Positions 1 through 64,000 of a stretch of DNA of 64,000 nucleotides are shown here, one piece after another. The notes below the pieces were generated by a model. The model had not been told where the DNA came from. It did no database searches and saw only the letters and a list, made by a program, of their open reading frames with translations. The stretch covers positions 1-64,000 of the forward strand of contig JAKEFB010000246.1 in assembly GCA_022616275.1 (NCBI GenBank), read 5' to 3'. Source of the DNA: Chloroflexota bacterium. Lineage in GTDB: Bacteria > Chloroflexota > Anaerolineae > Promineifilales > Promineifilaceae. Each line of letters begins with the position of its first letter. The stretch's first letter is position 1. The position numbers and the translations under genes were made by a program.

Positions 1-96
1 GATCGCCGCCGTCAGCGTCGTCTTCCCGTGGTCGATGTGCCCGATCGTCCCGATGTTGCAGTGTGGCTTGGTCCGTGCAAACTTTTCCTTTCCCAT
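1..96 (-). CDS. tuf: Elongation factor Tu, N-terminal fragment
   Basis: The first 32 codons of EF-Tu, the GTPase that delivers aminoacyl-tRNA to the ribosome; the gene runs off the left edge. The translation starts [20 protein letters not shown] and then shows [13 protein letters not shown], the EF-Tu P-loop (GHIDHGKT) in its usual place near residue 20. Three tRNA genes lie directly upstream on the same strand, as in the thr-tyr-gly-thr-tufB operon of enterobacteria, so this copy is probably co-transcribed with them. Confidence 0.95.
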
Positions 97-187
97 GTTC
101 CCTTTATTCCTACCTTAACTTTTTAAAGCCTATCATAATAATACCCCGTCACCCGATTTCAAAACCACCTGGGCGCACGGGGCATAG

Positions 188-260
188 AGCCCACGATGGG
201 ATTTGAACCCATGACCTCATTCTTACCAAGAATGCGCTCTGCCGACTGAGCTACGTGGGC
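188..260 (-). tRNA. tRNA-Thr (anticodon GGT)
   Basis: On the minus strand a 73-nt cloverleaf can be drawn. The acceptor stem is GCCCACG/CGTGGGC, the D-arm includes TAGCTCAGTCGGCAGAGC, the anticodon stem CATTC/GAATG holds loop TTGGTAA with anticodon GGT, and the T-loop is GTTCAAATC. CCA is not encoded. It sits about 90 bp upstream of tuf. Confidence 0.93.
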
Positions 261-330
261 AACCAAAACGGTAAAGTGTGTAGTCAGGCCCTTCCCAGCC
301 CAAAAACTGGACTAAAAAAGAACCTGGCAG

Positions 331-414
331 TGGGCCAGGTAGGACTCGAACCTACGAAGGCGTTCCGCCAGCGGATTTACAGTCCGCCCCCTTTGCCACT
401 CGGGACACTGACCC
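331..414 (-). tRNA. tRNA-Tyr (anticodon GTA)
   Basis: An 84-nt class II tRNA with a long variable arm. The acceptor stem is GGGTCAG/CTGGCCC (one G-T pair), the D-arm carries CCCGAGTGG, the anticodon region is GCGGACTGTAAATCCGC with anticodon GTA, and the T-arm is GTAGGTTCGAGTCCTAC. It lies between two tRNA-Thr genes. Confidence 0.93.
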
Positions 415-420
415 GTCCAA

Positions 421-492
421 AGCCGACGATGGGACTTGAACCCATAACCAATGCTTTACAAGAGCATCGCTCTGCCGTTGAGCTACGTCGGC
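421..492 (-). tRNA. tRNA-Thr (anticodon TGT)
   Basis: A 72-nt cloverleaf on the minus strand. The acceptor stem is GCCGACG/CGTCGGC, the anticodon stem ATGCT/AGCAT holds loop CTTGTAA with anticodon TGT, and the T-loop is GTTCAAGTC. It is first in the Thr-Tyr-Thr-tuf array and only 6 bp from tRNA-Tyr. Confidence 0.93.
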
Positions 493-642
493 GCGACCAA
501 TCCATTATAGCAAACAGCTACAGGTTTGGTCAAAGCGCCGCAGGCAAACCCTTGGTTTACAGACGGATAAGTATAACATCTCTCTGTATCATCCGTCAAA
601 TGAAAAATCGCAAATTTGCCTGCAAAATTACGCGCTCGCTGT

Positions 643-688
643 GGCCGGTCTCCAACCGTGCTGTCTGGCCACGGTCAGAAGACCGGCC
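643..688. repeat. GGCCGGTCT-type hairpin
   Basis: Imperfect inverted repeat: GGCCGGTCTCCAACCGTG pairs with CACGGTCAGAAGACCGGCC across a 9-nt loop. The same word set recurs at 9492, 19328 and 59391, always between genes. It lies in the 260-bp gap between the tRNA cluster and the next gene, in which I see no coding sequence. Confidence 0.7.
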
Positions 689-730
689 TGAGCAGCTAGA
701 AAATTCTTAGGCTATCTTGAAATTTTAGAC

Positions 731-736
731 TATAAT
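731..736 (+). promoter_or_regulatory. Possible -10 box (TATAAT)
   Basis: A perfect TATAAT ends 15 bp before the ATG at 752, so the transcript would have almost no leader. No good -35 is present at 16-18 bp (the nearest hexamer resembles TTAGGC). No Shine-Dalgarno precedes the ATG, which fits leaderless expression but does not prove it. Confidence 0.3.
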
Positions 737-751
737 TCTAGGCGCTAACCT

Positions 752-1681
752 ATGGATATTCCGGTCAGTCGCCTCAATAAACGCATGGCCATTCAGTTGC
801 CGGCCGAGTTCCCCCTCGGCCTGGTATTCGTGGTTGGCCAGATCCATGATCTGAGGACAGACGGCGGTAGTAGTGCAGCTATTATTGGCCCGGTTCCTGG
901 TGGTCCAGCGATTGCTGGCCCGGCCCCCGGTCGCCCGACCACCTTTTACCTGGTCGAAGGAGAACATCGCCTCCGCTGCCAGCTTTCCGAGCGGGCGGCG
1001 AGTGAAGCCTGGCTGAAAGAAGGGGACAGGGTCCGGGCCGGCGGCCACCTGGCGTTTGACAGCCAGCGGGCCGATTACTACTTGCTGGCCCGGGACGTGG
1101 AACTTTTGGTGGAGCCAGGCGAAGACCTGGCCCCGGCCGTTCCCATCCTGGAAGATATCAAGAAACGTTCCGAGGCAGCCAACCTGGCCCCGGCCGAACT
1201 GCCGGAGTGGGTGAGGCAAATTGCCCCACCGGATATTCGTACCCAACTGGAAGAGCAGGCCGCGCCCCCAACCGTGCCGGCCGCCGCAACCGAGACCGTT
1301 GTGGCTGTGGCTGCCCCGCCCCCGGCCGCCACCCCGGAGGTAAAAGTTGCCCCGGCTGAAGAGAGAGCTGGTGAGGCCCCGGCCGGGCTGCCCCCTCTGC
1401 CCGCCGGCCTGACCGACGAACTGATCGCTTTCCTATCCGAAGCAATGGATAGCCCGGAGGAGGTCGAGCTAACGCCGGACCTGATCAGCGAGTTGGCCCC
1501 GGCTATTCAAGCCGGAGAACTCCGGCCCGGGACCGCCCGCACCGGCCGGCCCGGCCCGGCTAAGCGAGACAGCCAGCGCCGCTGGTACATAGCCGCCGCT
1601 GCGCTAATCATTTTCGCCTGTGTCCTGATCCCTATTTTCCTTTTGTTCCTCTACACTCTCGGTTTTCAGCTCCCCTTCTAA
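752..1681 (+). CDS. C-terminally anchored protein with OB-like N-terminal region
   Basis: A 309-residue protein that I cannot assign to a named family. Residues ~15-120 have the hydrophobic/charged alternation of a small beta-barrel (FYLVEGEHRLRCQL, EGDRVRAGGHLAF, DYYLLARDVELL), resembling OB-fold domains such as that of exonuclease VII; this is inference. Residues ~165-270 are an Ala/Pro-rich low-complexity spacer. After a basic stretch (KRDSQRRW) a single membrane helix (~283-305) ends the protein, so it is probably a tail-anchored cytoplasmic protein. Its stop overlaps the stop of the convergent MFS gene (shared CTAA). Confidence 0.75.
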   Translation: MDIPVSRLNKRMAIQLPAEFPLGLVFVVGQIHDLRTDGGSSAAIIGPVPGGPAIAGPAPGRPTTFYLVEGEHRLRCQLSERAASEAWLKEGDRVRAGGHLAFDSQRADYYLLARDVELLVEPGEDLAPAVPILEDIKKRSEAANLAPAELPEWVRQIAPPDIRTQLEEQAAPPTVPAAATETVVAVAAPPPAATPEVKVAPAEERAGEAPAGLPPLPAGLTDELIAFLSEAMDSPEEVELTPDLISELAPAIQAGELRPGTARTGRPGPAKRDSQRRWYIAAAALIIFACVLIPIFLLFLYTLGFQLPF

Positions 1682-2922
1682 ACGACCGCGCCGCCGGGCA
1701 CCGTTGTCTCCGTTGTCTCCGCCCGCTCTCTGGCCCGCAGCCAGGCCAGTAAAGGAAAACACAACAGATTAACCACCGCCAGGAAAACGAATAACTGGCG
1801 GTAATCCACCTCATGAATGAACCACGTTGTCGTCGCCTGGCCGGCCGCGGTGCCGACGTTGGAAACAGCCATAAACAGAGCAAAAGTGCTGGCCCCCAGG
1901 CGAGGATGCGACCGGGCCATGGCCAGGGTAACGTAGACCAGGTCCGCTGCCGTCAGGCAGAATCCCCACAGCATCGTCACCAGGATAATATTCTCCAGGC
2001 TGGCCAGCCTGGCCAGAGCCAGCAAAACAACGCTTACGGCCGCGGTGGCCACCACCGCGCGCTGCCAGATAGACCACCATCGCCCCAGAAGCGTCAGGGC
2101 CAGGCCGCCCCCTAGCATCCCCAGCCCACCAAAAGCGGCCGCGTCGCCTACACGGCTGTAGCTGGCTTCCAGCCCTTCCCGGGCAAACAACGTTACGATG
2201 GCATTGGCTCCGTAAACGACAAATGAGTACACAATGGCGTATACTGCCAGCAACCGAATAGCCGGCCGCCACAGGTAGTCCAGGGCTGGCCACTCAAAAG
2301 CGACGCCGGCCGGGCGACGCAGCGGCTCACGCACCTGCCACAGCAAAGGCAGCGGCAGCACAGTAAAGAAAGCCGCCGCCCAGAAAACTACCGTCCAGCC
2401 CACCGCTTCAATCAATCGGCCATAGACGGCGGCCAGCATGACCAGCCCTAGAGAGCGGCCGATGGCCATCACCCCCTGAACGGCGGTTCGATCACCGGCC
2501 GGCGTCACGTCTACGGCCAGCCCGTCGGTCGTGGTATCAAACAGGGCCACGCCAAAGGCAATAGCCAGGGACGTCGTCAGAAAGAGACCAAAGTGGGTCA
2601 CCGGGGGAATGAAGGAAGCGACCAATGCTCCGCCGCCCGTCAATAGCAGGCCGGTGGCAATATAGGGCACGCGGTGGCCACGGCCCCACAGGTTGACCCG
2701 GTCGCTTAGCAGGCCAATGCCGATCTTCAATATAAAAGGCACGACCAGCAAGCCGTTCAACCAGGCCAGTTGGCCGGCCGAGGCGCCAAAGGCGCGCAAA
2801 TACAGATTGTTAAAGACCAACACGTAAGCGAACAAAGCGCCCTGGACAAAGTACAGCAGGCCAAACAACCCCAGGCGACCAGCTCGCCGCCCGGTAATCG
2901 AAGGACGCGCAATAAAATCCAA
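1678..2922 (-). CDS. MFS transporter
   Basis: A 414-residue integral membrane protein with about 12 hydrophobic segments and the loop pattern of the major facilitator superfamily. A charged loop after helix 2 (GLLSDRVNLWGRGHRVPY) matches the MFS motif A position, and FDTTTDGLAVDVTPAGDR with the Arg-rich stretch after it resembles the AmpG/PucC/folate-carrier branch. The substrate cannot be read from sequence. The apparent TTG start at 2922 lies inside an AAATCCA-type repeat, so the true start may be a downstream codon. The gene follows the exonuclease-WYL gene by 3 bp on the same strand. Confidence 0.8.
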   Translation of the reverse strand: MDFIARPSITGRRAGRLGLFGLLYFVQGALFAYVLVFNNLYLRAFGASAGQLAWLNGLLVVPFILKIGIGLLSDRVNLWGRGHRVPYIATGLLLTGGGALVASFIPPVTHFGLFLTTSLAIAFGVALFDTTTDGLAVDVTPAGDRTAVQGVMAIGRSLGLVMLAAVYGRLIEAVGWTVVFWAAAFFTVLPLPLLWQVREPLRRPAGVAFEWPALDYLWRPAIRLLAVYAIVYSFVVYGANAIVTLFAREGLEASYSRVGDAAAFGGLGMLGGGLALTLLGRWWSIWQRAVVATAAVSVVLLALARLASLENIILVTMLWGFCLTAADLVYVTLAMARSHPRLGASTFALFMAVSNVGTAAGQATTTWFIHEVDYRQLFVFLAVVNLLCFPLLAWLRARERAETTETTVPGGAVV

Positions 2923-2974
2923 AATCTAAAATCCTGACGAATGCTTCGGATTCGCATCTAAAATCGAAATCCGG
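2911..2974. repeat. Heptamer-word hairpin (TCCAAAA type)
   Basis: Contains AAAATCC AAAATCT AAAATCC followed by CGAATgcttcggATTCG and then CTAAAATCGAAATCC. It covers the 5' end of the MFS gene and the last codons of the upstream exonuclease-WYL gene (the tail residues ANPKHSSGF). Related words occur at 21846-21912 and 62254-62291. Confidence 0.6.
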
Positions 2975-3807
2975 TCCAGCCGAAAGGTGCGCTGGTCTTG
3001 CCGCAGGTGGCAGTAAGCGACCAGGTAGGCTACTCTCTGGTAGGTGGCCGGGTAGAGGGGCGTAATAGTCCGCTCGGTGGCGCCGCCGGGACCCCGGTAG
3101 ATGATGCGTAGTGACTGCCGGCCGGTTATCGCCTCGGCCAGGGGCGAGGGTAGGTGGGCCAGGGGCGGGGGCGGCGTGTAGATAGCGCCGCCCTGGGCAT
3201 GCAGAATATCCCCCACACTTTCCAGCCGCCGCTCGGCCAGGGGATGGACCATTCGCTTGAAGATCTCGGCCGTGGTGTGGACGTCATTCAGCGCCCGGTG
3301 GGCCCGGCCGGCGCGGACGCCTAACAGCCTGGCCACGTGCCCCAGGTTATTGTGGCCAAAATGGAAAAGTTGCCGGGCCAGCCGGAGCGTACACAACCAG
3401 GGGTTGGGCAAGGTGGTAGCGTACTGGCCGGGTTCGGCCGCCAGGCTCCTGATGTACAATTCCATGCCCAGAAAACCGGCGTCAAAGGAGGCGTTGTGGG
3501 CTACCAGTAAAGCTCCTTCCAGTAGTGCCACCACCTGGTCGGCCACGGCGCTGAACGGAGGGGCCCCTACCAGGTCGGCGTCGCGAATACCGTTCACCTG
3601 GGTGGCGGCCGGGTCCATGCGCCGGCCGGGGAGAACGAGCTGGTCGAATTGGCCGGTAATCTGCCACTTGCCGGCCGGGTCGGGTTCCAGCCGGATAGCG
3701 GCAATCTCGACGATACGATGTCCCAGGCCCGGGTGCAGCCCGGTCGTTTCCGTGTCCAGGACGACCAGCGGCACGTCGGTAAGAGGACGCTCCAGGAGTT
3801 CCAGCAT
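2926..3807 (-). CDS. DnaQ-like 3'-5' exonuclease fused to a WYL domain
   Basis: A 293-residue two-domain protein. Residues ~13-190 are a DEDDh exonuclease: ExoI VVLDTETTGLHPG with the Asp/Glu pair, ExoII HNASFDAGFLG, and ExoIII HRALNDVHTT with the catalytic His and Asp. This fold trims 3' ends of DNA or RNA. Residues ~220-285 (AITGRQSLRIIYRGPGG, TPLYPATYQRVAYLVAYC, FRLDRIS) match the WYL/PafC-type Sm-like fold, which binds nucleic acid or nucleotide ligands in regulators. The last ~9 residues are encoded by a heptamer repeat and are probably not functional. The neighbours (MFS carrier, NUDIX) do not narrow its role. Confidence 0.85.
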   Translation of the reverse strand: MLELLERPLTDVPLVVLDTETTGLHPGLGHRIVEIAAIRLEPDPAGKWQITGQFDQLVLPGRRMDPAATQVNGIRDADLVGAPPFSAVADQVVALLEGALLVAHNASFDAGFLGMELYIRSLAAEPGQYATTLPNPWLCTLRLARQLFHFGHNNLGHVARLLGVRAGRAHRALNDVHTTAEIFKRMVHPLAERRLESVGDILHAQGGAIYTPPPPLAHLPSPLAEAITGRQSLRIIYRGPGGATERTITPLYPATYQRVAYLVAYCHLRQDQRTFRLDRISILDANPKHSSGF

Positions 3808-3867
3808 GGCTCCATTGTCCCCCGCCGCCCAAGCTGAGGCAACCTCCTTTGAAATAAAAGATGAAAA

Positions 3868-4383
3868 TTACTCGTCGGTTTCAGCCTGCTGCCATCGCTG
3901 AATGGCGTCGTGGGTGCTGGCAAAGGCCAGCTCAGGCATTTCGTCCGGGCTAAAAAAGCCGGCCGCCAGCGCGTCGTCGCCGGCGCGCAGCTCGCCGCCC
4001 AACAGCCTGGCCCGGTAGAGGATGAAGATCGAAGCGCCACCCTGCTCCAGCGCCAGCGGGTTGTGATACACGCCCAGGAGTTCACCCACCTCGACGCGCA
4101 GATTGGTTTCTTCCAGCACTTCCCGAGCCGCCACGGCTTTAGGCTCTTCGCCGTGGTCCAGGAACCCGGCCGGAATGCTCCACTTGCCCTGCTCCGGCGT
4201 CATCGCCCGTTGCACCAGCAAAACTTTGCCCTGGTGCTGCACCAACACGCCAATACCCACCTTCGGGTCGGTAAAGTGAATGAAGTCGCACTGGGGGCAC
4301 ACCTGGCGCGGCCTGTCCCCCACCGGCCGGGTCACCAAACGCGTGGCGCAGCGCGGGCAATAAACAAACTCACTCCTCGGCAC
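3868..4383 (-). CDS. NUDIX hydrolase with zinc ribbon
   Basis: A 171-residue protein with an N-terminal zinc ribbon (CPRC...CPQC, residues ~9-32) followed by a NUDIX domain. The NUDIX box is intact: GFLDHGEEPKAVAAREVLEE with the REVLEE metal-binding core. The ribbon-NUDIX arrangement is that of NudC-like NAD(H)/NAD-cap pyrophosphatases and of ADP-ribose pyrophosphatase relatives; without the SQPWPFPxS motif, NudC identity is not supported. Likely a house-cleaning nucleotide-diphosphate hydrolase. It starts at GTG next to a CTCAGTC repeat. Confidence 0.85.
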   Translation of the reverse strand: MPRSEFVYCPRCATRLVTRPVGDRPRQVCPQCDFIHFTDPKVGIGVLVQHQGKVLLVQRAMTPEQGKWSIPAGFLDHGEEPKAVAAREVLEETNLRVEVGELLGVYHNPLALEQGGASIFILYRARLLGGELRAGDDALAAGFFSPDEMPELAFASTHDAIQRWQQAETDE

Positions 4384-4401
4384 TCAGTCCTCAGTCCTCA
4401 C
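4383..4401. repeat. Short heptamer run (CTCAGTC)
   Basis: CTCAGTC CTCAGTC CTCACC fills the 25-bp gap between the NUDIX gene and the anti-sigma gene. It is a minimal example of the 7-bp words seen elsewhere in the window. Confidence 0.5.
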
Positions 4402-4408
4402 CACTTCT

Positions 4409-5317
4409 TTATAGCCTCCGCCGCAGCCAGAGCGTGATCGCCAACAACGCCACGACAGTGACACCCAGCCCAATTTCCAGCGCCCGGTACGATACCAGTG
4501 AAGGAGGTACATCTTCTGGCGTTAACCCTACGGTTGGTGGGGGAGGAGGCGCTGGCGTTTGGGTAGCCTGAGGAATCGTCGGCCTGGCCACCGGCTCAGT
4601 AACCGTGAAGCCATAAGTTTCCGTCAGGCCGGCGCGCGCCGTGCCGGTAATCGTTGCAGTCGGGAAGAGGCCGGCCGCCGGGGCAGGCGGTGGATAAACG
4701 TCGGCCGCCCCGCCAGAGAGCGTGGGAGCGGAGAGCGGCGTTTCCGCCATGTCGGCCGCCTCTTCGACCGGGGCCTCTTCTTCCACCGCCGCTTCTTCCA
4801 TCACCTCGGCTGCCGGCGCTGCTTCTCCCTCGGCTTCTTCAGTGGACTGGGACGCAAATGTGCCATTGTCTCCGGCCACTGCACCGTTGGCGGCTTCACT
4901 CTCGGCCTCTTCCATCACCTTGACTGGGGTCTCCGGCTGCTGGGCCACCGTTGCCCTCCGCTGCAGGCTAGAGGTGAAGAAGTCAGCGGTGATGACCATA
5001 ACCAGGAAAACGGCCACTACCAGCGTCGCCGTCCGCAATAACGGGTAAAGGTGGGCCGAAACCTGGGGCTGCGGCCGGCCATAGAGCGCCGGGTCTAGCG
5101 TGAAGTTTCGGGGCGCGCGAACACGCGGCAACTGGCCCAGTTGCTGCTTCACCAGGCGTTGCTGCTCCATTTCGGACTGCAGGCCATCATCCATGGCCAT
5201 TTGCTGCTCGAAGCGCTGCCGCGCGCCAGGCGTGAGGGCATTGTCCAGGTAACCGGTCAGGGCTTCCTGGCGCTTTTCCGCCTCTGTTTTCTTCAGGTTT
5301 CGCCAAAAATCCATCAT
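4409..5317 (-). CDS. Anti-sigma factor-like membrane protein
   Basis: A 302-residue protein directly downstream of an ECF sigma gene on the same strand. The N-terminus (EKRQEALTGYLDNALTPGAR) has the shape of a zf-HC2/RsiW-like anti-sigma domain, though the HxxxCxxC zinc motif is absent. A membrane helix lies at ~93-113. A long Glu/Ala- and then Pro/Thr-rich external segment follows, with a second helix near the C-terminus (~282-299) ending in RRRL. Start chosen at MMDFW, because the longer frame reads through the intergenic repeat. Probable job: hold the upstream sigma factor at the membrane until an envelope signal releases it. Confidence 0.7.
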   Translation of the reverse strand: MMDFWRNLKKTEAEKRQEALTGYLDNALTPGARQRFEQQMAMDDGLQSEMEQQRLVKQQLGQLPRVRAPRNFTLDPALYGRPQPQVSAHLYPLLRTATLVVAVFLVMVITADFFTSSLQRRATVAQQPETPVKVMEEAESEAANGAVAGDNGTFASQSTEEAEGEAAPAAEVMEEAAVEEEAPVEEAADMAETPLSAPTLSGGAADVYPPPAPAAGLFPTATITGTARAGLTETYGFTVTEPVARPTIPQATQTPAPPPPPTVGLTPEDVPPSLVSYRALEIGLGVTVVALLAITLWLRRRL

Positions 5318-5338
5318 CTTAAATACTGAATTACAGGT

Positions 5339-5373
5339 ACTGGCAATTACCAATTACTGAATTACCAAATTAC
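5339..5373. repeat. AATTACC word array
   Basis: Degenerate run of AATTACC/AATTACTG/AAATTACC words in the gap between the ECF sigma gene and its anti-sigma partner. It supplies the stop codon of the sigma gene. No stable hairpin is evident here. Confidence 0.5.
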
Positions 5374-5969
5374 CCCTCTACACTATCTAGACGATATTCG
5401 GCTGGCAGGAGTTCCCCAACTCCCTGAAGGCACTCTCGCAGCCTGGCCCGCGCCCGGCTGAGTCGCGATTTGACCGTGCCCAAAGACGTTGACATCATCG
5501 CGGCAATTTCTGTGTAGTCATATCCCTCTATGTCGCACAAGATGGTGGCCGTCTTTTGTTCGTCCGGCAAATCCTCCAGGCAACGCTCCACGGCCCGGAC
5601 CAGTTCGGCCCGCTGGTGGTGTTCCTCCGGCCCGGGACTGTTTTCGCTGACCAGTAACGCGGCCGATTCGTTACTCTCCATGATTTCGTCCAGGGAAGCT
5701 TGCGGCCGGCGCTTGCGGCGGCGCAGCTCATCATAGCAGGCGTTGGTGACAATGCGCATCAACCAGGCCTTAAAGTTGCCGCCTCGGAAGCTACCTAACG
5801 ATTTGTAGGCGGAAATAAACGCTTCCTGGGTGGCGTCGGCCGCCGTTCCTGATTCACCCATAATCCGGTAGGCGACGTTGTAAACGGCGTCCTGGTAATG
5901 CAGCACCAGCGTATTAAACGACGTTACGTCGCCTTTTTGGGCTTGTTTGATCAGGTGGACTTCATCCAT
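5370..5969 (-). CDS. ECF RNA polymerase sigma factor (SigE/SigW-like)
   Basis: A 199-residue sigma-70 family protein of the ECF group. Region 2 shows HYQDAVYNVAYRIMG and AFISAYKSLGSFRGGNFKAWLMRIVTNACYDELRRRKRR, with the typical W-L-x-RI-x-N-x-C/A. Region 4 shows LPDEQKTATILCDIEGYDYTEIAAMM and SLGTVKSRLSRARARL. The start is the ATG at 5967-5969; the frame extends further upstream but that stretch is the complement of a tRNA-Leu gene and cannot be coding. The following membrane protein is its likely anti-sigma factor. Confidence 0.93.
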   Translation of the reverse strand: MDEVHLIKQAQKGDVTSFNTLVLHYQDAVYNVAYRIMGESGTAADATQEAFISAYKSLGSFRGGNFKAWLMRIVTNACYDELRRRKRRPQASLDEIMESNESAALLVSENSPGPEEHHQRAELVRAVERCLEDLPDEQKTATILCDIEGYDYTEIAAMMSTSLGTVKSRLSRARARLRECLQGVGELLPAEYRLDSVEG

Positions 5970-6012
5970 CAAAATTGACAGAACCGAACCTTTGTCGTAA
6001 ACTTTTTGCGCT

Positions 6013-6095
<83 letters not shown>

Positions 6096-6154
6096 CTCAT
6101 CGTATGTATGAGCGTTTGGGATTATAAGCCCCGGCCGGGGGCAGGACAAGTCAA

Positions 6155-6190
6155 GGGTTACTCATCAGCCACTGGTGGGTGACCCTTTTT
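6155..6190 (+). terminator. Rho-independent terminator of tRNA-Leu
   Basis: A 13-bp stem with several G-T pairs from GGGTTACTCATCA to TGGTGGGTGACCC, a 5-nt loop, then TTTTT. It lies 60 bp after the tRNA-Leu gene on the same strand. Confidence 0.75.
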
Positions 6191-6196
6191 GCTGTA

Positions 6197-6267
6197 AAGT
6201 GACAGTCACTTCTAAAAGTGGTTGAGCTTTGCCTTGCAAAGCCGGCCACTTTCAGTGACTGTCACTT
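6197..6267. repeat. Paired AAGTGACNGTCACTT dyads forming a nested hairpin
   Basis: Two copies of a 15-bp odd-centred perfect dyad (AAGTGAC-A-GTCACTT at 6197, a near copy at 6254) flank an inner inverted repeat (AGTGG...CTTTG CCTTG CAAAG...CCACT). The whole 70-bp block can fold as one long stem. A matching pair lies at 7684-7718, so the two blocks bracket the genes at 6285-7671. Confidence 0.75.
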
Positions 6268-6284
6268 GCCTGGCAGGTGGACAA

Positions 6285-6683
6285 ATGCCTTTCGGATTAC
6301 GAAATTTGTTGCGGATGCTGATCTGGCTGGGGCTGGGGCTGGTGGTTGGCGTGGGGCTGGGGCTTTTCCTGGGCTGGGTGGCCTGGCCTACACAGTTTAC
6401 CGAGGCCGACCCCACCGTCCTGGCCGACGGCCACCAGCGCGATTACACGGTAATGATTGCCGCCGCCTATACCGTAGACGGCGACCTGGCGGCCGCCCGC
6501 CGCCGCCTGGCCAGCCTGGGCAAGCCGGACAGCAACGCCTGGTTGCTCTCCCTGACAGTGGACTCTATTTTGCAGGGCGGGAGCCAGACCACCAACTGCC
6601 ACCTGGTCCGGCTGGCCACCGACCTGGGGCTGAACTCTCCGGCGCTGGAGCCGTACCGGGCGGAGGGCGCCTGTGAGAAGTAG
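6285..6683 (+). CDS. Small membrane-anchored protein, paralogue of the next gene
   Basis: A 132-residue protein with a positive N-terminus and one membrane helix (~8-32), then a soluble part. The segment DYTVMIAAAYTVDGDLAAARRRLASL is closely paralleled in the next gene (EYILLVSQSYAADGNWALAQRRLAAL), so the two are tandem paralogues. The alanine-rich helices resemble a TPR-like hairpin, an inference. Start at ATG 6285 behind AGGTGG; the longer frame would cross the dyad repeat. Its stop lies 11 bp inside the next gene, indicating translational coupling. Function unknown. Confidence 0.75.
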   Translation: MPFGLRNLLRMLIWLGLGLVVGVGLGLFLGWVAWPTQFTEADPTVLADGHQRDYTVMIAAAYTVDGDLAAARRRLASLGKPDSNAWLLSLTVDSILQGGSQTTNCHLVRLATDLGLNSPALEPYRAEGACEK

Positions 6684-7671
6684 GCGCTTTCAATCCCGGC
6701 CGGAACTGGAAGAGCCTCGCCCGGCCAGGGAGCCCCGCCTGGCCGCCGCCAGCCTGTTGCTGCTTGGCCTGCTGCTGGGGTTGGCTGGGGCGCTCTATTA
6801 CGCCTGGGTGGTGGACCCGGTGAGTTACACGGCCGCCAGCCCGGCCCGGCTCAGCGACCAGTTTAAAGCGGAGTACATTTTGCTGGTCAGCCAGAGCTAC
6901 GCCGCCGACGGCAACTGGGCCCTGGCCCAACGGCGGCTGGCGGCGCTGAACGACCCGGCTATTGCCCAGACGGTGGCCGTCCAACTCGACCGTTACCTGC
7001 GCACCGGCCAGTCGGCCGTCGTCGTCCGCAACCTGGCCGTGCTCGCCGAGCGGCTGGGGGCCAGCGGTCCGGCCGTAGACCTCTTTGCCCCCACGCCGGA
7101 GCCGGGCACGGCCACGCCCACGCCGGAAGCCGGGAACGCGACGGCTACGCCGACCCTCTTCCCCACACCCACGACCACCCGCCGGCCGACCAGCACCCCA
7201 TTCCCTACCCTCACCCCCACCAGCCGGCCGTCGCCGACCGTCCCACCCGTCTATCGTCTCCTCAGCCAGGAGCGCGTCTGTGACCCCGGCGCCCCGGCTC
7301 CCCGCATCGAGGTCGAGGTGGTGGACGCCTTATTGGAGCCATTGCCCGGCGTGGAAGTCCTGGTCCAGTGGGAAGGCGGCTCGGACCACTTTTTCACCGG
7401 CTTCCGGCCGGAGCAGGGGCCCGGCTACGGCGATTTCACCATGAGCCCCGACATCTCCTACAGCGTCGTCATCGCCGAAGGCAGCCCGACCATCAGCGGC
7501 CTGCGAGTCGAAAATTGCGACGAAGAAGAAGGCGGCCTGGCCGGCGGCTGGCGGCTGACGTTCCAGAATACGGTCGTTTTCCAGGAGACGCCAACGCCGG
7601 AGGCGTCTACATTTATGTTGTCAATTGCCCATCCTGGTGTATACTTCCGGTACGTTCTCATATTTCGTTAA
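6673..7671 (+). CDS. Membrane-anchored surface protein with TP-rich stalk and Ig-like C-terminal domain
   Basis: A 332-residue protein starting at GTG inside the end of the upstream gene. One membrane helix (~25-47) is followed by a paralogous helical module (~65-135). A Pro/Thr-rich stalk (~140-190, TPTPEAG, PTSTPFPTLTPTSRPSPT) then leads to a C-terminal beta-domain (~200-300: EVEVVDALLEPLPGVEVLV, GYGDFTMSPDISYSV) resembling CarboxypepD_reg/CNA-B-type sandwiches. The last ~20 residues (ASTFMLSIAHPGVYF...) have no counterpart in the decayed copy at 9150-9431, which ends at the equivalent of PEE-stop. The tail was therefore probably gained by loss of the ancestral stop. Exported adhesin or sensor is a guess. 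Confidence 0.75.
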   Translation: MRSRRFQSRPELEEPRPAREPRLAAASLLLLGLLLGLAGALYYAWVVDPVSYTAASPARLSDQFKAEYILLVSQSYAADGNWALAQRRLAALNDPAIAQTVAVQLDRYLRTGQSAVVVRNLAVLAERLGASGPAVDLFAPTPEPGTATPTPEAGNATATPTLFPTPTTTRRPTSTPFPTLTPTSRPSPTVPPVYRLLSQERVCDPGAPAPRIEVEVVDALLEPLPGVEVLVQWEGGSDHFFTGFRPEQGPGYGDFTMSPDISYSVVIAEGSPTISGLRVENCDEEEGGLAGGWRLTFQNTVVFQETPTPEASTFMLSIAHPGVYFRYVLIFR

Positions 7672-7683
7672 TCTAAACCGTTC

Positions 7684-7718
7684 AGGTGACAGTCACTTGA
7701 AAAAAGTGACTGTCACCT
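7684..7718. repeat. Paired AAGTGACNGTCACTT dyads (hairpin)
   Basis: AGGTGACAGTCACTT and AAGTGACTGTCACCT are perfect reverse complements separated by GAAAA. Each half is itself a 15-bp near-perfect dyad. This is the same motif pair as at 6197-6267, now 3' of the two-gene cassette. It could also end transcription, but no T-run follows. Confidence 0.8.
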
Positions 7719-7764
7719 AATGTTTACCTTATTGTTTGGCAACATTTGAATCAGGAGGTTAGAC

Positions 7765-8961
7765 ATGAAACGAGTGAAAGTTGTATTGGGAACTGTTTGT
7801 ATCGTACTTTTGATTCTCGGACTTACCTTGCCCGCCATCGCGCGGCCGGGAACAAGCCCCCTTCTTCAGGGCGGCTGTACGATTGGAACCTGGACGGCGA
7901 TTGACAGCCTCACCACCGTCCGGTCCCGTACGGCCGTCGCTTTTTCTTCAGCCACAGGTCGTTTTTACGTGTTAGGTGGTGAGTCTACCGGGGGTAACCG
8001 TAACATTCCCATTGAAGAGTATGATTCTGGGGCCAACCTGTGGACAGACCAGGCCCTTTTGTTGACCGGCGTTTCTAACACCGGCGCGGCCGCCGTCGGC
8101 AACTATATCTATGTGCCCGGCGGGTTTAGTGGCGTTGGCGAAATGGTCACGCAACGGTATGATCCAGTGGCCGATACTGTTTCACTTGTGGCCAACATGC
8201 CGGCCATCAATTACGCCCACGCAGTAACAGCTTTGGGTAACAATGTCTACGTTCTCGGTGGTTCGAGCACCGGTGTGGCCGGCACAACAAACTACATCTA
8301 CGACACGGTCGGCAACACCTGGTCAACCGGCGCCGCGCTTCTGACGGCCGTTCAGTATCCTGCGGCCGCTTCCGATGGCACCTATGTTTACGTGCTGGGC
8401 GGCAACACCACCAACCTGAATACGGTGCAACGCTATGATCCGGTCGGCAATAGCTGGACAACCGTGGCCACCATGCTCACCGGCCGTGGTGGCCCGGGCG
8501 CCTTCTTTGACGGGCAAAACATCTGGGCCGTCAATGGTGGTTGGGCCTCATATCTCGTTTCCACCGAGTACTTTGATGGTGCCTCGTGGACGGCCGGCCC
8601 GAATACCAATACCGGCGTCCGTACCGTTGGCGCCGCCTTTGCCAATGGCCTTGGTCTGAAAGCCGGTGGCTGGAATGGCGCCTACTCGGCCGCGGCCGAA
8701 ACGATTACCATTGACTGTGGCCCAACGCCTACGCCGACAGAGACGGCAACTTCAACGCCGACGCAGACCCCGACTCCGACAGATACACCTGTGCCCACGG
8801 TGACCCCTACAGCGACCCAACCGCCAACGGATGTCCAACTCACTGGCGTCAGCGGCGATCAAACCACTGGAAATGGTTTCGTAGTCATAGTTGCTGGGCT
8901 CATCGCGGCGCTGCTGGTGGCCGGATACTCATGGGTTCGCCGCCGGCAAACGGCCGGATAA
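7765..8961 (+). CDS. Secreted Kelch-repeat protein with TP linker and C-terminal membrane anchor
   Basis: A 398-residue exported protein. Signal peptide ~1-27 (VVLGTVCIVLLILGLTLPAIA). About six Kelch repeats fill ~40-320, with the repeating pattern NxxYVLGG, RYDPVxNxW and AAVGNYIYVPGG, which predicts a beta-propeller. A TP-rich linker (~325-362) and a C-terminal helix (~370-390) ending in RRRQTAG follow, like a sortase-free envelope anchor. Strong RBS AGGAGG 7 bp before ATG. Kelch propellers bind proteins or sugars; a galactose-oxidase-like active site is not apparent. Acts at the cell surface. Confidence 0.85.
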   Translation: MKRVKVVLGTVCIVLLILGLTLPAIARPGTSPLLQGGCTIGTWTAIDSLTTVRSRTAVAFSSATGRFYVLGGESTGGNRNIPIEEYDSGANLWTDQALLLTGVSNTGAAAVGNYIYVPGGFSGVGEMVTQRYDPVADTVSLVANMPAINYAHAVTALGNNVYVLGGSSTGVAGTTNYIYDTVGNTWSTGAALLTAVQYPAAASDGTYVYVLGGNTTNLNTVQRYDPVGNSWTTVATMLTGRGGPGAFFDGQNIWAVNGGWASYLVSTEYFDGASWTAGPNTNTGVRTVGAAFANGLGLKAGGWNGAYSAAAETITIDCGPTPTPTETATSTPTQTPTPTDTPVPTVTPTATQPPTDVQLTGVSGDQTTGNGFVVIVAGLIAALLVAGYSWVRRRQTAG

Positions 8962-9006
8962 TGAACGTGAACTATTTAATTCGGTAATCAACTAAAACGC
9001 CCCAAG

Positions 9007-9062
9007 GGTCATTCTGAGCGGAGTCTTCGCCCTGAGCAGTGTCGAAGGGGAAGAATCCCTAC
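9007..9062. repeat. GTCATTCTGAGCG...GAAGAATC repeat
   Basis: A 56-bp stretch with GTCATTCTGAGCG at one end and GAAGAATCCCTACG at the other, containing GTCTTCGCC CTGAGCAGTG TCGAAGG. This word pair is, to my knowledge, common as a dispersed intergenic repeat in several bacterial phyla. It carries no open frame and lies in the 570-bp gap after the Kelch gene. Confidence 0.5.
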
Positions 9063-9095
9063 GGACTTTACCGATTTGTTTTCTTTGTTTAGTGA

Positions 9096-9140
9096 ACCTC
9101 CCGGAGGTTGAAGCGCCAAAACCTTCAACCTTCGGGAGGT
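9096..9140. repeat. ACCTCCCGGAGGTTGAAG hairpin
   Basis: Inverted repeat with 18-bp arms (one mismatch) around CGCCAAAA, just upstream of the decayed gene copy at 9150. Confidence 0.65.
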
Positions 9141-9149
9141 CAAAGTAGT

Positions 9150-9431
9150 GAACGTTTTCTTGGAGCCGTTGCCGGGGGAAGCCCTGGTCTGGTGGGAAAG
9201 GAGCTTGAACCATTTCTTCGCCAACTTCCGGCCGGAGTAGGGCCGGGCTACGGCGATTTCACCATGAGCCCGGATACCTCCTACAGTGTCGTCATCGCCG
9301 AAGGCAGCCCGACCAGCAGCGGCCTGCCGGTCGAGAATTGCGACGATGAGGAGGGCAGCCTGGCCGGCGGCTGGCGGTTGACGTTCCAGAACACGGTCGT
9401 TTTCCAGGAGACGCCGACGCCGGAGGAGTAG
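9150..9431 (+). pseudogene. Decayed copy of the C-terminal domain of the 6673-7671 protein
   Basis: From GAACGTTTTCTTGGAGCCGT onward the DNA aligns with 7330-7610, with about 85% identity judged by eye, including GGCTACGGCGATTTCACCATG and the segment encoding SYSVVIAEGSPT. Compared with the intact gene, the front part carries a TAG within the FRPEQG equivalent (FRPE-stop) and no start or signal region. It ends PTPEE-stop, probably the ancestral C-terminus. The N-terminal two thirds are missing, so this is a truncated duplicate. Confidence 0.8.
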
Positions 9432-9491
9432 GGTCGAGCCTTGGTTGTCTGATATAATTGATAATTCAGTAACTGCTCAACCTCTTAAGCT

Positions 9492-9510
9492 ACGGCCGGT
9501 CTTCGGCCGT
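9492..9510. repeat. GGCCGGTCT-type short hairpin
   Basis: ACGGCCG GTCTT CGGCCGT, a short form of the hairpin family at 643 and 19328, 24 bp before the CSLREA gene. Confidence 0.55.
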
Positions 9511-9533
9511 GCCACTCCGAGAGTATAAGTGAC

Positions 9534-10979
9534 ATGAAGACGAAACAAATATGGTTGATTCTACCGGTTCCGGTGGCGCTCTTGATAACGCTGTTGGTCG
9601 TGTTTCTGGCCGGGGCCAGGAGTGAGGCGATTTTTACCGTGAATAGCACGGCCGACGCCACTGACGCCAACCCCGGCGACGGAGTATGCGAGACAGCGGC
9701 CGGGAATGGCGTTTGCACTCTCCGGGCGGCCGTCATGGAAACGAATATCCTGGCCGGAAGCCACGTAATTGTGATACCGGCTGGCGTTTATACCCTGACC
9801 ATTCCCGGCCAGGATGATGACGCGGCTGTGGGAGATCTGGATATTAAGAAGAGCCTGGAAATCCAGGGAGCAGGCGCCAACACAACTATTGTGGACGGCG
9901 GTCAGCTTGACCGGGTTTTTGACGTCCGTACACCTTCTGGCCAGACCATAACGATGTCTGGCTTCACCATCCGCAATGGTTCCACGGCCGATTGGGGAGG
10001 AAATGTCTGCAATTGCACGGCCGGTTCGATCCTTATCCTGGCCAGCATCGTCATTACCGACAGCTTTTATGCCCATTCAGGTGGTGGTGTGGCCAATTTC
10101 GGGTTATTAACAGTGCAGCATAGTGTCATAGCCAGCAATACGGCCCGGTTCGGCGCCGGAATTTACAATGACGACCAATCAGGGCAGGGCGTTGCCTCGA
10201 TAACGGATAGCACTATTTTTGGCAATATTGCCGACGGCGACGGCAGCGGTGGTGGGATCTGGAACAGTGGGACGATGACCGTTACGCGTACGACTATTAA
10301 CGGCAATATGGCCTTACAGCCTACTTTTGGCGGTGTAGGCGGTGGGATTGTCAATGGAGGCACAATGGTCATTATCAATAGTACCCTTAGTCAAAACTCA
10401 GCCGGCTCGAATGGCGGAGGCATCTTTAACGGAGGCGTTATCAGCCTGACCAACACGACGATTGTCAGCAATACAGCCCCCGTGGGCAGCGGCCTTCGCA
10501 ACCTTGATGGGGCCGTCGAGGTAAAAAATGTCATCGTGGCCAATAACGCCGCCACGAATTGCACCGCCAGCACAGTGCCAATTACCTCCCATGGTCACAA
10601 CCTGGAAAATGGCAATACCTGCAACTTCACCGGCCCGGGAGATCTCATTAACACCGACCCGCTTTTAGGCCCACTCCAGGACAATGGCGGCCCAACGCTG
10701 ACCCACGCCTTGCTGGCCGGCAGCCCGGCGATTGACGCCGGGGACAACGTGGGCTGCCCGCCGATTGACCAACGGGGCGCGCCCCGGCCGATAGATGGCG
10801 GCAGTGGCAGCGCTATCTGCGACATTGGCGCCTATGAGTACAACGCTACCGTGCCCACACCCACGCCGACAATAACCCCAACGATGACACCGACCCCTTC
10901 GGTAACGCCTACGCCAACCAGCACACCGGAAAGCGAACCGGGTCTCTATTTACCAATTATCCGGCGTGATGGGCCATGA
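9534..10979 (+). CDS. Secreted CSLREA-type beta-helix protein
   Basis: A 481-residue exported protein. Signal/anchor helix ~7-31. Residues ~33-70 form a CSLREA-like module (FTVNSTADATDANPGDGVCE...CTLRAAVMETN). Then ~75-400 is a right-handed parallel beta-helix with glycine-rich rungs (GGGIWNSGTMTVTRTTINGN, GGGIFNGGVISLTNTTI), the pattern called choice-of-anchor or polymorphic outer membrane protein repeats. A DIGAYEYN motif (INPGPLDIGAYE family) follows, then a TP linker. The protein ends LYLPIIRRDGP, a short LPxxxR-like tail I associate with Chloroflexota exported proteins. Probable cell-surface or matrix protein; no catalytic residues assigned. Confidence 0.85.
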   Translation: MKTKQIWLILPVPVALLITLLVVFLAGARSEAIFTVNSTADATDANPGDGVCETAAGNGVCTLRAAVMETNILAGSHVIVIPAGVYTLTIPGQDDDAAVGDLDIKKSLEIQGAGANTTIVDGGQLDRVFDVRTPSGQTITMSGFTIRNGSTADWGGNVCNCTAGSILILASIVITDSFYAHSGGGVANFGLLTVQHSVIASNTARFGAGIYNDDQSGQGVASITDSTIFGNIADGDGSGGGIWNSGTMTVTRTTINGNMALQPTFGGVGGGIVNGGTMVIINSTLSQNSAGSNGGGIFNGGVISLTNTTIVSNTAPVGSGLRNLDGAVEVKNVIVANNAATNCTASTVPITSHGHNLENGNTCNFTGPGDLINTDPLLGPLQDNGGPTLTHALLAGSPAIDAGDNVGCPPIDQRGAPRPIDGGSGSAICDIGAYEYNATVPTPTPTITPTMTPTPSVTPTPTSTPESEPGLYLPIIRRDGP

Positions 10980-10987
10980 CGCCTGGC

Positions 10988-11515
10988 TTATTCGACTTTT
11001 AAGGCTATATCCGGCCGCTCCCACACCGGCCGCTCCCCATCCCGCGTACCGGCCGCCACCAGGCGGGCGGCGATAGCCGACAGCGGCTCGCCCGTTTCCG
11101 GGTGAGGCAGATCGGGGGCCAGTTCGGCCGCCGGCACAGCCACGTGGGCAAATTCCAGCAGGCCGGGGTCGGGAATGTGGTGGCCTTCGTCCAGGTCAAA
11201 AACGGCGTCGTTAAAGAGGGTGATGTCGGCGTCAATCGTCCGCGGGGCGTTCTTGTCGGCCGCCCGCCGCCGGCCCAATTCCGCTTCGATCCGGGCCAGC
11301 ACCTCCCGCTTGAAGCGGCCGGCGTCCAGCTCCGTTTCCACCAGCGCCGCCGCGTTCAGAAAATTGGGCTGGCCCACTAGCCCCACCGGCCGGGTCTCAT
11401 AGACTGTCGAGATAGCCACGACCCGGCCATACCGGCTCAACAGGCGGACGGCCGCCGGCAGGTTTTTCTCCTTGTCAATATTCGAGCCCAGCGAAACCAA
11501 GACCCGGTTGGGCAT
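10988..11515 (-). CDS. folK: 2-amino-4-hydroxy-6-hydroxymethyldihydropteridine pyrophosphokinase
   Basis: A 175-residue HPPK, transferring pyrophosphate from ATP to 6-hydroxymethyl-7,8-dihydropterin in folate synthesis. Diagnostic features: VSLGSNIDKEKNL at the N-terminus, YETRPVGLVGQPNFLNAAALVET, and the signature APRTIDADITLF with the two metal-binding Asp. Length is normal for a single-domain HPPK. It starts 2 bp after the stop of folB, so both enzymes are made from one transcript. Confidence 0.96.
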   Translation of the reverse strand: MPNRVLVSLGSNIDKEKNLPAAVRLLSRYGRVVAISTVYETRPVGLVGQPNFLNAAALVETELDAGRFKREVLARIEAELGRRRAADKNAPRTIDADITLFNDAVFDLDEGHHIPDPGLLEFAHVAVPAAELAPDLPHPETGEPLSAIAARLVAAGTRDGERPVWERPDIALKVE

Positions 11516-11517
11516 CG

Positions 11518-11880
11518 TTAGCGATAATCTTCCCGGGCGCGCTCAATCTCCACCCCCACCGACCGGGCAAAGCGCAGCGCCCCCGGCTTTTCCACCCGCA
11601 CCATCACCCGCTCCGCTCCAAATTCGGTAATGATGATTCGGGCCATGTCCGAGACCAGCTTTTCCACCAGGAAATCGGCCGAGCCTTCCACGTGCTGGAT
11701 AATCCGCTTGGTAATCGTCCGGTAATTAATGGCATCGGCAATGTCGTCGCTCCCCGCCGCCGGCCGCACGTCAGTATAAATGACCACGTTGACCAGGATA
11801 TCCTGCTTATTCGTCCGCTCGTCCTCATTGATGCCGATAATGCCCCTCACCAGCAGATCTTTGATAATAATCTTATCCAT
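11518..11880 (-). CDS. folB: Dihydroneopterin aldolase
   Basis: A 120-residue FolB, which cleaves dihydroneopterin to hydroxymethyldihydropterin, the step just before FolK. Visible features: GIIGINEDERTNKQDI (substrate-binding Glu region), INYRTITKRI, and EKPGALRFARSVGVEI with the conserved Lys. Start set at ATG 11880; the upstream extension is a TTTGCGTC repeat. Forms a two-gene folate unit with folK; a polysaccharide deacetylase gene precedes it by 35 bp. Confidence 0.95.
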   Translation of the reverse strand: MDKIIIKDLLVRGIIGINEDERTNKQDILVNVVIYTDVRPAAGSDDIADAINYRTITKRIIQHVEGSADFLVEKLVSDMARIIITEFGAERVMVRVEKPGALRFARSVGVEIERAREDYR

Positions 11881-11912
11881 ACCCTTGCGCCTTTGCGTCT
11901 TTGCGTCAAAAA
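11881..11912. repeat. TTTGCGTC word repeat
   Basis: CCTTGCGCC TTTGCGTC TTTGCGTC AAAAA between the polysaccharide deacetylase and folB. The same words recur at 20306-20335, 28594-28682 and 52637-52683. Confidence 0.6.
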
Positions 11913-11915
11913 TCC

Positions 11916-13037
11916 TCACCCGACCAGGTCGGCAAAATTAGCCAGCGTCGTCGAGTTGCGCACCCGCAGCCGCGTCCACTCGTACCGGTCATTAAAACCG
12001 TGCCACTCACCCCCGGCCGTCGTCACCGCTCCCCAGAACTCCAGCTCCTGCAGGATCGTGATCACATTGTCGTCATACCCGCCGCCGGGATAGCAAAAGT
12101 AGCGCGGCCGGTAGCCAATGTGGGCAGCCAGCGTTTCCTGGGAGCCCAGAATTTGCCAGATGAGAAAATCCCGGTCTCGTTCCTGCAGGTCCACGTGCGT
12201 CTTCGAGTGCGGCTCCATCCTCATGCCGGCCGCGGCCATCTCTTCAATCATCGCCCAGTTCATGTAAGCAGGATTATTCTGGTCCACAAATTCTGTTACG
12301 ATAAAAAAGGTCGCCTTTAGTCCGAACTCTTTGAGCACCGGAAAAGCGTTCTCGTAATTGTCCCGGTAGCCGTCGTCCATGGTGATGATCACCGGTTTAG
12401 GCGGCAGTTCCCGCTTGTTGACAATCGCCAGCGACAGATCGTACAGGTCTATCGTCGAGTAGCCGTTGGTCACCAGGTACGCCATTTGCGCCCGGAAATT
12501 CTCCGGCGTGACCGAGAGATCGGTCCGGTAGATGTCGGCGTCTTCCGGCGGGACGCTGATATAGTGGTACATGAGGATAGGCGCTGGCAACGTCCAGCTA
12601 TAAGTCCCGTTGGGCGTCGGTAGGGGAGGCGGCGTCGGGGTGTTGGTGGCTGTGGCCGTTGGCTCCAGCGTGGCCGTCGGCGACGGCGTATCGGTGGCTG
12701 TCTCACTGGCTTCGGCCGAGGCTGTGTGGCTGGGCGAAGGCGTCAGGGTGCTGGTCGCCGTGGCGGTTGCTGTGGCCGTCTCGGTCGCTGTGGCGGTCGC
12801 CGTGGCGGTCCGGCTGGGCGTGCTCGTCATCGTCACCGCTGCCAACGCCTGGCGCGTCATCGTTTGCCAGGCGACTGCTGTCAATTGCGTCGTTTGCGCC
12901 CGGCCCCTGGCCACGTCTGCTGAACCCAGAAGCGCAGCCAGGATAAAGAAGGCCAGAGCTGCCAGGAACAATATCCCCACGCAACTCACGCCATCCGGCC
13001 GGGCCGGCGCGTTGTCGTCAAACTCTTCCATATCCAC
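11916..13037 (-). CDS. Membrane-anchored polysaccharide deacetylase (NodB domain, CE4)
   Basis: A 373-residue protein with an N-terminal membrane helix (~17-40), a Thr-rich spacer (~65-140, repeated TATATAT/TPSPT), then a NodB-homology domain. Catalytic signatures: PILMYHYIS, ITMDDGYRDNYENAFP (motif 1, Asp-Asp), EPHSKTHVDL (motif 2, His-x3-His) and YFCYPGGGYDD (motif 3). CE4 enzymes remove N-acetyl groups from peptidoglycan or exopolysaccharide. Topology places the catalytic domain outside the membrane on a flexible stalk. Some motif 4 residues are replaced (TTAGGEW), so substrate is open. Confidence 0.9.
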   Translation of the reverse strand: MDMEEFDDNAPARPDGVSCVGILFLAALAFFILAALLGSADVARGRAQTTQLTAVAWQTMTRQALAAVTMTSTPSRTATATATATETATATATATSTLTPSPSHTASAEASETATDTPSPTATLEPTATATNTPTPPPLPTPNGTYSWTLPAPILMYHYISVPPEDADIYRTDLSVTPENFRAQMAYLVTNGYSTIDLYDLSLAIVNKRELPPKPVIITMDDGYRDNYENAFPVLKEFGLKATFFIVTEFVDQNNPAYMNWAMIEEMAAAGMRMEPHSKTHVDLQERDRDFLIWQILGSQETLAAHIGYRPRYFCYPGGGYDDNVITILQELEFWGAVTTAGGEWHGFNDRYEWTRLRVRNSTTLANFADLVG

Positions 13038-13200
13038 TTGAGAATAACCAAGGGTGCGACGGTGGTCAAGTGGAATCTGTCGTCAAGCTGTTAGGCAGCC
13101 TTCCGGCCCTTTGATATACTCGCAAAGCGCAACCAAAGACCCCCTGGCGTGTTTTTTTAGATGTAACATGCCAGAGAATCAGGCATAAGGAAGATCTGGC

Positions 13201-13896
13201 GTGGATAAACCGGTTTTCTCATACAACGGCTTTCGTCTGACAGGCCAGCCTGTTGGCGGCCCGGCCGCCGGCCAGGATGAAGTTCTAAGTGAGTCGAGCG
13301 AGCTGGAAAGCCTCGACGAGCGGGCCTTGGTGGAGCAGGCCAGGCACAACCGCGAGGCCTTCGGCCGGCTGTATGAGCTGTACGTGGATAGGATATATAG
13401 TTATGTCTACTACCGGACAGGCAACCAGCGCGAGGCCGAGGATTTAACGGCGCGTGTTTTTATGCGGGCTATCCAGCACATCGGCCGTTACGAAGACCAG
13501 GGCGCGCCTTTTTCCGCCTGGCTGTACCGGATCGCCCGCAACCTGGTCGCCAACTGGTACCGTGACCAGAGCCGGCGGCAGATAATTTCTCTGGACCAGA
13601 TCAGCCATTGGCAGGTGGAGGATAACCCGGAGTTGGCCAGCGAGCTGGTGGAAAATCAGGAGGCGTTACTGGAAGCTATTCGCCGGTTGCCGTCTGAGCG
13701 GCAGGAGTTGTTGATTTTGAAGTACGTCGAGCGGCTATCGAACGTCGAGGTAGGCCAGATTATGGGTCGCAGCGAGGGGGCCATTAAGTCGCTGTACCAC
13801 CGGACGTTGCTCTCCTTACGAGACGAGCTGCTCCAACAGGAACACCAGAGAAAAGCCGGCCGGTGGGCCGCCTTTCGGGAGAGGCTACGCAAGTAA
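13201..13896 (+). CDS. ECF RNA polymerase sigma factor
   Basis: A 231-residue ECF sigma factor with a ~50-residue N-terminal extension. Region 2: FGRLYELYVDRIYSYVYYRTG and FSAWLYRIARNLVANWYRDQSRR. Region 4: LPSERQELLILKYVERLSNVEVGQIM with EGAIKSLYHRTLLSLRDEL as recognition helix. GTG start with AAGGAAG upstream. The gene is followed by a heptamer hairpin, degV and a small membrane protein that may be its regulator. Confidence 0.92.
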   Translation: MDKPVFSYNGFRLTGQPVGGPAAGQDEVLSESSELESLDERALVEQARHNREAFGRLYELYVDRIYSYVYYRTGNQREAEDLTARVFMRAIQHIGRYEDQGAPFSAWLYRIARNLVANWYRDQSRRQIISLDQISHWQVEDNPELASELVENQEALLEAIRRLPSERQELLILKYVERLSNVEVGQIMGRSEGAIKSLYHRTLLSLRDELLQQEHQRKAGRWAAFRERLRK

Positions 13897-13897
13897 T

Positions 13898-13945
13898 GAG
13901 TGATGAGTAATGAGTTAAAAGTCGCTTACTCATTACTCATCACTC
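13898..13945. repeat. Heptamer hairpin (ATTACTC/ATCACTC words)
   Basis: Arms GAGTGATGAGTAATGAGT (13898-13915) and ACTCATTACTCATCACTC (13928-13945) are perfect 18-bp reverse complements. The 7-bp words continue to about 13957 (GTTACTC ATCACTG). It begins 2 bp after the ECF sigma stop codon and may attenuate transcription into degV. Confidence 0.85.
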
Positions 13946-13976
13946 GTTACTCATCACTGTTTTAGGAGGGATAACT

Positions 13977-14822
13977 ATGCGGATTGTCATGGATGATGCG
14001 GGAGACGTGCCGCCCGCGCTGATTCAGCAACATCGTATCATTGTATTGCCGGTGAACGTCATGTTTGGCACGGAGGAGTATCTGACCGGCCGGAACATTG
14101 ACCACGGCTCTTTTTACGAGAAGGTCAAGGAAGTGGGCGACCACAACTTCCCTAAAACGTCGCAACCAACGCCCTACCAGTTTGTTGAGGCCTACCAGGC
14201 GGCGATAGCCGCAGGGGAAACGGAGTTCCTGACCGTCACTGTCAGCGAAAAGTTAAGTGGCACTTACGCCTCGGCCGTGGCCGCGAGCAAGGAATTGGAC
14301 GGGCAGGCCACCTTCCACCTCTTTGATTCCCAGGCTGGCTCGGCCGCGCAGGGATTTATGGCCGTGGCCGCCGCCCGCCTGGCCGAGCAAGGGGCCGGCG
14401 CCGAAGCCATCCTGGACCGGCTGCGCCAGATGCGCCAGGATATGGTCGTGGCCTTTCTGATCAACAGCCTGGAGTACGCCGTCAAAGGCGGCCGGGTCAG
14501 CGCATTGCGCTCGACCATGGCTTCCCTGCTCAACATTAAGCCGGTGATGCAGTTGAAGGACGGTCTCATTGTCGAGGCCGGCAAAGTGCGTACTTACAAC
14601 AAGGCCCTGGATTACATCGTGGATTTTGTCACCAGCCGCGTCAGTGACCGGCCGGCCAGGGTGGCCTTTATTCATGCCAGGGACCCGGAGGGAATGGCCG
14701 CGCTGCGGCAGAAAGCCCGGCCGCACCTGAATGTGACCGAAGAATGGCTCGTAGACATGGCCATCGCCGTGGCCATTAACCTGGGACCAGGCGCATTGGG
14801 CATTATTGCCGTTCCCGAATAA
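13977..14822 (+). CDS. DegV family fatty-acid-binding protein
   Basis: A 281-residue DegV/EDD-fold protein. Typical features: IVMDDAGDVPPALIQQHRIIVLPVNV, a Thr-Ser-Gln-Pro-Thr-Pro loop (KTSQPTPYQFVEAY), VSEKLSGTYASA, FDSQAGSAAQGFMAVAAARLAEQG, and VKGGRVSALRSTMASLLNIKPVMQLKDG. Family members bind a fatty acid between two domains and, as FakB, present it to the kinase FakA; no fakA is in the window. Strong RBS AGGAGGG 7 bp before ATG. Placed between an ECF sigma gene and a small membrane protein. Confidence 0.93.
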   Translation: MRIVMDDAGDVPPALIQQHRIIVLPVNVMFGTEEYLTGRNIDHGSFYEKVKEVGDHNFPKTSQPTPYQFVEAYQAAIAAGETEFLTVTVSEKLSGTYASAVAASKELDGQATFHLFDSQAGSAAQGFMAVAAARLAEQGAGAEAILDRLRQMRQDMVVAFLINSLEYAVKGGRVSALRSTMASLLNIKPVMQLKDGLIVEAGKVRTYNKALDYIVDFVTSRVSDRPARVAFIHARDPEGMAALRQKARPHLNVTEEWLVDMAIAVAINLGPGALGIIAVPE

Positions 14823-14850
14823 GCGCCGATGTCAACGGGGGTTAAACGGA

Positions 14851-15249
14851 ATGATGAAACGAAAGGAGCTTGAAGAGATTTTAATTGCCCACGCCAACGC
14901 CTTAAACGAGGGTATAGACATGGCCGCCGCGCTGCTGGCCCGCTACCCGGAACGGGCGGCCGAGCTGGCCCCCCTGTTCCAACTGGCCCGGGCCATCCAG
15001 GGCGCTTTGCAGCCCGTCCCCGCCCCGGCGGTGTTCAAGACCCGTCTGCGGCAGCGCCTGCAGGAACAGCAGGTGGCCGGCCGGCAGAAAGCTCAGGCTG
15101 CTCGCTCGGCCGGTCGCGGCATGGTCTGGTGGGGCGTGGCGGCCGCCGGGTCGGCCCTATCAATTGCCGGCCTGGCCCTATTTGTCCTCCGACGCCTGCG
15201 GCTGGCCCAGGCCCGCCGGACGCAGCCCGCCACCGCAACAGTAGCTTGA
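14851..15249 (+). CDS. Small single-pass membrane protein, possible anti-sigma factor
   Basis: A 132-residue protein. The N-terminal ~75 residues are helical (ELEEILIAHANALNEGIDMAAALLARYPERAAELAPLFQLARAIQ), with the layout of short cytoplasmic anti-sigma domains; no zinc-binding His/Cys motif is present. A membrane helix lies at ~90-110, followed by an Arg/Ala-rich tail. Start placed at ATG 14851, 28 bp after degV, since the longer frame overlaps degV. Linked to the ECF sigma gene 950 bp upstream only by order; the pairing is inference. Confidence 0.65.
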   Translation: MMKRKELEEILIAHANALNEGIDMAAALLARYPERAAELAPLFQLARAIQGALQPVPAPAVFKTRLRQRLQEQQVAGRQKAQAARSAGRGMVWWGVAAAGSALSIAGLALFVLRRLRLAQARRTQPATATVA

Positions 15250-15256
15250 AAATAGC

Positions 15257-15313
15257 CGGGGCAGGGGAGAGGGGCAGGTCACCAGTGACCTGTCTCTCTC
15301 CCCTGCCTGCCCT
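15257..15313. repeat. GGGCAGGGGAGAG hairpin
   Basis: Inverted repeat: GGCAGGGGAGAG...CAGGTCAC pairs with GTGACCTG...CTCTCCCCTGCC around a short loop. Related G-rich words occur inside the DUF2723 gene at 28091-28161. It lies between the small membrane protein and the oxidase operon. Confidence 0.65.
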
Positions 15314-15415
15314 TTGCCCGCCCCCTTCGATTGTGATAAAGTTAACAAGACTCGCGGCAATCCGCCGCAGTCAAATAGCAACTTCAAATCCCCGTTTAAC
15401 GTTGGGAAGAGCAAG

Positions 15416-16489
15416 ATGAAGAGTAACCGGATCCACTTTGCGATTGTTGGCCTGTTGATTGGCCTTGTTTCGGTGGGCGTCTACTTCCTGCTGGTCGCCA
15501 TTTACCCGCTCCCCAGGGCGGCCAGCGCCGAGGCTGTGCCCATTGACCAGATGTTCACCGGCCACTTCATGTTGATCGCCTTTCTATTTTCGGTCATCGT
15601 CGTCTTCATGCTCTACAGCGTCATCGTGTTCCGCCGCCGGCCGGGCGACGACGAGGACGCCGTTCACTTCCACGGCCACACCGGGTTGGAGGTTGCCTGG
15701 ACCGTTATCCCCACCCTCATCGTCCTCGGTTTTGGTCTATGGGCCGCCGTTGTCCTGGAAGATATCACCAACCCTAATGACAATGAAATGGTCGTCCAGG
15801 TCACCGGCCAGCAGTGGTCCTGGAGTTTTGCTTATCCTGATCACCAAGAAGTGGGCGCCAGCGGTGAACTCGTCTTGCCGGTCAACCGGCCTGTTCGCCT
15901 TGAAATGCAATCGAGAGATGTGCTCCATTCTTTCTGGGTGCCAGAGTTCCGCGTCAAGCAAGATCTGGTCCCAGGCCAGACGACGATTCTGCGTATTACG
16001 CCGACTGTGATAAAGGAATACACAGTAAGCTGCGCCGAGATTTGTGGTACCAGACATGCTTTCATGCAGGCGGCCGTCCGCGTGGTGAGCCAGGCTGACT
16101 TTGAAGCCTGGCTGGCCGAGAGGGCGGCTGTCCCCCCTGTGGCCAGCCTGTCGCCTGAAGAACGGGGGCAAATGTGGTATACCGAGTTTGGTTGTTCCGG
16201 TTGCCATACCCTTGATGGTACTGGAACGACTGCGCCAAGTTGGTTGGGCCTCTTTGGCAGCGAGCGGACCTTTGAAGATGGCTCCACAGCGGTGGCCGAC
16301 GAAGCCTACATCCGCGAGTCCATTATCAATCCTGGCGTTCACATAGTGGACGGTTTCCCGCCGGGCGTCATGCCACCTGATTTTGAACGGCGTATCGAGG
16401 ATAGGGAAGCCCAAATCCAGTCTCGCGAGGGGATGGAGATAGATATTATTGCCGACATTATTGCCTTTATGATGACCTTAGAAGAGTAG
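15416..16489 (+). CDS. coxB: Cytochrome c oxidase subunit II fused to cytochrome c (caa3 type)
   Basis: A 357-residue CoxB. Two membrane helices (~6-30 and ~46-72) are followed by a linker and a cupredoxin domain (~100-215) with the CuA site CAEICGTRHAFM (Cys-x3-Cys-x3-His-x2-Met) and the aromatic patch QQWSWSFAYPD. The C-terminal ~90 residues are a class I cytochrome c: heme motif CSGCH and a likely axial Met in GVMPPDF. This fusion defines caa3 oxidases. Start at ATG 15416, because the upstream extension has no helix or RBS. First gene of the oxidase operon, 11 bp before coxA. Confidence 0.96.
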   Translation: MKSNRIHFAIVGLLIGLVSVGVYFLLVAIYPLPRAASAEAVPIDQMFTGHFMLIAFLFSVIVVFMLYSVIVFRRRPGDDEDAVHFHGHTGLEVAWTVIPTLIVLGFGLWAAVVLEDITNPNDNEMVVQVTGQQWSWSFAYPDHQEVGASGELVLPVNRPVRLEMQSRDVLHSFWVPEFRVKQDLVPGQTTILRITPTVIKEYTVSCAEICGTRHAFMQAAVRVVSQADFEAWLAERAAVPPVASLSPEERGQMWYTEFGCSGCHTLDGTGTTAPSWLGLFGSERTFEDGSTAVADEAYIRESIINPGVHIVDGFPPGVMPPDFERRIEDREAQIQSREGMEIDIIADIIAFMMTLEE

Positions 16490-16500
16490 GAAGGAGATAA

Positions 16501-18402
16501 ATGCTACTAAACATCCTGTCGCTCGGTGTAGTGCGCGGCCTGATTGGGCAGGCTATCGGCATGGCCGTGGGCTATCTATTGGTGACGCTTATCCGGCCGG
16601 CTCAGGGCCTGGGGCCGGCCGCGCCGGGTGGACCGCCCGCTCTTCCACCTCCTCACGGTCTGTCCTCCGAGCTGGCCTGGTTGGTGGCAGCCATCTTCGG
16701 CCTCATTGGCTTCCTGTTGGGCGCCGGTGTCTTCAATGACTGGATCAAATGGGCTTCCGGTAAAAAAACGCCGCTGCGCCACGGCCCGCCCGAACACCGC
16801 CCGGCCTGGACCCGCTATTTCAGCGTAGACTACAACCATAAGGTCATCGGCATCCAATACACCGTCACCGGCGTAATCGTCCTCCTCGTCGGCGGTATCC
16901 TGGCCATCATCTTCCGCCTGGAGCTGGTCTTCCCCGGCATGCAGTTTTTGACCGAGAACCAGTTCAACACCCTGTTTAGCGCCCACGGTATCATCATGAT
17001 TGCCAGCATCCTCCTGGGTGTGGGCGGCATGATCAACTACCTGGTGCCGCTGATGATTGGCGCTTCCGACATGGCCTTCCCCCGGCTTAACGCCTTTAGC
17101 TATTGGGTCGCCATCCCGGGCGCTGTGTTCATTCTCCTGGGCATCTTTCTCGGCGGCTGGGACACCGGCTGGGTCGCCTATCCGCCCTTGAGCGCCGTCA
17201 CCCCCCCGGTAGGCGTCCTGTTGTTCCTCTTTGGCTTCTACATCATCGGCTTTTCCTCCATTGCCGGGGCTATTAACGTATTGGTAACCGTGGCCACCAT
17301 GCGCGCCCCGGGAATGGGCCTCTTTCGCATGCCCATTTTCGTCTGGGCGGCCGTAGCTACCTCCATCATCCAGGTCACAGCCACCCAGACCGTCGCCGTC
17401 GCCCTGCTCATGGTCATCACCCAGCGTGTCCTGGGTATGGGCTTCTTTGACCCGGCCGGCGGCGGCGACCCCATCCTCTACCAGCACCTCTTCTGGTTCT
17501 ACTCCCATCCCGCCGTCTACATCTTTGTCCTCCCCGGCCTGGGGGTCATCAGCGAATTGCTGCCCGTCTTCTCCCGCAAGCCGCTCTTTGGCTACCGCTG
17601 GATCGCCCTCTCCAGCCTGGCCATTGCCCTCATCGGCTTCCTGGTCTGGGCCCACCACATGTTTGTCTCCGGCATGGACGACGCGCTCCGCGTGCCCTTC
17701 ATGTTCTCCACCATGTTTGTGGCTATCCCGACCGGGGTCAAGTTCTTTAGCTGGGTAGGCACGATGTGGCAGGGTAAGCTATCCTTTCCCACGCCGATGC
17801 TCTTTGTCCTGGGGGCCATTTCTGTCTTCCTCATTGGCGGCCTCAGCGGCCCCATCCTGGGCACCATTCCTACCGATATGCCCCTGCACGACACCTACTG
17901 GGTGGTCGGCCATTTCCACGCCACCATGTTCGGCGGCTTCGTCTTCCCCTTCTTTGCCGCCATGTACTATTGGTTCCCCAAGGTCACCGGCCGGATGTAC
18001 AACGAAGCCCTGGGCAAGCTCCACTTCTGGCTGATGACGCCCGGCTTCTGGCTGATGAGCCTGGGCCAGATGCGGGCCGGCCTGCTGGGTATGCGCCGGC
18101 GTGTCATTGATTACGATCCGGCCCTGGGCATTGACTTTACTCACTTCCTCATCACCCTATCGGCCTTCATCATCGGCTGGTCGGTGCTCATCATGGTCTA
18201 CAACCTGGTCAGCAGCGCTCGCTCGGCCGAGCTGGCCGAAGCCAACCCCTGGCGCTCCCGCTCGCCGGAATGGCAGGTGGCGTCGCCCATGCCGGAAATG
18301 AACTACGACCGGCCCCTTGTCGTCGTCGGCAGCCCCTACGACTACGGCCTGCCTGGTTCGACCTACGTCGTCAGTATGTACCCGGCCGGAGCCGGCGACT
18401 AA
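16501..18402 (+). CDS. coxA: Cytochrome c oxidase subunit I (A2-type heme-copper oxidase)
   Basis: A 633-residue CoxA that reduces O2 to water and pumps protons. Heme a ligands: His162 (SAHGIIM) and His473. Heme a3: His471 (VVGHFHAT). CuB: His336, His385 and His386 (VWAHHMFVSGMD). Cross-linked Tyr340. The motif YSHPAVY lacks the Glu of GHPEVY and carries Tyr-Ser instead, the mark of A2-type enzymes such as Thermus caa3. An N-terminal extension of ~105 residues adds two predicted helices (~10-30, ~58-80) joined by a Pro-rich loop before the canonical first helix. RBS AAGGAG before ATG. Confidence 0.97.
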   Translation: MLLNILSLGVVRGLIGQAIGMAVGYLLVTLIRPAQGLGPAAPGGPPALPPPHGLSSELAWLVAAIFGLIGFLLGAGVFNDWIKWASGKKTPLRHGPPEHRPAWTRYFSVDYNHKVIGIQYTVTGVIVLLVGGILAIIFRLELVFPGMQFLTENQFNTLFSAHGIIMIASILLGVGGMINYLVPLMIGASDMAFPRLNAFSYWVAIPGAVFILLGIFLGGWDTGWVAYPPLSAVTPPVGVLLFLFGFYIIGFSSIAGAINVLVTVATMRAPGMGLFRMPIFVWAAVATSIIQVTATQTVAVALLMVITQRVLGMGFFDPAGGGDPILYQHLFWFYSHPAVYIFVLPGLGVISELLPVFSRKPLFGYRWIALSSLAIALIGFLVWAHHMFVSGMDDALRVPFMFSTMFVAIPTGVKFFSWVGTMWQGKLSFPTPMLFVLGAISVFLIGGLSGPILGTIPTDMPLHDTYWVVGHFHATMFGGFVFPFFAAMYYWFPKVTGRMYNEALGKLHFWLMTPGFWLMSLGQMRAGLLGMRRRVIDYDPALGIDFTHFLITLSAFIIGWSVLIMVYNLVSSARSAELAEANPWRSRSPEWQVASPMPEMNYDRPLVVVGSPYDYGLPGSTYVVSMYPAGAGD

Positions 18403-18432
18403 CGGGTTGTAGCGCAGACTGTCACTCTGCCA

Positions 18433-18453
18433 GCGCAGGCTATTAGCCTGCGC
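18433..18453. repeat. GCGCAGGCTATTAGCCTGCGC palindrome
   Basis: A palindrome in the 80-bp gap between coxA and the subunit IV gene, preceded by AGCGCAGACTGTCACTCTGC. No T-run, so it is more likely an RNA-processing or dispersed repeat element than a terminator. Confidence 0.55.
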
Positions 18454-18482
18454 CACGAATCTTAAGCGATTGCATTTGCTAA

Positions 18483-18701
18483 ATGGAGAGGAAGATCGTG
18501 GAAGAAAGAAAAGCAGCCGTCTACCGCCAGGGAATCGTCGTCGCCGTAGTCCTGGCCATTCTCACCGGCTTCGAGTTCTGGGTTAGCATCGTGACCGGTG
18601 GCTCGGCCGTCTTGTTGTTCCTCATTGCCCTGGCCAAATCGGGGCTGATTGTCCAATACTTCATGCACATTTATCGCCTGTGGCGGCCGGAGAGTCACTG
18701 A
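18483..18701 (+). CDS. Cytochrome c oxidase subunit IV-like small membrane protein
   Basis: A 72-residue protein with two membrane helices (~16-33 and ~38-60). The second has the pattern ALAKSGLIVQYFMHIYRL, close to the KxxxIxxYFMHL motif of bacterial CoxD/COX4_pro subunits. The ATG at 18483 is followed by MERKIVEER. Its stop codon overlaps the coxC start (TGATG), so the two are translationally coupled. Likely a structural subunit of the oxidase. Confidence 0.88.
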   Translation: MERKIVEERKAAVYRQGIVVAVVLAILTGFEFWVSIVTGGSAVLLFLIALAKSGLIVQYFMHIYRLWRPESH

Positions 18702-19297
18702 TGAGCGCCGTCGTTAAAGACCTGCCCGCCCACCACGGGCACGAACCATCTTATGAACTCCAGTTGCGAAACAACCGCCTGGCTTTGTGGTTGTTCTGCT
18801 TTTCGGAGATTTTCCTCTTTGGCGCCCTGTTAAGCTCTCGCTTTTACCTGTGGGGCAACACCCGGCCGGACCTGGACCAGACGTTAGGTCTGATTACCAC
18901 CAGCGTCCTGCTATTGAGTAGTTTCTTTATGGCCCGCGCCGAGACGGCCATTGGCCACGACGACCGGCCGGTCTTTATGCGCAGCCTGCTATTAACGGCC
19001 GGGCTGGGCATCCTCTTCCTGGTTGGCGTCGTCGGCCTGGAGTGGGGCGGTCACCTGCGGCCGGACGATGGCGTCTATGGCGCTATCTTTTTTGGCATGA
19101 CCGGCGTCCACGCCCTGCACGTGTTGAGCGGGGTGATCTTGATCCTCATCGCCTGGAACAATGGCCGGCGAGGCCATTATTCGGCCGGGCGCCATTGGGG
19201 TGTGGAAGCCTGCGCCATCTACTGGCACTACGTAGATGTAGTTTGGGTCTTCTTTTACCCGGCGCTTTACCTGATCGGTACGGTCGCGGACATCTAA
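18701..19297 (+). CDS. coxC: Cytochrome c oxidase subunit III
   Basis: A 198-residue CoxC with five predicted helices. Typical motifs: LALWLFCFSEIFLFGAL, FFGMTGVHALHVLSGVILI and VEACAIYWHYVDVVWVFFYPALYL. It binds lipid and stabilises proton uptake in subunit I. Start at ATG 18701 overlapping the subunit IV stop. Length matches the short five-helix class of CoxC. Confidence 0.95.
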   Translation: MSAVVKDLPAHHGHEPSYELQLRNNRLALWLFCFSEIFLFGALLSSRFYLWGNTRPDLDQTLGLITTSVLLLSSFFMARAETAIGHDDRPVFMRSLLLTAGLGILFLVGVVGLEWGGHLRPDDGVYGAIFFGMTGVHALHVLSGVILILIAWNNGRRGHYSAGRHWGVEACAIYWHYVDVVWVFFYPALYLIGTVADI

Positions 19298-19327
19298 CGG
19301 TTTGTCGAGCAATACACCCTTTGCTCG

Positions 19328-19376
19328 GGCCGGTCTCCTGACCGTGCCCGTTGGTGGCGCGGTCAGGAGACCGGCC
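19328..19376. repeat. GGCCGGTCTCCTGACCG hairpin
   Basis: A perfect 17-bp inverted repeat (arms 19328-19344 and 19360-19376) around a 15-nt loop, in the gap between coxC and ctaG. It is the longest member of the family also seen at 643, 9492 and 59391. Confidence 0.8.
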
Positions 19377-19391
19377 ACAGCCTAATTTAAC

Positions 19392-20336
19392 ATGGACCCG
19401 GTTTTACGCGCCTTCCTGGCCTCCTGGGACTGGCGCATAGATGTTATCCTCGTTCTGGTTACGGCCGGGACACTTTACCTGACCGGCTGGCTGCGGCTAC
19501 GCCGGCGGGCGGCCGGTAAAGAACGCCACAGCCAATGGCAAATGGCCGCCGGCTGGCGGCCGGTTGCTTATCTGGGCGGGCTGACCTTGTTGGCTCTGGC
19601 CCTGATGTCGCCTCTGGACGTGCTGGGCAGCCAGCTCTTCTTTTTGCACATGATCCAGCATCTGGTCATGATCATGCTGGTCCCGCCCCTCCTGCTCCTG
19701 GCCAATCCCCTGCCGTTCTTTCTGTGGGGGTTGCCTGCCTCGCTGCGGCCCAAAGTTGGTGGTCCGCTGTTTGGCCGGGCGTCGCCTTTTCGTTATGGAC
19801 TACGCCAGTTTACCGGCCCGGCGCTGGTCTGGTTTCTGTTCGTCGCCTGTCTATGGGGCTGGCACGAGCCGATGGCCTACAACGCCGCCCAGGACGATGG
19901 CCTGGTCCACGACCTGGAGCACATCACTTTTTTCGGCACGTCGTTATTATTCTGGTGGCATGTGGTTGGGGCTGGCCCGCGCGTCCACCGGCCGTTCTCC
20001 GCTATCGGCCGGATCATTTACCTGGCTTCGGCCATCCCCCCCAGCATGGTCGCCGGCGTAGTTATTGCCTTTGCCCGGACGCCTATTTACAGCCATTACG
20101 AAGCCATGCCCCGCCTGTGGGGTATTTCAGTGTTGAGCGACCAGCAACTGGCCGGCATTATGATGTGGGTTCCCGGCGGCCTGATCTACATCGTCGCTAT
20201 CCTCATTCTGGCCGGCCGCTGGCTGCAGCGCGAACAGGAAAAACCGGCGCTCCCGGAGTCGGCCTGGGCCACAGACGAAGCCCTGATAGCCCCAGGAATA
20301 AACTTTGACGCCAAGGCGCAAAGACACAAAGGATAA
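19392..20336 (+). CDS. ctaG: Cytochrome c oxidase assembly protein CtaG (caa3 type)
   Basis: A 314-residue membrane protein with about seven helices of the caa3_CtaG family, needed for assembly of active caa3 oxidase, probably at the copper step. Characteristic stretches: LMSPLDVLGSQLFFLHMIQHLVMIMLVPPLLLLANPL with paired His, LWGWHEPMAYNAAQDDGLVHDLEHITFF, and DQQLAGIMMWVPGGLIY. The last ~10 residues (FDAKAQRHKG) are encoded by a TTTGACGCxAAGGCGC repeat and probably represent repeat invasion of the 3' end. Confidence 0.92.
   Translation: MDPVLRAFLASWDWRIDVILVLVTAGTLYLTGWLRLRRRAAGKERHSQWQMAAGWRPVAYLGGLTLLALALMSPLDVLGSQLFFLHMIQHLVMIMLVPPLLLLANPLPFFLWGLPASLRPKVGGPLFGRASPFRYGLRQFTGPALVWFLFVACLWGWHEPMAYNAAQDDGLVHDLEHITFFGTSLLFWWHVVGAGPRVHRPFSAIGRIIYLASAIPPSMVAGVVIAFARTPIYSHYEAMPRLWGISVLSDQQLAGIMMWVPGGLIYIVAILILAGRWLQREQEKPALPESAWATDEALIAPGINFDAKAQRHKG
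20306..20335. repeat. GACGCCAAGGCGCAAAGAC repeat
   Basis: The same words as at 11881 and 28594 in the opposite orientation. It overlaps the 3' end of ctaG and supplies its final codons and stop. Confidence 0.6.
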
Positions 20337-20376
20337 ATTTGTGCAATTCGCATTGAGATTTTTGCAGGAGCATTGG

Positions 20377-20910
20377 ATGAAGCGAGCCTGGCAAAGGATA
20401 CTCTTACCGGCTCTCCTGATTCTGGCGTTAGTTGGCCTGGTAGTGTGGCCGGCCGCCGCCCACACGGGGGGCAGGCTACAACTCTCGGCCGTCACCGCCG
20501 GCCCGTTTAAGTTGTCTGTTTGGACCTCGCCGGACCCGGCCCAGGTTGGAGAATTGCACGTGGCCACGGCCGTCACCCTGGCTGAAGATGCTTCTCCGTT
20601 CCTGGATGCCGCCGTTGCCGTTCAATTGGAACCCCTGGAAGGGGCGGTCACTACCCTTTCGGCCCCGGCTACAACAGACAATTCGGACAACAAATTTCTC
20701 TACGAAGCGATCCTCCAACTAGACGAGGTTGGCCTCTACCAGGTGACGGTTGACGTTACTGGGGCGGATGGCGCCACCGGCCAGGCCACCTTTGAGCTGG
20801 AAGTCGTTTCTGCGGCCGGGTTCGCCTGGGTCTTTATACCCTTTTTGCTCGGGGCCCTGGTTGTGGTGGGGGGATACCTTTACTGGCGTTCCCGGCCGGC
20901 TCAGGAGTAG
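20377..20910 (+). CDS. Exported accessory protein of the oxidase operon (YtkA/FixH-like)
   Basis: A 177-residue protein with a signal peptide (~8-27, ending AAAHTGG), a beta-rich external domain (~30-140: PFKLSVWTSPDPAQVGELHVATAVTL, YEAILQLDEVGLYQVTVDVTGADG) and a C-terminal helix (~148-168) with a short cytoplasmic tail. The organisation resembles YtkA/FixH-like Ig-fold proteins often found beside copper-dependent oxidase genes. No Met/His copper motif is obvious, so a copper role is only contextual. Start at ATG 20377 behind GCAGGAG. Confidence 0.75.
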   Translation: MKRAWQRILLPALLILALVGLVVWPAAAHTGGRLQLSAVTAGPFKLSVWTSPDPAQVGELHVATAVTLAEDASPFLDAAVAVQLEPLEGAVTTLSAPATTDNSDNKFLYEAILQLDEVGLYQVTVDVTGADGATGQATFELEVVSAAGFAWVFIPFLLGALVVVGGYLYWRSRPAQE

Positions 20911-20915
20911 CAGCC

Positions 20916-21704
20916 GTGACCTCTGCCAGCCGGCCGCCTCAAACCGGGGCTAAGCCGGCCGCTCTGCCACTCTCCCAACTGCCGCGCACCCTTCTGGGTC
21001 GCCGCTGGTGGTGGACGACTTTGCTGGTCGTGTTGGGTATGGTCGTGTTAGCCCGGCTGGGTTTCTGGCAACTGGACCGGCTGGAGCAGCGCCAGGCGCG
21101 CAATGCCGAGTTAACCCGCCAACTGGCTCAACCGCCGATAGAACTGGCTGGCGCTGCCTTGCCGGCCGGTCCCGCCGCCTGGCGGGACCGGCCGGCCGTG
21201 GCCCGCGGCCGCTACGACTTTTCCTTGCAGGTGTTGTTGGTCGAGCAGCGCTGGCAGGGCGCGCCCGGCGTTCACCTGATTACGCCTCTGCTGCTGGAGG
21301 GCAGCCAGGCGGCCGTGTTGGTGGATAGAGGTTGGATTCCTCTCTCAGAAGCCGGCGATCTGGCCCAATTTGACGAGCCGGGCCTGGTGACGGTTTCCGG
21401 CTATCTTCAGTTGTCGCAAACACTACCGGGCGGCCGGCAGATCATCCCGGACGGGCCTAAACAAGAGTGGTTCCGGGTGGATATTGAGGGGTTACAGGGC
21501 CAGATTTCCTATGAGTTGCTGCCTGTTTATCTGCTACAATCTCCGGTGGCCGGCGCTGCCACCACGCTGCCTTATCGAGCTGAACTGGACGTAGACCTGT
21601 CCAACGGGCCACACCTATCCTACGCCGTTCAATGGTTTATTTTTATGACGTTGTTGGCTGTAGGCTATGCCCGCTACGTAGCCCTCCACGACAGCCGTTC
21701 GTAA
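20916..21704 (+). CDS. SURF1 family oxidase assembly protein
   Basis: A 262-residue SURF1/Shy1 homologue, which helps insert heme a into cytochrome oxidase. Features: N-terminal helix (~29-49) followed by LGFWQLDRLEQRQARNAEL, the periplasmic core RGRYDFSLQVLLVEQRWQG and VLVDRGWIPLSE, and a C-terminal helix (HLSYAVQWFIFMTLLAVGYARYV), all typical. GTG start 6 bp after the upstream gene with CAGGAG as RBS. Last gene of the oxidase operon. Confidence 0.93.
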   Translation: MTSASRPPQTGAKPAALPLSQLPRTLLGRRWWWTTLLVVLGMVVLARLGFWQLDRLEQRQARNAELTRQLAQPPIELAGAALPAGPAAWRDRPAVARGRYDFSLQVLLVEQRWQGAPGVHLITPLLLEGSQAAVLVDRGWIPLSEAGDLAQFDEPGLVTVSGYLQLSQTLPGGRQIIPDGPKQEWFRVDIEGLQGQISYELLPVYLLQSPVAGAATTLPYRAELDVDLSNGPHLSYAVQWFIFMTLLAVGYARYVALHDSRS

Positions 21705-21764
21705 AATTCGGGCAACTCGTAGCTTTTTTCAGAAAACTCAGAAATGAGAAAGTGGTGATCCCTT

Positions 21765-21793
21765 TTGCGGCTTCCCCGATCCTTGCTTATAAT
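21765..21793 (+). promoter_or_regulatory. Sigma-70-like promoter
   Basis: TTGCGG, 17-bp spacer, TATAAT. It lies in the 322-bp gap after SURF1, about 230 bp before the transglutaminase-like gene. The rest of the gap holds an AAATCCA-type repeat and no plausible gene. Confidence 0.45.
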
Positions 21794-21845
21794 CTTCCTG
21801 GTCTGTTGAAGCAGTCAAGAAAAAGGTGACAGGAGCCGGGAGTCC

Positions 21846-21912
21846 AGATTCTGGATTTTGGATTGGGCCGGTGAAGCTAAAATCGAAAACCTGAAATCCA
21901 AAATCCCAATGA
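21846..21912. repeat. AAATCCA/TGGATTT word repeat
   Basis: CAGATTCTGGATTTTGGATT on one side and CTAAAATCG...GAAATCCAAAATCCC on the other form an inverted arrangement of heptamer words in the gap before the transglutaminase-like gene. Confidence 0.55.
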
Positions 21913-22026
21913 AGTTGGGTGACTTCTGAAAGGGTAGCGTCGAGAAGTAGTCAGGTATGGCCGGCCGTTATGTGGTAAAATAATGCTATAGACGCTTCTT
22001 GAGCTACAAGCAAAGGTGCAGATAAA

Positions 22027-24294
22027 ATGTTGAGGCGATTAAAATTTGAAGAAGGGTGGTTCACCCTTTTCCTGGTGTGGACCCTGGTCATCCTGACCGC
22101 TTCGGCTATCCTGGAGGCCGAGTGGATGGGAGGGCTGGAGCTGCTGCCCCTTATTGGGACGGCGGCCATTTTTTCCGGGCTGGCCCTGGCTAAAAGCCAT
22201 TTCTCCAACCGGACGGCCCACCTGATATCCCTGGTTTATGGCCTTTTCCTGGTAGCCTTCCTCATCGGCCGATCATTGCCGGGCGAGCTGGCCTGGCAAG
22301 AACGAGTGCAGGACCTGATCCAGCGCCAGTTTACCTGGTTAGGCAGGGCTGTTTCCGAGCGTTCTAGCCGGGATGGTCTGACCTTTATCATTCACACCAG
22401 CGCTGTCTTCTGGGTGTTGGGCTATACCGCTGCCTGGTATACCTTCCGCCAGCAACGCATCTGGCGGGTGATTCTTCCTAGCGGCCTCGTTTTGCTCAGC
22501 GTCATTTACTATTACTATGGACCCAAGCCACTGGCTATCTTCCTGGCCTTGTACGTGCTGGTCGCCCTGGTCTACGTGGCCCGTACCCATCTGGTGGCCC
22601 AGGAGCGTATTTGGCGCTCGGCGGCCGTGCGTTATGAAGGCGCCATTCGCTTCAGCTTTTTGCGGGCCAGTTTTATGGTGGCCATTCTTTCCCTGGGCGT
22701 TGCCTGGAGCCTGCCTACGGCCAGCGCCAGCACGGCCGTCAACGATGCCCTCGGGGCAACCGGGGTAAACAATACCTGGCGCAAATTCCAGGATGACTGG
22801 ACGCGCCTCTATTCTTCCCTGCGTTCTTATGGCGGCGGCACCAGTGATCCCTACCGGGACACACTCTCCCTGGGTGGGCCGCGCACCGTCGGCAACGAGT
22901 TGATTATGGACATTTACGTAGGTGAGCGCCTGCCCTACGTCTACTGGCAAGGAATCGTCTATGATACCTACCAGGGTGGTACCTGGTCAGTGGCCGGCGG
23001 CGAGAAAACGCTGCACTTCCCGGATGAAGGCCCTCTGAATGTGCCCTTCAACGCCGCCCGCATGGAAGTAGTCCAGACCGTGATGAACTTCCTGCCTAAC
23101 GTCAGCACCATCTACGGCGCCCCGGAACTTGTCGCCACTGATCGCCAGATTTACGTCCTGGCCCAATCAGATGCCGCCGGCAAAGCGTTGGTTAATGGTA
23201 TCCAGTCACGCTTTATCATGAAGCAAGGGGAAAGATACCGGGTCGTTTCCCGGTTGAGCATAGTGGATGCCAGCAGCCTGCGACAAGCGCCGACCGATTA
23301 CCCGGATTGGGTGCAGGAAACTTATTTACAAATGCCGGATACCCTTACGCCGGAGACCCTGGCGCTGGCCCAGGAGTTAACTGCCGGTTACGACAACCCC
23401 TTTGATAAAGCGATTGCCGTGCGGGACTATTTACGGGCGAATATTGCCTATAACGATCAGATTAGCGCGCCACCGGATGGCGTAGAACCGATTCATTACA
23501 TCCTCTTTGAACGGAAGGAAGCTTACTGCAACTATTACGCCTCAGCCATGGTGATGATGCTTCGCAGCCAGGGCATACCGGCCCGCATTGTCGCCGGCTA
23601 TGCTCAGGGAGAGTGGGACGAGGACTCCCATTCTTACCGCGTACGCTCTAGCAATGCCCATACCTGGGTGGAGGCTTATTTCCCGGGTTATGGCTGGATT
23701 CAGTTTGAGCCGACGGCTTCACTGCCGGCCGCCGACCGGCCGGAGACGGCCGGTAACCCGGGCGATTCCTTTGCTTCGCCCTCTTTCCCTCAGGGTATAG
23801 ACCAGGGGTTGGGAGACGTGCCAAACGAAGAAGGCTTTGAACGGTTGTCAGACCTGCTGGGGGCTGAGGAGGAGGGGCTAACCGGAGGGCTTGGCGCAGG
23901 AACGGTCAGTATCTGGCAGGTCGTCGGCGCATCGGCCGTCATGGGGCTGGCCATTATGACCGTGGTCACAGCCAACCGGTTGAATCACCAGGTGGAATCG
24001 AACGTAGAGAAAAGTTATGGCCGGCTGGAAAGCTGGGCCCGCTGGTTGGGCATCTGGTTCCGGCCGGTATACACGCCTTACGAGCGCGCCAATTTGCTGG
24101 CGGCCGTTATCCCTGAAGGAAAGGACGCCTTACGCAACCTTGTCCACCAGTTCGTTCGCCAGCGTTTTAGCCCGCACCGCGAACCTGAAGACGGCTTTAA
24201 CCCGCTGAACGAGTGGCGCGTATTACGGCCTCTACTGCTTCGCCAGACCCTTTACCGCCAGTTCCAGCGCTGGCGCACCCGTAAGGAATCATAA
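22027..24294 (+). CDS. Transglutaminase-like membrane protein (TgpA/DUF3488 type)
   Basis: A 755-residue protein. About six or seven N-terminal helices (~14-240) precede a large external domain with a transglutaminase core: catalytic Cys501 in KEAYCNYYASAMVMMLRSQG, PARIVAGYAQGE, His545 in NAHTWVEAYFPG, and Glu561 in WIQFEPTAS, where many relatives have Asp. A further helix near ~640 and a cytoplasmic tail follow. Such proteins act as cell-envelope transglutaminases or proteases; the substrate is unknown. ATG start; a 12-bp-stem terminator follows. Confidence 0.9.
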   Translation: MLRRLKFEEGWFTLFLVWTLVILTASAILEAEWMGGLELLPLIGTAAIFSGLALAKSHFSNRTAHLISLVYGLFLVAFLIGRSLPGELAWQERVQDLIQRQFTWLGRAVSERSSRDGLTFIIHTSAVFWVLGYTAAWYTFRQQRIWRVILPSGLVLLSVIYYYYGPKPLAIFLALYVLVALVYVARTHLVAQERIWRSAAVRYEGAIRFSFLRASFMVAILSLGVAWSLPTASASTAVNDALGATGVNNTWRKFQDDWTRLYSSLRSYGGGTSDPYRDTLSLGGPRTVGNELIMDIYVGERLPYVYWQGIVYDTYQGGTWSVAGGEKTLHFPDEGPLNVPFNAARMEVVQTVMNFLPNVSTIYGAPELVATDRQIYVLAQSDAAGKALVNGIQSRFIMKQGERYRVVSRLSIVDASSLRQAPTDYPDWVQETYLQMPDTLTPETLALAQELTAGYDNPFDKAIAVRDYLRANIAYNDQISAPPDGVEPIHYILFERKEAYCNYYASAMVMMLRSQGIPARIVAGYAQGEWDEDSHSYRVRSSNAHTWVEAYFPGYGWIQFEPTASLPAADRPETAGNPGDSFASPSFPQGIDQGLGDVPNEEGFERLSDLLGAEEEGLTGGLGAGTVSIWQVVGASAVMGLAIMTVVTANRLNHQVESNVEKSYGRLESWARWLGIWFRPVYTPYERANLLAAVIPEGKDALRNLVHQFVRQRFSPHREPEDGFNPLNEWRVLRPLLLRQTLYRQFQRWRTRKES

Positions 24295-24305
24295 GCCACG
24301 CCAAA

Positions 24306-24336
24306 CCCCGCAGGTTTCAAAAACCTGCGGGGTTTT
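24306..24336 (+). terminator. Rho-independent terminator
   Basis: Perfect 12-bp stem CCCCGCAGGTTT/AAACCTGCGGGG with loop CAA, followed by TTTT, 11 bp after the transglutaminase-like gene. Confidence 0.85.
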
Positions 24337-24348
24337 CAGTAGCGCCCT

Positions 24349-24377
24349 TTGCCGTTTCTCTAAAACTGTGCCATACT
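24349..24377 (+). promoter_or_regulatory. Sigma-70-like promoter
   Basis: TTGCCG, 17-bp spacer, CATACT, located between the terminator at 24306 and the cyclase gene at 24436. Position and spacing fit a housekeeping promoter for the cyclase. Confidence 0.5.
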
Positions 24378-24435
24378 ACTTTTAGTGTCAATTGGGTGGT
24401 TACTAGAAATTGGCAGGTAGTTAGAGGCGACTATC

Positions 24436-26175
24436 TTGAGCGACCCATCCGTTACCCAAACACAAACAGATCTTAAGAAACTGCGGCAATTGATTGACGA
24501 CCTGGGCGAGGTCGTTGACCGGCAGCATCAGACGATTGTGGGCACGCGCTCCGACATCATGATGCAGGCCAGCGGTGAGATTGTCCGGCTGCTAACGCCC
24601 GTGAAATTGACACTGGAAGCCCTGGCCCGCCGTGTCGAAACCCAGGAAAAAGAGCGCCAGCAACTCCGTGCCCTCCAGGAAGTTGGGGCCGTGATCAACT
24701 CCTCCCTGGATAAGTCGGAAGTCCTCAATACGGTGATGGACACCATTATCCAATTGACCGGAGCCGAGCGTGGCTTCCTGATGTTGTTTGACGAAGAGAC
24801 GGGTGAGCTGGGAGTGGAAGTCGCCCGCAACATCAACCGCGAGACCATCGAAGAATCTTCTTTTGAAATTAGCCGCAGCATTGTCCGCAGCGTGGCCGAA
24901 ACGGGCGTACCGGTGGTGACAACCAACGCTCAGGCCGACCCCCGCTTTGCCAGCCAGGAAAGCATTATCAGCTATAATCTGCGCTCCATTCTGTGCGTGC
25001 CACTCAAGATTCGAGACGACATCATTGGCGTGATTTATGCCGATAACCGGATCGTCTCTGGTATCTTCGTGGATACAGACCGGGATTTGCTGACGGCGTT
25101 TGCCAACCAGGCGGCCGTGGCCATTGATAATGCTCGCCTGTTCCGCCAGATCCGAGACCAACTGGCAGACATCACCGAGATGAAGAACCTGCAGGATGAC
25201 GTCTTTGAATCCATTGCCAGTGGTGTCATCACCATTGACACGGCCGACCGGATCTCTCTGTACAATCGGGCGGCCGAGCGCATTCTGGGTGTGCCCAGCC
25301 ACCAGGTGCTGGAGCAGAAATACCAGGCCATCCTGGCTCCGATGGGGCGCCTGGTGGAAAATATGATCCAGCGCATCCGGTTGAGCGGTGGTTACTTTAA
25401 CGTCGAGATAGACGCCGAGGTTAACAGCCGGCCTGGATCGACCACGCTCAACCTCAGCTTTTCACCCTTGCGCGACATCCAGCAGGAAACGCTGGGCGTG
25501 GCCATGGTCCTGGACGACATTTCGGAGAAAAAGCGCCTGGAGAGTGTTCGCCGCTACCTGCCGCCGGCCCTGGTAGACCAGGTGCGTGACCTGGACGCTG
25601 CCCAACGGCCGCAGCGCCGCGACATGAGCGTGCTCTTTGCCGACGTGCGTGGCTTCAGCACCATCAGCGAGTTCCTGGAACCGGAATTGCTCATTGAACT
25701 CATCAACGGCTACTTTACGATAGCGACTGAGGCCATCAGCGCCAACCAGGGCCTGATTGACAAATTTATGGGCGACGCCGTCATGGCCCTGTTTAATACC
25801 CCCCTCAACCCGCAGAATGATCACTGCGCCCGGGCGGTGCGGACGGCGCTGGCCATGCGTAACAGTATCGTGGCCTACCACGAGGCAGTGCCGGAGGACA
25901 AGCGCCTGGGTTTTGGCGTTGGCATTCACACGGGGGAGGCCGTCGTGGGGAACGTCGGCAGTGAGTTGCGTAAAGATTACTCGGCCATCGGCGACGCCGT
26001 CAACCTGGCCAAGCGCTTGCAGGAAATGGCCCGGCCGGACCAGGTTATCCTTAGCGAAGCGGCCTACGAAAGAGTCAAAGAGTGGGTGACGGCCGAGAAG
26101 CTGGAACCGGTTCAGGTGAAGGGCCGCCAGGCCCTGGAGCAGATTTACGAGCTAACCGGTCTGAAAGAGCCATAA
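24436..26175 (+). CDS. GAF-PAS class III adenylate/guanylate cyclase
   Basis: A 579-residue cytoplasmic signalling enzyme. Order: a short coiled segment (~1-80), GAF domain (~85-240), PAS domain (~255-370), class III cyclase (~390-575). In the cyclase, both metal Asp are present (VLFADVRGFSTISEF and DKFMGDAVMALF), together with GVGIHTGEAVVGNVGSELRKDYSAIGDAVNLAKRLQ carrying the Asn/Arg transition-state region. It should make cAMP; cGMP cannot be excluded. The GAF domain is strongly similar to that of the histidine kinase at 57280. TTG start; no in-frame ATG lies nearby. Confidence 0.92.
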   Translation: MSDPSVTQTQTDLKKLRQLIDDLGEVVDRQHQTIVGTRSDIMMQASGEIVRLLTPVKLTLEALARRVETQEKERQQLRALQEVGAVINSSLDKSEVLNTVMDTIIQLTGAERGFLMLFDEETGELGVEVARNINRETIEESSFEISRSIVRSVAETGVPVVTTNAQADPRFASQESIISYNLRSILCVPLKIRDDIIGVIYADNRIVSGIFVDTDRDLLTAFANQAAVAIDNARLFRQIRDQLADITEMKNLQDDVFESIASGVITIDTADRISLYNRAAERILGVPSHQVLEQKYQAILAPMGRLVENMIQRIRLSGGYFNVEIDAEVNSRPGSTTLNLSFSPLRDIQQETLGVAMVLDDISEKKRLESVRRYLPPALVDQVRDLDAAQRPQRRDMSVLFADVRGFSTISEFLEPELLIELINGYFTIATEAISANQGLIDKFMGDAVMALFNTPLNPQNDHCARAVRTALAMRNSIVAYHEAVPEDKRLGFGVGIHTGEAVVGNVGSELRKDYSAIGDAVNLAKRLQEMARPDQVILSEAAYERVKEWVTAEKLEPVQVKGRQALEQIYELTGLKEP

Positions 26176-26181
26176 AAGCCA

Positions 26182-28701
26182 CTATTCGGTGACCACGACA
26201 CTGCCCAGTATATAGCGGTCGCCGGCCAGATTGCCGGCCGCGTCGGAGATGTGCAATCGCCGGCCGCTCGTCATTTCGTACAGCCCGACCTCGATGAAGT
26301 ACGTTCCAGGAGGGAGATCGGCCGGAATGGGCAGCCGGTAAGGGTCTAACATCCGTTGGCCCGGCAGCCACTTGGGTATCCACAGGTGCGTGGGGGTCGA
26401 GCCGCCTAGAGGGGTGTAGTCCAGAGCCACCAGCGGCCGGTTAGCCGCGTCAATGAGGTGAACGAAAACAGTATAGCTTTGCTCGGCCGGAGCCAGGCTT
26501 TGCCATTCCAGCGTCAGGTGAATGACGTCGCCCGGTTCGGCCGCCAGGGGACTGTCCCAGGGGGCGGCGCGGCGGCTGGCCAGGCCGTTGCTGGCCGTGG
26601 CCCTCACCAAACCTACGCGCTGGCGGAAGTTAGCCAATACGTGGTCCGTGCCAATAGGAAATTGCTGGGCGTTGACGGCCAGTTGCCCTAACGCCAGCGC
26701 CGGCCCACTGTTCTGGTTGGCGCTCAGGTTGCGCAGTTGCAACGTCACCGGGTAGTCGCCGGCCGGCAAATCATGAGGCAAAGCAAAATCGAAACGCTCA
26801 ATAATAACCTCGCCCGGTTGCCACTGGGGCGTGATCAGGTGGCTATCGGTGGTGAAGGCAAAGATCAGCTCGCCCACGTGCAGCACCGGGGCGTAATAGT
26901 CGGCCGTGACGGCCGGCGCGCCCATGGCCAGCGTCAGGGGCACAAAGTCGCCGGCCGTCACCTGGCGCTGCGGCAGCAAATAACCGACCACTTCCAGCGT
27001 TCCGGCCGGCGCCTCGACGCGCGTCAATTCAGGCGGAATGGTAGCTTCGCCCTGCTCGACCACCTGGTAAAAAGGGCCGCGCGGCCGCAGACGAAAGCCG
27101 GCATCTACGACCTCCCGCCGGTAGCCGCTGAGGTAAACCGGGTCGCCGGATAGAAAATCAAAGACGCTTTCCACCCAGGGGCGGGCGGTAGAAACCAGGC
27201 GCGGCTGCACATCGGCCGGGTTGGGCCAGCGCTCCTCGACAAACTGGCTGTACCACAGCGGCGTCATGTGCTCCCAGTCATTCAGCAGCACCGCCCCTTC
27301 GTTTTTACCCTCGAACCAGTCGAAAACGGCCGCCACGTAGGCCGATCCCTCATCGTACTCGCGCAGCGAGACGCGCGGGAGGTTGCGCACGATTTGCAGC
27401 ACTGGCCCTAGTAAGAAGAGCGGAATGAGCAGCCCGGCCAGAATAGCCCGCTCCGGCCGCAACCGCCGCGCCACCAGTTCCAGCAGCCCCGCCAGCCCCA
27501 CCCCCGCCAGCAGCCCGACGATCAGAAAGGGACCAAGCAGGTACGCCATAATATCCTGTTGGCGCAGACTAATGACAAAAGCGTAGTTGCCCAAAAAAGC
27601 CAGACCGTATAATAAGAGAAGGGGAGAGGGGGAGAGGAGCCCCCCTCTCCTTGTCTCCTTGTCTCCTTGTCTCCCCCTCTCCATCTTTCGTAAAAGCCAA
27701 AACAGACCTAGAACAGACAGGAAGAGGGTCGGCAGCGAGTATTGCAGGCGGAGCAGAGTCCAGAAGACCAACGCCCGGCCGGGTTGGTCGGCCAGGCTAA
27801 AGAAGGGCAGGCTCTCCGTCAGCCCCCGGGCCAGGACGTGGTTGAGGAAGCCGGCCAGAGTATCCATGTCGTGGGGGCCAAAGGCCGGTTCCATGTGGCT
27901 GCGGATGGGAAAGTAGAGCCACAGGCTGAGACCCAACAGGGCCAAGGCAATCATCTTCAACAGCGTCCGCCCCTCGCGCCAGATGCCCGGCCGGACCCAC
28001 AGAATAAAGAGGACATAGGCCGGAAAAGTAAAAACCGTCAGCGGATGGTGCGTCACCCCCAGCCCGGCCGAGAAGCAGAAAAGGTAAAGCCAGGGAGCAG
28101 GGGAGCTAAGGAGCAGGGGAGAATTGCCCCTTTGCCCCCTTGCTTCCCTGCCCCCCTGCTCACAAGCCCACCACTTGGTTAACAGGAACAGGTTGGCCGC
28201 CAGAAAGGCCGCGGTGATAATGTGCGGGTTGGTGTGGATGGCGTGTTGCCAGAAGTTCACCGCCGTAGCTACGGTCAGGGCGGCGAAGAGAGCGGCGATT
28301 TTACTGTAAAACGAATTTCCAATTCGTTCGACAACGCCGTAAACAAAAAAAGCTGCCCCCGTGCCGGCCGCGGCCGACAGCAGGTGCATCCGCCAGGGCA
28401 CGTCGCCAAAAGGGTTGAGGCTTTGAAAGAGCTTGCCCACCACTGTGATAAAAGCGTACCCTGGTGGGTGGGCAATACCTAGCATGTAGGCGACGAAAGT
28501 GTACTCCGTCGGATCGCCCAGAACCAGGCCGCGAGCCAGGGTCAGCAGATACAGCGCCGGAATAACCAACAAAACGGCCGGACCGAGAAAAATTTGACGC
28601 AAAGGCGCAAAGACGCGAAGAGATAATAATAAATTCTTTGCGTGAACTTTGGCAGGCCAAAGTCTGCGTCTTTGCGTCTTATTTTTGAATAAGCTGGTCA
28701 T
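26182..28701 (-). CDS. DUF2723 (TMEM260-like) GT-C membrane glycosyltransferase
   Basis: A large membrane protein (~839 residues) with ~11 helices and a C-terminal beta-rich external region (~500-839). The DUF2723 signature GDPTEYTFVAYMLGIAHPPGYAFITVVGKLF is near the N-terminus; the acidic residue early in this motif is the expected GT-C catalytic position. The eukaryotic relative TMEM260 is an O-mannosyltransferase, so protein or lipid glycosylation is likely. Start uncertain: ATG 28701 lies inside the upstream glycosyltransferase gene and the first ~32 residues are read from a TTTGCGTC repeat. Two further G-rich repeats seem inserted in frame in hydrophilic loops (27616-27684, 28091-28161). 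Confidence 0.85.
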   Translation of the reverse strand: MTSLFKNKTQRRRLWPAKVHAKNLLLSLRVFAPLRQIFLGPAVLLVIPALYLLTLARGLVLGDPTEYTFVAYMLGIAHPPGYAFITVVGKLFQSLNPFGDVPWRMHLLSAAAGTGAAFFVYGVVERIGNSFYSKIAALFAALTVATAVNFWQHAIHTNPHIITAAFLAANLFLLTKWWACEQGGREARGQRGNSPLLLSSPAPWLYLFCFSAGLGVTHHPLTVFTFPAYVLFILWVRPGIWREGRTLLKMIALALLGLSLWLYFPIRSHMEPAFGPHDMDTLAGFLNHVLARGLTESLPFFSLADQPGRALVFWTLLRLQYSLPTLFLSVLGLFWLLRKMERGRQGDKETRRGGLLSPSPLLLLYGLAFLGNYAFVISLRQQDIMAYLLGPFLIVGLLAGVGLAGLLELVARRLRPERAILAGLLIPLFLLGPVLQIVRNLPRVSLREYDEGSAYVAAVFDWFEGKNEGAVLLNDWEHMTPLWYSQFVEERWPNPADVQPRLVSTARPWVESVFDFLSGDPVYLSGYRREVVDAGFRLRPRGPFYQVVEQGEATIPPELTRVEAPAGTLEVVGYLLPQRQVTAGDFVPLTLAMGAPAVTADYYAPVLHVGELIFAFTTDSHLITPQWQPGEVIIERFDFALPHDLPAGDYPVTLQLRNLSANQNSGPALALGQLAVNAQQFPIGTDHVLANFRQRVGLVRATASNGLASRRAAPWDSPLAAEPGDVIHLTLEWQSLAPAEQSYTVFVHLIDAANRPLVALDYTPLGGSTPTHLWIPKWLPGQRMLDPYRLPIPADLPPGTYFIEVGLYEMTSGRRLHISDAAGNLAGDRYILGSVVVTE
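27616..27684. repeat. In-frame G-rich/TCTCCTTG repeat inside the DUF2723 gene
   Basis: GGGGAGAGGGGGAGAGG faces TCTCCTTG TCTCCTTG TCTCC and CCCCCTCTCC. On the coding strand it gives a hydrophilic Arg/Gly/Lys/Glu-rich stretch (MERGRQGDKETRRGG) followed by LLSPSP between membrane helices. Composition is unlike the surrounding gene. Confidence 0.6.
28091..28161. repeat. In-frame GGAGCAGGGG hairpin inside the DUF2723 gene
   Basis: CAGGGAGCAGGGGAGCTAAG...GAGCAGGGG pairs with CCCCTTTGCCCCCTTGC...CCCCCCTGCTC. It translates to EQGGREARGQRGNSPLLLSS in a loop of the membrane protein. The words match the intergenic element at 15257-15313. Confidence 0.6.
28594..28682. repeat. TTTGCGTC double repeat
   Basis: TTGACGCAAAGGCGCAAAGACGCG at one end and TTTGCGTGAACTTTGG...GTCTGCGTCTTTGCGTC at the other, with CTTTGGcaggCCAAAG inside. 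The GCGTGAACTTTGG...CCAAAGTCTGCGTC part recurs at 52637. It forms the junction between the glycosyltransferase stop and the DUF2723 gene. Confidence 0.7.
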
Positions 28702-29800
28702 AAACAGCAATGGTTTCCTCGGCGGCTCGTTGCCAGCTAAACTGGCTGGCCTGGGCCAGGCCAAGTTGCCGGCGATGCTCGTATTCATTGGGGCTGGCTA
28801 ACAGGCGGCCGATGACGGCGACCATTTCTTCAGTATCGGCCGGGTCAAAATAAGCGGCCGCCTCGCCGCCAATTTCCAGATGGCTGCTGCTGTGGCTGGC
28901 GGCCACCACCTGGCCTGTGGCCATGTGCTCCAGGATGGGCAGACCAAAGCCTTCATACAGGCTGGGCTGCACAGCCAGGCGGGCGGCAGCGATCACCGCC
29001 GGTAACTCTTCGTCTGGCACCCAGCCCAACGGCCGGACGGCCTGGCCAACCGGCCCTTCGGCCAGGCGGGCGAAGAAGTCGTCGTAGAGCCAGCCCTTGC
29101 CCCCGGCCAGCACCAGCTCTAGATCAGGAAATTCCCGGCGCAACTGCTGCAGAGCGTCCACTAGCCGGTCCAGGTTTTTGCGCGGCTCGATCGTGCCCAG
29201 GTGCAGCAGGAAACGTTCCGGCAGCCCATACTGTTGGCGCGCTCGGGCCACCTCGGCCGGGCCGGGCGGCCGGAAATGGGGCGCGGCCGCCTCGTAGACC
29301 ACGTGAATTTTAGCCGGGTCCACCCCATAATGGGCGATAATGTCCCGCCGGCTGGCCTCCGAAACGCCAATAATTGCCGTCGCTCGCCGGCAAAAGAGCG
29401 GCATGGCCAGGTTCAGGAACCAATAGTTGAGCTTCTTGTGATAGGCCGGGTAGAGCTTGTAAATCAGGTCGTGGACGGTGAACACGGTGGGCACACCCCG
29501 CAACGGCATGAGCAGATGCTCGGTGCTGTGGAACAGTTGGACGCCGGGGAGCAGCCGGTGGAAGGAAAGCCGGCCGAGGTGAGCTAGTAAGATAGCCATG
29601 CGCCAGGGTTTATAACCGAGCTGGACGCTAGAGCGGGGGAGACCCTGCAAGCTCTCTGGCAGGCGGCCGCCCCGGCCCTGGTTATGAAAGAGAGCGAAGC
29701 GCCCGGGCTGGGCGGCCACCAGGGCCTGGGCCAATTCTTTGCTGTAACGGCCGATGCCGGCCCGGCTGTGGACGGCGGCCGAAACGTCAATGTAGATCAT
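28679..29800 (-). CDS. GT4-family glycosyltransferase
   Basis: A 373-residue GT-B fold transferase. N-terminal acceptor domain starts MIYIDVSAAVHSRAGIGRYSKEL. The C-terminal donor domain shows FLLHLGTIEPRKNLDRLVDAL, VLAGGKGWLYDD, and PSLYEGFGLPILEHMATGQVV, the E-x7-E donor-sugar motif of the GT4 family. Retaining transfer of a hexose or mannose from a nucleotide sugar at the cytoplasmic membrane face is likely. Upstream of the DUF2723 gene on the same strand. Confidence 0.9.
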   Translation of the reverse strand: MIYIDVSAAVHSRAGIGRYSKELAQALVAAQPGRFALFHNQGRGGRLPESLQGLPRSSVQLGYKPWRMAILLAHLGRLSFHRLLPGVQLFHSTEHLLMPLRGVPTVFTVHDLIYKLYPAYHKKLNYWFLNLAMPLFCRRATAIIGVSEASRRDIIAHYGVDPAKIHVVYEAAAPHFRPPGPAEVARARQQYGLPERFLLHLGTIEPRKNLDRLVDALQQLRREFPDLELVLAGGKGWLYDDFFARLAEGPVGQAVRPLGWVPDEELPAVIAAARLAVQPSLYEGFGLPILEHMATGQVVAASHSSSHLEIGGEAAAYFDPADTEEMVAVIGRLLASPNEYEHRRQLGLAQASQFSWQRAAEETIAVYDQLIQK

Positions 29801-29849
29801 GCGGGACGTTTATTTTTGCAGAATGGTGTGGGTTATCCGCCGGCGCAGC

Positions 29850-30812
29850 TTATGCATCCCTTTCCGGGTGCTTCTCCCACCACTCCAGGCACCAGGCCAC
29901 CGCTTTGTGGATCCCTTCCCGTAGCGGCGTTTGCGGATTGTAACCCAGGATCGCCCGGGCCTTGCCGATGTTGGCCACGTAATGAGTCACTTCACCCACG
30001 CGGGATGGCTCAATGTGCATTTCCGGGACGACGCCCAACGCTTCGCCGATGTGCTCGGCCATCGCCACCAGGCTGTTGCCCTGGCCGTAGGCCAGATTGA
30101 TGGTGTGATTGGCCATTTGGTTGTTGACCAGCAACTCCAGACCACGCGCCACACCGGCCACGCAATCGTCAATGTACGTGAAGTCCAGAACCTTTTCCTC
30201 GCCGTAGATAGTAATAGGCTGTCCCCGGTTGATCCGCCGGATGAAGTAAGGAATAACGCGCAGCATCCGCTCGATGTCGTTGTCGTAGCGGCCGTAGACG
30301 TTGCTGAAGCGGAAGACCAGGTAACGCAGGCCGTAGCACTGGGCATAGGCGTAAATGAGCGCCTCACCGGAAATCTTGCTGGCCGAGTAAGGGCTTTCGG
30401 TAAAGGCAAAGTCGGCGTACGATTCTTCGGTAATGTAGCGGTGAATGTCGCCGTAGACCTCGCGTGAGCTACTGAAGACAAGGGGCAGATTATTTTGCCG
30501 GCAGAACTCCAGCACGTTAAAGGTCATGGTGATGTTTTCCAACGCCCGGTCCGGCTGTTCCACCAGGGCGTGGACCTTAGCGTGGGCGGCAAAGTGGACA
30601 ACTGCATCCAGGTCGGGCGGATACTCCACGTGGCCAATGCCCCGCTGAAAGTCCCGGTAGGGCACGCTCAGATCCTGGAGTAGGGTCTCAATCTGATCCG
30701 TCCACGTGTTCGGCCGGATGTCAATGCCAAAAACGTAATGGCCCTGTTCCTGCAAATACAGAGCCAGGTTTGTCCCAATTTGTCCACTGGAGCCGGTAAT
30801 CAAAACGCGCAT
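29850..30812 (-). CDS. NAD-dependent nucleotide-sugar epimerase/dehydratase (extended SDR)
   Basis: A 320-residue extended SDR. Cofactor motif GSSGQIGTN at residues ~7-15 with the following acidic residue in GIDIRP (NAD preference), catalytic YSASK (Tyr-x3-Lys) near 150, upstream Ser in VFSSSREVYG, and substrate-side RFSNVYGRYDN. Likely a UDP-sugar 4-epimerase or dehydratase supplying a glycan precursor; which sugar cannot be read. Start set at the ATG giving MRVLITGSSG, five codons inside the longest frame. Confidence 0.88.
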   Translation of the reverse strand: MRVLITGSSGQIGTNLALYLQEQGHYVFGIDIRPNTWTDQIETLLQDLSVPYRDFQRGIGHVEYPPDLDAVVHFAAHAKVHALVEQPDRALENITMTFNVLEFCRQNNLPLVFSSSREVYGDIHRYITEESYADFAFTESPYSASKISGEALIYAYAQCYGLRYLVFRFSNVYGRYDNDIERMLRVIPYFIRRINRGQPITIYGEEKVLDFTYIDDCVAGVARGLELLVNNQMANHTINLAYGQGNSLVAMAEHIGEALGVVPEMHIEPSRVGEVTHYVANIGKARAILGYNPQTPLREGIHKAVAWCLEWWEKHPERDA

Positions 30813-30905
30813 TTCTCTTTCTCTCACAGCAGGGGAAGGTTATAGGTGGCTATTATTTGAACCATCCCTGCAAATTTTAGGCCGGAAAAGCCAAAGCGTC
30901 GAATA

Positions 30906-30964
30906 AGAGATTGGAGATTGGCAACCACAGGTTGCCAATCTCCAATCTCTAATCTCTAATCTCC
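30906..30964. repeat. Heptamer hairpin (AATCTCC/AATCTCT words)
   Basis: Arms at 30906-30926 and 30930-30950 are perfect 21-bp reverse complements with a 3-nt loop, continued by two more 7-bp words (AATCTCT AATCTCC). The array overlaps the 3' end of the WecG/TagA gene and encodes its last residues (EIRD) and stop. Confidence 0.9.
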
Positions 30965-31695
30965 GCTACCAGCACCCGCCAGACAAATCGGGGCAACGCC
31001 AGCATCCGCCGCCAGCGCCACGGCTCCCGGATCAGGCGGTGCAGCCACTCCAGGCCCAGCCTTTGCAACCATCGAGGGGCGCGGGCAGCCCGGCCGGTAA
31101 CAAAATCCAGCGCCCCACCCACGCCAATCGCCATCCGGACGGTGCGTAGCGCCTCCCGGTTGCGGGCAATCCATTTGTCCTGGTTAGGCGCGCCATAGGC
31201 CACGTAAAGAATGTCGGCCGCGCTGTCGTTAATGTGCCGGACAATGGCCTCGTTTTCGGCCGGGTCGGGCGAGCCGGCGTAACTCCCGGCAATGGCCAGG
31301 CCGGGGTAGAGATCCTGAAAAACTGCTGCTGCTTCCTCGGCCACGCCCGGCCCCGCCCCCAGCAAAAAGAGCCGCCAGCCCTCTTCGGCCGCCAGCCGGG
31401 CCAGGTGGTAAACGAGTTCCGAGCCAGGGACGCGTTCTGGCAGCGGCGTACCCAGCCAGCGGCCGGCCAGCAACAGCCCCACACCGTCGGCCAGGCACAG
31501 GTCAGCCTGCTGCAAAACGTGGCGAAAATCCGCGTCCTCCTGGGCAGCCATGACAAATTCCGGGTTGACCGTGGCCACCTGGTGCAGGCCCGGCTCGGCC
31601 ATGAACTGTTGGACCACAGCCAGCGTGTCGGCCATAGTCACGGCGTGGACAGGAACGCCGAGGATGGGCACAGATCGGGAAGTAAGGTGTTTCAT
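30949..31695 (-). CDS. WecG/TagA/CpsF family glycosyltransferase (GT26)
   Basis: A 248-residue GT26 enzyme. Signatures: LGVPVHAVTMADTL, VATVNPEFVMAAQ, CLADGVGLLLAGRWLG with the conserved Asp-Gly, GSELVYHLARLAAEEGWRLFLLGAGPGVAEEAA, and DILYVAYGAPNQDKWIARNR. GT26 enzymes add ManNAcA, ManNAc or glucose to undecaprenyl-linked GlcNAc, the second step of wall or enterobacterial-type polymers. The last residues come from an overlapping heptamer array. Part of the envelope-glycan region. Confidence 0.92.
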   Translation of the reverse strand: MKHLTSRSVPILGVPVHAVTMADTLAVVQQFMAEPGLHQVATVNPEFVMAAQEDADFRHVLQQADLCLADGVGLLLAGRWLGTPLPERVPGSELVYHLARLAAEEGWRLFLLGAGPGVAEEAAAVFQDLYPGLAIAGSYAGSPDPAENEAIVRHINDSAADILYVAYGAPNQDKWIARNREALRTVRMAIGVGGALDFVTGRAARAPRWLQRLGLEWLHRLIREPWRWRRMLALPRFVWRVLVAEIRD

Positions 31696-31776
31696 TGGCG
31701 GTTGAGCAGGCTTCCTTTATACTAGCGTCATGTCGTCTGTTGGACAATTCATCAATCAATACTCAACAGTATAGAA

Positions 31777-31881
31777 ATGAAGCAAACACCAACCTTTATT
31801 CTCTTTGACTCCGACGGTCGCGAGTTAAAACGCTGGACAGGTAGGGCTCCTGGCCTGAATGAGTTACCGGACGAGCTATAG
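31777..31881 (+). pseudogene. Remnant of a thioredoxin-like (TlpA/ResA-type) protein
   Basis: A 34-codon frame whose product reads PTFILFDSDGRELKRWTG. This is the cis-Pro strand and following hairpin of thioredoxin-fold oxidoreductases (vPTfvLfDxdGrexxRwxG). The rest of the fold and the CxxC site are missing. It could instead be a small real peptide, but no RBS is evident. It occupies the gap between the WecG/TagA and YdcF genes. Confidence 0.4.
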
Positions 31882-31906
31882 AGTCAAAGTAGGTCAACAG
31901 TAAAGC

Positions 31907-32551
31907 TTGAATAACGCACCACGAAGTGGACAAAAAGGCAGCCAATATATTAAAGCCGTTCTGTTAGTCGGTAGTGTAACCGTAACCCTATTCGTGTTGT
32001 GGGCGATGGCCGAAGTTTACTTTTATGCTCAGCGAACTGAAACCCGCCAGGCAGACGCGGCCATCGTCTTGGGCGCGGCCGCTTACGGCAACCGGCCCTC
32101 GCCGGTCTTGCGCGAGCGCATTAACCACGCCATCGAACTCTACCGGGGCGGCTACGTGGATACCATCATTTTCACCGGCGGCCGGGGGCGGACCAGCCGG
32201 TGGAGCGAGGCAGAAGTGGCCGCGCGCTACGCCCTGGCCCAGGGTATTCCCCAGGAAGCGATTTTGTTAGAAACGCGCTCCACCAACACCGTGGAAAACC
32301 TGGCCTACGCCCAACAAGTGGCGGCCGGATATGATTTGCAGACCTTCTTGATCGTCAGCACCCCCTTTCACATGAGGCGGGCGATGGCCATTGCCGAAGA
32401 CCTGGGCCTGGAAGCATATACCTCGCCGACCCGGACGATGCGGTGGATTAACTGGTATACCAGGAGCCGGGCCTTTGTCCGCGAAGTAGGGGGCTATATC
32501 ATCTATCTCTTGGACCAGCCGGCCGCTGCTTCTAATACCTTTAGTGTCTGA
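31907..32551 (+). CDS. YdcF/SanA/ElyC family (DUF218) envelope protein
   Basis: A 214-residue protein with one N-terminal membrane helix (~16-36) and a DUF218 domain: AAIVLGAAAYGNRPSPVLRERINHAIELYRGG, IIFTGGRGR, SEAEVAARYALAQGIPQEAILLETRSTNTVENL, and FLIVSTPFHMRRA. Relatives (SanA, ElyC) affect peptidoglycan and undecaprenyl-phosphate homeostasis in E. coli. TTG start, somewhat uncertain. The 3' end overlaps the convergent glycosyltransferase gene by 49 bp. Confidence 0.88.
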   Translation: MNNAPRSGQKGSQYIKAVLLVGSVTVTLFVLWAMAEVYFYAQRTETRQADAAIVLGAAAYGNRPSPVLRERINHAIELYRGGYVDTIIFTGGRGRTSRWSEAEVAARYALAQGIPQEAILLETRSTNTVENLAYAQQVAAGYDLQTFLIVSTPFHMRRAMAIAEDLGLEAYTSPTRTMRWINWYTRSRAFVREVGGYIIYLLDQPAAASNTFSV

Positions 32552-33624
32552 ACCGCTGCACCTTCCCAGGTAAAGCGCCGGACATTGATTAGCCCCTTTT
32601 CCACCAACTCGCGCCGTAGAGACTCTTCCGTCGCGATTTGCCGGATGGCGGCGGCCAGGCCGGCCACGTCTAGAGGGTCCACCAGCAAGGCCGCCTCGCC
32701 GGCCACTTCCGGCAGGGAGCTGGTATTGGCGCAAAGAACGGGCGTGCCACACGCCTGGCCCTCCAGCACTGGAAAGCCGAAACCCTCGTAAAGGGAGGGA
32801 TAAAGCAAAGCCACTGCGCCGCTGAGCAGGGCCGCCTTATCCTCGTCGGCTACAAAGCCGGGCAGGTGAACGCGGCCGGCCACGGCCGGCGGCAGGGCGG
32901 CCACGGCGTCCAGGATTGGCTGGGACAGCCAGCCCGGCTTGCCGGCCAGGACGAACTGGTGAGTCACACCGCTGGCGGCGTAGGCCGCTACCAGCCGGAC
33001 CAGGTTTTTGCGTGGTTGCAGCGTACCGATGGTAAGCAAATAAGGTGGAACCACACCATACTTTTGCTGGACGGCCGCCAGCCGGGCCGGTTCTTGCACC
33101 GGCCGCAGCGCTGGATCAATGCCTGGGTAGACCACTTCAATTTTGGTAGGGTCCAGGGCGTAAAAACGGATCAGGTCGGCTCTAGTGGCCTGGGAGTCAG
33201 CGATTACCCGCCGGGCGCGACGGCCGTTATGGCGGGTGCTCCACTGCAAGTAAGCCACCTGCCGGCGGGTATGGGCTTCAGGGAAATAATGGTAGCCCAG
33301 GTCGTGGACGGTGGCCACGCTGGGGCGGTGGTAGGTGAAAGGAATAACGTGGGCCGGCGTGAAAAAAACGTCCGGCGGCCGGCGGTGTAATTCCCGGGCC
33401 AGCCGTAGATGGGTCCACAATCGGGGGAAAGGGATGGCAATCTCCTCCACGTGGCTGGCCGGAGGAAAGAGCCTGCCTGCCGGTGGCCGGTTAAAGTACA
33501 GGCGTAGACGATGGCCCCGGCCGGCCGCCATGGGGATAAGGGTCTGGATTAACTGCCAGGCGTACACCTCGGTGCCAGTCCGCTGGCTGGCCACCGCCCG
33601 GCTGGCGTCAATGCCGATGATCAT
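32503..33624 (-). CDS. GT4-family glycosyltransferase
   Basis: A 373-residue GT-B transferase similar in layout to the one at 28679. N-terminus MIIGIDASRAVASQRTGTEVYAWQL. Donor domain YLLTIGTLQPRKNLVRLVAAYAASG, FVLAGKPGWLS, PSLYEGFGFPVLEGQACGTPVL and TSSLPEVAGEAALLVDP. Start at ATG 33624, with GGTGGAG 8 bp upstream. Likely a mannosyl- or rhamnosyltransferase of the local glycan pathway. Confidence 0.9.
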   Translation of the reverse strand: MIIGIDASRAVASQRTGTEVYAWQLIQTLIPMAAGRGHRLRLYFNRPPAGRLFPPASHVEEIAIPFPRLWTHLRLARELHRRPPDVFFTPAHVIPFTYHRPSVATVHDLGYHYFPEAHTRRQVAYLQWSTRHNGRRARRVIADSQATRADLIRFYALDPTKIEVVYPGIDPALRPVQEPARLAAVQQKYGVVPPYLLTIGTLQPRKNLVRLVAAYAASGVTHQFVLAGKPGWLSQPILDAVAALPPAVAGRVHLPGFVADEDKAALLSGAVALLYPSLYEGFGFPVLEGQACGTPVLCANTSSLPEVAGEAALLVDPLDVAGLAAAIRQIATEESLRRELVEKGLINVRRFTWEGAAVQTLKVLEAAAGWSKR

Positions 33625-33661
33625 GGCCAGCTCCACCGCTCAGGAGACGAAAAGCAATAAT

Positions 33662-33731
33662 CTCCCAATTGAGAGAGATTAGAGATTGACAACCAGGGTT
33701 GCTCGCAATCTCCAATCTCTAATCTCCACCC
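33662..33731. repeat. Heptamer array (AATCTCC/AATCTCT words)
   Basis: GAGAGATTAGAGATTG on the left faces CAATCTCCAATCTCTAATCT on the right around GGGTTGCTCG. Same word set as at 30906 and 54613. Lies between the GT4 gene and the SH3 gene. Confidence 0.8.
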
Positions 33732-33735
33732 CCCC

Positions 33736-34314
33736 TTACCGGCAATCGCCAATCGTGAGGAACTCTTCCACCACCCAGCCCTCTTCGCGAGCCACTGTGC
33801 GCACCTGGCGCCAGGTATAGCCGTTGGCCGTCACCGGCTCTGCTTCCAGGAGAGTGAGAATGGAGCCATCGGGTAAAATAGCGATTTCAGTTCCACCTGG
33901 CGCATCTCGCAACGTCAGACCGCTGCCGGCCGTGCCGTCCACCACCGCCCGGCAGATAATTGGCGTAGGAGTTGCCGTAGGGATGTTGGGGTCGGCCGTA
34001 GAGGTGGGTGTGCCCGTGGGGGGGAACGTCTCTAACACACTTTCCGGCGTGGCGGTGGTGGCCACACCTGTTTCTGTCTCCCCGGGCTCGGCCGTTCCTG
34101 GCTCAACGATTTGCTGCCGCTGGTAGATGAGCAGGCCAACCGCGCCTAGCAATAAAGCCGTGCTGATGAGCAGGGTAAAGCTGGCCCGGCGCAGCATGGC
34201 CTCTCGCTCCAGCGTATAAAAGCGCGCGCCGCCGCGCCGCACACCCCGGTAAGCGGCCAGGATGCCGGCGAAGCCAATGATGACCATAATTATTGGTAGC
34301 GTTAAACCATTCAT
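33736..34314 (-). CDS. Membrane protein with TP linker and SH3b-like domain
   Basis: A 192-residue protein with two N-terminal helices (~5-22 and ~44-64), a Thr/Pro/Glu-rich linker (~70-118), and a C-terminal bacterial SH3 domain (~120-190: GLTLRDAPGGTEIAILPDGSILTLL, YTWRQVRTVAREEGWVVEEFL). SH3b domains commonly bind peptidoglycan or peptides, here on the outer face. The start ATG overlaps the tsaC stop region by 4 bp (ATGA), so it is coupled to tsaC. Confidence 0.82.
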   Translation of the reverse strand: MNGLTLPIIMVIIGFAGILAAYRGVRRGGARFYTLEREAMLRRASFTLLISTALLLGAVGLLIYQRQQIVEPGTAEPGETETGVATTATPESVLETFPPTGTPTSTADPNIPTATPTPIICRAVVDGTAGSGLTLRDAPGGTEIAILPDGSILTLLEAEPVTANGYTWRQVRTVAREEGWVVEEFLTIGDCR

Positions 34315-34952
34315 GATGTCCCTATTACCAGGGGCAGGTTTTTAGCAGCAATTGGCCCTTCGCGCAAAAGCTGCGGCGGATGGCAAGTGCAGTCAAGAAT
34401 GGTGGACGCCTGGCCGTAATGAACTAGGCCACCATCCAGGACGACAGCTACCAACCCCCGGAGGGCGACCAGAGCCTCGTGGGCGTCGCAGGCCGGCGCC
34501 TCGCCAGCGCGGTTGGCGCTGCTGGTGGCCACAGCCCCGCCGGCCGCCCGGATGAAGCGGCGGGCCACCGCGTTGTCCGGTATGCGTACGGCAATGCCCT
34601 CGTTAGGCGACAGCGCCGCCGGCAGGTCGGCCCGCCGGGGCATGATGAGCGTCAGCGGGCCGGGCCAGAAGCGGGCCATGAGCGGCCGGGCCACGGCCGG
34701 CACCGCCTTGACCATTTTCTCCAGGTCAGCCACGTCGGCCAGCAGAACGGGAATACCCTTTTCCAGCGGCCGTTCCTTGGCCTGATAAAGGCGGTCTATA
34801 GCCTCGCCGTTAAAGGGATCGGCCCCCACGCCATAGAGCGTGTCGGTAGGGAAAGCCACCAGTTGCCCTCGTTTGAGCTGGCGAGCGGCTTCTTCAATGG
34901 CGCCCGGCTGGCGAGCGTCTAAAATTCTTGTGTCCACAAACTCTTTTGTCAC
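34311..34952 (-). CDS. tsaC: L-threonylcarbamoyladenylate synthase (Sua5/YrdC)
   Basis: A 213-residue YrdC-fold protein making threonylcarbamoyl-AMP for the t6A37 tRNA modification. Signatures: ARQLKRGQLVAFPTDTLYGVGADPFN, IYQAKERP-like RLYQAKERPLEKGIPVLL, WPGPLTLIMPRR, IAVRIPDNAVARRFIRAAGGAVATSSANRAGEAP. No C-terminal Sua5 domain, so the short TsaC form. Sits 6 bp after prmC on the same strand. Confidence 0.93.
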   Translation of the reverse strand: MTKEFVDTRILDARQPGAIEEAARQLKRGQLVAFPTDTLYGVGADPFNGEAIDRLYQAKERPLEKGIPVLLADVADLEKMVKAVPAVARPLMARFWPGPLTLIMPRRADLPAALSPNEGIAVRIPDNAVARRFIRAAGGAVATSSANRAGEAPACDAHEALVALRGLVAVVLDGGLVHYGQASTILDCTCHPPQLLREGPIAAKNLPLVIGTS

Positions 34953-34958
34953 TGCCTG

Positions 34959-35798
34959 TTAGACCGTTTCAATCCCGACGATACGGTCGTGGCCGGCGTA
35001 GTCTGGTGTAATAGTTACCCGGGCGGAAGGGAAGTGGGATTGGGCCAGTTGGTCCATGGCCGGCCCCTGCTGCCAGCCAATTTCCAGGAAAATAGCCCCA
35101 CCACCGGCCAACCTTGATTGAGCCTGGCCCAGAAGCTGCCGGATCACATCCAGGCCATCTGGACCGCCTCTCAGGGCAACGTCCGGTTCGTACCATTTTA
35201 CTCCATCGTCAAGCTCCGTCCACTCGTGGTCGGTCACATAAGGTAGGTTGGCAACGATCAGGTCCGGCCGGCCGGCCACTGGCTCCAGCAGCTCGCCATG
35301 ATGGAAGAGAATCCGGCCGGCCACACCGTGAGTCTGCGCGTTGCGGCGGGCCATCTTCAGGGCGCTGGGAGAGATGTCGGTAGCTTCTATCCGGGCGGCC
35401 GGTAACTGCCGGGCCAGACTGATGGCAATGCAGCCACTACCTGTTCCCACATCTACGATATAAACGGCGGCCCGCTGCCTGGCCCAGCCCAGGGCTGCTT
35501 CTAAAAGCAGTTCCGTTTCTGGCCGGGGGATCAACACGGCCGGGCTAACGGCAAACGCCAGGCCATAAAAAGGAGCCTGGCCTACCAGGTAAGGAATAGG
35601 CTTTCGGCGGGCTGCCCGATCCACGAGGGTACGGTAATCCTGCTCCTGGGCAGCGGTCAGCGGATCATCGCCGTGGGCTACCAGGTAGGCGTGTTCAACC
35701 TGCAGCACGTGCTCTAACAGCAGGCGGGCGTCCAGGGCTGGACTGGGGGAAGCAGTCAGTTGTTGCCGGCCAAAAGCCAGGGCTTCCTGAATGGTCAT
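34959..35798 (-). CDS. prmC: Release factor N5-glutamine methyltransferase
   Basis: A 279-residue PrmC/HemK that methylates the GGQ glutamine of RF1/RF2. N-terminal helical domain (~1-75) followed by a SAM domain: PYLVGQAPFYGLAF, VLIPRPETELLLEAAL, VDVGTGSGCIAISLARQLP (motif I), and VANLPYVTDHEW where the common NPPY is NLPY, a frequent PrmC variant. Start at ATG 35798 with GAGG upstream. The longer frame would run into a palindromic repeat. Forms an operon with tsaC, a common pairing. Confidence 0.94.
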   Translation of the reverse strand: MTIQEALAFGRQQLTASPSPALDARLLLEHVLQVEHAYLVAHGDDPLTAAQEQDYRTLVDRAARRKPIPYLVGQAPFYGLAFAVSPAVLIPRPETELLLEAALGWARQRAAVYIVDVGTGSGCIAISLARQLPAARIEATDISPSALKMARRNAQTHGVAGRILFHHGELLEPVAGRPDLIVANLPYVTDHEWTELDDGVKWYEPDVALRGGPDGLDVIRQLLGQAQSRLAGGGAIFLEIGWQQGPAMDQLAQSHFPSARVTITPDYAGHDRIVGIETV

Positions 35799-35809
35799 CG
35801 TCCTCAGAG

Positions 35810-35870
35810 AAGTGCCTGGCACTTAATGACTTTGAGTGATACTCGGTCAGTCGTAAAGTGCCTGGCACTT
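35810..35870. repeat. Two AAGTGCCTGGCACTT dyads
   Basis: Identical 15-bp perfect dyads (AAGTGCC-T-GGCACTT) at 35810-35824 and 35856-35870, spaced 31 bp apart, between prmC and cysC. The design (7-bp arm, single centre base, AAGTG...CACTT ends) is the same as the AAGTGACNGTCACTT dyads at 6197 and 7684. Confidence 0.8.
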
Positions 35871-35886
35871 GCGCTAGGCATGCGCC

Positions 35887-36441
35887 TTATAACTTTGCCG
35901 GGGGAATTAGCCCCATGTCTTCCAGAGTGCCCAGAATGTGGCCGGCGCTTTCCAGGGGTGTTTGCAGGTCTGTCCGCACGTGAATGTCCGGCCTGGCCGG
36001 CGGTTCAAAGGGGTCGGAAATGCCCGTGAAGTTGGGAATTTCGCCGGCTATGGCTTTCTGGTACAGCCCTTTGACGTCGCGCTCCATAACTGTTTCCAAC
36101 GGCGCGTCCACAAAGACCTCGATAAAGTTGGTCGTTTGCGCCCGCACCCGGTCGCGTATGGACTGGTAAGGGGAGATAAAGGAGCAAATGCAGACCACGC
36201 CGTTACGCGATAGCAGCTTGGCGACGAAAGTGACCCGCTCAATGTTTTTCTCGCGGTCTTCTTTACTGAAACCCAGGTCGCGGGTCAGGCTCTCACGCAC
36301 TGTATCGCCGTCCAGACGCTCTACCTTGAGCCCGCGCTGGCGTATTTCTTCCTCCAGGATCAAAGCGATAGTTGTCTTGCCGGCTCCGGAAAGGCCAGTC
36401 ATCCACAGAACAAATCCAGGATACGAATGATTGGTTGACAT
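35887..36441 (-). CDS. cysC: Adenylylsulfate kinase
   Basis: A 184-residue APS kinase, phosphorylating adenosine 5'-phosphosulfate to PAPS. Signatures: GFVLWMTGLSGAGKTTIA (P-loop), VERLDGDTVRESLTRDLGFSKEDREKNIERV, FISPYQSIRDRVR, and ETVMERDVKGLYQKAIAGEIPNFTGISDPFEPP. Start at ATG 36441, one base after the upstream stop (TAATATG). Third gene of sat - phosphodiesterase-like - cysC; no PAPS reductase is nearby. Confidence 0.95.
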   Translation of the reverse strand: MSTNHSYPGFVLWMTGLSGAGKTTIALILEEEIRQRGLKVERLDGDTVRESLTRDLGFSKEDREKNIERVTFVAKLLSRNGVVCICSFISPYQSIRDRVRAQTTNFIEVFVDAPLETVMERDVKGLYQKAIAGEIPNFTGISDPFEPPARPDIHVRTDLQTPLESAGHILGTLEDMGLIPPAKL

Positions 36442-36442
36442 A

Positions 36443-37876
36443 TTAATGTTCGATAATTTTTCCCTGCATACCAGGTTGCCCTGGCAGGCCAAAGAGATTC
36501 AGGACAGTCGGTGTAAAGTCCATTAATTGTGTATCGGGCAGCCGCTTGCCACCCAGGCTGTAATCAGGTGTGGTATAGATGTAAATCCCATTTTCCGCGT
36601 GGTTGGCATCGTCGGGGCCGGTGTCGTTTTCAAAAGTGTAAACGTCGTGATGGCCCAGGCTGCCAACCGAGCGCCAGCCCAGGTTGTCGAAATAGACAAT
36701 CAGGTCAGGAGCGACGCCGCGCACCTCTTGATAGATTTCTTGTGGTTTGAAAACGACGTTATGAAGCGGGGTGCCGTCAGGCGCGGGGATATTCCTGATT
36801 TCCTCGGCCAGACTGTCCCGGAAAGATTCATACTCACCAGGTGGAATGATCCCGGCCGGTTCGCGGCCGGCGACGTTGAGGAAAACACGGCCGTAATAGC
36901 CACCGTCTCCCCAGGCGGCCGATTTAGACCACTCTACCTCCACTTTTTCAAAAGAGGAGAGGCGGCCTTCCGGCGGTTCCTCCAGCAAGGTCAGGTGGCC
37001 CTGGCGTCGCAGCCACTCGTTGATGCAGATGCCGCCGTCCATCCGTTTGACGCCGTGGTCGGAGACGACAATGATGTGCGTGTCGGCCGGCAGGCGCTCC
37101 AGTAACGTGCCGATTTCCTGGTCCAGGTAAACGTAATACTCCTTGATGGCGTTTAGGAACGGCGTGTTAGGGTCGTGTTTGTGGTGAGTAGGGTCGTGAT
37201 GGGCCCACATCCCGTGATGAATACGGTCCACCCCCATTTCCACGAACATGAAAAAGTCCCATGGCTTTTCTTCGAGTAGATAACGCAGCACCTTGAAGCG
37301 CTTGCGGGTCATGTCATAGATCTGCTTGAGCAGGAAAGCCTTGTCTTCTGTACGAAACTGGGGCACGTCCACGTCGTACACTTCCGGGGCTAGAAGCCTC
37401 TCAATCTCCGGCCGGAGCGTCACCGGGTGCGTCCACTGGATATTGGGATTGGTCGTGCTGGGGGTGAGGAAACTGGAGATCAGATAGCCGTTGACCGGTT
37501 TGACCGGGTAGGTTTGCGGCACCCCGGCGACAATACACTGCTTGCCTGCCTCGCCGAGAATGTCCCACACCCGCTTTTCCTTCACCGACAGGCTGGTAGC
37601 AATGTAGCGATTATCGTAGGTATAGTCGCTCCGGTTGCGGAAGCCATAGAAGCCCAGGACGCCGGGGTCCTTGCTGCTGGTCATGCTCGCCCACGCCGGC
37701 ACGGTGATGGCCGGTGTGGAGCTATACATTTCACTGTAAGCGCCGCCGTCCAGCAAACGCTTCAGGTTCGGCAACTCGTTGCGCCAGGCCTGAAAGATCA
37801 ATTCCGGCGGGGCGCAGTCCAGACCAATGACGAAAACTTTAGGTTCCTTCTTGCGGCCGAAAAGTTTTTTAAGCAT
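36443..37876 (-). CDS. Alkaline-phosphatase-superfamily phosphodiesterase/nucleotide pyrophosphatase
   Basis: A 477-residue enzyme of the type I phosphodiesterase/AP superfamily. Metal-site features: VFVIGLDCAPPELI (first Asp), nucleophile Thr in STPAITVPAWASMTS, MGVDRIHHGMW, IVVSDHGVKRMDGGI (Asp-His), and HHDVY. No signal peptide, so it is cytoplasmic. Encoded between sat and cysC with no more than 14 bp between genes, so it probably acts on a sulfonucleotide or on a glycan precursor; this is inference. Related genes are often found in Chloroflexota polysaccharide clusters. Confidence 0.88.
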   Translation of the reverse strand: MLKKLFGRKKEPKVFVIGLDCAPPELIFQAWRNELPNLKRLLDGGAYSEMYSSTPAITVPAWASMTSSKDPGVLGFYGFRNRSDYTYDNRYIATSLSVKEKRVWDILGEAGKQCIVAGVPQTYPVKPVNGYLISSFLTPSTTNPNIQWTHPVTLRPEIERLLAPEVYDVDVPQFRTEDKAFLLKQIYDMTRKRFKVLRYLLEEKPWDFFMFVEMGVDRIHHGMWAHHDPTHHKHDPNTPFLNAIKEYYVYLDQEIGTLLERLPADTHIIVVSDHGVKRMDGGICINEWLRRQGHLTLLEEPPEGRLSSFEKVEVEWSKSAAWGDGGYYGRVFLNVAGREPAGIIPPGEYESFRDSLAEEIRNIPAPDGTPLHNVVFKPQEIYQEVRGVAPDLIVYFDNLGWRSVGSLGHHDVYTFENDTGPDDANHAENGIYIYTTPDYSLGGKRLPDTQLMDFTPTVLNLFGLPGQPGMQGKIIEH

Positions 37877-37890
37877 TGAATTTCCTGGGG

Positions 37891-39111
37891 TCAGCCCTCG
37901 TCTTCCGGTGGCTGTTGTTTCCTGGCCCGCATTCCATCAATCAGCACCTTAGACACTTCCGGCCGGGTAAACTCTTCGGGCAGCATTTCGCCCCGTTCCA
38001 ACATTTGCCGCACCTGGGAGCCGCTCAGGAAGACCCAATTCTCCTGGTCGTGCGGGCAGGTTTTGGCGCTGACGACCATGCCGCACTTCTTGCAGTAAAA
38101 GGTGTAATCGAACGGTAGAATTTCAATGCCGATTTCTTCCTTCTTGAAGTTGTTAAAAATCCGCTGGGCGTCGTAAGTGCCGTAATACTTCCCCACGCCG
38201 GCGTGGTCCCGGCCGACGATGAAGTGAGTGCAACCATAATTTTTGCGAATGATGGCGTGGAAGATAGCTTCCCGGGGACCGGCGTAGCGCATGGCCGCCG
38301 GGAAAACCCCCAGCAGCACGCTATCGGCCGGGTAATAATCGCGCAGAATAGCCTGGTAACTGGCAATGCGCACGTCGGCCGGGATGTCGTCGGCCTTGGT
38401 TTCGCCAACCAGCGGGTGCAGAAAGAGGCCGTCCACAATTTCCAGCGCCGCTTTCTGAATGTACTCGTGGGCCCGGTGGATAGGGTTCCGGGTCTGGAAA
38501 CCAACCACGCGCCGCCAACCCCGCCGGGCAAACATGCGCCGCGCCTGGGCCGGCGTGTGGCGCAGTTCGGGAAACTCGATGTTGGCCGCGGCCGGCAGCT
38601 CTACCACCCAAATTTCACCGCCCAACAGCACGTCGCCCTGGCGATAAAGGCGGGCCACGCCGGGGTGGACCTCTTCGGTGGTCCCGTAAACCAGTTGCGC
38701 TTCCCGCGCTTTATCGTAGGTGTACTTCTCGGCCACTTCCATCACGGCCAGGACGTTGCCCTTCTCACACAGCGCAATTTCCTGGCCGGAGGCGATGGCT
38801 TCGGCCGTTTCCATGCTGACCGCCAGGCTGACCGGGATAGACCAGACCAGGCCGTTGCTCAGCCGCATCTCGCCCACTACCCGGTTGTAGTCGGCCTCAC
38901 CCATAAAGCCGGTCAGGGGACTCATCGCCCCCACGGCAATCAGCTCCAGGTCAGACAGGTTCATGGCGTTCAATTCCAGCTTGAACAGCTTTTGCCCCCG
39001 CTCCTGGACCGCCTGGCGCAGCTCGCCCCGCAACATCCGGTTGATCAAGATGCCTCCGTGGGGTGGAGCCGTGTCCAGAGGCACGTTAGCGTTTACGTCG
39101 TTGAGAGTCAT
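37891..39111 (-). CDS. sat: Sulfate adenylyltransferase (ATP sulfurylase)
   Basis: A 406-residue single-polypeptide ATP sulfurylase making APS from ATP and sulfate. Signatures: VGFQTRNPIHRAHEYIQKAALE (QxRNPxHRAH), LLGVFPAAMRYAGPREAIFHAIIRKNYGCTHFIVGRDHAGVGKYYG, and a C-terminal CKKCGMVVSAKTCPH zinc-like cluster followed by SGSQVRQML. Start at ATG 39111. First gene of the sulfate-activation cluster. Whether it feeds cysteine synthesis or glycan sulfation is not decided here. Confidence 0.95.
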   Translation of the reverse strand: MTLNDVNANVPLDTAPPHGGILINRMLRGELRQAVQERGQKLFKLELNAMNLSDLELIAVGAMSPLTGFMGEADYNRVVGEMRLSNGLVWSIPVSLAVSMETAEAIASGQEIALCEKGNVLAVMEVAEKYTYDKAREAQLVYGTTEEVHPGVARLYRQGDVLLGGEIWVVELPAAANIEFPELRHTPAQARRMFARRGWRRVVGFQTRNPIHRAHEYIQKAALEIVDGLFLHPLVGETKADDIPADVRIASYQAILRDYYPADSVLLGVFPAAMRYAGPREAIFHAIIRKNYGCTHFIVGRDHAGVGKYYGTYDAQRIFNNFKKEEIGIEILPFDYTFYCKKCGMVVSAKTCPHDQENWVFLSGSQVRQMLERGEMLPEEFTRPEVSKVLIDGMRARKQQPPEDEG

Positions 39112-39166
39112 ATGGTAAGTTCCTTCTTCGTTATACAGCATAGAGGTCTGCTGTCTGGTTTCAATG

Positions 39167-39763
39167 TCAGGGTAATTGTGTAATGACCTGGCCCATGTCC
39201 AGAACCTGGCCAGCTTCTACCGTGACGAATATTTCTGTTCCATCGGGGTTTCTAACCGGAAACTCGGTGACAGCCAGGTTCACAATAAGGACATAGGTCC
39301 CAGGTGGGACGTCGCGAAAAATGAAGATTCCAGTAGGGAAGGTCTGGGCTCGTAGAGAGTTTTCATTGTAACGGATAAGCGTTGGGGTTCCTTCCGTGTT
39401 TGGCACCAATTCACCCAAAATTAGCTCATGCGGGTCTAGAGGCACGAAGCCCTCGCTGGTCAGTTCACGAATTAAGACGCCACCGATGACGGCCGTTTGG
39501 GCATTGGCCGGAGGGAGATCCACATCAGGGCTGGGAGGGGTAGAAGATATTTCTCCCAGGGGGCTTGTCTCTGTCCCAGGCGGATAAACGGCGGCAGCGT
39601 CGGAGGTCTGAGGCGGATAAACAGCCTCCTGGGGAGGATAATCATCTGGTGTGCTGTCGCCGGGCGTTGGCGTGTTGTTATTGTTCCGTTGGCAGGCGCT
39701 GAGCGCTAGTAAAAGAGCCAGAAGCAGGCTCGCGTGTAACATCACCGGGTAACGATTTTTCAT
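39167..39763 (-). CDS. Lipoprotein with carboxypeptidase-regulatory-like domain
   Basis: A 198-residue lipoprotein: signal peptide with lipobox LLALSAC (Cys at ~24), a Pro/Tyr-rich segment (~30-80, repeated VYPPxT), then a beta-domain (~88-195: AVIGGVLIRELTSEGFVPLDPHELILGELV, GIFIFRDVPPGTYVLIVNL) of the prealbumin/CNA-B-like type that often recurs on surface proteins. Function unknown. Upstream of sat on the same strand. Confidence 0.85.
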   Translation of the reverse strand: MKNRYPVMLHASLLLALLLALSACQRNNNNTPTPGDSTPDDYPPQEAVYPPQTSDAAAVYPPGTETSPLGEISSTPPSPDVDLPPANAQTAVIGGVLIRELTSEGFVPLDPHELILGELVPNTEGTPTLIRYNENSLRAQTFPTGIFIFRDVPPGTYVLIVNLAVTEFPVRNPDGTEIFVTVEAGQVLDMGQVITQLP

Positions 39764-39889
39764 GATGGTACTTTTCCTTTCCGTTCCAATTCAAGCCCGA
39801 AGCGAGAGCCAGGGGAAGAATTGACCGTAAATACTCTTACTTTAACTTAAGGCTCTAACTCAAAACAAACGCGGGATTATACAGGCAAC

Positions 39890-39923
39890 AAAAAATAAGA
39901 GCCACCGTCAGGTGGCTCTTATT
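39890..39923 (-). terminator. Strong Rho-independent terminator
   Basis: Perfect 13-bp stem AATAAGAGCCACC/GGTGGCTCTTATT with loop GTCA. Read on the minus strand it ends in TTTTTT. It lies 30 bp after the stop of the repeat-module protein gene at 39953. Confidence 0.92.
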
Positions 39924-39952
39924 CGATACAAATTAAGAGGAACTTAACAAAA

Positions 39953-41305
39953 TTAGTTGTTAAAAGCCTCGTAGGTGAAGAGCAGGTCGCCGGCGCCACT
40001 GCCGAGTTCGTTGACCACGCCGATAATCGGGACACCGGACGTGTTGGCCGTGCAGACGCCTGAACCGACAAAGCCGTTGGCCAGGAAATTGAGTTGCAAG
40101 TGGTTAAAAGCCGCGCCAGGAGCAAGCGTGCCGCTGGTCACAGTGCCGGTTGTGCCACCGTCGTTGCTGGTGAAGTCGCAGGTAACCGTGGTGCTCGAGC
40201 CGCCAACGTTCTGGACGTTGAAACCGGTGAAGAAGCCGGAGTTACGGTCCATAATCAGGGGCATGACCACCGTGTCGGAGGCCAGGGCGTCATCAAAGGC
40301 GTTGTAGGAGCTACCTTTGTTGGTGCCGAGGTTCAACTGGTTGACGATACCCACTAGGTCTTGGCCGCCACTGTTAGCGCTCACCGTAGCTGCACCAATG
40401 AATTGAGCGCCAAAGGCACAATTGTTGGTGCCGGGGTTCGGATCGCCACCCAGCGAGAAGGCATACAGGGCAAAGGTGCGAGACTGGCCGGCCGGGACGG
40501 TCTTAGTCTCGGTGCAATCAGTACCTACAACCGCGTCGTAGGAGAGGGTGACGCTGGTGCTGCTGCCGCCCGTGTTCTGGACCTGAATACCAGTGATGAA
40601 GCCACTGTTGTTGGCGTTTACCAGCGGGATCACAGGGTTGGTTGTGCCACCGGTGAAACCGTTGTAGGCGAAAAGAGTGGTGGTGCCAACTTCCATGACA
40701 GTGGCCACAATTGAGCCACCGCTGCTGGCCGTCACCGAGGCCGCGCCAATATAGGGAGAGGGCAGGCAACCGAAGGTACCCTGGTCAAAAGTGGCCGCCG
40801 CGCCCGGCTGGATGGTCGCCGACTGGTCGCAGGTCGGCTGGCCGGCATATTCCACAGTCACGGTCGTGGCGCTGGCGCCGGCGTTCTGGACGTTAAACCA
40901 GGTGCTGAAGCCACTGTTGGCCTTCATGACCAGGGGCAGGGAAACAGCATTGGCTCCGGCCGAGAAGCCGCCGTAGCTGGCGCCGTAGGACACGCCGTTG
41001 GCCAGGATATTGGTGATGGCCGCGACCGGCTGATCGGAAGAAATGACCACCGAGCCGTTGAAGCCCGCGCCGGCGTGAATGGGGAAGTAGGTGTTAGACG
41101 AACCTGCGTCAACCGTATCGGTCACCGTCGTGTTCACCGACCCATCCTGATCATAGTAGGTGATGTTGATAGTCGCGTCGTTGGTGTCAGACAGGTTCTG
41201 GACCTGGAAGCCGGCGTTGTAGCTCAGGCCACCCTGGGCCCCGGCCGCCGGCACCAGCAACAACAGCGCCGCAGCCAGGACAAGAAGAACAACAACTTTT
41301 TTCAT
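39953..41305 (-). CDS. Abundant-looking secreted protein with tandem VQNxGGSSTTVT modules
   Basis: A 450-residue exported protein with signal peptide (~1-23, LVPAAGAQG). The mature part is four Ig-like modules of ~100 residues, each built around NSGFxTGxxVQNxGxSxTTVT and ending near IxxVxNE/GxxL. Cys pairs occur in the middle modules (C..QSATIQPG...C, C.ETKTVPAG...C), suggesting disulfides. No anchor or enzymatic motif. Perfect RBS (TAGGAGG), a canonical promoter at 41369-41397 and a strong terminator point to high expression, so an S-layer, sheath or matrix protein is plausible; that role is inference. Confidence 0.82.
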   Translation of the reverse strand: MKKVVVLLVLAAALLLLVPAAGAQGGLSYNAGFQVQNLSDTNDATINITYYDQDGSVNTTVTDTVDAGSSNTYFPIHAGAGFNGSVVISSDQPVAAITNILANGVSYGASYGGFSAGANAVSLPLVMKANSGFSTWFNVQNAGASATTVTVEYAGQPTCDQSATIQPGAAATFDQGTFGCLPSPYIGAASVTASSGGSIVATVMEVGTTTLFAYNGFTGGTTNPVIPLVNANNSGFITGIQVQNTGGSSTSVTLSYDAVVGTDCTETKTVPAGQSRTFALYAFSLGGDPNPGTNNCAFGAQFIGAATVSANSGGQDLVGIVNQLNLGTNKGSSYNAFDDALASDTVVMPLIMDRNSGFFTGFNVQNVGGSSTTVTCDFTSNDGGTTGTVTSGTLAPGAAFNHLQLNFLANGFVGSGVCTANTSGVPIIGVVNELGSGAGDLLFTYEAFNN

Positions 41306-41368
41306 GGAAACCTCCTAAAAACTAAATTTTGACACTTTGGGTTAATTTTGATTTACCGTTCATGCGCT

Positions 41369-41397
41369 AGTATAGGCTGAGAAAACTGTTCGAGCAA
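41369..41397 (-). promoter_or_regulatory. Sigma-70 promoter of the repeat-module protein
   Basis: On the minus strand TTGCTC, 17-bp spacer, TATACT, 64 bp before the ATG at 41305. A TAGGAGG Shine-Dalgarno follows at the expected distance from the start. Confidence 0.65.
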
Positions 41398-41427
41398 TAC
41401 TCCTTTTGGGTTAAACAAGGGTTATTA

Positions 41428-42408
41428 TTAGAGGGTTAGGGAAAGTAACGCCCCTAAAAACTCCCCTACCAGCCAGATGATCCGGATGACAACCACAATC
41501 AGCAAGGCCGCCGGGGTAGGGGCGACCTGGGTCAGCAACAGAGCCAGAGAGAGTTCGCGCAGGCCAATACCCGAAAGCGTTAGGGTGCCGGCCATGGAAA
41601 TGACATTGGCCACTGCCCACATCCCGGCCACAGGGATAAAGTGGCTCATAGATAACGGATAAAATAAATTGATGGCGCTAAACAGACTCAACGCGCCCAC
41701 CAGCCAGATAAAGACGTAAAAGAGCAACCACAGCGCTGTATCCTGCCAGCGCAACCCCTCGACAGGAGTCTGGCGGCTCAACTTCTGCCATAGCCGGTTT
41801 AAAACGCGTGGGTGGACCAGCAATAGGCAAAGTGGGAAAAGAAGAATCAGAAACCAGGAGTGGTAGAGCCGGCCGGCCAGCTCGGCCGGCAGCGCCCAAA
41901 AAGGCAGGCTCAACAAAAAGGTAACAATACCGGAGACCAGGACGAGGACCAGTTCTAGACCGCTTAGTAACGAAGTGGTCATTTTGCTGACGCCCTGTTG
42001 TTCATAGAGGGCAGCCCGGCTGGCAATATACCAAACTGGTCCAGGCAGTCGCTTGGCCAGGTTGGCGTAACCCCAATACTTAAGGTTGTAACGTGGGTCA
42101 CTGTAGCAGGCCAACCGGGCGACCAGAAGGTGCCAGGCGAAAGCCCCCAAAAACAGGTCGGCCATCACAAAACCGGCCGCGTATGCCAGCCACACAGGTC
42201 GCAGTTGCCAGCGGTAACTGTTAAACGCCGCCTGGTTGGCCAGGATGATAGAGACAATCGCTACCACGGTCAGGGAGAGAAAGACAAGTGTAATGGCTTT
42301 GCCGCGCCAGCCGGACTGCAAGTAAGTAATGGCCCGGCTGGCGCCGGCTGCTAACCGTCTCTTGAAGGACGGAGCTTTCTGGTCATTGCTGAGACCTTGA
42401 ACAGACAT
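41428..42408 (-). CDS. Lysylphosphatidylglycerol synthase TM-region (UPF0104) flippase-like protein
   Basis: A 326-residue protein with about eight helices, of the LPG_synthase_TM/AglD_N family: LVARLACYSDPRYNLKYWGYANLAKRLPGPVWYIASRA with the conserved K-R-x-PG segment, LSGLELVLVLVSGIV, and AGTLTLSGIGLRELSLALLL near the C-terminus. No synthase domain, so it is a stand-alone integral membrane domain like those accompanying glycan-lipid assembly. Likely moves or helps a lipid-linked substrate. Methyltransferase and glycosyltransferase genes follow. Confidence 0.85.
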   Translation of the reverse strand: MSVQGLSNDQKAPSFKRRLAAGASRAITYLQSGWRGKAITLVFLSLTVVAIVSIILANQAAFNSYRWQLRPVWLAYAAGFVMADLFLGAFAWHLLVARLACYSDPRYNLKYWGYANLAKRLPGPVWYIASRAALYEQQGVSKMTTSLLSGLELVLVLVSGIVTFLLSLPFWALPAELAGRLYHSWFLILLFPLCLLLVHPRVLNRLWQKLSRQTPVEGLRWQDTALWLLFYVFIWLVGALSLFSAINLFYPLSMSHFIPVAGMWAVANVISMAGTLTLSGIGLRELSLALLLTQVAPTPAALLIVVVIRIIWLVGEFLGALLSLTL

Positions 42409-42456
42409 GCGCTAATTTTTTCCTGAAGAGTCAGTTACGTTCTAAAATACTCCTCA

Positions 42457-43401
42457 TCAATTGGGCAACATTTTCACAGCCGGCCGCCAGGCAAATGCCG
42501 TCATCACCGTCGTTTTGTTGCTCAATTCCGCCAGGCGATACAGGGGCCACGAGGCCAGGCGTAGCGGCCAGTTATAAATAGCCTGGACGAGCCATTGCCA
42601 CTTTTCTTCTGGGATATTCCTGGCCCGCAGCCACATCTCCAGGCTCAACAGGCTGAGCCCCAACCGGCCGCCCAGGCTTTCAATCGTTTTCAACTGGAAA
42701 TCGGCGCCGGCCAGGTATCGCCGGAGCACCTCCGGCGTAAAGAGGTGCAGGTGGCGCGGCCGGTCCCAACCCACCCAACTGGCCCCGAACAGGCGGGCCT
42801 CTAGGCAGGACGGGTTGGGCAGGCTAATAGCCAGCATCCCCCCCGGTTTGAGGATCCGGGCAACTTCGGCCAGTGTAGCCTTGGGATCAATGACGTGCTC
42901 CAGCACGTCCCACATCGTGACCACGTCAAAAGAACCGGCCAACAGGTTCGCTTCTTCGAGTGTGCCGGTAAAAACGTCCAGGCCAAAGGCGCGGCGAGCG
43001 TAGTCGGCCGCGTAAGGGCTTAACTCGACCCCTGCAACTGTCCAGCCCTGGTCACACATCCCCTTAAGAAATAACCCAGTGGCGCAGCCAACGTCCAGCA
43101 ACCGCCCTGGTTGGGGGTGATGCCGCAGTAGTTGCCGGCGGCGGCGGGATAGTCCATATTGCACGTCTAACCGGCGCAAAGTTGAGGATTCGTTTTCGGG
43201 GTCTTTCTTATAGGGCTGGTATCCTTCTGGATAGTGGTCTGGCAACTCCTCCAACGTCAACTGTGGATTCTGGTATATAAGGCCGCACTGGCGGCAGCGA
43301 ACTAGATGGAAATCGCCCGGCCGGCCGAGCAGTAGGTCTGGCCCGTGATTGACTACCTCGGTATCATCGGCCTGGCAGTAGTTGCAGGTTATATATCTCA
43401 T
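42457..43401 (-). CDS. SAM-dependent methyltransferase with N-terminal zinc ribbon
   Basis: A 314-residue class I methyltransferase. N-terminal Cys pairs (ITCNYCQAD...VRCRQCGLIYQNP) look like a zinc ribbon. The SAM core shows LLDVGCATGLFLKGM (motif I), VAGVELSPYAADYARR, FDVVTMWDVLEHVIDP and LKPGGMLAISLPNPS. This architecture is common in polysaccharide clusters (sugar O- or C-methyltransferases). Start ATG overlaps the stop of the upstream methyltransferase by 4 bp (ATGA), so the two are coupled. Confidence 0.88.
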   Translation of the reverse strand: MRYITCNYCQADDTEVVNHGPDLLLGRPGDFHLVRCRQCGLIYQNPQLTLEELPDHYPEGYQPYKKDPENESSTLRRLDVQYGLSRRRRQLLRHHPQPGRLLDVGCATGLFLKGMCDQGWTVAGVELSPYAADYARRAFGLDVFTGTLEEANLLAGSFDVVTMWDVLEHVIDPKATLAEVARILKPGGMLAISLPNPSCLEARLFGASWVGWDRPRHLHLFTPEVLRRYLAGADFQLKTIESLGGRLGLSLLSLEMWLRARNIPEEKWQWLVQAIYNWPLRLASWPLYRLAELSNKTTVMTAFAWRPAVKMLPN

Positions 43402-44189
43402 CGCGGTTTGTGACACACGAAAACAAAGCAAAAGGCCAGATTGAGGGGCACAAAAGGAGTCAACATGAGCCGAACCATTCGCTTGGGGTGGCGCAGGTAG
43501 CTGAAGAAATCAGCCCTGGTACGCGGCCGTTCGATCTCATATTTCGCTACTTTATCGGCTACCAGGCCTTGTTCCTCAAACAGTTGCTGCCACTCCTGGC
43601 GGGCCAGGTAGCGTTGGATTGGCTGATTATCTATGTTAGTACGCCCCCGGCGAAAGGCGATCCAGACGTTGTGCAGCAGACTAAAGGTGTTAGGCACTAA
43701 AAGAAAAGCGCGGCCGCCTGGTTTGAGAACCCGGACCATCTCGCGTATGGCCGCTCTCATGTCCACGTAATGCTCAATGCTGCCGATGTTGCTGATGGCG
43801 GTAAAGCTGTCGTCGGCGTAGGGCAGAGCCTGGCTGTTGCCGACTATCAGATGTCCCCTTCCTGTAGCTGACCGGACGGCGGCAAAGGACAGGTCCAGGC
43901 CATGCGTTTGTACACCCTGTTTTTGGGCCAGGGCTGGTAAGTGGCCCCGGCCACAAGAAATATCCAGGTAGACGTCGTCTGGCTGTAGAGCAAACAGCTT
44001 TACCAGCCAAAGATAAAAGGAGGAGCGCAGAGAAATATCCCCCTCGTCATAGATAACGTCATAAGCGTCGCGGCTGGCCGCGTCGGTGCGGATCTGGTCC
44101 AGACGTATTTCTAACAAAATTTCGGCTTTTACCGGCCGCTCTGGTTGTTGAGGTCTCTGAGATAACGAAAGCATCACCGTAATATACAT
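43398..44189 (-). CDS. SAM-dependent methyltransferase
   Basis: A 263-residue class I methyltransferase. Motif I appears as YLDISCGRGHLPALA, with GLDLSFAAVRSA after it, then DDSFTAISNIGSIEHYVDMRAAIREMVRVLKPGGRAFLLVPN, the Methyltransf_11 layout. Probably acts on a sugar or lipid precursor in the surrounding cluster. Translationally coupled to the next methyltransferase. Confidence 0.87.
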   Translation of the reverse strand: MYITVMLSLSQRPQQPERPVKAEILLEIRLDQIRTDAASRDAYDVIYDEGDISLRSSFYLWLVKLFALQPDDVYLDISCGRGHLPALAQKQGVQTHGLDLSFAAVRSATGRGHLIVGNSQALPYADDSFTAISNIGSIEHYVDMRAAIREMVRVLKPGGRAFLLVPNTFSLLHNVWIAFRRGRTNIDNQPIQRYLARQEWQQLFEEQGLVADKVAKYEIERPRTRADFFSYLRHPKRMVRLMLTPFVPLNLAFCFVFVCHKPR

Positions 44190-44349
44190 CCTGGCTTTGA
44201 CTGGCGCTATTTTCTCAGAGAGAATAATTGAACGGTAATAAATAGTTTGATGTACTCAGCATGGTCATAAAGTGACACGGTGAATTTCACCCTTTCACCC
44301 TGTCACCGTGCAACCGCAGGTTGCTGTTACCTTGTCAGGTATAGAAGGC

Positions 44350-45468
44350 GTGGTAGCGGATAAGAGAATCCTGGTAATTTCCCCATTTGAAGGCTGGCCA
44401 CTTTCTCAGGGGACCATTGTGCGGACTCATCACCTGGTCAGGTATCTGGCCCAGGCTAACGAGGTCTGGTTTGCCTTTCGTGGCAATGGCCAACGACCAG
44501 GCATATTACCGACCCAGCGGATGGTGTCCAACGTGGCGAATCGCTATGCCCAACTGTTTCACCCACGCTTTTTCTGGCAACTATGGCGCCTGGCGTGCCG
44601 TGAACAGGTTGACCTGATTGTCGTCAGTCACCTCTGGGGCGCCGTACATGGCCTGCTCTTGAAGCTTCTTACCCGGAAGCCGTTAGTGCTTGACCACCAC
44701 AACGTGGAGTATCTCCGTTTTCGTCGCATGGGTAGCCCTTTCTGGCCCCTGGTAGCCTTGCTTGAATTGATAACCTGCTACGTGTCCGATCAACTCATTT
44801 GTGTTTCCCCGGTGGATAAAGCTATTCTTACTAGTAGACTACGTGTGCCACCCGGTAAGCTTCGAGTAGTGCCCAATGGGGCGGATGTGGCCAGGCTGGC
44901 TGGCCAGTCGGTGGAGGTGCGCCAGGTGAAAGAAAGCCTTGGTCTTCAGGAAAGCGACGCCATGATCCTGTTCTTTGGCTCACTAAGTCACCTACCCAAC
45001 GCCCAGGCCACGGACGTCATTCTGGAAGAAATTGTCCCCCGCCTGGAATCTATGACTACTGGCTGGAAAGTTGTTATCGTGGGTGTGGGCCAGGAGAAAT
45101 ACCTGGCGCAGCGCCGGCGACCGTTGCCAGCAAATGTTCTCTTTGCCGGCTTTGTGGACGAGGTCGCGCCACTGATCAAGAGTGCAGACGTGGTCATCGT
45201 TCCCCTCACTGCCGGCAGCGGCACACGCTTCAAAATCATTGAAGCGGTGGCCTGCGGCCGGCGAGTGGTCAGCACAACCGTTGGCGCGGAGGGGCTGGAT
45301 CGGCGTGTCTTTGGTGAGGCCCTGGTTGTGGCCGACGAGTGGGATGCCTTTGCCCGGCTTGTGATCGAAAGCCTGGCCCGGTCCCGCGATGTGGACCCGG
45401 GACCAGAGTTTGCAGTTACTTATGACTGGCAGCGCATCTTTAGCAACCTTTGCCTGGATAAGATTTGA
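44350..45468 (+). CDS. GT4-like glycosyltransferase
   Basis: A ~372-residue GT-B transferase: ILVISPFEGWPLSQGTIVRTHHLVRYLAQ at the N-terminus, VLDHHNVEYLRFRRM, LRVVPNGADVARLAG, AMILFFGSLSHLPNAQA, VIVPLTAGSGTRFKIIEAVACGRRVVSTTVGAEGL. The last block is the donor motif of the exosortase-cluster/PEP-CTERM-type GT4 group. Start set at GTG 44350 because the longer frame (GTG 44308) reads through a CACGGTGA...TCACCGTG hairpin. Overlaps the following GT2 gene by 4 bp. Confidence 0.87.
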   Translation: MVADKRILVISPFEGWPLSQGTIVRTHHLVRYLAQANEVWFAFRGNGQRPGILPTQRMVSNVANRYAQLFHPRFFWQLWRLACREQVDLIVVSHLWGAVHGLLLKLLTRKPLVLDHHNVEYLRFRRMGSPFWPLVALLELITCYVSDQLICVSPVDKAILTSRLRVPPGKLRVVPNGADVARLAGQSVEVRQVKESLGLQESDAMILFFGSLSHLPNAQATDVILEEIVPRLESMTTGWKVVIVGVGQEKYLAQRRRPLPANVLFAGFVDEVAPLIKSADVVIVPLTAGSGTRFKIIEAVACGRRVVSTTVGAEGLDRRVFGEALVVADEWDAFARLVIESLARSRDVDPGPEFAVTYDWQRIFSNLCLDKI

Positions 45469-46385
45469 TATCGTCTGAGGCCGGCTACGGAGCCGAAGCG
45501 CCCCTGGTCTATATTGTGATCCTGACCTGGAACCACTGGGAGCTTACTCAAGCCTGCCTGGCCTCCCTGCAACGGTTGACCTATCCCAACCATTGTGTCT
45601 TGGTAGTAGACAATGGCTCTAACGATGGCACAGTAGACTTGGTTCGCCGGCATTTTCCGGCCGCCACCGTGCTGGCCAACGCGCAAAACCTGGGTTTTGC
45701 CGGCGGATGCAACGTCGGTATTCGCCACGCCCTGGCTAACCAGGCAGAGTATGTATTCCTGCTTAATAACGACACAGTTGTCCCTCCTGAATTGCTCGAT
45801 GTCCTGGTAGTCCAGGCCAATGAGTTACCCAATGTGGGTATTGTAGCGCCTGCCCTGACTTACTTTGATAAACCAGACCAGTTATGGTTTACGGGCAGCC
45901 GCCGCCACTGGTTGACGCTGGAGTCTGTTGACTTTGGGCCGTTAGGACCCCGCCGTCACGTCCGGCCGGACGAGCACCATGAATTGGATTATATTTTTGG
46001 CACGGCGATGTTCATTCCCACGTCCCTCTTTCGCCAGGTGGGGTTGTTCGACGAAGCCTTCTTTATGTATTACGAAGACATGGATTTTTGCCTCCGCGTC
46101 CAATCTGCCGGGTACAGACTCTATTACATTCCTGGCGTGAGCGTCCAGCACCGGGTCTCGGCCAGCACCACGTCTACTTCCTCGTGCCGCTACTATCACA
46201 AAGCGCGCAGCAGCGTCCTCTTCTTCCGCAAGCACGCTGGCTTCTGGCGCGGCCTGGTAATTGTCCCTTACCGGTTCAGTAGCCTGTTGCGTACGATGGG
46301 ACGCCTGGCTTGCCAGGGACAGTGGGGCAACGCCCGGGCTTACCTTCGGGGTTTAGCGGACGGGTTGCGCTCATTGGCTGTATAA
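45465..46385 (+). CDS. GT2-family glycosyltransferase (rhamnosyltransferase-like)
   Basis: A 306-residue GT-A transferase. Motifs: VYIVILTWNHWELTQACLASL, VLVVDNGSNDGTVDLV, NLGFAGGCNVGIRHAL, YVFLLNNDTVVPPELL (DxD-like), FGTAMFIPTSLFRQVGLFDEAFFMYYEDMDFCLRVQSAGYRLYY with the catalytic ED. Typical of WbbL-like rhamnosyltransferases. TTG start overlapping the upstream stop (TTTGA). Its 3' end abuts a decayed dehydrogenase gene. Confidence 0.9.
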   Translation: MISSEAGYGAEAPLVYIVILTWNHWELTQACLASLQRLTYPNHCVLVVDNGSNDGTVDLVRRHFPAATVLANAQNLGFAGGCNVGIRHALANQAEYVFLLNNDTVVPPELLDVLVVQANELPNVGIVAPALTYFDKPDQLWFTGSRRHWLTLESVDFGPLGPRRHVRPDEHHELDYIFGTAMFIPTSLFRQVGLFDEAFFMYYEDMDFCLRVQSAGYRLYYIPGVSVQHRVSASTTSTSSCRYYHKARSSVLFFRKHAGFWRGLVIVPYRFSSLLRTMGRLACQGQWGNARAYLRGLADGLRSLAV

Positions 46386-46621
46386 TTACAATTTCAAAGA
46401 TCGGAAATTCATAAGTATCGGTGTAGTTGATCAAAGAGATAACCAGGGTTCCTTCGTAGCAGCTCCAACCATAGTTTTTACCTCCTGCGCTACCGGCCTG
46501 CAGGAAGTTAATTTCTTCCCGGCTGTTCCAACCCACGGCCGGGAGCAGATAGAAGATAAGTCACACTGGCGAGGAGCGCGACTGACAGGAAAGCGGGTGC
46601 CAGCCGAACTGTTCTTTTCAT
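46386..46621 (-). pseudogene. Remnant of a secreted PQQ-type (sorbosone/glucose) dehydrogenase
   Basis: A GGAGGAAAGT-ATG at 46621 opens a clean signal peptide (KRTVRLAPAFLSVALLASVT) that hits a stop after ~37 codons. In another frame immediately downstream, 46536-46386 encodes VGWNSREEINFLQAGSAGGK followed by NYGWSCYEGT and YTDTYEFPIFEI. That is the C-terminal substrate-side motif of soluble aldose/sorbosone dehydrogenases (REEIN...GGKNYGW...EGT). The start of a secreted protein and part of its C-terminal region are thus joined after loss of several hundred codons and a frameshift, and the far C-terminus is cut at the GT2 gene. Confidence 0.7.
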
Positions 46622-48200
46622 ACTTTCCTCCTTCAGATTTTGTAATAGTTACCTGGTAGAGTGTCCAACCCTCTACCTCAATGACAGCCGTTAACAACCC
46701 GCTGGCGGCCGCTTGCTCTTTCAGCGCCGGGTCACGCAACAGCGCATACCGTACCCGCTGGGCTACCAATTCCCGGGCCAGCGCCTCCGGCGGAAGAATA
46801 AGGACGGAGGGTTGGTCGCGATTATAGAGGTCAAAAGGACGGTCAAAGAGGGCTGCTTCGTGGTGGCCGGCGGCCAGTTGGGCCGCCAAAAAGTCCCAGT
46901 AAACCACTTCCAACAGGTAGCGGTCGCCAGGAGCAAAATCAGGTGCGTCGAGCAGGGGGCGTAGCGCTTCCCCGGCCGCCACAGCCTGGCCGTAAGTAGC
47001 CCGAGGAAATTGCCAGGCCTGGCGATAACCAGCTATTAACAGCCAGGCCAGCAGAACGGCCGTCAGTCCAACCACGGCATAACCGGCCGAGGACCGGCGG
47101 GCCAGCCCCCGGACCAACAGCCGGCTGCCACCATAGCCGGCGTAGAGAGCCGCTGTCGCCGTGTACAGCAGAGAGTAACGGCCGGGCGCTGCTGAAGGTG
47201 GGCCAGAATTCAGGTTGAGCACGCTCAGCGCCAGCAGGGTCAACAATCCTATCGCCGGGAGCAGCCAGACTCGCCGGCCGGCCCGCGCCCGCCAGAGGAG
47301 CCCCACACCCACCGCTGCCAGCAACCATAGGAGGGGATGGCTATTTACCCACACCAGCCGGGGGTAGTAGAGTAACTTCTCCAGGTCAGATACATTGTAG
47401 CCGCCGTAAAACCAGAGTGAGTAGCGTGTGTGCTCACCTAAAAAGGACAGCGGCCGGCCATTGGCCACCCAGCCGGCCAGGAACAGCGTCAGCGGCAAGA
47501 GTGCCGCCAGAGCATAGATCGCCAGCAATCGCCCGGCTCGCTCCCATTTTTGTTGCCGTGCCAGGCGAATGAGTTCTGGCAGGTGGAGCAGCAGGATCAA
47601 CCCCAAAGGCAGCCAGCCTTGAACGTGAAAGGTCCCAGCTAACAGCAGCGCCAGTCCGGCGGCTAGCCATAGACCGCGTTGGCCGTGCTCCAACCACGCT
47701 AACAAGAGTGCCAGGCCGCCTATGAGAGCCGCCAGATAGTAGATATCCAACATGGGGGTGCCGCTTAGCCAGACGTACCAGGGCTGGCAAAAGAGCAACA
47801 AACAGGCCAGCCAGGGCGTTGCCCGGCCGGGAAAAAGCAGCCGGGCCAGGGCAAAGATGGCCAATAACAGCAGGCAGCCGGCCAGGAAAGCTGTGGCCCG
47901 TGGAGCCAGGATGTAATCTGGCCAGAACATAAACAACAGACCGTTCAGATACTTTTCGCCTGGCAGCCAGGCGGCATGGCTCATCTCAGCCAGGCTATCC
48001 AGGCGTGGCGCAGCAGCCCATTGGGCGGCAAAGATACCTCGGCTGAACTCATCGGCCGAGACACTGAGAAAACCGTCGCGGTAGAGAGTTATTTGCCAGG
48101 CCAGCTTGAGTACTAGCAGCCCAACCAGCCCCGCCCAGGTCCAGGCTTGGTGGCTACCCAGTAACTCCTTTCGAGGTTTATTGATAGTAATGAAATTCAT
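46431..48200 (-). CDS. GT-C (ArnT/PMT-like) membrane glycosyltransferase
   Basis: A membrane protein of ~590 residues with about ten helices in the first 400 residues. Near the N-terminus SADEFSRGIFAAQW has the acidic catalytic position of GT39-type (PMT/ArnT) enzymes. The C-terminal soluble part (YLLEVVYWDFLAAQLAAGHH, EALARELVAQRVRYALL, EVEGWTLYQV) is also typical. After LYQVTITKSEGG the frame runs into the dehydrogenase remnant, adding ~60 unrelated residues, so the original stop was probably lost. Start uncertain: ATG 48200 chosen over TTG 48251. It lacks clear partner specificity but belongs to the glycan region. Confidence 0.82.
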   Translation of the reverse strand: MNFITINKPRKELLGSHQAWTWAGLVGLLVLKLAWQITLYRDGFLSVSADEFSRGIFAAQWAAAPRLDSLAEMSHAAWLPGEKYLNGLLFMFWPDYILAPRATAFLAGCLLLLAIFALARLLFPGRATPWLACLLLFCQPWYVWLSGTPMLDIYYLAALIGGLALLLAWLEHGQRGLWLAAGLALLLAGTFHVQGWLPLGLILLLHLPELIRLARQQKWERAGRLLAIYALAALLPLTLFLAGWVANGRPLSFLGEHTRYSLWFYGGYNVSDLEKLLYYPRLVWVNSHPLLWLLAAVGVGLLWRARAGRRVWLLPAIGLLTLLALSVLNLNSGPPSAAPGRYSLLYTATAALYAGYGGSRLLVRGLARRSSAGYAVVGLTAVLLAWLLIAGYRQAWQFPRATYGQAVAAGEALRPLLDAPDFAPGDRYLLEVVYWDFLAAQLAAGHHEAALFDRPFDLYNRDQPSVLILPPEALARELVAQRVRYALLRDPALKEQAAASGLLTAVIEVEGWTLYQVTITKSEGGKYEKNSSAGTRFPVSRAPRQCDLSSICSRPWVGTAGKKLTSCRPVAQEVKTMVGAATKEPWLSL

Positions 48201-48279
48201 AGCTTGCGCTGTTTCCGATGCTGGAGAGGTTTCCTGGTGATAGTTGTGCAACTTGCCATGAAGCGATTATATCGCGCGC

Positions 48280-50481
48280 CTACTTCAGTTCCAGGTCGAC
48301 CTGGTGAATAGCGAAACCTAACTCGCGCCTGTCCTCGCCGCCACGGCTCACCGGGTGGAAGTTGCCGGCTTCCAATTCCAGGACAAGGGAATGAGCGCCG
48401 GCCGGCAGATGAAGTGGTAGAGCCATTGTTTCCCCCACCGCCATGGTGACGGTGGTCAGAAACTCGTCGTCCAACGCAATCCGGAATTGCCCGCTCTGGC
48501 CGTAGCCACTGCTCTCGGCCGGATCAAACACGGCCGCCAATGTGACGTGTAAAACTGCTTCTTGCGCCTGGGGGACAAACAGGTACAGGCTACCCGGAGA
48601 GATAGCCCACCGCAACTCTCCCTGTGGGTCATACCAGTTGTGCATCAGGCTGATGGTAGGCGCTGGATTGGTAGCCGTGATGGGCGGCACCGCATAGACG
48701 GTGACGAGCGTGTCGTCCACCAGCGGTTCCTGGTTGGCAAAGGTTCGTTGAATGAACTCAGCCGATACCTGCTCGCCCCATGAGCCCGGCACATACTCAA
48801 TAAAATTGCTGGCTGGTTTGTGCCAGACGACGTAGCGGTAGTTGTTGGCTGCCAGGTCATAAAGGGCGTTGGCAACACAATCAGCCGGACGGCCGTTGAC
48901 CATGAGTTCCGGCTGGGACCAGGACGGTATCAGGCAGGGAAAAATGGGAGAACCTGAGTAGACCCGCGACAAATAGCCAGAAGGAATTCCTTTGTGATGA
49001 GTCATCTGGAAAAACTGATAGTAAGATGCCTGGCGAACGTACATCCAGTAAGTTGAGTTCGGTTGGATCGGCAAATCAAACACGCCGTATACTTCGTCAT
49101 CGCCGGCAATTTGCCGGTAAAAGTCGGGAACGGTCGGGAGCGAGCTTTGGGGCCAGGGCTGTGGCCACGTCTCTAACAACATGAACCCCGTGATCAGAGT
49201 CACTATAAACGCAGCTCGCTTGGGGAAGCGCTGGCACACCCAGGCCAGGCCAAAACAGGCCAAGATCCCCAGGCCGACGTAGCCCATCAGCATCAGCCGG
49301 CCGGGCGTCCGCAAAAAGTCAAGGCCAGGTAAAGCAGTCAGAAACGCGTACGGCAAAGTAACGGGCAGTCCATATTCTGTGAAGTGGCGCCGCCCCAGAA
49401 TTTGTAGGGACGGACCCAATGACAAAACAACCCAGGCCAGGCTAAATAAAGCCCAAGGAAGCAATCGTTTTTGCCGGCCGGCCACCGCCGCCAGACTCAA
49501 CAGCAGTATGGTCCAGGGAATATAGACGTTGGTCTCAACACCACTTTGGATTTGCCCAGCCCAATCTAACTGTTCCCTCATTGAACCGCCCAAGCGAGTA
49601 AAGGAAGGAGGCATAAATAGTTCGGCCAGGTCAGGTTGGAAAAGCGTTGATTCCAGGTTGACATCTACCGGAACAAAGGGGTTGTACGATGTCTGGGCAA
49701 CAGAGAAGAGCAACGGTGCGACAAAGATCACCAGGCTGATGCCTATTAAAAGGAAACGGTTTAGCAACAACCGCCGTTCGGACGGTAAGGCCTGAATCAG
49801 GGCTACTACCATAAAAAAGGCAACCGAAAAAAACGCTATGACAAAATGAAGCCCATTGTGGAGCAACGTGGACAAAAGCGTGATGCCGATAAAAATAGTC
49901 CATCGGCGACTTCTTTCGAGGTTTAGGGCGTGACCCAATGCCAACAGGACCAGCGGAAACAGGCCAATGAAGACCTTTTCAAGGTGGGCAATCAATAGAC
50001 CACCCAGGTGAAGCGGAGCTACCAGGAGGAAAGTTCCAGCAAAGATCGCTACCGGCCGGGTGAAACCCAGGCTACGAGCCAGCAGGTACATACAGTAACC
50101 GCTCAGGGTCAGTTCGATTAGCACAGTGCCGTTATAAGCTGCAATCGGTCCCCAGGGCCAGAAAGGCAGGGCGAACAGGCCAATCAGCGGCCCGGTGCTG
50201 TTGAACAAAATGGAAATACCGGTTGGATAATATAACAGAGGCGCGTAAAAGAGTGGCTGCCGTCCCAATACCACTTCTTTTACCCGCCAGATAACCCAAA
50301 CGTGGTGGAGGACATCGTGGGCCTGGCGGCCAACTAATTTGCTGGTCAGGTCTCGCGCGGCCGGCCAGGAGATAGCAATAGCCAGCAACGTATAGAATGC
50401 CAGGGGCAGTCCATACTCAAAGGCAAAAGAAGGTAGCCAACGTTTTATTTTCTCGCGGATCTGCTTGGGATCCCGTTGCAT
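48280..50481 (-). CDS. Large multi-spanning membrane protein, GT-C-like, with C-terminal beta domain
   Basis: A 733-residue protein with ~11 helices (~25-470) and a C-terminal external region of ~250 residues (beta-rich, FRIALDDEFLTTVTMAVGETMALPLHLPAGAHSLVLELE). The loop after helix 1 (LVGRQAHDVLHHVWVIWRVKEVVLG) and PLLYYPTGISILFNSTGPL resemble loops of YfhO/PMT-type GT-C enzymes, but no family signature is certain. Same strand as the GT-C gene 80 bp downstream and the GT4 gene upstream, so a role in glycan assembly is likely by context. Confidence 0.78.
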   Translation of the reverse strand: MQRDPKQIREKIKRWLPSFAFEYGLPLAFYTLLAIAISWPAARDLTSKLVGRQAHDVLHHVWVIWRVKEVVLGRQPLFYAPLLYYPTGISILFNSTGPLIGLFALPFWPWGPIAAYNGTVLIELTLSGYCMYLLARSLGFTRPVAIFAGTFLLVAPLHLGGLLIAHLEKVFIGLFPLVLLALGHALNLERSRRWTIFIGITLLSTLLHNGLHFVIAFFSVAFFMVVALIQALPSERRLLLNRFLLIGISLVIFVAPLLFSVAQTSYNPFVPVDVNLESTLFQPDLAELFMPPSFTRLGGSMREQLDWAGQIQSGVETNVYIPWTILLLSLAAVAGRQKRLLPWALFSLAWVVLSLGPSLQILGRRHFTEYGLPVTLPYAFLTALPGLDFLRTPGRLMLMGYVGLGILACFGLAWVCQRFPKRAAFIVTLITGFMLLETWPQPWPQSSLPTVPDFYRQIAGDDEVYGVFDLPIQPNSTYWMYVRQASYYQFFQMTHHKGIPSGYLSRVYSGSPIFPCLIPSWSQPELMVNGRPADCVANALYDLAANNYRYVVWHKPASNFIEYVPGSWGEQVSAEFIQRTFANQEPLVDDTLVTVYAVPPITATNPAPTISLMHNWYDPQGELRWAISPGSLYLFVPQAQEAVLHVTLAAVFDPAESSGYGQSGQFRIALDDEFLTTVTMAVGETMALPLHLPAGAHSLVLELEAGNFHPVSRGGEDRRELGFAIHQVDLELK

Positions 50482-50538
50482 GTTTAGTGATCCTCAATAC
50501 TTTGTATCAGGGTATGGATTGGCGGCCGGGATTATAGC

Positions 50539-51672
50539 CTAAAAATCTTGCGCTGCCTGCGCCAGCGCCACCAGTTGCCCAACCAGGTGCCCCCAGGCAA
50601 AACGGCCGCTGCTCTGCTGAATGTTAGCGGCAAATAGTGGTCCTAGCTTTTCGCCAAAGAAGCGATTGATCGCCTGGGCCAGGGCGACGGGGTCCTCCGG
50701 CGGAACGATTAGGCCGGTCTGATCATCCGCCACTGCTTCGGCCAAGCCGCCGACGTTGGTAGTAATGACCGGCCGGCTCTGGCCAAAGGCCAGTTGGACA
50801 ATCCCACTCTGGGTGGCGTTGCGGTAAGGTACAACGACCACGTCGGCGCGGGTAACACAGGCCGCCAGTTCTTCGTTTGGCAGGTAGCGGTTGACAATCG
50901 TCACTGCCTCCTGGAGGCCCAGCCGTTCGATTTGGGCCCGGTAGGCCGCTTCCCCATCCCAGAACTCGCCGGCAACCAGCAGGTGGACCGGCCGTTCGGC
51001 CAGCACCGGCGGCAGGGCGTCCAGCAGCACGTCCAGCCCTTTGTACGGCCGGACAAAGCCACAGAAGAGCAGCAGCGGCCGGTCCGAGGGTAGCGCCACG
51101 GGCAGCGGGTATTCACAGTGGCTGGCAATGGCCTCGTAGGTCGGGTGAGGCGTTACCCGAATGGGAGCCTGTGGAAACTGCCGCCGCAGCCGCTCGGCGT
51201 CAGCCTGAGCGTGGACGACGTAACCATCGCCGGGAGCCAGCGCCAGCCGTAAGGCCAGCCTGTCCGGTAGCCCTCTTTCATGCGGCAAGACATTATGGCA
51301 GATGAAAAGCAGCTTCGGCCGGCCCGGCAGCCGCTTCACGCCCCGTCCCAGGACGGCCCAGGCCGGCGCCCAAAAAGGCACCCACCAGGGCAGGACGACC
51401 ACTTCCGGCCGCCACACCCGCAGGCGGCCTAACGTTCGCCGCCAACTGAGGGGATTAAGCGGGTCGAGCAGCCGCTCAACCTCCGTCTGCAGCGGCTGTT
51501 GGCTGGGGTCGCGGTCGCTGCGGCCGGGAAAGAGCCATCCGGGATACTGGCGGGTGAAAGAGATAAATAACGTCTCGTGCTGCTCTCGCAGGGATCGGGC
51601 CAGCAGGGTGGTGTAATGGGCAATGCCGCCCCGGAAGGGGTAGGTGGGGCCAATCAGGCCGAAACGCGTCAT
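50539..51672 (-). CDS. GT4-family glycosyltransferase
   Basis: A 377-residue GT-B transferase. N-terminus RFGLIGPTYPFRGGIAHYTTLLARSL (glycine-rich acceptor loop), LLFICHNVLPHERGLPDR, LLFCGFVRPYKGLDVLLDALP, VTIVNRYLPNEELAACVTRADVVVVPYRNATQSGIVQLAFGQSRPVITTNVGGLAE. This is the GT4 donor site with the usual Glu replaced near QSGI, as in some family members. First gene of the minus-strand glycan block at its right end. Confidence 0.88.
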   Translation of the reverse strand: MTRFGLIGPTYPFRGGIAHYTTLLARSLREQHETLFISFTRQYPGWLFPGRSDRDPSQQPLQTEVERLLDPLNPLSWRRTLGRLRVWRPEVVVLPWWVPFWAPAWAVLGRGVKRLPGRPKLLFICHNVLPHERGLPDRLALRLALAPGDGYVVHAQADAERLRRQFPQAPIRVTPHPTYEAIASHCEYPLPVALPSDRPLLLFCGFVRPYKGLDVLLDALPPVLAERPVHLLVAGEFWDGEAAYRAQIERLGLQEAVTIVNRYLPNEELAACVTRADVVVVPYRNATQSGIVQLAFGQSRPVITTNVGGLAEAVADDQTGLIVPPEDPVALAQAINRFFGEKLGPLFAANIQQSSGRFAWGHLVGQLVALAQAAQDF

Positions 51673-51729
51673 GGGCGCGATTATAACGCGCCCTGACCTT
51701 TTGGCCGTTACAGACTACAATTTCGCCTT

Positions 51730-52593
51730 ATGATCCTGATCACGGGTTCTACCGGTTTCGTCGGCCGTTCCCTCATGCAGACTCTCCAAGAGGAAGGCCG
51801 GCCGGCCAAGACCTACACCGGCCGGATGAACGACCCCCTGGGGCTGCGGGCGGAATTGCTGGACGTAGACACCGTCGTCCACCTGGCCAGTTCCGAGGCC
51901 CGCGGCCGGGACCGCTTGCTGCAGCACGTGGACGTGGAAGGCACGGAGCGGCTGCTGGAGGAAAGCCGGCGCATGGAAGTCCGGCGGCTCATTTTCCTCA
52001 GCCGGCTCAACGCCGACCCCCACTCTCTTTATCCCTTGCTACAGGCCAAGGGCGAGGTGGAGCGGCTTATCCGCCACAGCGGCCTCACCTACACCATCCT
52101 GCGCTCGGCCACGCTCTTCGGCCGGGACGACCGGTTTTTGAACCTCATTGCTGGCCTGGCCGCCTGGTCGTGGCCCTTCGTCTGGCTGCCGGGCGGCGGC
52201 CGGGTGGCCATGCAGCCGCTGTGGGTGGAAGACCTGGTCCGTTGCCTGCTGGCCACCCTCGACCGGCCGGACCTGCTCGACGAGACGGTTGAAGTGGCCG
52301 GCGAAGAGCGCTTCCGCTACGGCGACGTCGTCCGCCAGATACTGGCCGTGACCGGCCTGCGGCGCATCCGCTTCAGCCCCAGCGTCAAGCTGGTCCGGCC
52401 GGTGGCGGCGCTCCTCTTTGGCTGGCGGCGCCGGCCGCCGGTCACGCACTACTTCCTCGACCGTTTTACCGTGCCGGAGGTCGCCCCAACCGACGCCGTG
52501 CGCCGCCAATTCGGCTTCGTCCCCACCCGCATGGGCCAGCAAATGGCCTACCTCCGCCGGCCGCCCCTCCGCCGCCTGTTCCAGCCCGGCTGA
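51730..52593 (+). CDS. NAD(P)H-binding SDR (NDUFA9/YbjT-like)
   Basis: A 287-residue atypical SDR with the N-terminal motif [58 protein letters not shown], and [32 protein letters not shown]. The catalytic YxxxK is not in its usual place, as in NDUFA9/YbjT-like proteins that bind NADPH for structural or quinone-related roles. The C-terminal ~80 residues are Arg-rich. No clear partner: a glycosyltransferase lies on one side and asnS on the other. Confidence 0.85.
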
Positions 52594-52636
52594 ATGGCGT
52601 TTGTTGGCCGCTCAACGGCGCGCTAGAATACCTGCT

Positions 52637-52683
52637 TTGCGTGAACTTTGGCCTTGCCAAAGTCTGCGTCTTTGCGTCAAATT
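52637..52683. repeat. GCGTGAACTTTGG...TTTGCGTC repeat
   Basis: TTTGCGTGAACTTTGGCCTT, GCCAAAG and TCTGCGTCTTTGCGTCAAA, with CTTTGGccttgCCAAAG as a small hairpin. Nearly the same text as 28641-28678. It lies in the leader of asnS. Confidence 0.7.
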
Positions 52684-52702
52684 ATTTTTACGGGAGAAGA
52701 AA

Positions 52703-54040
52703 ATGGCGACGACGATCACCATTCAGGACATTGCCGACTACGAAGGCCAGGAAGTGACCCTCAAGGGCTGGCTCTATTTGAACACCGGCAAAGGCAAGCT
52801 GCAGTTTCTGCGCCTGCGCGACGGCACCGGGATTGTCCAGTGTGTAGCCTTCCGGCCGGAAATTGGCGACGAGACGTTTGAAGCTCTCAAGCGCCTGGGC
52901 CAGGAGTCCTCGCTGATTCTCACCGGCACAGTGCGCAAAGACGAGCGCGCGCCGGGCCTGCCCGGTGGCTACGAGGTCGGCATCAAGCAGGTCGAGGTCG
53001 TCCAGGACGCGGTAGATTACCCCATTGGTCCCAAGGAGCACGGCGTGGAGTTCTTGATGGACAACCGCCACCTCTGGCTCCGTTCCAGCCTCCAGTGGGC
53101 CATTATGCGCGTCCGGGCCACCATCAAGCGGGCCATCATTGATTTCCTGGACAGCAGCAGCTTCCTGAACATTGACACGCCGATCATCACCCCGGCCGCG
53201 GCCGAGGGCACCAGCACCCTCTTTGAGGTGGACTACTTCGACGAAAAAGCCTACCTGGCCCAGACTGGCCAGTTGTACAACGAGGCCAACATCATGGCCT
53301 TTGGCAAAGTCTATTGCTTTGGCCCAACCTTCCGCGCCGAGAAGTCCAAGACGCGCCGCCACCTGGCCGAGTTCTGGATGGTCGAGCCGGAAATGGCCTT
53401 TTTTGACCTGGACGACCTGATGGCTTTTGAGGAGGAGTTCGTTAGCTACATCGTCCAGACCACGCTGCGGACGCGCCGGGCCGAACTGGAACTGCTCGGC
53501 CGGGACCTGACCTTCCTGGAAAACGTCAAGCCGCCCTTCCCGCGCATCAGCTACGACGAGGCCGTTGAACGCCTGCAGGCCATCCGTGAGACTACCGACG
53601 ACCCTGAACTGAAAGAGTTGCTACAAATCGAATGGGGCGCCGACTTTGGCTCGCCCCACGAGACGGAGCTGACCAAACTGTTTGACCGGCCGGTCTTTGT
53701 TTACGGCTACCCAACCCAGGTCAAGGCCTTTTACATGGAGCCCTGGCCCGGCCGGCCGGAGGTCTGCAAGAGCGTGGACCTGCTGGCCCCCGAAGGGTAC
53801 GGCGAGATTATCGGCGGTAGCGAGCGCATGAGCAACCTCGATGTGCTCGTCGAGGCCATCAACCGCCACGAACTGCCGCTGCAAAATTACCAGTGGTACA
53901 TTGACCTGCGCCGCTATGGCACCGTCCCCCACAGCGGCTTCGGCCTGGGCCTGGAGCGCACCGTGGCCTGGATTTGCGGCCTGGCCCACATCCGCGAAGC
54001 CAGCCCCTACCCTCGCACCCTCAACCGTATGTGGCCGTAA
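52703..54040 (+). CDS. asnS: Asparaginyl-tRNA synthetase
   Basis: A 445-residue class IIb synthetase charging tRNA-Asn. N-terminal OB domain (~1-115: [32 protein letters not shown]) and catalytic core: motif 2 region [28 protein letters not shown], and motif 3 [17 protein letters not shown]. The AsnRS-type flipping-loop region [22 protein letters not shown] is present. Start at ATG 52703 behind GGGAGAAG; the frame extends upstream but that part overlaps the SDR gene. Confidence 0.95.
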
Positions 54041-54056
54041 AGGTGTGGGAAGCTTT

Positions 54057-54148
54057 TTATCGCGAATCCCGCGAACAGGCGAATCCCGCGAATATTTTTC
54101 TTAAATCATTGGCGTCATTCGTTCATTCGCGCCATTCGCGTTTTTCTT
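54057..54148. repeat. CGCGAATCCCGCGAA / ATTCGCG word repeat
   Basis: ATCGCGAATCCCGCGAACAG and GCGAATCCCGCGAAT on the left, CATTCGTTCATTCGCGCCAT and TCGCGTTTTTC on the right, giving several alternative pairings (GCGAAT/ATTCGC). It fills the gap between convergent asnS and the gene at 54149 and may end both transcripts. Confidence 0.6.
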
Positions 54149-54604
54149 TTAGCGATAGATACGCGCCACCTGCCCCCGCAGTTCGACAAAGATCGGGTGC
54201 AGGCAGGTGATGATTTCCACCAGCCGGCCGCCGACCTGGGCCTGGTAGCCGGCCGTCAACTCCCCTTCTGGGTAGACCTCGTAAATCTTGGTCCAGCCCC
54301 TGTCCCACATTTCTGCCTCAATAGACGGCCCCAAGACGTCCTTGATTTCAAACAGGTGGCGGCGAAAGCCGTCTAGTAAAAAACGGTTCAAGTCGTGGTC
54401 TTTGGCCTCGCAGTGAAAGCCCAGCTCGATCCCCGGCCGGCCGTCGGCCCGGACCACCTCGTAATGCAGGTTTGGCTCGCCGTAGTGGAACTGGACCAAC
54501 CAGCGCCACGGCTGGCGGACCTTGATCCCTTGCAGGTGAGCCGGCAGCCGGGGAATAATCACCTCCGGCAGCGTTTGTAGAAAGCTGTTGTAAGAGAGTG
54601 CCAT
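54149..54604 (-). CDS. Conserved-looking hypothetical protein
   Basis: A 151-residue soluble protein that I do not recognise. Predicted mixed alpha/beta: a helical N-terminus (NSFLQTLPEVIIPRLPAHLQGIKVRQPWRWLVQFHY), strands with IELGFHCEAKDHDLNRFLLDGFRRHLFEIKDVLG, then YEVYPEGELTAGYQAQVGGRLVEIITCLHPIFVELR. No metal or catalytic motif. Start at ATG 54604, since the longer frame reads a heptamer array. Divergent from the DNA methyltransferase gene. Confidence 0.7.
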   Translation of the reverse strand: MALSYNSFLQTLPEVIIPRLPAHLQGIKVRQPWRWLVQFHYGEPNLHYEVVRADGRPGIELGFHCEAKDHDLNRFLLDGFRRHLFEIKDVLGPSIEAEMWDRGWTKIYEVYPEGELTAGYQAQVGGRLVEIITCLHPIFVELRGQVARIYR

Positions 54605-54612
54605 GACACGTC

Positions 54613-54671
54613 TATAAGAGATTAGAGATTGGAGATTAGAGAGTAGCCAATCTCCAATCTCCAATCTCCAT
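54613..54671. repeat. Heptamer array (AATCTCC words)
   Basis: AAGAGATTAGAGATTGGAGA on the left and GCCAATCTCC AATCTCC AATCTCC on the right form an inverted arrangement with ~15-bp pairing. It occupies the divergent intergenic region before the N6-methyltransferase gene. Confidence 0.8.
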
Positions 54672-54728
54672 TATACCACCTGTTTCCCCGGCGCGGGCAC
54701 TGGAGTATAATCAACAGCGGTTCCAGAC

Positions 54729-56537
54729 ATGCCTGATAAACAGCGAACCTTTGGCCAATTTGAAACGCCCCCGGACGTGGCTGACCTGCTGCTTGGCTTC
54801 TGCCTGCGCCGGCCGGAAGACCGGCTGCTGGATCCCAGTTGCGGCGAAGGCGCTTTCCTGGCCCGCGCCGCCTGGCTGCAAGCCTGGCTGACCGGCGGCC
54901 CGCTCCCGGCCGGCACGTTATGGGGGGTGGAACTTGACCCGCAAGCGGCCGCGGCCGCCCGGCATAAGCTGCCCCAGGCCCACATCATCAACCAAAATTT
55001 CTTTGACCTGGAGCCTGAGCCGCTGCGCCTCTTTGACGCCATTATTGGCAATCCCCCTTACACCCGCGCTGAGTGGATTGACCGGCTGGAGACCGATGAG
55101 CGGCTGGCCCGGCAACTGGCTATCTTTGACGAGCCGGAACCGGGCGCGCCGGCCGGTAAGAGCGGCCGGCCCGGCCTGGGCCACCGCGTTCTCAACCGCC
55201 GGGCCGGCCTGCACGCCTATTTCTTTGTGCATGGGACACCGTTCTTGCGCCAGGGCGGCCGCTTTGGCTTTGTCGTCCCCAATAACTGGCTGGACGTGGC
55301 TTACGGCGAGCGGCTGAAGCAATTTCTCCTCGACCGCTACAAGATTGTCGCCCTGATTGAGTCCGACGTCGAACGGTGGTTCCAGCAGGCCAGGGTAAAC
55401 ACCTGCCTGGTGGTCCTGGAAAAGTGTACCGACGCCGCAACCCGCGCCGCCAACCGGGTGCGCCTGGTCAGCCTGGGCCGGCCGCTGCGAGAACTCATTC
55501 CTTACGAAGTCAACGATAAGCAGCGGCTATCCCACGTGGAGCAATTAACGATGCGCCTGCTGCCCGGCCACGACACCGCCGGCCGCGACTTTGCTGTCCG
55601 AGTAGTGCCGCAACGGGAGCTGGCTGCCGGCGACAAGTGGGGCGTGGCCCTGCGCGCCCCGGCCGTTTACCGGCAGCGCGCCCGGGAAGCGCCGCTATAC
55701 CCCTTGCAAAACTGGGCCACCATCCAGCGCGGCTATACCACCGGCGCCAACGCCTTCTTTTATCTGAATCCGGACACTATCGCCCGCTGGGGCATTGAAC
55801 CCCATTTTCGCCGCCCGCTGCTCAAGTCGCTGCGCCAGGTCAGCCGGCGCCAGGTGGCGCCCGGCGACTGCGATCAAGAAGTGCTGCGCGTGCCACCCAC
55901 GGCCAGGCTGGATGGCACAGCCGCAGGAGCCTATATTGCCTGGGGTGAAGCCCAGGGCTTGTCCCAGCGCCGGACCTGCGCCGGCCGCCAGCCCTGGTAC
56001 AGCCTGCCCGAACAAAAAAGCGCGCCCCTGCTCCTGGCCAAGGGCATCTGGGAGCGCCATTTTGCCTCGCTGTCGGCCGGCGATATCCTGGTGGACCAGC
56101 AACTTTACCAGGTCTACCTGTCCAGTGACGTGCCGCCCCTGGCGGCGGCAGCCCTGCTCAACAGCGCCTGGTTTGCCCTCCAGGTGGAGCTGCACGGCCG
56201 GGTCAACTTTGGCGAGGGCGTGCTGTGGTTGGCCACTTACGAGTTGGAAGCCTTGCGCCTGCCAGACCCTCGTTACTTGCTGGCCAACCAGGTGGACGAG
56301 TTGGTGGCCCTCTACCGGGAAGTGGCTGACTGCCTGGTGGTCGAAGTGCAGCGTGAAGTAACCCAGCCGGCCTGGCAGGCCCTGAACGCCGCCGTCTTTG
56401 GCCTGTTAGGGCTGTCGGCGGCCGAGGGCCAGGCCATCATTACAGCGCTGCTGGAGCGGGTGGCTGCCCGCCAGGCCAGGGCCAGACGGCCGGGAGAACC
56501 ATTGACTAGCCAGACCGTACCACCATTAGAAGAGTGA
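54729..56537 (+). CDS. N6-adenine DNA methyltransferase (type II/IIG-like)
   Basis: A 602-residue class I DNA methyltransferase. SAM motif I LLDPSCGEGAFLARA, motif II-III WGVELDPQAA, catalytic motif IV IIGNPPYTRAEW (NPPY, N6-adenine), motif VI-VIII GGRFGFVVPNNWLDVAYGERLKQFLL. The C-terminal half (~320-590) looks like a TaqI-type target-recognition domain (NWATIQRGYTTGANAFFYL). No restriction nuclease motif inside or beside it, so it may be a solitary modification enzyme or the M part of a split system whose partner is absent here. Confidence 0.88.
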   Translation: MPDKQRTFGQFETPPDVADLLLGFCLRRPEDRLLDPSCGEGAFLARAAWLQAWLTGGPLPAGTLWGVELDPQAAAAARHKLPQAHIINQNFFDLEPEPLRLFDAIIGNPPYTRAEWIDRLETDERLARQLAIFDEPEPGAPAGKSGRPGLGHRVLNRRAGLHAYFFVHGTPFLRQGGRFGFVVPNNWLDVAYGERLKQFLLDRYKIVALIESDVERWFQQARVNTCLVVLEKCTDAATRAANRVRLVSLGRPLRELIPYEVNDKQRLSHVEQLTMRLLPGHDTAGRDFAVRVVPQRELAAGDKWGVALRAPAVYRQRAREAPLYPLQNWATIQRGYTTGANAFFYLNPDTIARWGIEPHFRRPLLKSLRQVSRRQVAPGDCDQEVLRVPPTARLDGTAAGAYIAWGEAQGLSQRRTCAGRQPWYSLPEQKSAPLLLAKGIWERHFASLSAGDILVDQQLYQVYLSSDVPPLAAAALLNSAWFALQVELHGRVNFGEGVLWLATYELEALRLPDPRYLLANQVDELVALYREVADCLVVEVQREVTQPAWQALNAAVFGLLGLSAAEGQAIITALLERVAARQARARRPGEPLTSQTVPPLEE

Positions 56538-56598
56538 CAATCGCCTGCGCTGATGTAAAATAGAGGTGCCAGTTAATAGACCCTGTATTGGTAGAAGC

Positions 56599-57270
56599 AT
56601 GGCGCGACAATCAAAAGATCCGGCCGAGACCTACCGGATTATTTATGAACTTTTAACCGGGCATTATGGCCGGCCGGAGTGGCGGCCACATATGCCACCA
56701 GTAGACCAGTTGGTAAACACCATTTTGTCTCAGCACACCTCCGGCTTGAACCGGAGGCGGGCGTTTAACAACCTGACAGGGCGCTTCCCTGACTGGGAGA
56801 GCGTCATGCGCGCGCCGGTGGAGGACGTGGCCGAGGCCATTCGCCCGGCCGGTCTGGCCAACCAGAAAGCGCCGCGTATCCAGGACGCGCTCCGCCGCAT
56901 CTACCGGGAACGAGGTGAGCTGAACCTGGAGTTCCTGGCGGAGATGCCCCTGGCTGAGGCCAAAGCCTGGTTGACCAGCATCAAGGGCATTGGACCGAAG
57001 ACGGCCGCCATTATTCTGCTTTTTGCCTTCGGCCGGCCCGCTCTTCCGGTGGATACGCACGTCCACCGGGTGACGCGCCGTCTGGGTCTAATTGGGCCTA
57101 AAGTAACGGCTGACAAAGCGCACGATATCCTGGAAAATATGGGTGATCCCGAGACCTATTACGCCTTTCATCTTAACCTCATTCGCCACGGCCGGGAACT
57201 TTGCACCGCCCAGGACCCGAAGTGCGCCCTCTGTCCGCTTCAGGCGCATTGCAAGTACTATCAGGGTTAA
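56599..57270 (+). CDS. nth: Endonuclease III-like DNA glycosylase (HhH-GPD, 4Fe-4S)
   Basis: A 223-residue base-excision repair glycosylase. HhH-GPD core with LTSIKGIGPKTAAIILLFAF (Lys equivalent to the catalytic Lys) and PVDTHVHRVTRRLGL (catalytic Asp), followed by the 4Fe-4S cluster CTAQDPKCALCPLQAHC (Cys-x6-Cys-x2-Cys-x5-Cys). EndoIII removes oxidised pyrimidines. Start at ATG 56599 (MARQSKDP); an upstream GTG would add 11 residues. The N-terminus ETYRIIYELLTGHYGRPEW differs from E. coli Nth, so a different EndoIII subfamily is possible. 9 bp upstream of the histidine kinase gene. Confidence 0.92.
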   Translation: MARQSKDPAETYRIIYELLTGHYGRPEWRPHMPPVDQLVNTILSQHTSGLNRRRAFNNLTGRFPDWESVMRAPVEDVAEAIRPAGLANQKAPRIQDALRRIYRERGELNLEFLAEMPLAEAKAWLTSIKGIGPKTAAIILLFAFGRPALPVDTHVHRVTRRLGLIGPKVTADKAHDILENMGDPETYYAFHLNLIRHGRELCTAQDPKCALCPLQAHCKYYQG

Positions 57271-57279
57271 TGGAATAAT

Positions 57280-59028
57280 ATGGCAGAGCAAAAAAGTGTA
57301 GATTCACAACAGGCTCGTCTGGCTGCCCTTTATGACGTCAGCGCCCAGTTGGGGGCCACGCTGGACCTGGCCGAGCTGCTCAACCTGGTCATGGATTCCA
57401 TCATCCAACTGACGGGGGCAGAGCGTGGCTTCCTGATGCTAATGGACGAAGTCACCGGCGAACTGGAGACAATGGCTGCCCGGAACGTGGACCAGGAGAC
57501 AATTGCCGGCCGCTCCATGGAAATTAGCCGGACCGTCGTCCAGCGGGCTGTTTCCACCGGCCAGCCCATCCTGACCGATAACGCCCAGGAAGATGCTCGC
57601 TTTGCCGGCCACCAGAGCGTGGTAGGCTACCAGTTGCGCTCCATCATGTGTGCGCCACTGCGGGCCCGCGGCCGGATCATTGGCGCTGTCTACGTGGATA
57701 ACCGGCTTTTCTCCGGGGTGTTCAACAAAGAAGACCTGGAGTTGCTGACCGCCTTCACCAACCAGGCGGCTATGGCCATTGACAATGCCCGGCTCTTTAC
57801 CCAAACAGACAAAGCCCTGGCCCGCCGTGTTGAGGAGCTGACCCTTTTCCAGCGCATTGACCAGGAACTGAATAAGTCGCTGGACCTCAACCGTGTCCTC
57901 GGCCTGGTCCTGGACTGGGCCATTACCCTGACCGACGCCGACGGTGGCTCCATTGGCCTGCTGGAAATGAATGACGAGGATGAGACGGTGCTGCGCCTGC
58001 TAGCCCGGACCGGCGCCAGCGAATACGAGCTGCGCGCCGTCAGTACCGACCACCCCGTCCTGGCCCAGGTCTTGACCGAGAAAGGCTCCGTCCACACCCG
58101 CCACGTGACGGTTGAACAGGCCGTTGACGGCACGGCCACCGAGGCTCAACTGGCCGTGCCTATCAAGCGGGAAGGGCAGGTGATGGGTTTGATTACCCTG
58201 GAAAGCCAGCGGGCCAACAACTTCCGCCAGGAAGATATTGCCTTCGTGGAGCGGCTGGCCGACCGCGCCGCCGTGGCCATTGAAAATTCCCGCCTATACG
58301 AGGCCGTCCAGGCGGCCGACAAAGCCAAAAGCGAATTTATCTCCGTAGTCACCCACGAGCTGCGTATCCCCATGACCTCCATCAAGGGGTACACCGACCT
58401 GATGCTGGGGGGCATGGTCGGGCCGCTGACTGAGCAGCAAAAGGAGTTCCTGTCTACCGTCAAGCGCAACCTGGAGCGGATGAGTGTCCTCATCCGCGAT
58501 TTGTCTGACATCAACCGTATTGAAAGCGGCCGGATGAAATTTGAATTTGATAACTTTGACCTGGCCGAGGCGCTCGAGGATGTCGTTAGTAGCCTGCGCG
58601 AGTCCGTCGAGACCCGGCAACAGGAGTTACACCTGGCCGTGTCGGCCGATTTGCCCCAGGTTTACGCCGACCGGACCCGCATCTCCCAAGTGCTCACCAA
58701 CCTCATTAGCAACGCCAACAAATACACGCCTGATAAGGGCGCGATCACGGTCCGCGTCGGCCTGGATAACCACTTTGTTCGGGTGGACGTGGTAGATACC
58801 GGCATCGGCATTTCCGAAGAAGACCAAGCCAGGTTGTTTACCCAATTCTTTCGCTCCGACGCCACCGCCGTGCGCGAGCAGACCGGCTGGGGATTGGGGC
58901 TATCCATCGTCAAAAAGTTAGTAGAAGCCCAAGGCGGGGAGATTGTGTGCCAGAGCGAGTTGGGCAAGGGCAGCACCTTTACCTTTACCGTGCCCCTGGC
59001 CAACTATGTTTTACAGCCGGCTAATTAG
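57280..59028 (+). CDS. Sensor histidine kinase with two GAF domains
   Basis: A 582-residue cytoplasmic kinase without membrane helices. GAF1 ~20-180, GAF2 ~195-345, HisKA with phospho-acceptor His359 in [20 protein letters not shown], and HATPase_c with N-box [15 protein letters not shown]1 [12 protein letters not shown]-box LFTQFFRSD and G2 [21 protein letters not shown]1 is closely related to the GAF of the cyclase at 24436. No response regulator is adjacent, so the partner is elsewhere. A small gene starts 17 bp downstream. Confidence 0.93.
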
Positions 59029-59045
59029 CAGGCAGAGGGAGAAAG

Positions 59046-59363
59046 ATGGAAACGCCAAACAGTGGATTAAAACTGCTCCTTAGTTACAATATCAGGAGTG
59101 AAGTCACACAGGAGTATTATGAATTTGTCCTGGGTCGCTACGTGCCCATCATGCAAGCGATGGGCCTGGAGATGAGCGAAGCCTGGCACACAGCCTATGG
59201 AGAGTATCCTAACCGGCTGATAGGTTTTGTCGCCCGTGAACGGGACACAATGCTGAAGGTGTTATCCAATGAAACCTGGGAGGCGCTCAACGAACAGTTG
59301 GCCCAATACGTGACCGATTTTTCCTACAAGGTCGTCCAATACGAACTTGGTTTTCAATTATAG
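59046..59363 (+). CDS. Small NIPSNAP-like/dimeric alpha-beta barrel protein
   Basis: A 105-residue protein (KLLLSYNIRSEVTQEYYEFVLGRYVPIMQAMGLEMSEAWHTAYGEYPNRLIGFVARERDTMLKVL) with the beta-alpha-beta pattern of ferredoxin-like dimeric barrels. Family assignment is tentative. Good RBS (GGGAGAAAG) and location 17 bp after the histidine kinase suggest co-transcription; it may sense a ligand or be the kinase's accessory. Confidence 0.7.
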   Translation: METPNSGLKLLLSYNIRSEVTQEYYEFVLGRYVPIMQAMGLEMSEAWHTAYGEYPNRLIGFVARERDTMLKVLSNETWEALNEQLAQYVTDFSYKVVQYELGFQL

Positions 59364-59390
59364 GGGCTGGATATTCATACCTCTTTTGCT

Positions 59391-59409
59391 GCGGCCGGTC
59401 TCCGGCCGC
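59391..59409. repeat. GCGGCCGG-TCT-CCGGCCGC hairpin
   Basis: Perfect 8-bp arms with a 3-nt loop, the shortest member of the GGCCGGTCT family, in the gap before the membrane protein gene at 59458. Confidence 0.55.
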
Positions 59410-59457
59410 CCCGCTCGCAGGGCGCGCTAGTTCGTGCCCATACATAGCAGTACCCGG

Positions 59458-60078
59458 ATGAAAGCGACGCACCGCCTCTTAGTTTATGACCGGACCAGCC
59501 GACGGATGCGATGGAAGCTGCTGGTGCTTGGCCTGTTCTTGTTGGCGATCGGCCTTTATGACATTGTCTTTGATCCGTTCCTGGGTGCGGCCTGGTACTG
59601 GCTATGGCTGGTTATAATCCTGGTTGTGCTGCTTTGGTTTTACTACGCTATCCTCATGCGCCGGGCTTCCATTAAAGTCCAGGCCAAAAACTGGCGCATC
59701 CAGGGACCGTTGTTTGGCTTTAATATCAGTTACGGCCGCATTTACGCCATTACCTCGGCCCAAATCTCCCAACATTGGCCGCCCGATAGCCTCAAGGGCA
59801 GCGAAAAAAGCCTGTTAGACCCATTTTACACCCACACTTGCCTCTTTATTGAGTTGACCAGTTACCCTGGCTTCTTCCGCTGGAAAGAACTCTGGTTCCC
59901 GCGCTACGTTTTTGGCACCAGCCGGCCCGGTATTCTCTGCGTCGTGGAAGAGTGGATGAACCTCAGCCGCGACCTGGAGCAGGCCCGCCTGGCCCGCCAG
60001 GAACGCACCGGCCGCCACCGCCGCGGGGAAAGCCGTTCCCTGGCCAAGAAGATCCTGGAAGCTGACGAGGACTTTTAA
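59458..60078 (+). CDS. Two-helix membrane protein with basic C-terminal tail
   Basis: A 206-residue protein that I do not recognise. Two adjacent helices (~18-62) are followed by a beta-rich cytoplasmic domain (VQAKNWRIQGPLFGFNISYGRIYAITSAQI) with a PH-like (bPH/YdbT) flavour, then a charged tail (RQERTGRHRRGESRSLAKKILE). The bPH comparison is tentative. Start at ATG 59458; a GTG at 59434 is also possible. Followed by a 20-bp perfect heptamer hairpin. Confidence 0.72.
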   Translation: MKATHRLLVYDRTSRRMRWKLLVLGLFLLAIGLYDIVFDPFLGAAWYWLWLVIILVVLLWFYYAILMRRASIKVQAKNWRIQGPLFGFNISYGRIYAITSAQISQHWPPDSLKGSEKSLLDPFYTHTCLFIELTSYPGFFRWKELWFPRYVFGTSRPGILCVVEEWMNLSRDLEQARLARQERTGRHRRGESRSLAKKILEADEDF

Positions 60079-60080
60079 AC

Positions 60081-60124
60081 GGTTATTGGTGATTGGTTAT
60101 GTCAATAACCAATCACCAATAACC
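60081..60124. repeat. Heptamer hairpin (ATAACCA/ATCACCA words)
   Basis: Arms GGTTATTGGTGATTGGTTAT (60081-60100) and ATAACCAATCACCAATAACC (60105-60124) are perfect 20-bp reverse complements with loop GTCA. It starts 2 bp after the stop of the membrane protein gene and ends 13 bp before rarA. Confidence 0.92.
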
Positions 60125-60137
60125 AATTTGCCAGTTC

Positions 60138-62453
60138 ATGGACCTCTTCGCCCAGGGCCGCCAGGCCCAGATTGAGAAGGAATCGCCCCTGGCCAACCGG
60201 ATGCGGCCGCGCACCCTGGAGGAATTTGCCGGCCAGGAACACATTGTCGGCCCCGGCCGGCTGCTGCGGCGGGCCATCCAGGCCGACCAGCTTTCATCCC
60301 TCATCTTCTACGGCCCACCGGGTACAGGCAAGACGACCCTGGCCCGGGTCATCGCCAACAGCACCCGCAGCCACTTCATCACCATCAACGCCGTCCTGGC
60401 CGGCGTGGCCCAGATCCGCGAGGCCATTGCCGAGGCCCAGGAACGGCGCAACCTCTACGGCCAGCGAACGACGCTGTTCGTGGATGAGGTCCATCGCTGG
60501 AACAAGGCTCAACAGGACGCCCTCCTGCCCCACGTGGAAAACGGGACGATCATTCTCATTGGGGCCACCACCGAAAACCCCTACTTCGAGGTCAATAAAG
60601 CCCTGGTCAGCCGCAGCCGCATTTTCCAGTTAAAGCCGCTGACCTCCGACGACTTGCGCCGGATTGCCCTCCAGGCGCTCCACGACGCCGAACGGGGTTA
60701 CGGCCGGTTGCCAATAGACCTGCACCCCGATGCCCTCGACCACCTCGTGGACGTGGCCAACGGCGACGCCCGCGGCGTCTTGAACGCCCTGGAGCTGGCC
60801 GCGGAGACGACGCCGCCTAACGAGGATGGGGTCGTCGTCATAGACCTGGCCGTGGCCGAGGAATCCATCCAGCGCCGGGCCGTCCTCTACGACAAAGAGG
60901 GTGATGTCCACTACGACACCATCTCCGCCTTTATCAAGAGCCTGCGTGGCTCCGATCCCGACGCCGCCCTGTATTGGTTGGCCAAGATGATTTACGCCGG
61001 CGAGGACCCGCGCTTTATTTTCCGGCGCATGGCCATCCTGGCCGGGGAAGACGTGGGCCTGGCCGACCCCAACGCGGCCGTCGTCGTGGCCAGTTGTTGG
61101 GAGCTGTTCGAGCGCATTGGCCTGCCCGAGGGGCAATTTCCCCTGGCCCAGGCCGCTCTTTACCTGGCTACCTGCCCCAAGTCCAACTCGGCCCTGGCCT
61201 TTTTTGACGCTCTGGGCGCTGTCGAGCAGGAACAGGAGTCAGAAGTCCCCAACCACCTGAAAGATGCCAACCGGGACAAGGAAGGCTTTGGCCACGGCCA
61301 GGGCTACCTCTACCCCCACGCCTACCGCGAACATTGGGTCGCCCAGCAATACTTGCCCGACGCCTTGCAAGGCAAAGTCTTTTACCAGCCCGGCGACCAG
61401 GGCTACGAGCGTCAGATTCGCGAGCAGGTCGCCCGCCGCCGTGAGGAACAACTGGCGGCCATGCTGGAAAGCCGTGAATGGCGCGCCGGTAGCGGCGAGG
61501 TCTTGACCACCGGCCCGGTGGACAAAGCCCGTGACGCCTGGCTGCAGCGGACGATTTCCCAGGCCGGCCGCAACCTGGGCCACCTGCGCGACCGGTTGTT
61601 TGCCCTGGCCCTGGTCCAGCGTCACCACCTTGTCCTGGACCTGAATGCCGGCAGCGGGCTGCTCACCTGGGAGGCAGTGCGCCGTGCCCCGGAGGGCGGG
61701 GTCTGGGCCATCACCGCCGACCCCCAGGCCGGCGAGGCGTTGCGCCAGCAGGCCGCCCGGCTGCCGGAGCTGGAACGGCCGGTGATTTTAATCGGCGAGT
61801 TGGCCGAGCTGGAATACCTGCTCTCCCTCCGCGGCGAAGCCGATCTCCGCTTTGACCGCATCCTCGGCCGCAACGTCTTGACGGCCAATGGAAACCGCAC
61901 TGCCGGCCTGGCCCAACTGGCGCCCCGGCTGCTGCCGGCCGGCCGGCTCTGCCTGGCCCAGGTCATCCCCCGCCACAACCAGCGCCTTTACGAGTTGGTA
62001 GATTGGTCCACTGTTTCCACCCGGCTGGCGGCCAAAGTCAAAGCGGCCGAGGAGGAGATTTACCGCGACCCGGCCGACCCACTGGTGAACTGGGACGAAG
62101 CCAACCTGGCCGCCGAAGTGGCTGCCGCCGGCTTCAGCAACGTGCAGCTTCAGGTGGAAAAGCAGGTGGAGCAACGCCGCATCACCGCCGCCCACCTGGA
62201 GCGCTGGTTTGGCTTGGCTGAGGGACAGGAGAGAGGGAGTCATGACCAGGTAGCCAAAAATCCAAAATCCAAAATCCAAAATCTAAAATTGGAGGGTGAA
62301 CGATTAAACTACGTGGAGCGGTTACAGGCTGCCGGGCTGCGACCCAAAGAGCTGGAACAGGTGGCGGCGCTGTACCGCCGCCAGCTCCACGATCAGGTCG
62401 TTGGCTGGCCCACAACAGTCGCCTTCCTCATCGCCGGCCCTCCAGCCCTCTAG
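60138..62453 (+). CDS. rarA: Replication-associated recombination protein A fused to a methyltransferase-like domain
   Basis: A 771-residue protein; ordinary RarA/MgsA is ~430-450. Residues ~1-430 are RarA: NRMRPRTLEEFAGQEHIVGPGRLLRRAI, Walker A FYGPPGTGKTTLARVIA, Walker B TLFVDEVHRWNKAQQDALLPHVENGTI, sensor GATTENPYFEVNKALVSR, and the MgsA_C region ending near YLPDALQGKVFYQP. Residues ~450-690 add a Rossmann/methyltransferase-like domain (VLDLNAGSGLLTWEAVRRAPEG, RILGRNVLTANGNRTAGLAQLAPRLLPAGRLCL). A TCCAAAA heptamer run lies in frame near residue ~710. RarA acts at stalled replication forks. Confidence 0.93.
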   Translation: MDLFAQGRQAQIEKESPLANRMRPRTLEEFAGQEHIVGPGRLLRRAIQADQLSSLIFYGPPGTGKTTLARVIANSTRSHFITINAVLAGVAQIREAIAEAQERRNLYGQRTTLFVDEVHRWNKAQQDALLPHVENGTIILIGATTENPYFEVNKALVSRSRIFQLKPLTSDDLRRIALQALHDAERGYGRLPIDLHPDALDHLVDVANGDARGVLNALELAAETTPPNEDGVVVIDLAVAEESIQRRAVLYDKEGDVHYDTISAFIKSLRGSDPDAALYWLAKMIYAGEDPRFIFRRMAILAGEDVGLADPNAAVVVASCWELFERIGLPEGQFPLAQAALYLATCPKSNSALAFFDALGAVEQEQESEVPNHLKDANRDKEGFGHGQGYLYPHAYREHWVAQQYLPDALQGKVFYQPGDQGYERQIREQVARRREEQLAAMLESREWRAGSGEVLTTGPVDKARDAWLQRTISQAGRNLGHLRDRLFALALVQRHHLVLDLNAGSGLLTWEAVRRAPEGGVWAITADPQAGEALRQQAARLPELERPVILIGELAELEYLLSLRGEADLRFDRILGRNVLTANGNRTAGLAQLAPRLLPAGRLCLAQVIPRHNQRLYELVDWSTVSTRLAAKVKAAEEEIYRDPADPLVNWDEANLAAEVAAAGFSNVQLQVEKQVEQRRITAAHLERWFGLAEGQERGSHDQVAKNPKSKIQNLKLEGERLNYVERLQAAGLRPKELEQVAALYRRQLHDQVVGWPTTVAFLIAGPPAL
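62254..62291. repeat. TCCAAAA heptamer run inside rarA
   Basis: Four to five tandem heptamers (CCAAAAA TCCAAAA TCCAAAA TCCAAAA TCTAAAA) within the reading frame of the RarA fusion, giving KNPKSKIQNLK in the product. The AT-rich words stand out against the GC-rich gene and match those at 2911 and 21846. Confidence 0.75.
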
Positions 62454-62660
62454 CTCTCGCTCTAGCTCCCGCTCCCTAACTATTGCTATTGCCCACCTTT
62501 CTGATAATATCTGCTTGCTAATAGTTAGAGATAGGAGATAGAGTGAGATGAGAAATACTCTAACTCTAACCGAGTTTTGGCCTTGCCAAAACCTGACTCT
62601 AACTCCAACCGTTCTTTCTCGTGCCCGGTGTCGCTGGCAATACCTTAAAAGGAGCCTCAA

Positions 62661-63707
62661 ATGGCCGTTACTCCAATGCCTAAACTGCGCCCGTTGAGTA
62701 TGGGTGAGCTGCTCGACCAGGTAATCCGCCTGTACCGACGCAATTTCCTTTCCTTTATCGGGATCGTGGCTGTTGTGCAGGTACCTGTTACCCTCCTCCA
62801 GCTCCTGGGGGCTTTGTTGACCGGTGCGGCGGTGACCGGCGATACCTCATCACCGGCCCTTGCCCTGTCGGCCGGCGGAGTCACCCTGTTGCTCTTTATT
62901 GCCAGCATTCTGCTCGTCCAGGGCTTAGGTACGGCCGCCATGACCCGTGCCGTGGCCGATAATTACCTGGGCCAGAAAACTGGGATCATGGAAGCCTACA
63001 ACAAAATCGGTCGTTCCTGGCTCACCTTAATCGGAGCGTTGTTGCTGGCCGGGATTGTGGGCATTGGGCTGACCATCTGGTGGATAGTGCCTTGTATTGG
63101 CTGGTTGACCGGGCTGGGCATCCTGCTTTTCTTCTCCTTGGTTATTGTGCCGCTCATCGCCCCAATCATCGTCCTGGAGCGGCAATCAGCGTCGCGGGCT
63201 ATTGGCCGGGCCTGGGACCTGGCCCGGCGGCGTTTCTGGTGGGTGCTGGGTTTCACCTTCATCCTCACTCTTTTTGCCCAGATCATTGTTACCATGCCGA
63301 CCTTTTTGACTGTCTACGTTCTCGAGGTGACACTCGGCGACTCGTTTGGCGCCAGCAGCCCGACCACAGCCCTCATAGTACAACAGCTCATCCAATCTTT
63401 CGTCTCGTTGATCCTTAGCCTGATTTACCTGCCCTTACAGTTAACGGGCATTACCCTGATGTACTTTGACCTGCGCGTTCGCACCGAAGGGTTTGACCTG
63501 GCGCTGCTGGCCGAAAGCGCCTCGGGCGAGACTGTAGACACGGCCGCTGTCACCGCCCGCGCCCCCAGAACCTCGGAGGAGAAACTGGTGACCGGGGAAG
63601 AGATGCTCCGGTTTTTCGTGGTTGAGATCGGGATCGTGGCACTCTACATTGCCATTGTTTTTATCCTCGCTCTAATCTTTGGACCGCTGGTAAGTAGTGG
63701 ATTCTAG
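62661..63707 (+). CDS. Multi-spanning membrane protein (GDPD membrane-domain/DUF7847-like)
   Basis: A 348-residue protein with about six helices. The start LRPLSMGELLDQVIRLYRRNFLSFIG and the central IVLERQSASRAIGRAWDLARRRFWWVLGF match the membrane domain found in glycerophosphodiester phosphodiesterase-associated proteins and DUF7847 relatives. No catalytic domain, so its job is unknown. RBS AAAAGGAG. Its stop overlaps the GTG start of the next gene by 11 bp. Confidence 0.8.
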   Translation: MAVTPMPKLRPLSMGELLDQVIRLYRRNFLSFIGIVAVVQVPVTLLQLLGALLTGAAVTGDTSSPALALSAGGVTLLLFIASILLVQGLGTAAMTRAVADNYLGQKTGIMEAYNKIGRSWLTLIGALLLAGIVGIGLTIWWIVPCIGWLTGLGILLFFSLVIVPLIAPIIVLERQSASRAIGRAWDLARRRFWWVLGFTFILTLFAQIIVTMPTFLTVYVLEVTLGDSFGASSPTTALIVQQLIQSFVSLILSLIYLPLQLTGITLMYFDLRVRTEGFDLALLAESASGETVDTAAVTARAPRTSEEKLVTGEEMLRFFVVEIGIVALYIAIVFILALIFGPLVSSGF

Positions 63708-64000
63708 GAGTCAATGGTGCGGCCGCCGGCCGCCGGCCGGGCCAGGGCTTCTATTCGCCCTCTTCCTCCTTGGCAGCCTGCTTCAGGCCCGCCAGGCGCC
63801 GGAGCCTGTGCCCGTAGAAAGCTACTGGCAACTGGTAACCGAAACTCAGGCCCTGGTCCGGGAGCTGGACGAGGCCTCGCCGGAAACCAGGCTGGAAAGG
63901 CTGGCGGCCGTGGCCGGCCGCTGGGAGCAACTCTCGGCCGTCACCCTGGCCGATGGCGCTACCGTCCCGATCCAGAGCGGCTTCCTCGTTCGCCTGCTGC
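63697..64000 (+). CDS. Exported or membrane protein, N-terminal fragment
   Basis: A partial frame of 101 codons running off the right edge, starting at GTG 63697 (MDSRSQWCGRR...). A hydrophobic helix (GLLFALFLLGSLLQA, ~19-33) is followed by a soluble helical part (VESYWQLVTETQALVRELDEASPETRLERLAAVAG). The layout resembles the N-terminus of DUF4129-type proteins that often follow this kind of membrane protein in Chloroflexota, but the diagnostic domain would lie outside the window. Coupled to the upstream gene by the 11-bp overlap. Confidence 0.6.
   Translation, partial: MDSRSQWCGRRPPAGPGLLFALFLLGSLLQARQAPEPVPVESYWQLVTETQALVRELDEASPETRLERLAAVAGRWEQLSAVTLADGATVPIQSGFLVRLL

Follow-up and report, generated by a model that had tools for sequence, protein, structure and literature searches.

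Mirrored arrays of 7- to 9-nt words form G-first hairpins near gene ends with a patchy distribution in Chloroflexota

We found that the intergenic DNA of a Chloroflexota genome carries short hairpins in which tandem copies of a 7- to 9-nt word are followed by a loop and inverted copies of the same word, that the G-rich arm comes first for nearly all words, and that related species have different words, other hairpins or nothing at the same gene boundary. Our preferred reading, to which we assign a probability of about 0.43, is that these are dispersing hairpins which occupy the gene-end position and would act there as RNA hairpins.

Results

Word hairpins in the window and in its genome

The window analysed is a stretch of 64,000 nucleotides (contig C165 in our set) from a genome of 8.53 Mb in 309 contigs with a contamination value of 5.5; most of the compared genomes are draft assemblies. 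A first-pass annotation had described inverted heptamer repeats at five loci of the window, and these were confirmed, including the perfect stems of 18, 21 and 20 bp at 13898, 30906 and 60081 (Table 1). Its statement that each locus uses a different word was wrong: the loci at 30906, 33662 and 54613 all use GAGATT[A/G]. Another word hairpin, at 21853, was absent from its list. In the 30906 hairpin the innermost 7 bp of the stem (GGCAACC/GGTTGCC) are not copies of the word. According to the list of open reading frames, a stop codon is overlapped or lies at most 5 bp away at four of the five loci, the exception being 54613.

Table 1. Word hairpins of the window, with their stems and neighbouring genes
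Position	Word	Stem	Neighbourhood and remarks
13892..13958	GAGT[A/G]AT / ATTACTC	perfect stem 13898-13945, 18 bp, loop 12	sigma-70-type factor ORF ending 13896; DegV-family gene starting 13977
21853..21906	GGATTTT	12-bp stem, loop 30	
28606..28676	CGCAAAGA (period 8)	11-bp stem	single C-first case in the own-genome sample (by G-C count)
30906..30964	GAGATT[A/G]	perfect stem 30906-30950, 21 bp, loop 3	C arm extends to 30964, overlapping the end (30949) of a minus-strand WecG/TagA-type glycosyltransferase ORF; epimerase-type ORF, minus strand, starting 30827
33662..33731	GAGATT[A/G], imperfect	longest perfect stem 33675-33726, 14 bp	minus-strand ORF end (33736), 4 bp away
54613..54671	GAGATT[A/G]	perfect stem 54625-54661, 13 bp	between divergent genes (script gene calls)
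60081..60127	GGT[T/G]ATT	perfect stem 60081-60124, 20 bp, loop 4	ORF ending 60078, 2 bp before; next ORF, with AAA and MgsA_C domains, starting 60138

The hairpins of the window are real and not a product of chance. With loops of at most 60 allowed, 18 perfect stems of 12 bp or longer were found (two loci being counted twice), whereas 20 dinucleotide shuffles gave 0.35 on average; for stems of 14 bp or longer the numbers were 9 and 0. From this genome 822,567 bp were sampled, the window included, and yielded 206 hairpins (stem of 11 bp or more, loop of at most 50). Of these, 42 are word hairpins, 36 having period 7 and 6 having period 8; this density leans upward because the stretches were chosen on contigs with matches to a polarity-neutral pattern, and the counts also miss real cases, since the word filter is so strict that only 13898 and 54625 of the five window loci pass it. 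When this sample was dinucleotide-shuffled once in 500-bp blocks, 14 hairpins arose, none with a 7- or 8-nt period; similar hairpin counts in a shuffled control, which the first-pass annotation had named as a refutation, were thus not obtained. Exact tandem runs in 463 kb peak at period 7 (25, the next value being 5), and the C-strand word pair CCAATCTCNAATCTC occurs 377 times in the genome, as compared with 3 occurrences of its reversed control. Periods 6 and 10 are nearly absent among the word hairpins of nine Chloroflexota samples.

The window contains further repeats. Non-periodic palindromes at 6197-6267, 7684-7718 and 24303-24335 (AGGTGACAGTCACTT, AAACCCCGCAGGTTT) look REP-like, and the own-genome sample contains close variants of them at other places. 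A repeat finder reported period-7 AAAATCC arrays at 62257-62289 and 2914-2934.

Polarity of the arms

The hairpins have a near-fixed polarity, with the 5' arm G-rich, that is common to nearly all words. When 53 genomes of the family were scanned for GAGATT hairpins, the G-first pattern gave 1828 matches in 22 of them (a sum of per-genome counts in which overlapping matches of one hairpin are counted several times), as compared with 2 matches of the C-first order, in 2 of the 53 genomes. This blind scan found no C-first match in genome G067, whose sampled stretches were themselves chosen on contigs with G-first matches, so that the GAGATT polarity within that sample is not blind. Across word hairpins of periods 7 to 9 in the nine Chloroflexota samples, polarity assigned by G-C count was G-first in 128, C-first in 5 and equal in 5. 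The bias is present between divergent genes (11:1, with 1 equal) and inside called genes (10:1) as well.

An RNA rule by which all gene-end hairpins are G-first was considered as the full cause of this polarity and rejected. Non-word hairpins at gene ends were G-first by 108:50, a ratio that fell to 78:48 once cryptic repeats were removed, and this does not differ from the 32:30 measured for non-word hairpins in other places (P = 0.21).

Position relative to genes

The position of the hairpins was evaluated with gene calls from our own hexamer script, which is non-standard and for the named (database-titled) loci was trained on mixed species. On these calls, 28 of the 42 word hairpins in the own-genome sample lie between tandem genes, 7 between convergent and 4 between divergent genes, 2 inside genes and 1 at an edge. 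Between tandem genes, the median distance is 5 nt from the stop codon to the stem and 23 nt from the stem to the next start. The 183 GAGATT hairpins pooled from the own genome, G067 and the named loci are divided similarly into 108 tandem, 20 convergent, 13 divergent, 31 inside genes and 11 at edges, and 81 of the 108 tandem ones start within 20 nt of the upstream stop codon. The G067 sample holds 50 word hairpins in tandem gaps for 339 called genes, in stretches partly chosen for hits. In genome G024 the tandem cases are few (7), with a median of 24 nt from the stop codon, further than elsewhere.

Short tandem gaps are occupied more often than long ones. With the hairpin itself subtracted, tandem gaps under 20 nt carry a hairpin in 19 of 136 cases, those of 20-59 nt in 4 of 77 and those of 60 nt or more in 6 of 247 (P = 3.5e-5 for the shortest against the longest class); convergent gaps are occupied in 7 of 84 and divergent gaps in 4 of 83 cases. 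A TTTT run within 12 nt after the stem was found in 2 of 29 hairpins, and the terminator role proposed by the first-pass annotation is therefore not supported in its classical, U-tract form.

Word arrays were also seen within coding-like sequence. In G024 (L198, about 15960-16540), arrays of GCAGGGGA words, including one hairpin, align with open, coding-like sequence of congeners, as if the arrays were additions to a protein gene.

Turnover of words at orthologous boundaries

Relatives have other sequences at the same boundaries, and not one conserved terminator sequence. For the 30906 boundary, where the orthologous gap was cut from 3 of 19 loci, G008 has a mirrored array of a different, 8-bp word, and G021 and G011 have other sequence. 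In genus g4 the same boundaries are either short and empty or filled with GAATTAG, TAGGGGC, CAGTGGT, GCAGGGGA or 9-mer hairpins. Two boundaries of genus g23 show the same turnover. At the first, the word is GGAGATTA in G067, ATGTGTC in G068 and GGTAATTG in both G069 and G035, while G022 has another palindrome and G066 no word hairpin. At the second, GAGATTA is common to G067 and G068, an 8-mer hairpin is present in G022 and G035, and the gap of G069 measures 8 bp. Elsewhere a word hairpin of G067 stands opposite a different hairpin common to three congeners, and at yet another boundary a terminator-like stem with TTTTT in G067 corresponds to CGTGATG word hairpins in G035 and G068. The finding of different words at the same boundary in related species suggests that these are exchangeable, spreading hairpins and not fixed signals.

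We also asked how often orthologous gaps hold any hairpin, scoring 22 gaps of two stretches with a threshold that 0 of 105 shuffled gaps reached. A hairpin was present in 26 of 38 orthologous gaps where G067 has one and in 8 of 34 where it does not (P = 1.7e-4). This result leans on the close relative G068, with which hairpins are often shared by descent, and on gaps that could not accommodate one; without G068 and gaps under 20 nt the counts become 15 of 27 and 5 of 16 (P = 0.21). The counts thus argue weakly that the gene-end position requires a hairpin.

Distribution and dispersal

The hairpin class occurs in many Chloroflexota but is patchy. Within one genus the number of GAGATT pattern matches ranges from 0 to 442. 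The density of word hairpins is 167 per Mb in the G067 sample, a value that leans upward through the choice of stretches, against 0 in 154 kb of its congener G066; none were found in G007 (80 kb) or G049 (40 kb), and 21 kb of G008 contain 4. A scan of named sequences returned at least 112 stretches, and among the matches listed most were titled Chloroflexi, Chloroflexota, Anaerolineae or relatives, with single stretches from Moorena, Mucilaginibacter and Prevotellaceae, each of these three having one match per genome.

Dispersal within the genome is indicated by a loop, GGCAACCA..GGTTGCTCAC, that is common to six own-sample loci outside the window whose arms differ, two of the six having the same mutant word GAGGTT in the G arm. 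Related loops are present in the window hairpins at 30906 and 33662. This loop-sharing subfamily shows copying of the hairpins as units and, together with the presence/absence pattern and the word turnover at orthologous boundaries, backs the dispersal implied by the earlier suggestion of a mobile or self-copying element.

Hallmarks of known mobile elements were searched for in 51 GAGATT hairpins. The two 10-nt flanks shared a 4-mer in 6 hairpins as compared with 5.8 after shuffling, a 5-mer in 3 (1.2 shuffled) and a 6-mer in 1 (0.2 shuffled), which is not the target site duplication of a MITE. Their 102 outer feet contain no fixed tetranucleotide, the commonest 4-mer being GATC (9 feet). At high identity, no pure heptamer hairpin gave a clean filled/empty pair. 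RVT_1 reverse transcriptase and Y1 transposase were tried as marker genes in 13 genomes, 8 of them sampled for hairpins, and no relation to word hairpins was seen: Y1 transposase (PF01797) had matches in all 13, whether or not word hairpins occurred in the samples, and RVT_1 had none in G067 and G024, which both have word hairpins. RVT_1 is thus not needed for the movement.

Other dispersed elements were noticed on locus L237 of G067. A MITE-like insertion of about 157 bp (18814-18971) has inverted ends CGCATATTC...GAATATGCG and a flanking duplication of about 16 bp, is missing from the 97-98% identical DNA of G068 and has dozens of related matches in congeners. The elements at 17685-17808 and 16158-16253 have a common part (CACCAC.ATAAATGAAAA) followed by 9-nt words of the ATCTGCGTA type; they are matched elsewhere in G068, and the copy at 17685 corresponds to about 112 bp absent at that G068 site. 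The stretch 16254-20000 is 97-98% identical to G068, as compared with about 81-92% in the rest of the 20 kb, which suggests a recent exchange.

Independence of the two arms

GAGATT hairpins have one variable base per word, mostly A or G, and the agreement of this base between the arms was at the level of chance: 61 of 113 innermost pairs matched (62.4 expected), as did 65 outermost pairs (60.5 expected), and chance level was also seen when any register was allowed (P = 0.54, 38 hairpins). Nor were arms more complementary to their partners than to strangers, the scores being 16.39 within and 17.07 between hairpins in the own genome (18 hairpins) and 18.48 and 19.12 in G067 (23 hairpins). In a mixed set of 124 hairpins the within-hairpin score was higher (18.58 against 17.51, a value reached by no shuffle), which we tentatively ascribe to word differences between genomes. 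There was no covariation and no preference for G-U pairs, A-C mismatches (20 and 22) being as common as G-U (13 and 21) in gene sense, and the C arm was not the longer one in gene sense (37 hairpins longer 5', 36 longer 3', 35 equal). Adjacent words within one arm differ somewhat more often than expected. Thus, in the two genomes examined, the own genome and G067, the arms are neither fold-back copies of each other nor held by exact pairing; they vary independently, and what is mirrored is the words and not the exact sequence. We consider this an unusual case, in which mirrored arms have a common word and yet are not copies of each other.

An origin of GAGATT hairpins by fold-back copying or template switching is not supported, as the variable bases do not match and partners match no better than strangers. 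In the 8-mer pair of G022 and G035 the arms appear to have changed together, and arm independence may not hold for every word. Between close congeners with 92% identity, a common hairpin differs by 42 bp, or six words, in one arm.

Discussion

The interpretation given by the first-pass annotation is partly supported. According to the reading we prefer, the unit would be a short, dispersed, non-coding element in which a G-rich array of words of 7-9 nt and the inverted, C-rich array enclose a loop. Such units would spread within the genome with loop and arms together, as found for one loop subfamily, and the arms would grow or shrink and swap words at a quicker pace than that of loop change, which is suggested by their independence and by the length difference of six words between close species. 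The units would come to rest at gene 3' ends, mostly right at the stop codon within a short tandem gap; in congeners this place may be taken by a different hairpin or a terminator-like stem. Their proposed role there would be that of RNA hairpins, defining the mRNA 3' end, causing partial termination or separating neighbouring genes, and one hairpin may be able to replace another. If this is right, a sizeable share of the gene ends of these uncultured bacteria is rewritten by short words on the time scale of species. Against this reading stand the pooled hairpins inside genes (31 of 183) and between divergent genes, the boundaries that are empty in a congener, and the lack of covariation, of a G-U preference and of a U tract. 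The weakening of the conserved-position count to P = 0.21 led us to grade this reading lower and to raise the following one.

The hairpins could instead be purely selfish or neutral dispersed repeats with no function at gene ends, their position at stop codons reflecting the removal of insertions elsewhere. We regard this as doubtful, although much is consistent with it: the patchiness and turnover of words, arms that pairing does not hold together, a boundary empty in a congener, arrays in a coding region and hairpins called inside genes, in addition to the conserved-position support that is weak without G068 and the tiny gaps. Long tandem gaps, which are expected to collect neutral insertions, are nevertheless rarely used, and at several boundaries other kinds of hairpin replace the word hairpins, neither of which fits neutral repeats.

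We also propose, as a conjecture that is unlikely but worth stating, a dispersal based on words. What is inherited and spread would be the 7-9 nt word and the mirrored G-first layout and not a fixed sequence; the arms would be written or recopied independently from the words current in the genome, perhaps by copying other arrays where a hairpin has broken at its centre. Words would thereby switch within a genus while the position after stop codons stays in use.

Another alternative is that the arrays are protein binding sites, the word being read with one degenerate position and the pairing being incidental. The single variable position of the GAGATT word, its independence between the arms and the equal arm lengths in gene sense are consistent with that, but the number of unrelated words found in a genome and at a boundary would call for many proteins, and the polarity is common to nearly all words, which makes the idea improbable. 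It is more improbable still that the arrays were written at break ends, both 3' ends of a double-strand break acquiring G-rich words, either from a template or by copying of other arrays, before they are joined like telomere-telomere fusions. This would explain the polarity of all words, the independent and unequal arms, the variable loops and the lack of target duplication; however, it predicts neither loop-sharing copies nor a preference for stop codons, and with no RVT_1 match in G067 and G024 that reverse transcriptase family would not be the writer. Finally, ordinary intrinsic terminators that are repetitive by accident would fit the location after stop codons and the terminator-like stem at one orthologous boundary, but with the scarcity of T runs after the stem, the same word recurring genome-wide and hairpins also in divergent gaps and genes, we consider this explanation very improbable.

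Comparison with known repeat systems

REP and BIME palindromes are hairpins of high copy number with a gene-end and intra-operon position, and REP sequences associated with RAYT have a conserved GTAG or CGTC foot. The word hairpins differ in having no fixed foot tetranucleotide and no stem sequence common to different words.

STRR is the name of the short tandem heptamer repeats of cyanobacteria. The hairpins described here resemble them in their tandem heptamer units and mostly intergenic location; they are not direct arrays. Of the period-7 array clusters, 31 of 96 were mirrored in the own genome and 31 of 62 in G067, in stretches partly chosen for hits, as compared with 2 of 137 in a 400-kb Moorena sample. 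This supports the first-pass view of a distinct element class as far as the cyanobacterial repeats are concerned; mirrored heptamers as such have a precedent in Xanthomonas, described in the text retrieved from Rehm et al. (2015; PMC4692102).

In a literature search that mostly covered titles and the openings of abstracts, no report of mirrored heptamers in Chloroflexota was found. The TAACTGA repeats of Beggiatoaceae are, in the retrieved text of MacGregor (2015; PMC4679880), likewise heptamer arrays that are mostly intergenic and patchy across phyla, with 169 direct sets and 1 inverted set in a Maribeggiatoa genome. According to the retrieved sections of Rehm et al. (2015), convergent inverted pairs of GGGAATC arrays, with one array on each strand, number 70 and 75 in two xanthomonads; the GGGAATC / GGGGA(C/T)T heptamers of Xanthomonas and Nostoc have degenerate positions, are mostly intergenic and close after stop codons, with 7-8% between divergent genes, and their prominent lengths vary by species. 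The hairpins studied here share with them the convergent heptamer array pairs near stop codons, if "convergent" is taken to mean G-rich first. They differ from the words in those sections, which contain tracts of G3 or longer and form G4, in that most words lack such tracts: the commonest ones (GAGATT[A/G], GGTTATT, ATGCGTG, AATCGGT) have none, and some, e.g., GCAGGGGA, do. They differ further in the many 7-, 8- and 9-nt words per genome and in the different words found at one boundary.

Within the retrieved portions of this literature we did not find a description of many words per genome, of 8- and 9-nt versions, of a polarity independent of the word, of independent arms, or of boundaries at which words and kinds of hairpin are exchanged. 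As judged from the same portions, the layout and the place of the hairpins are not new, being known from Xanthomonas since 2015, and the hairpins reported here are a multi-word variant. If our preferred reading is right, the scattered reports of heptamers from Xanthomonas, Nostoc and Beggiatoaceae would be united under one testable rule, the G-first polarity.
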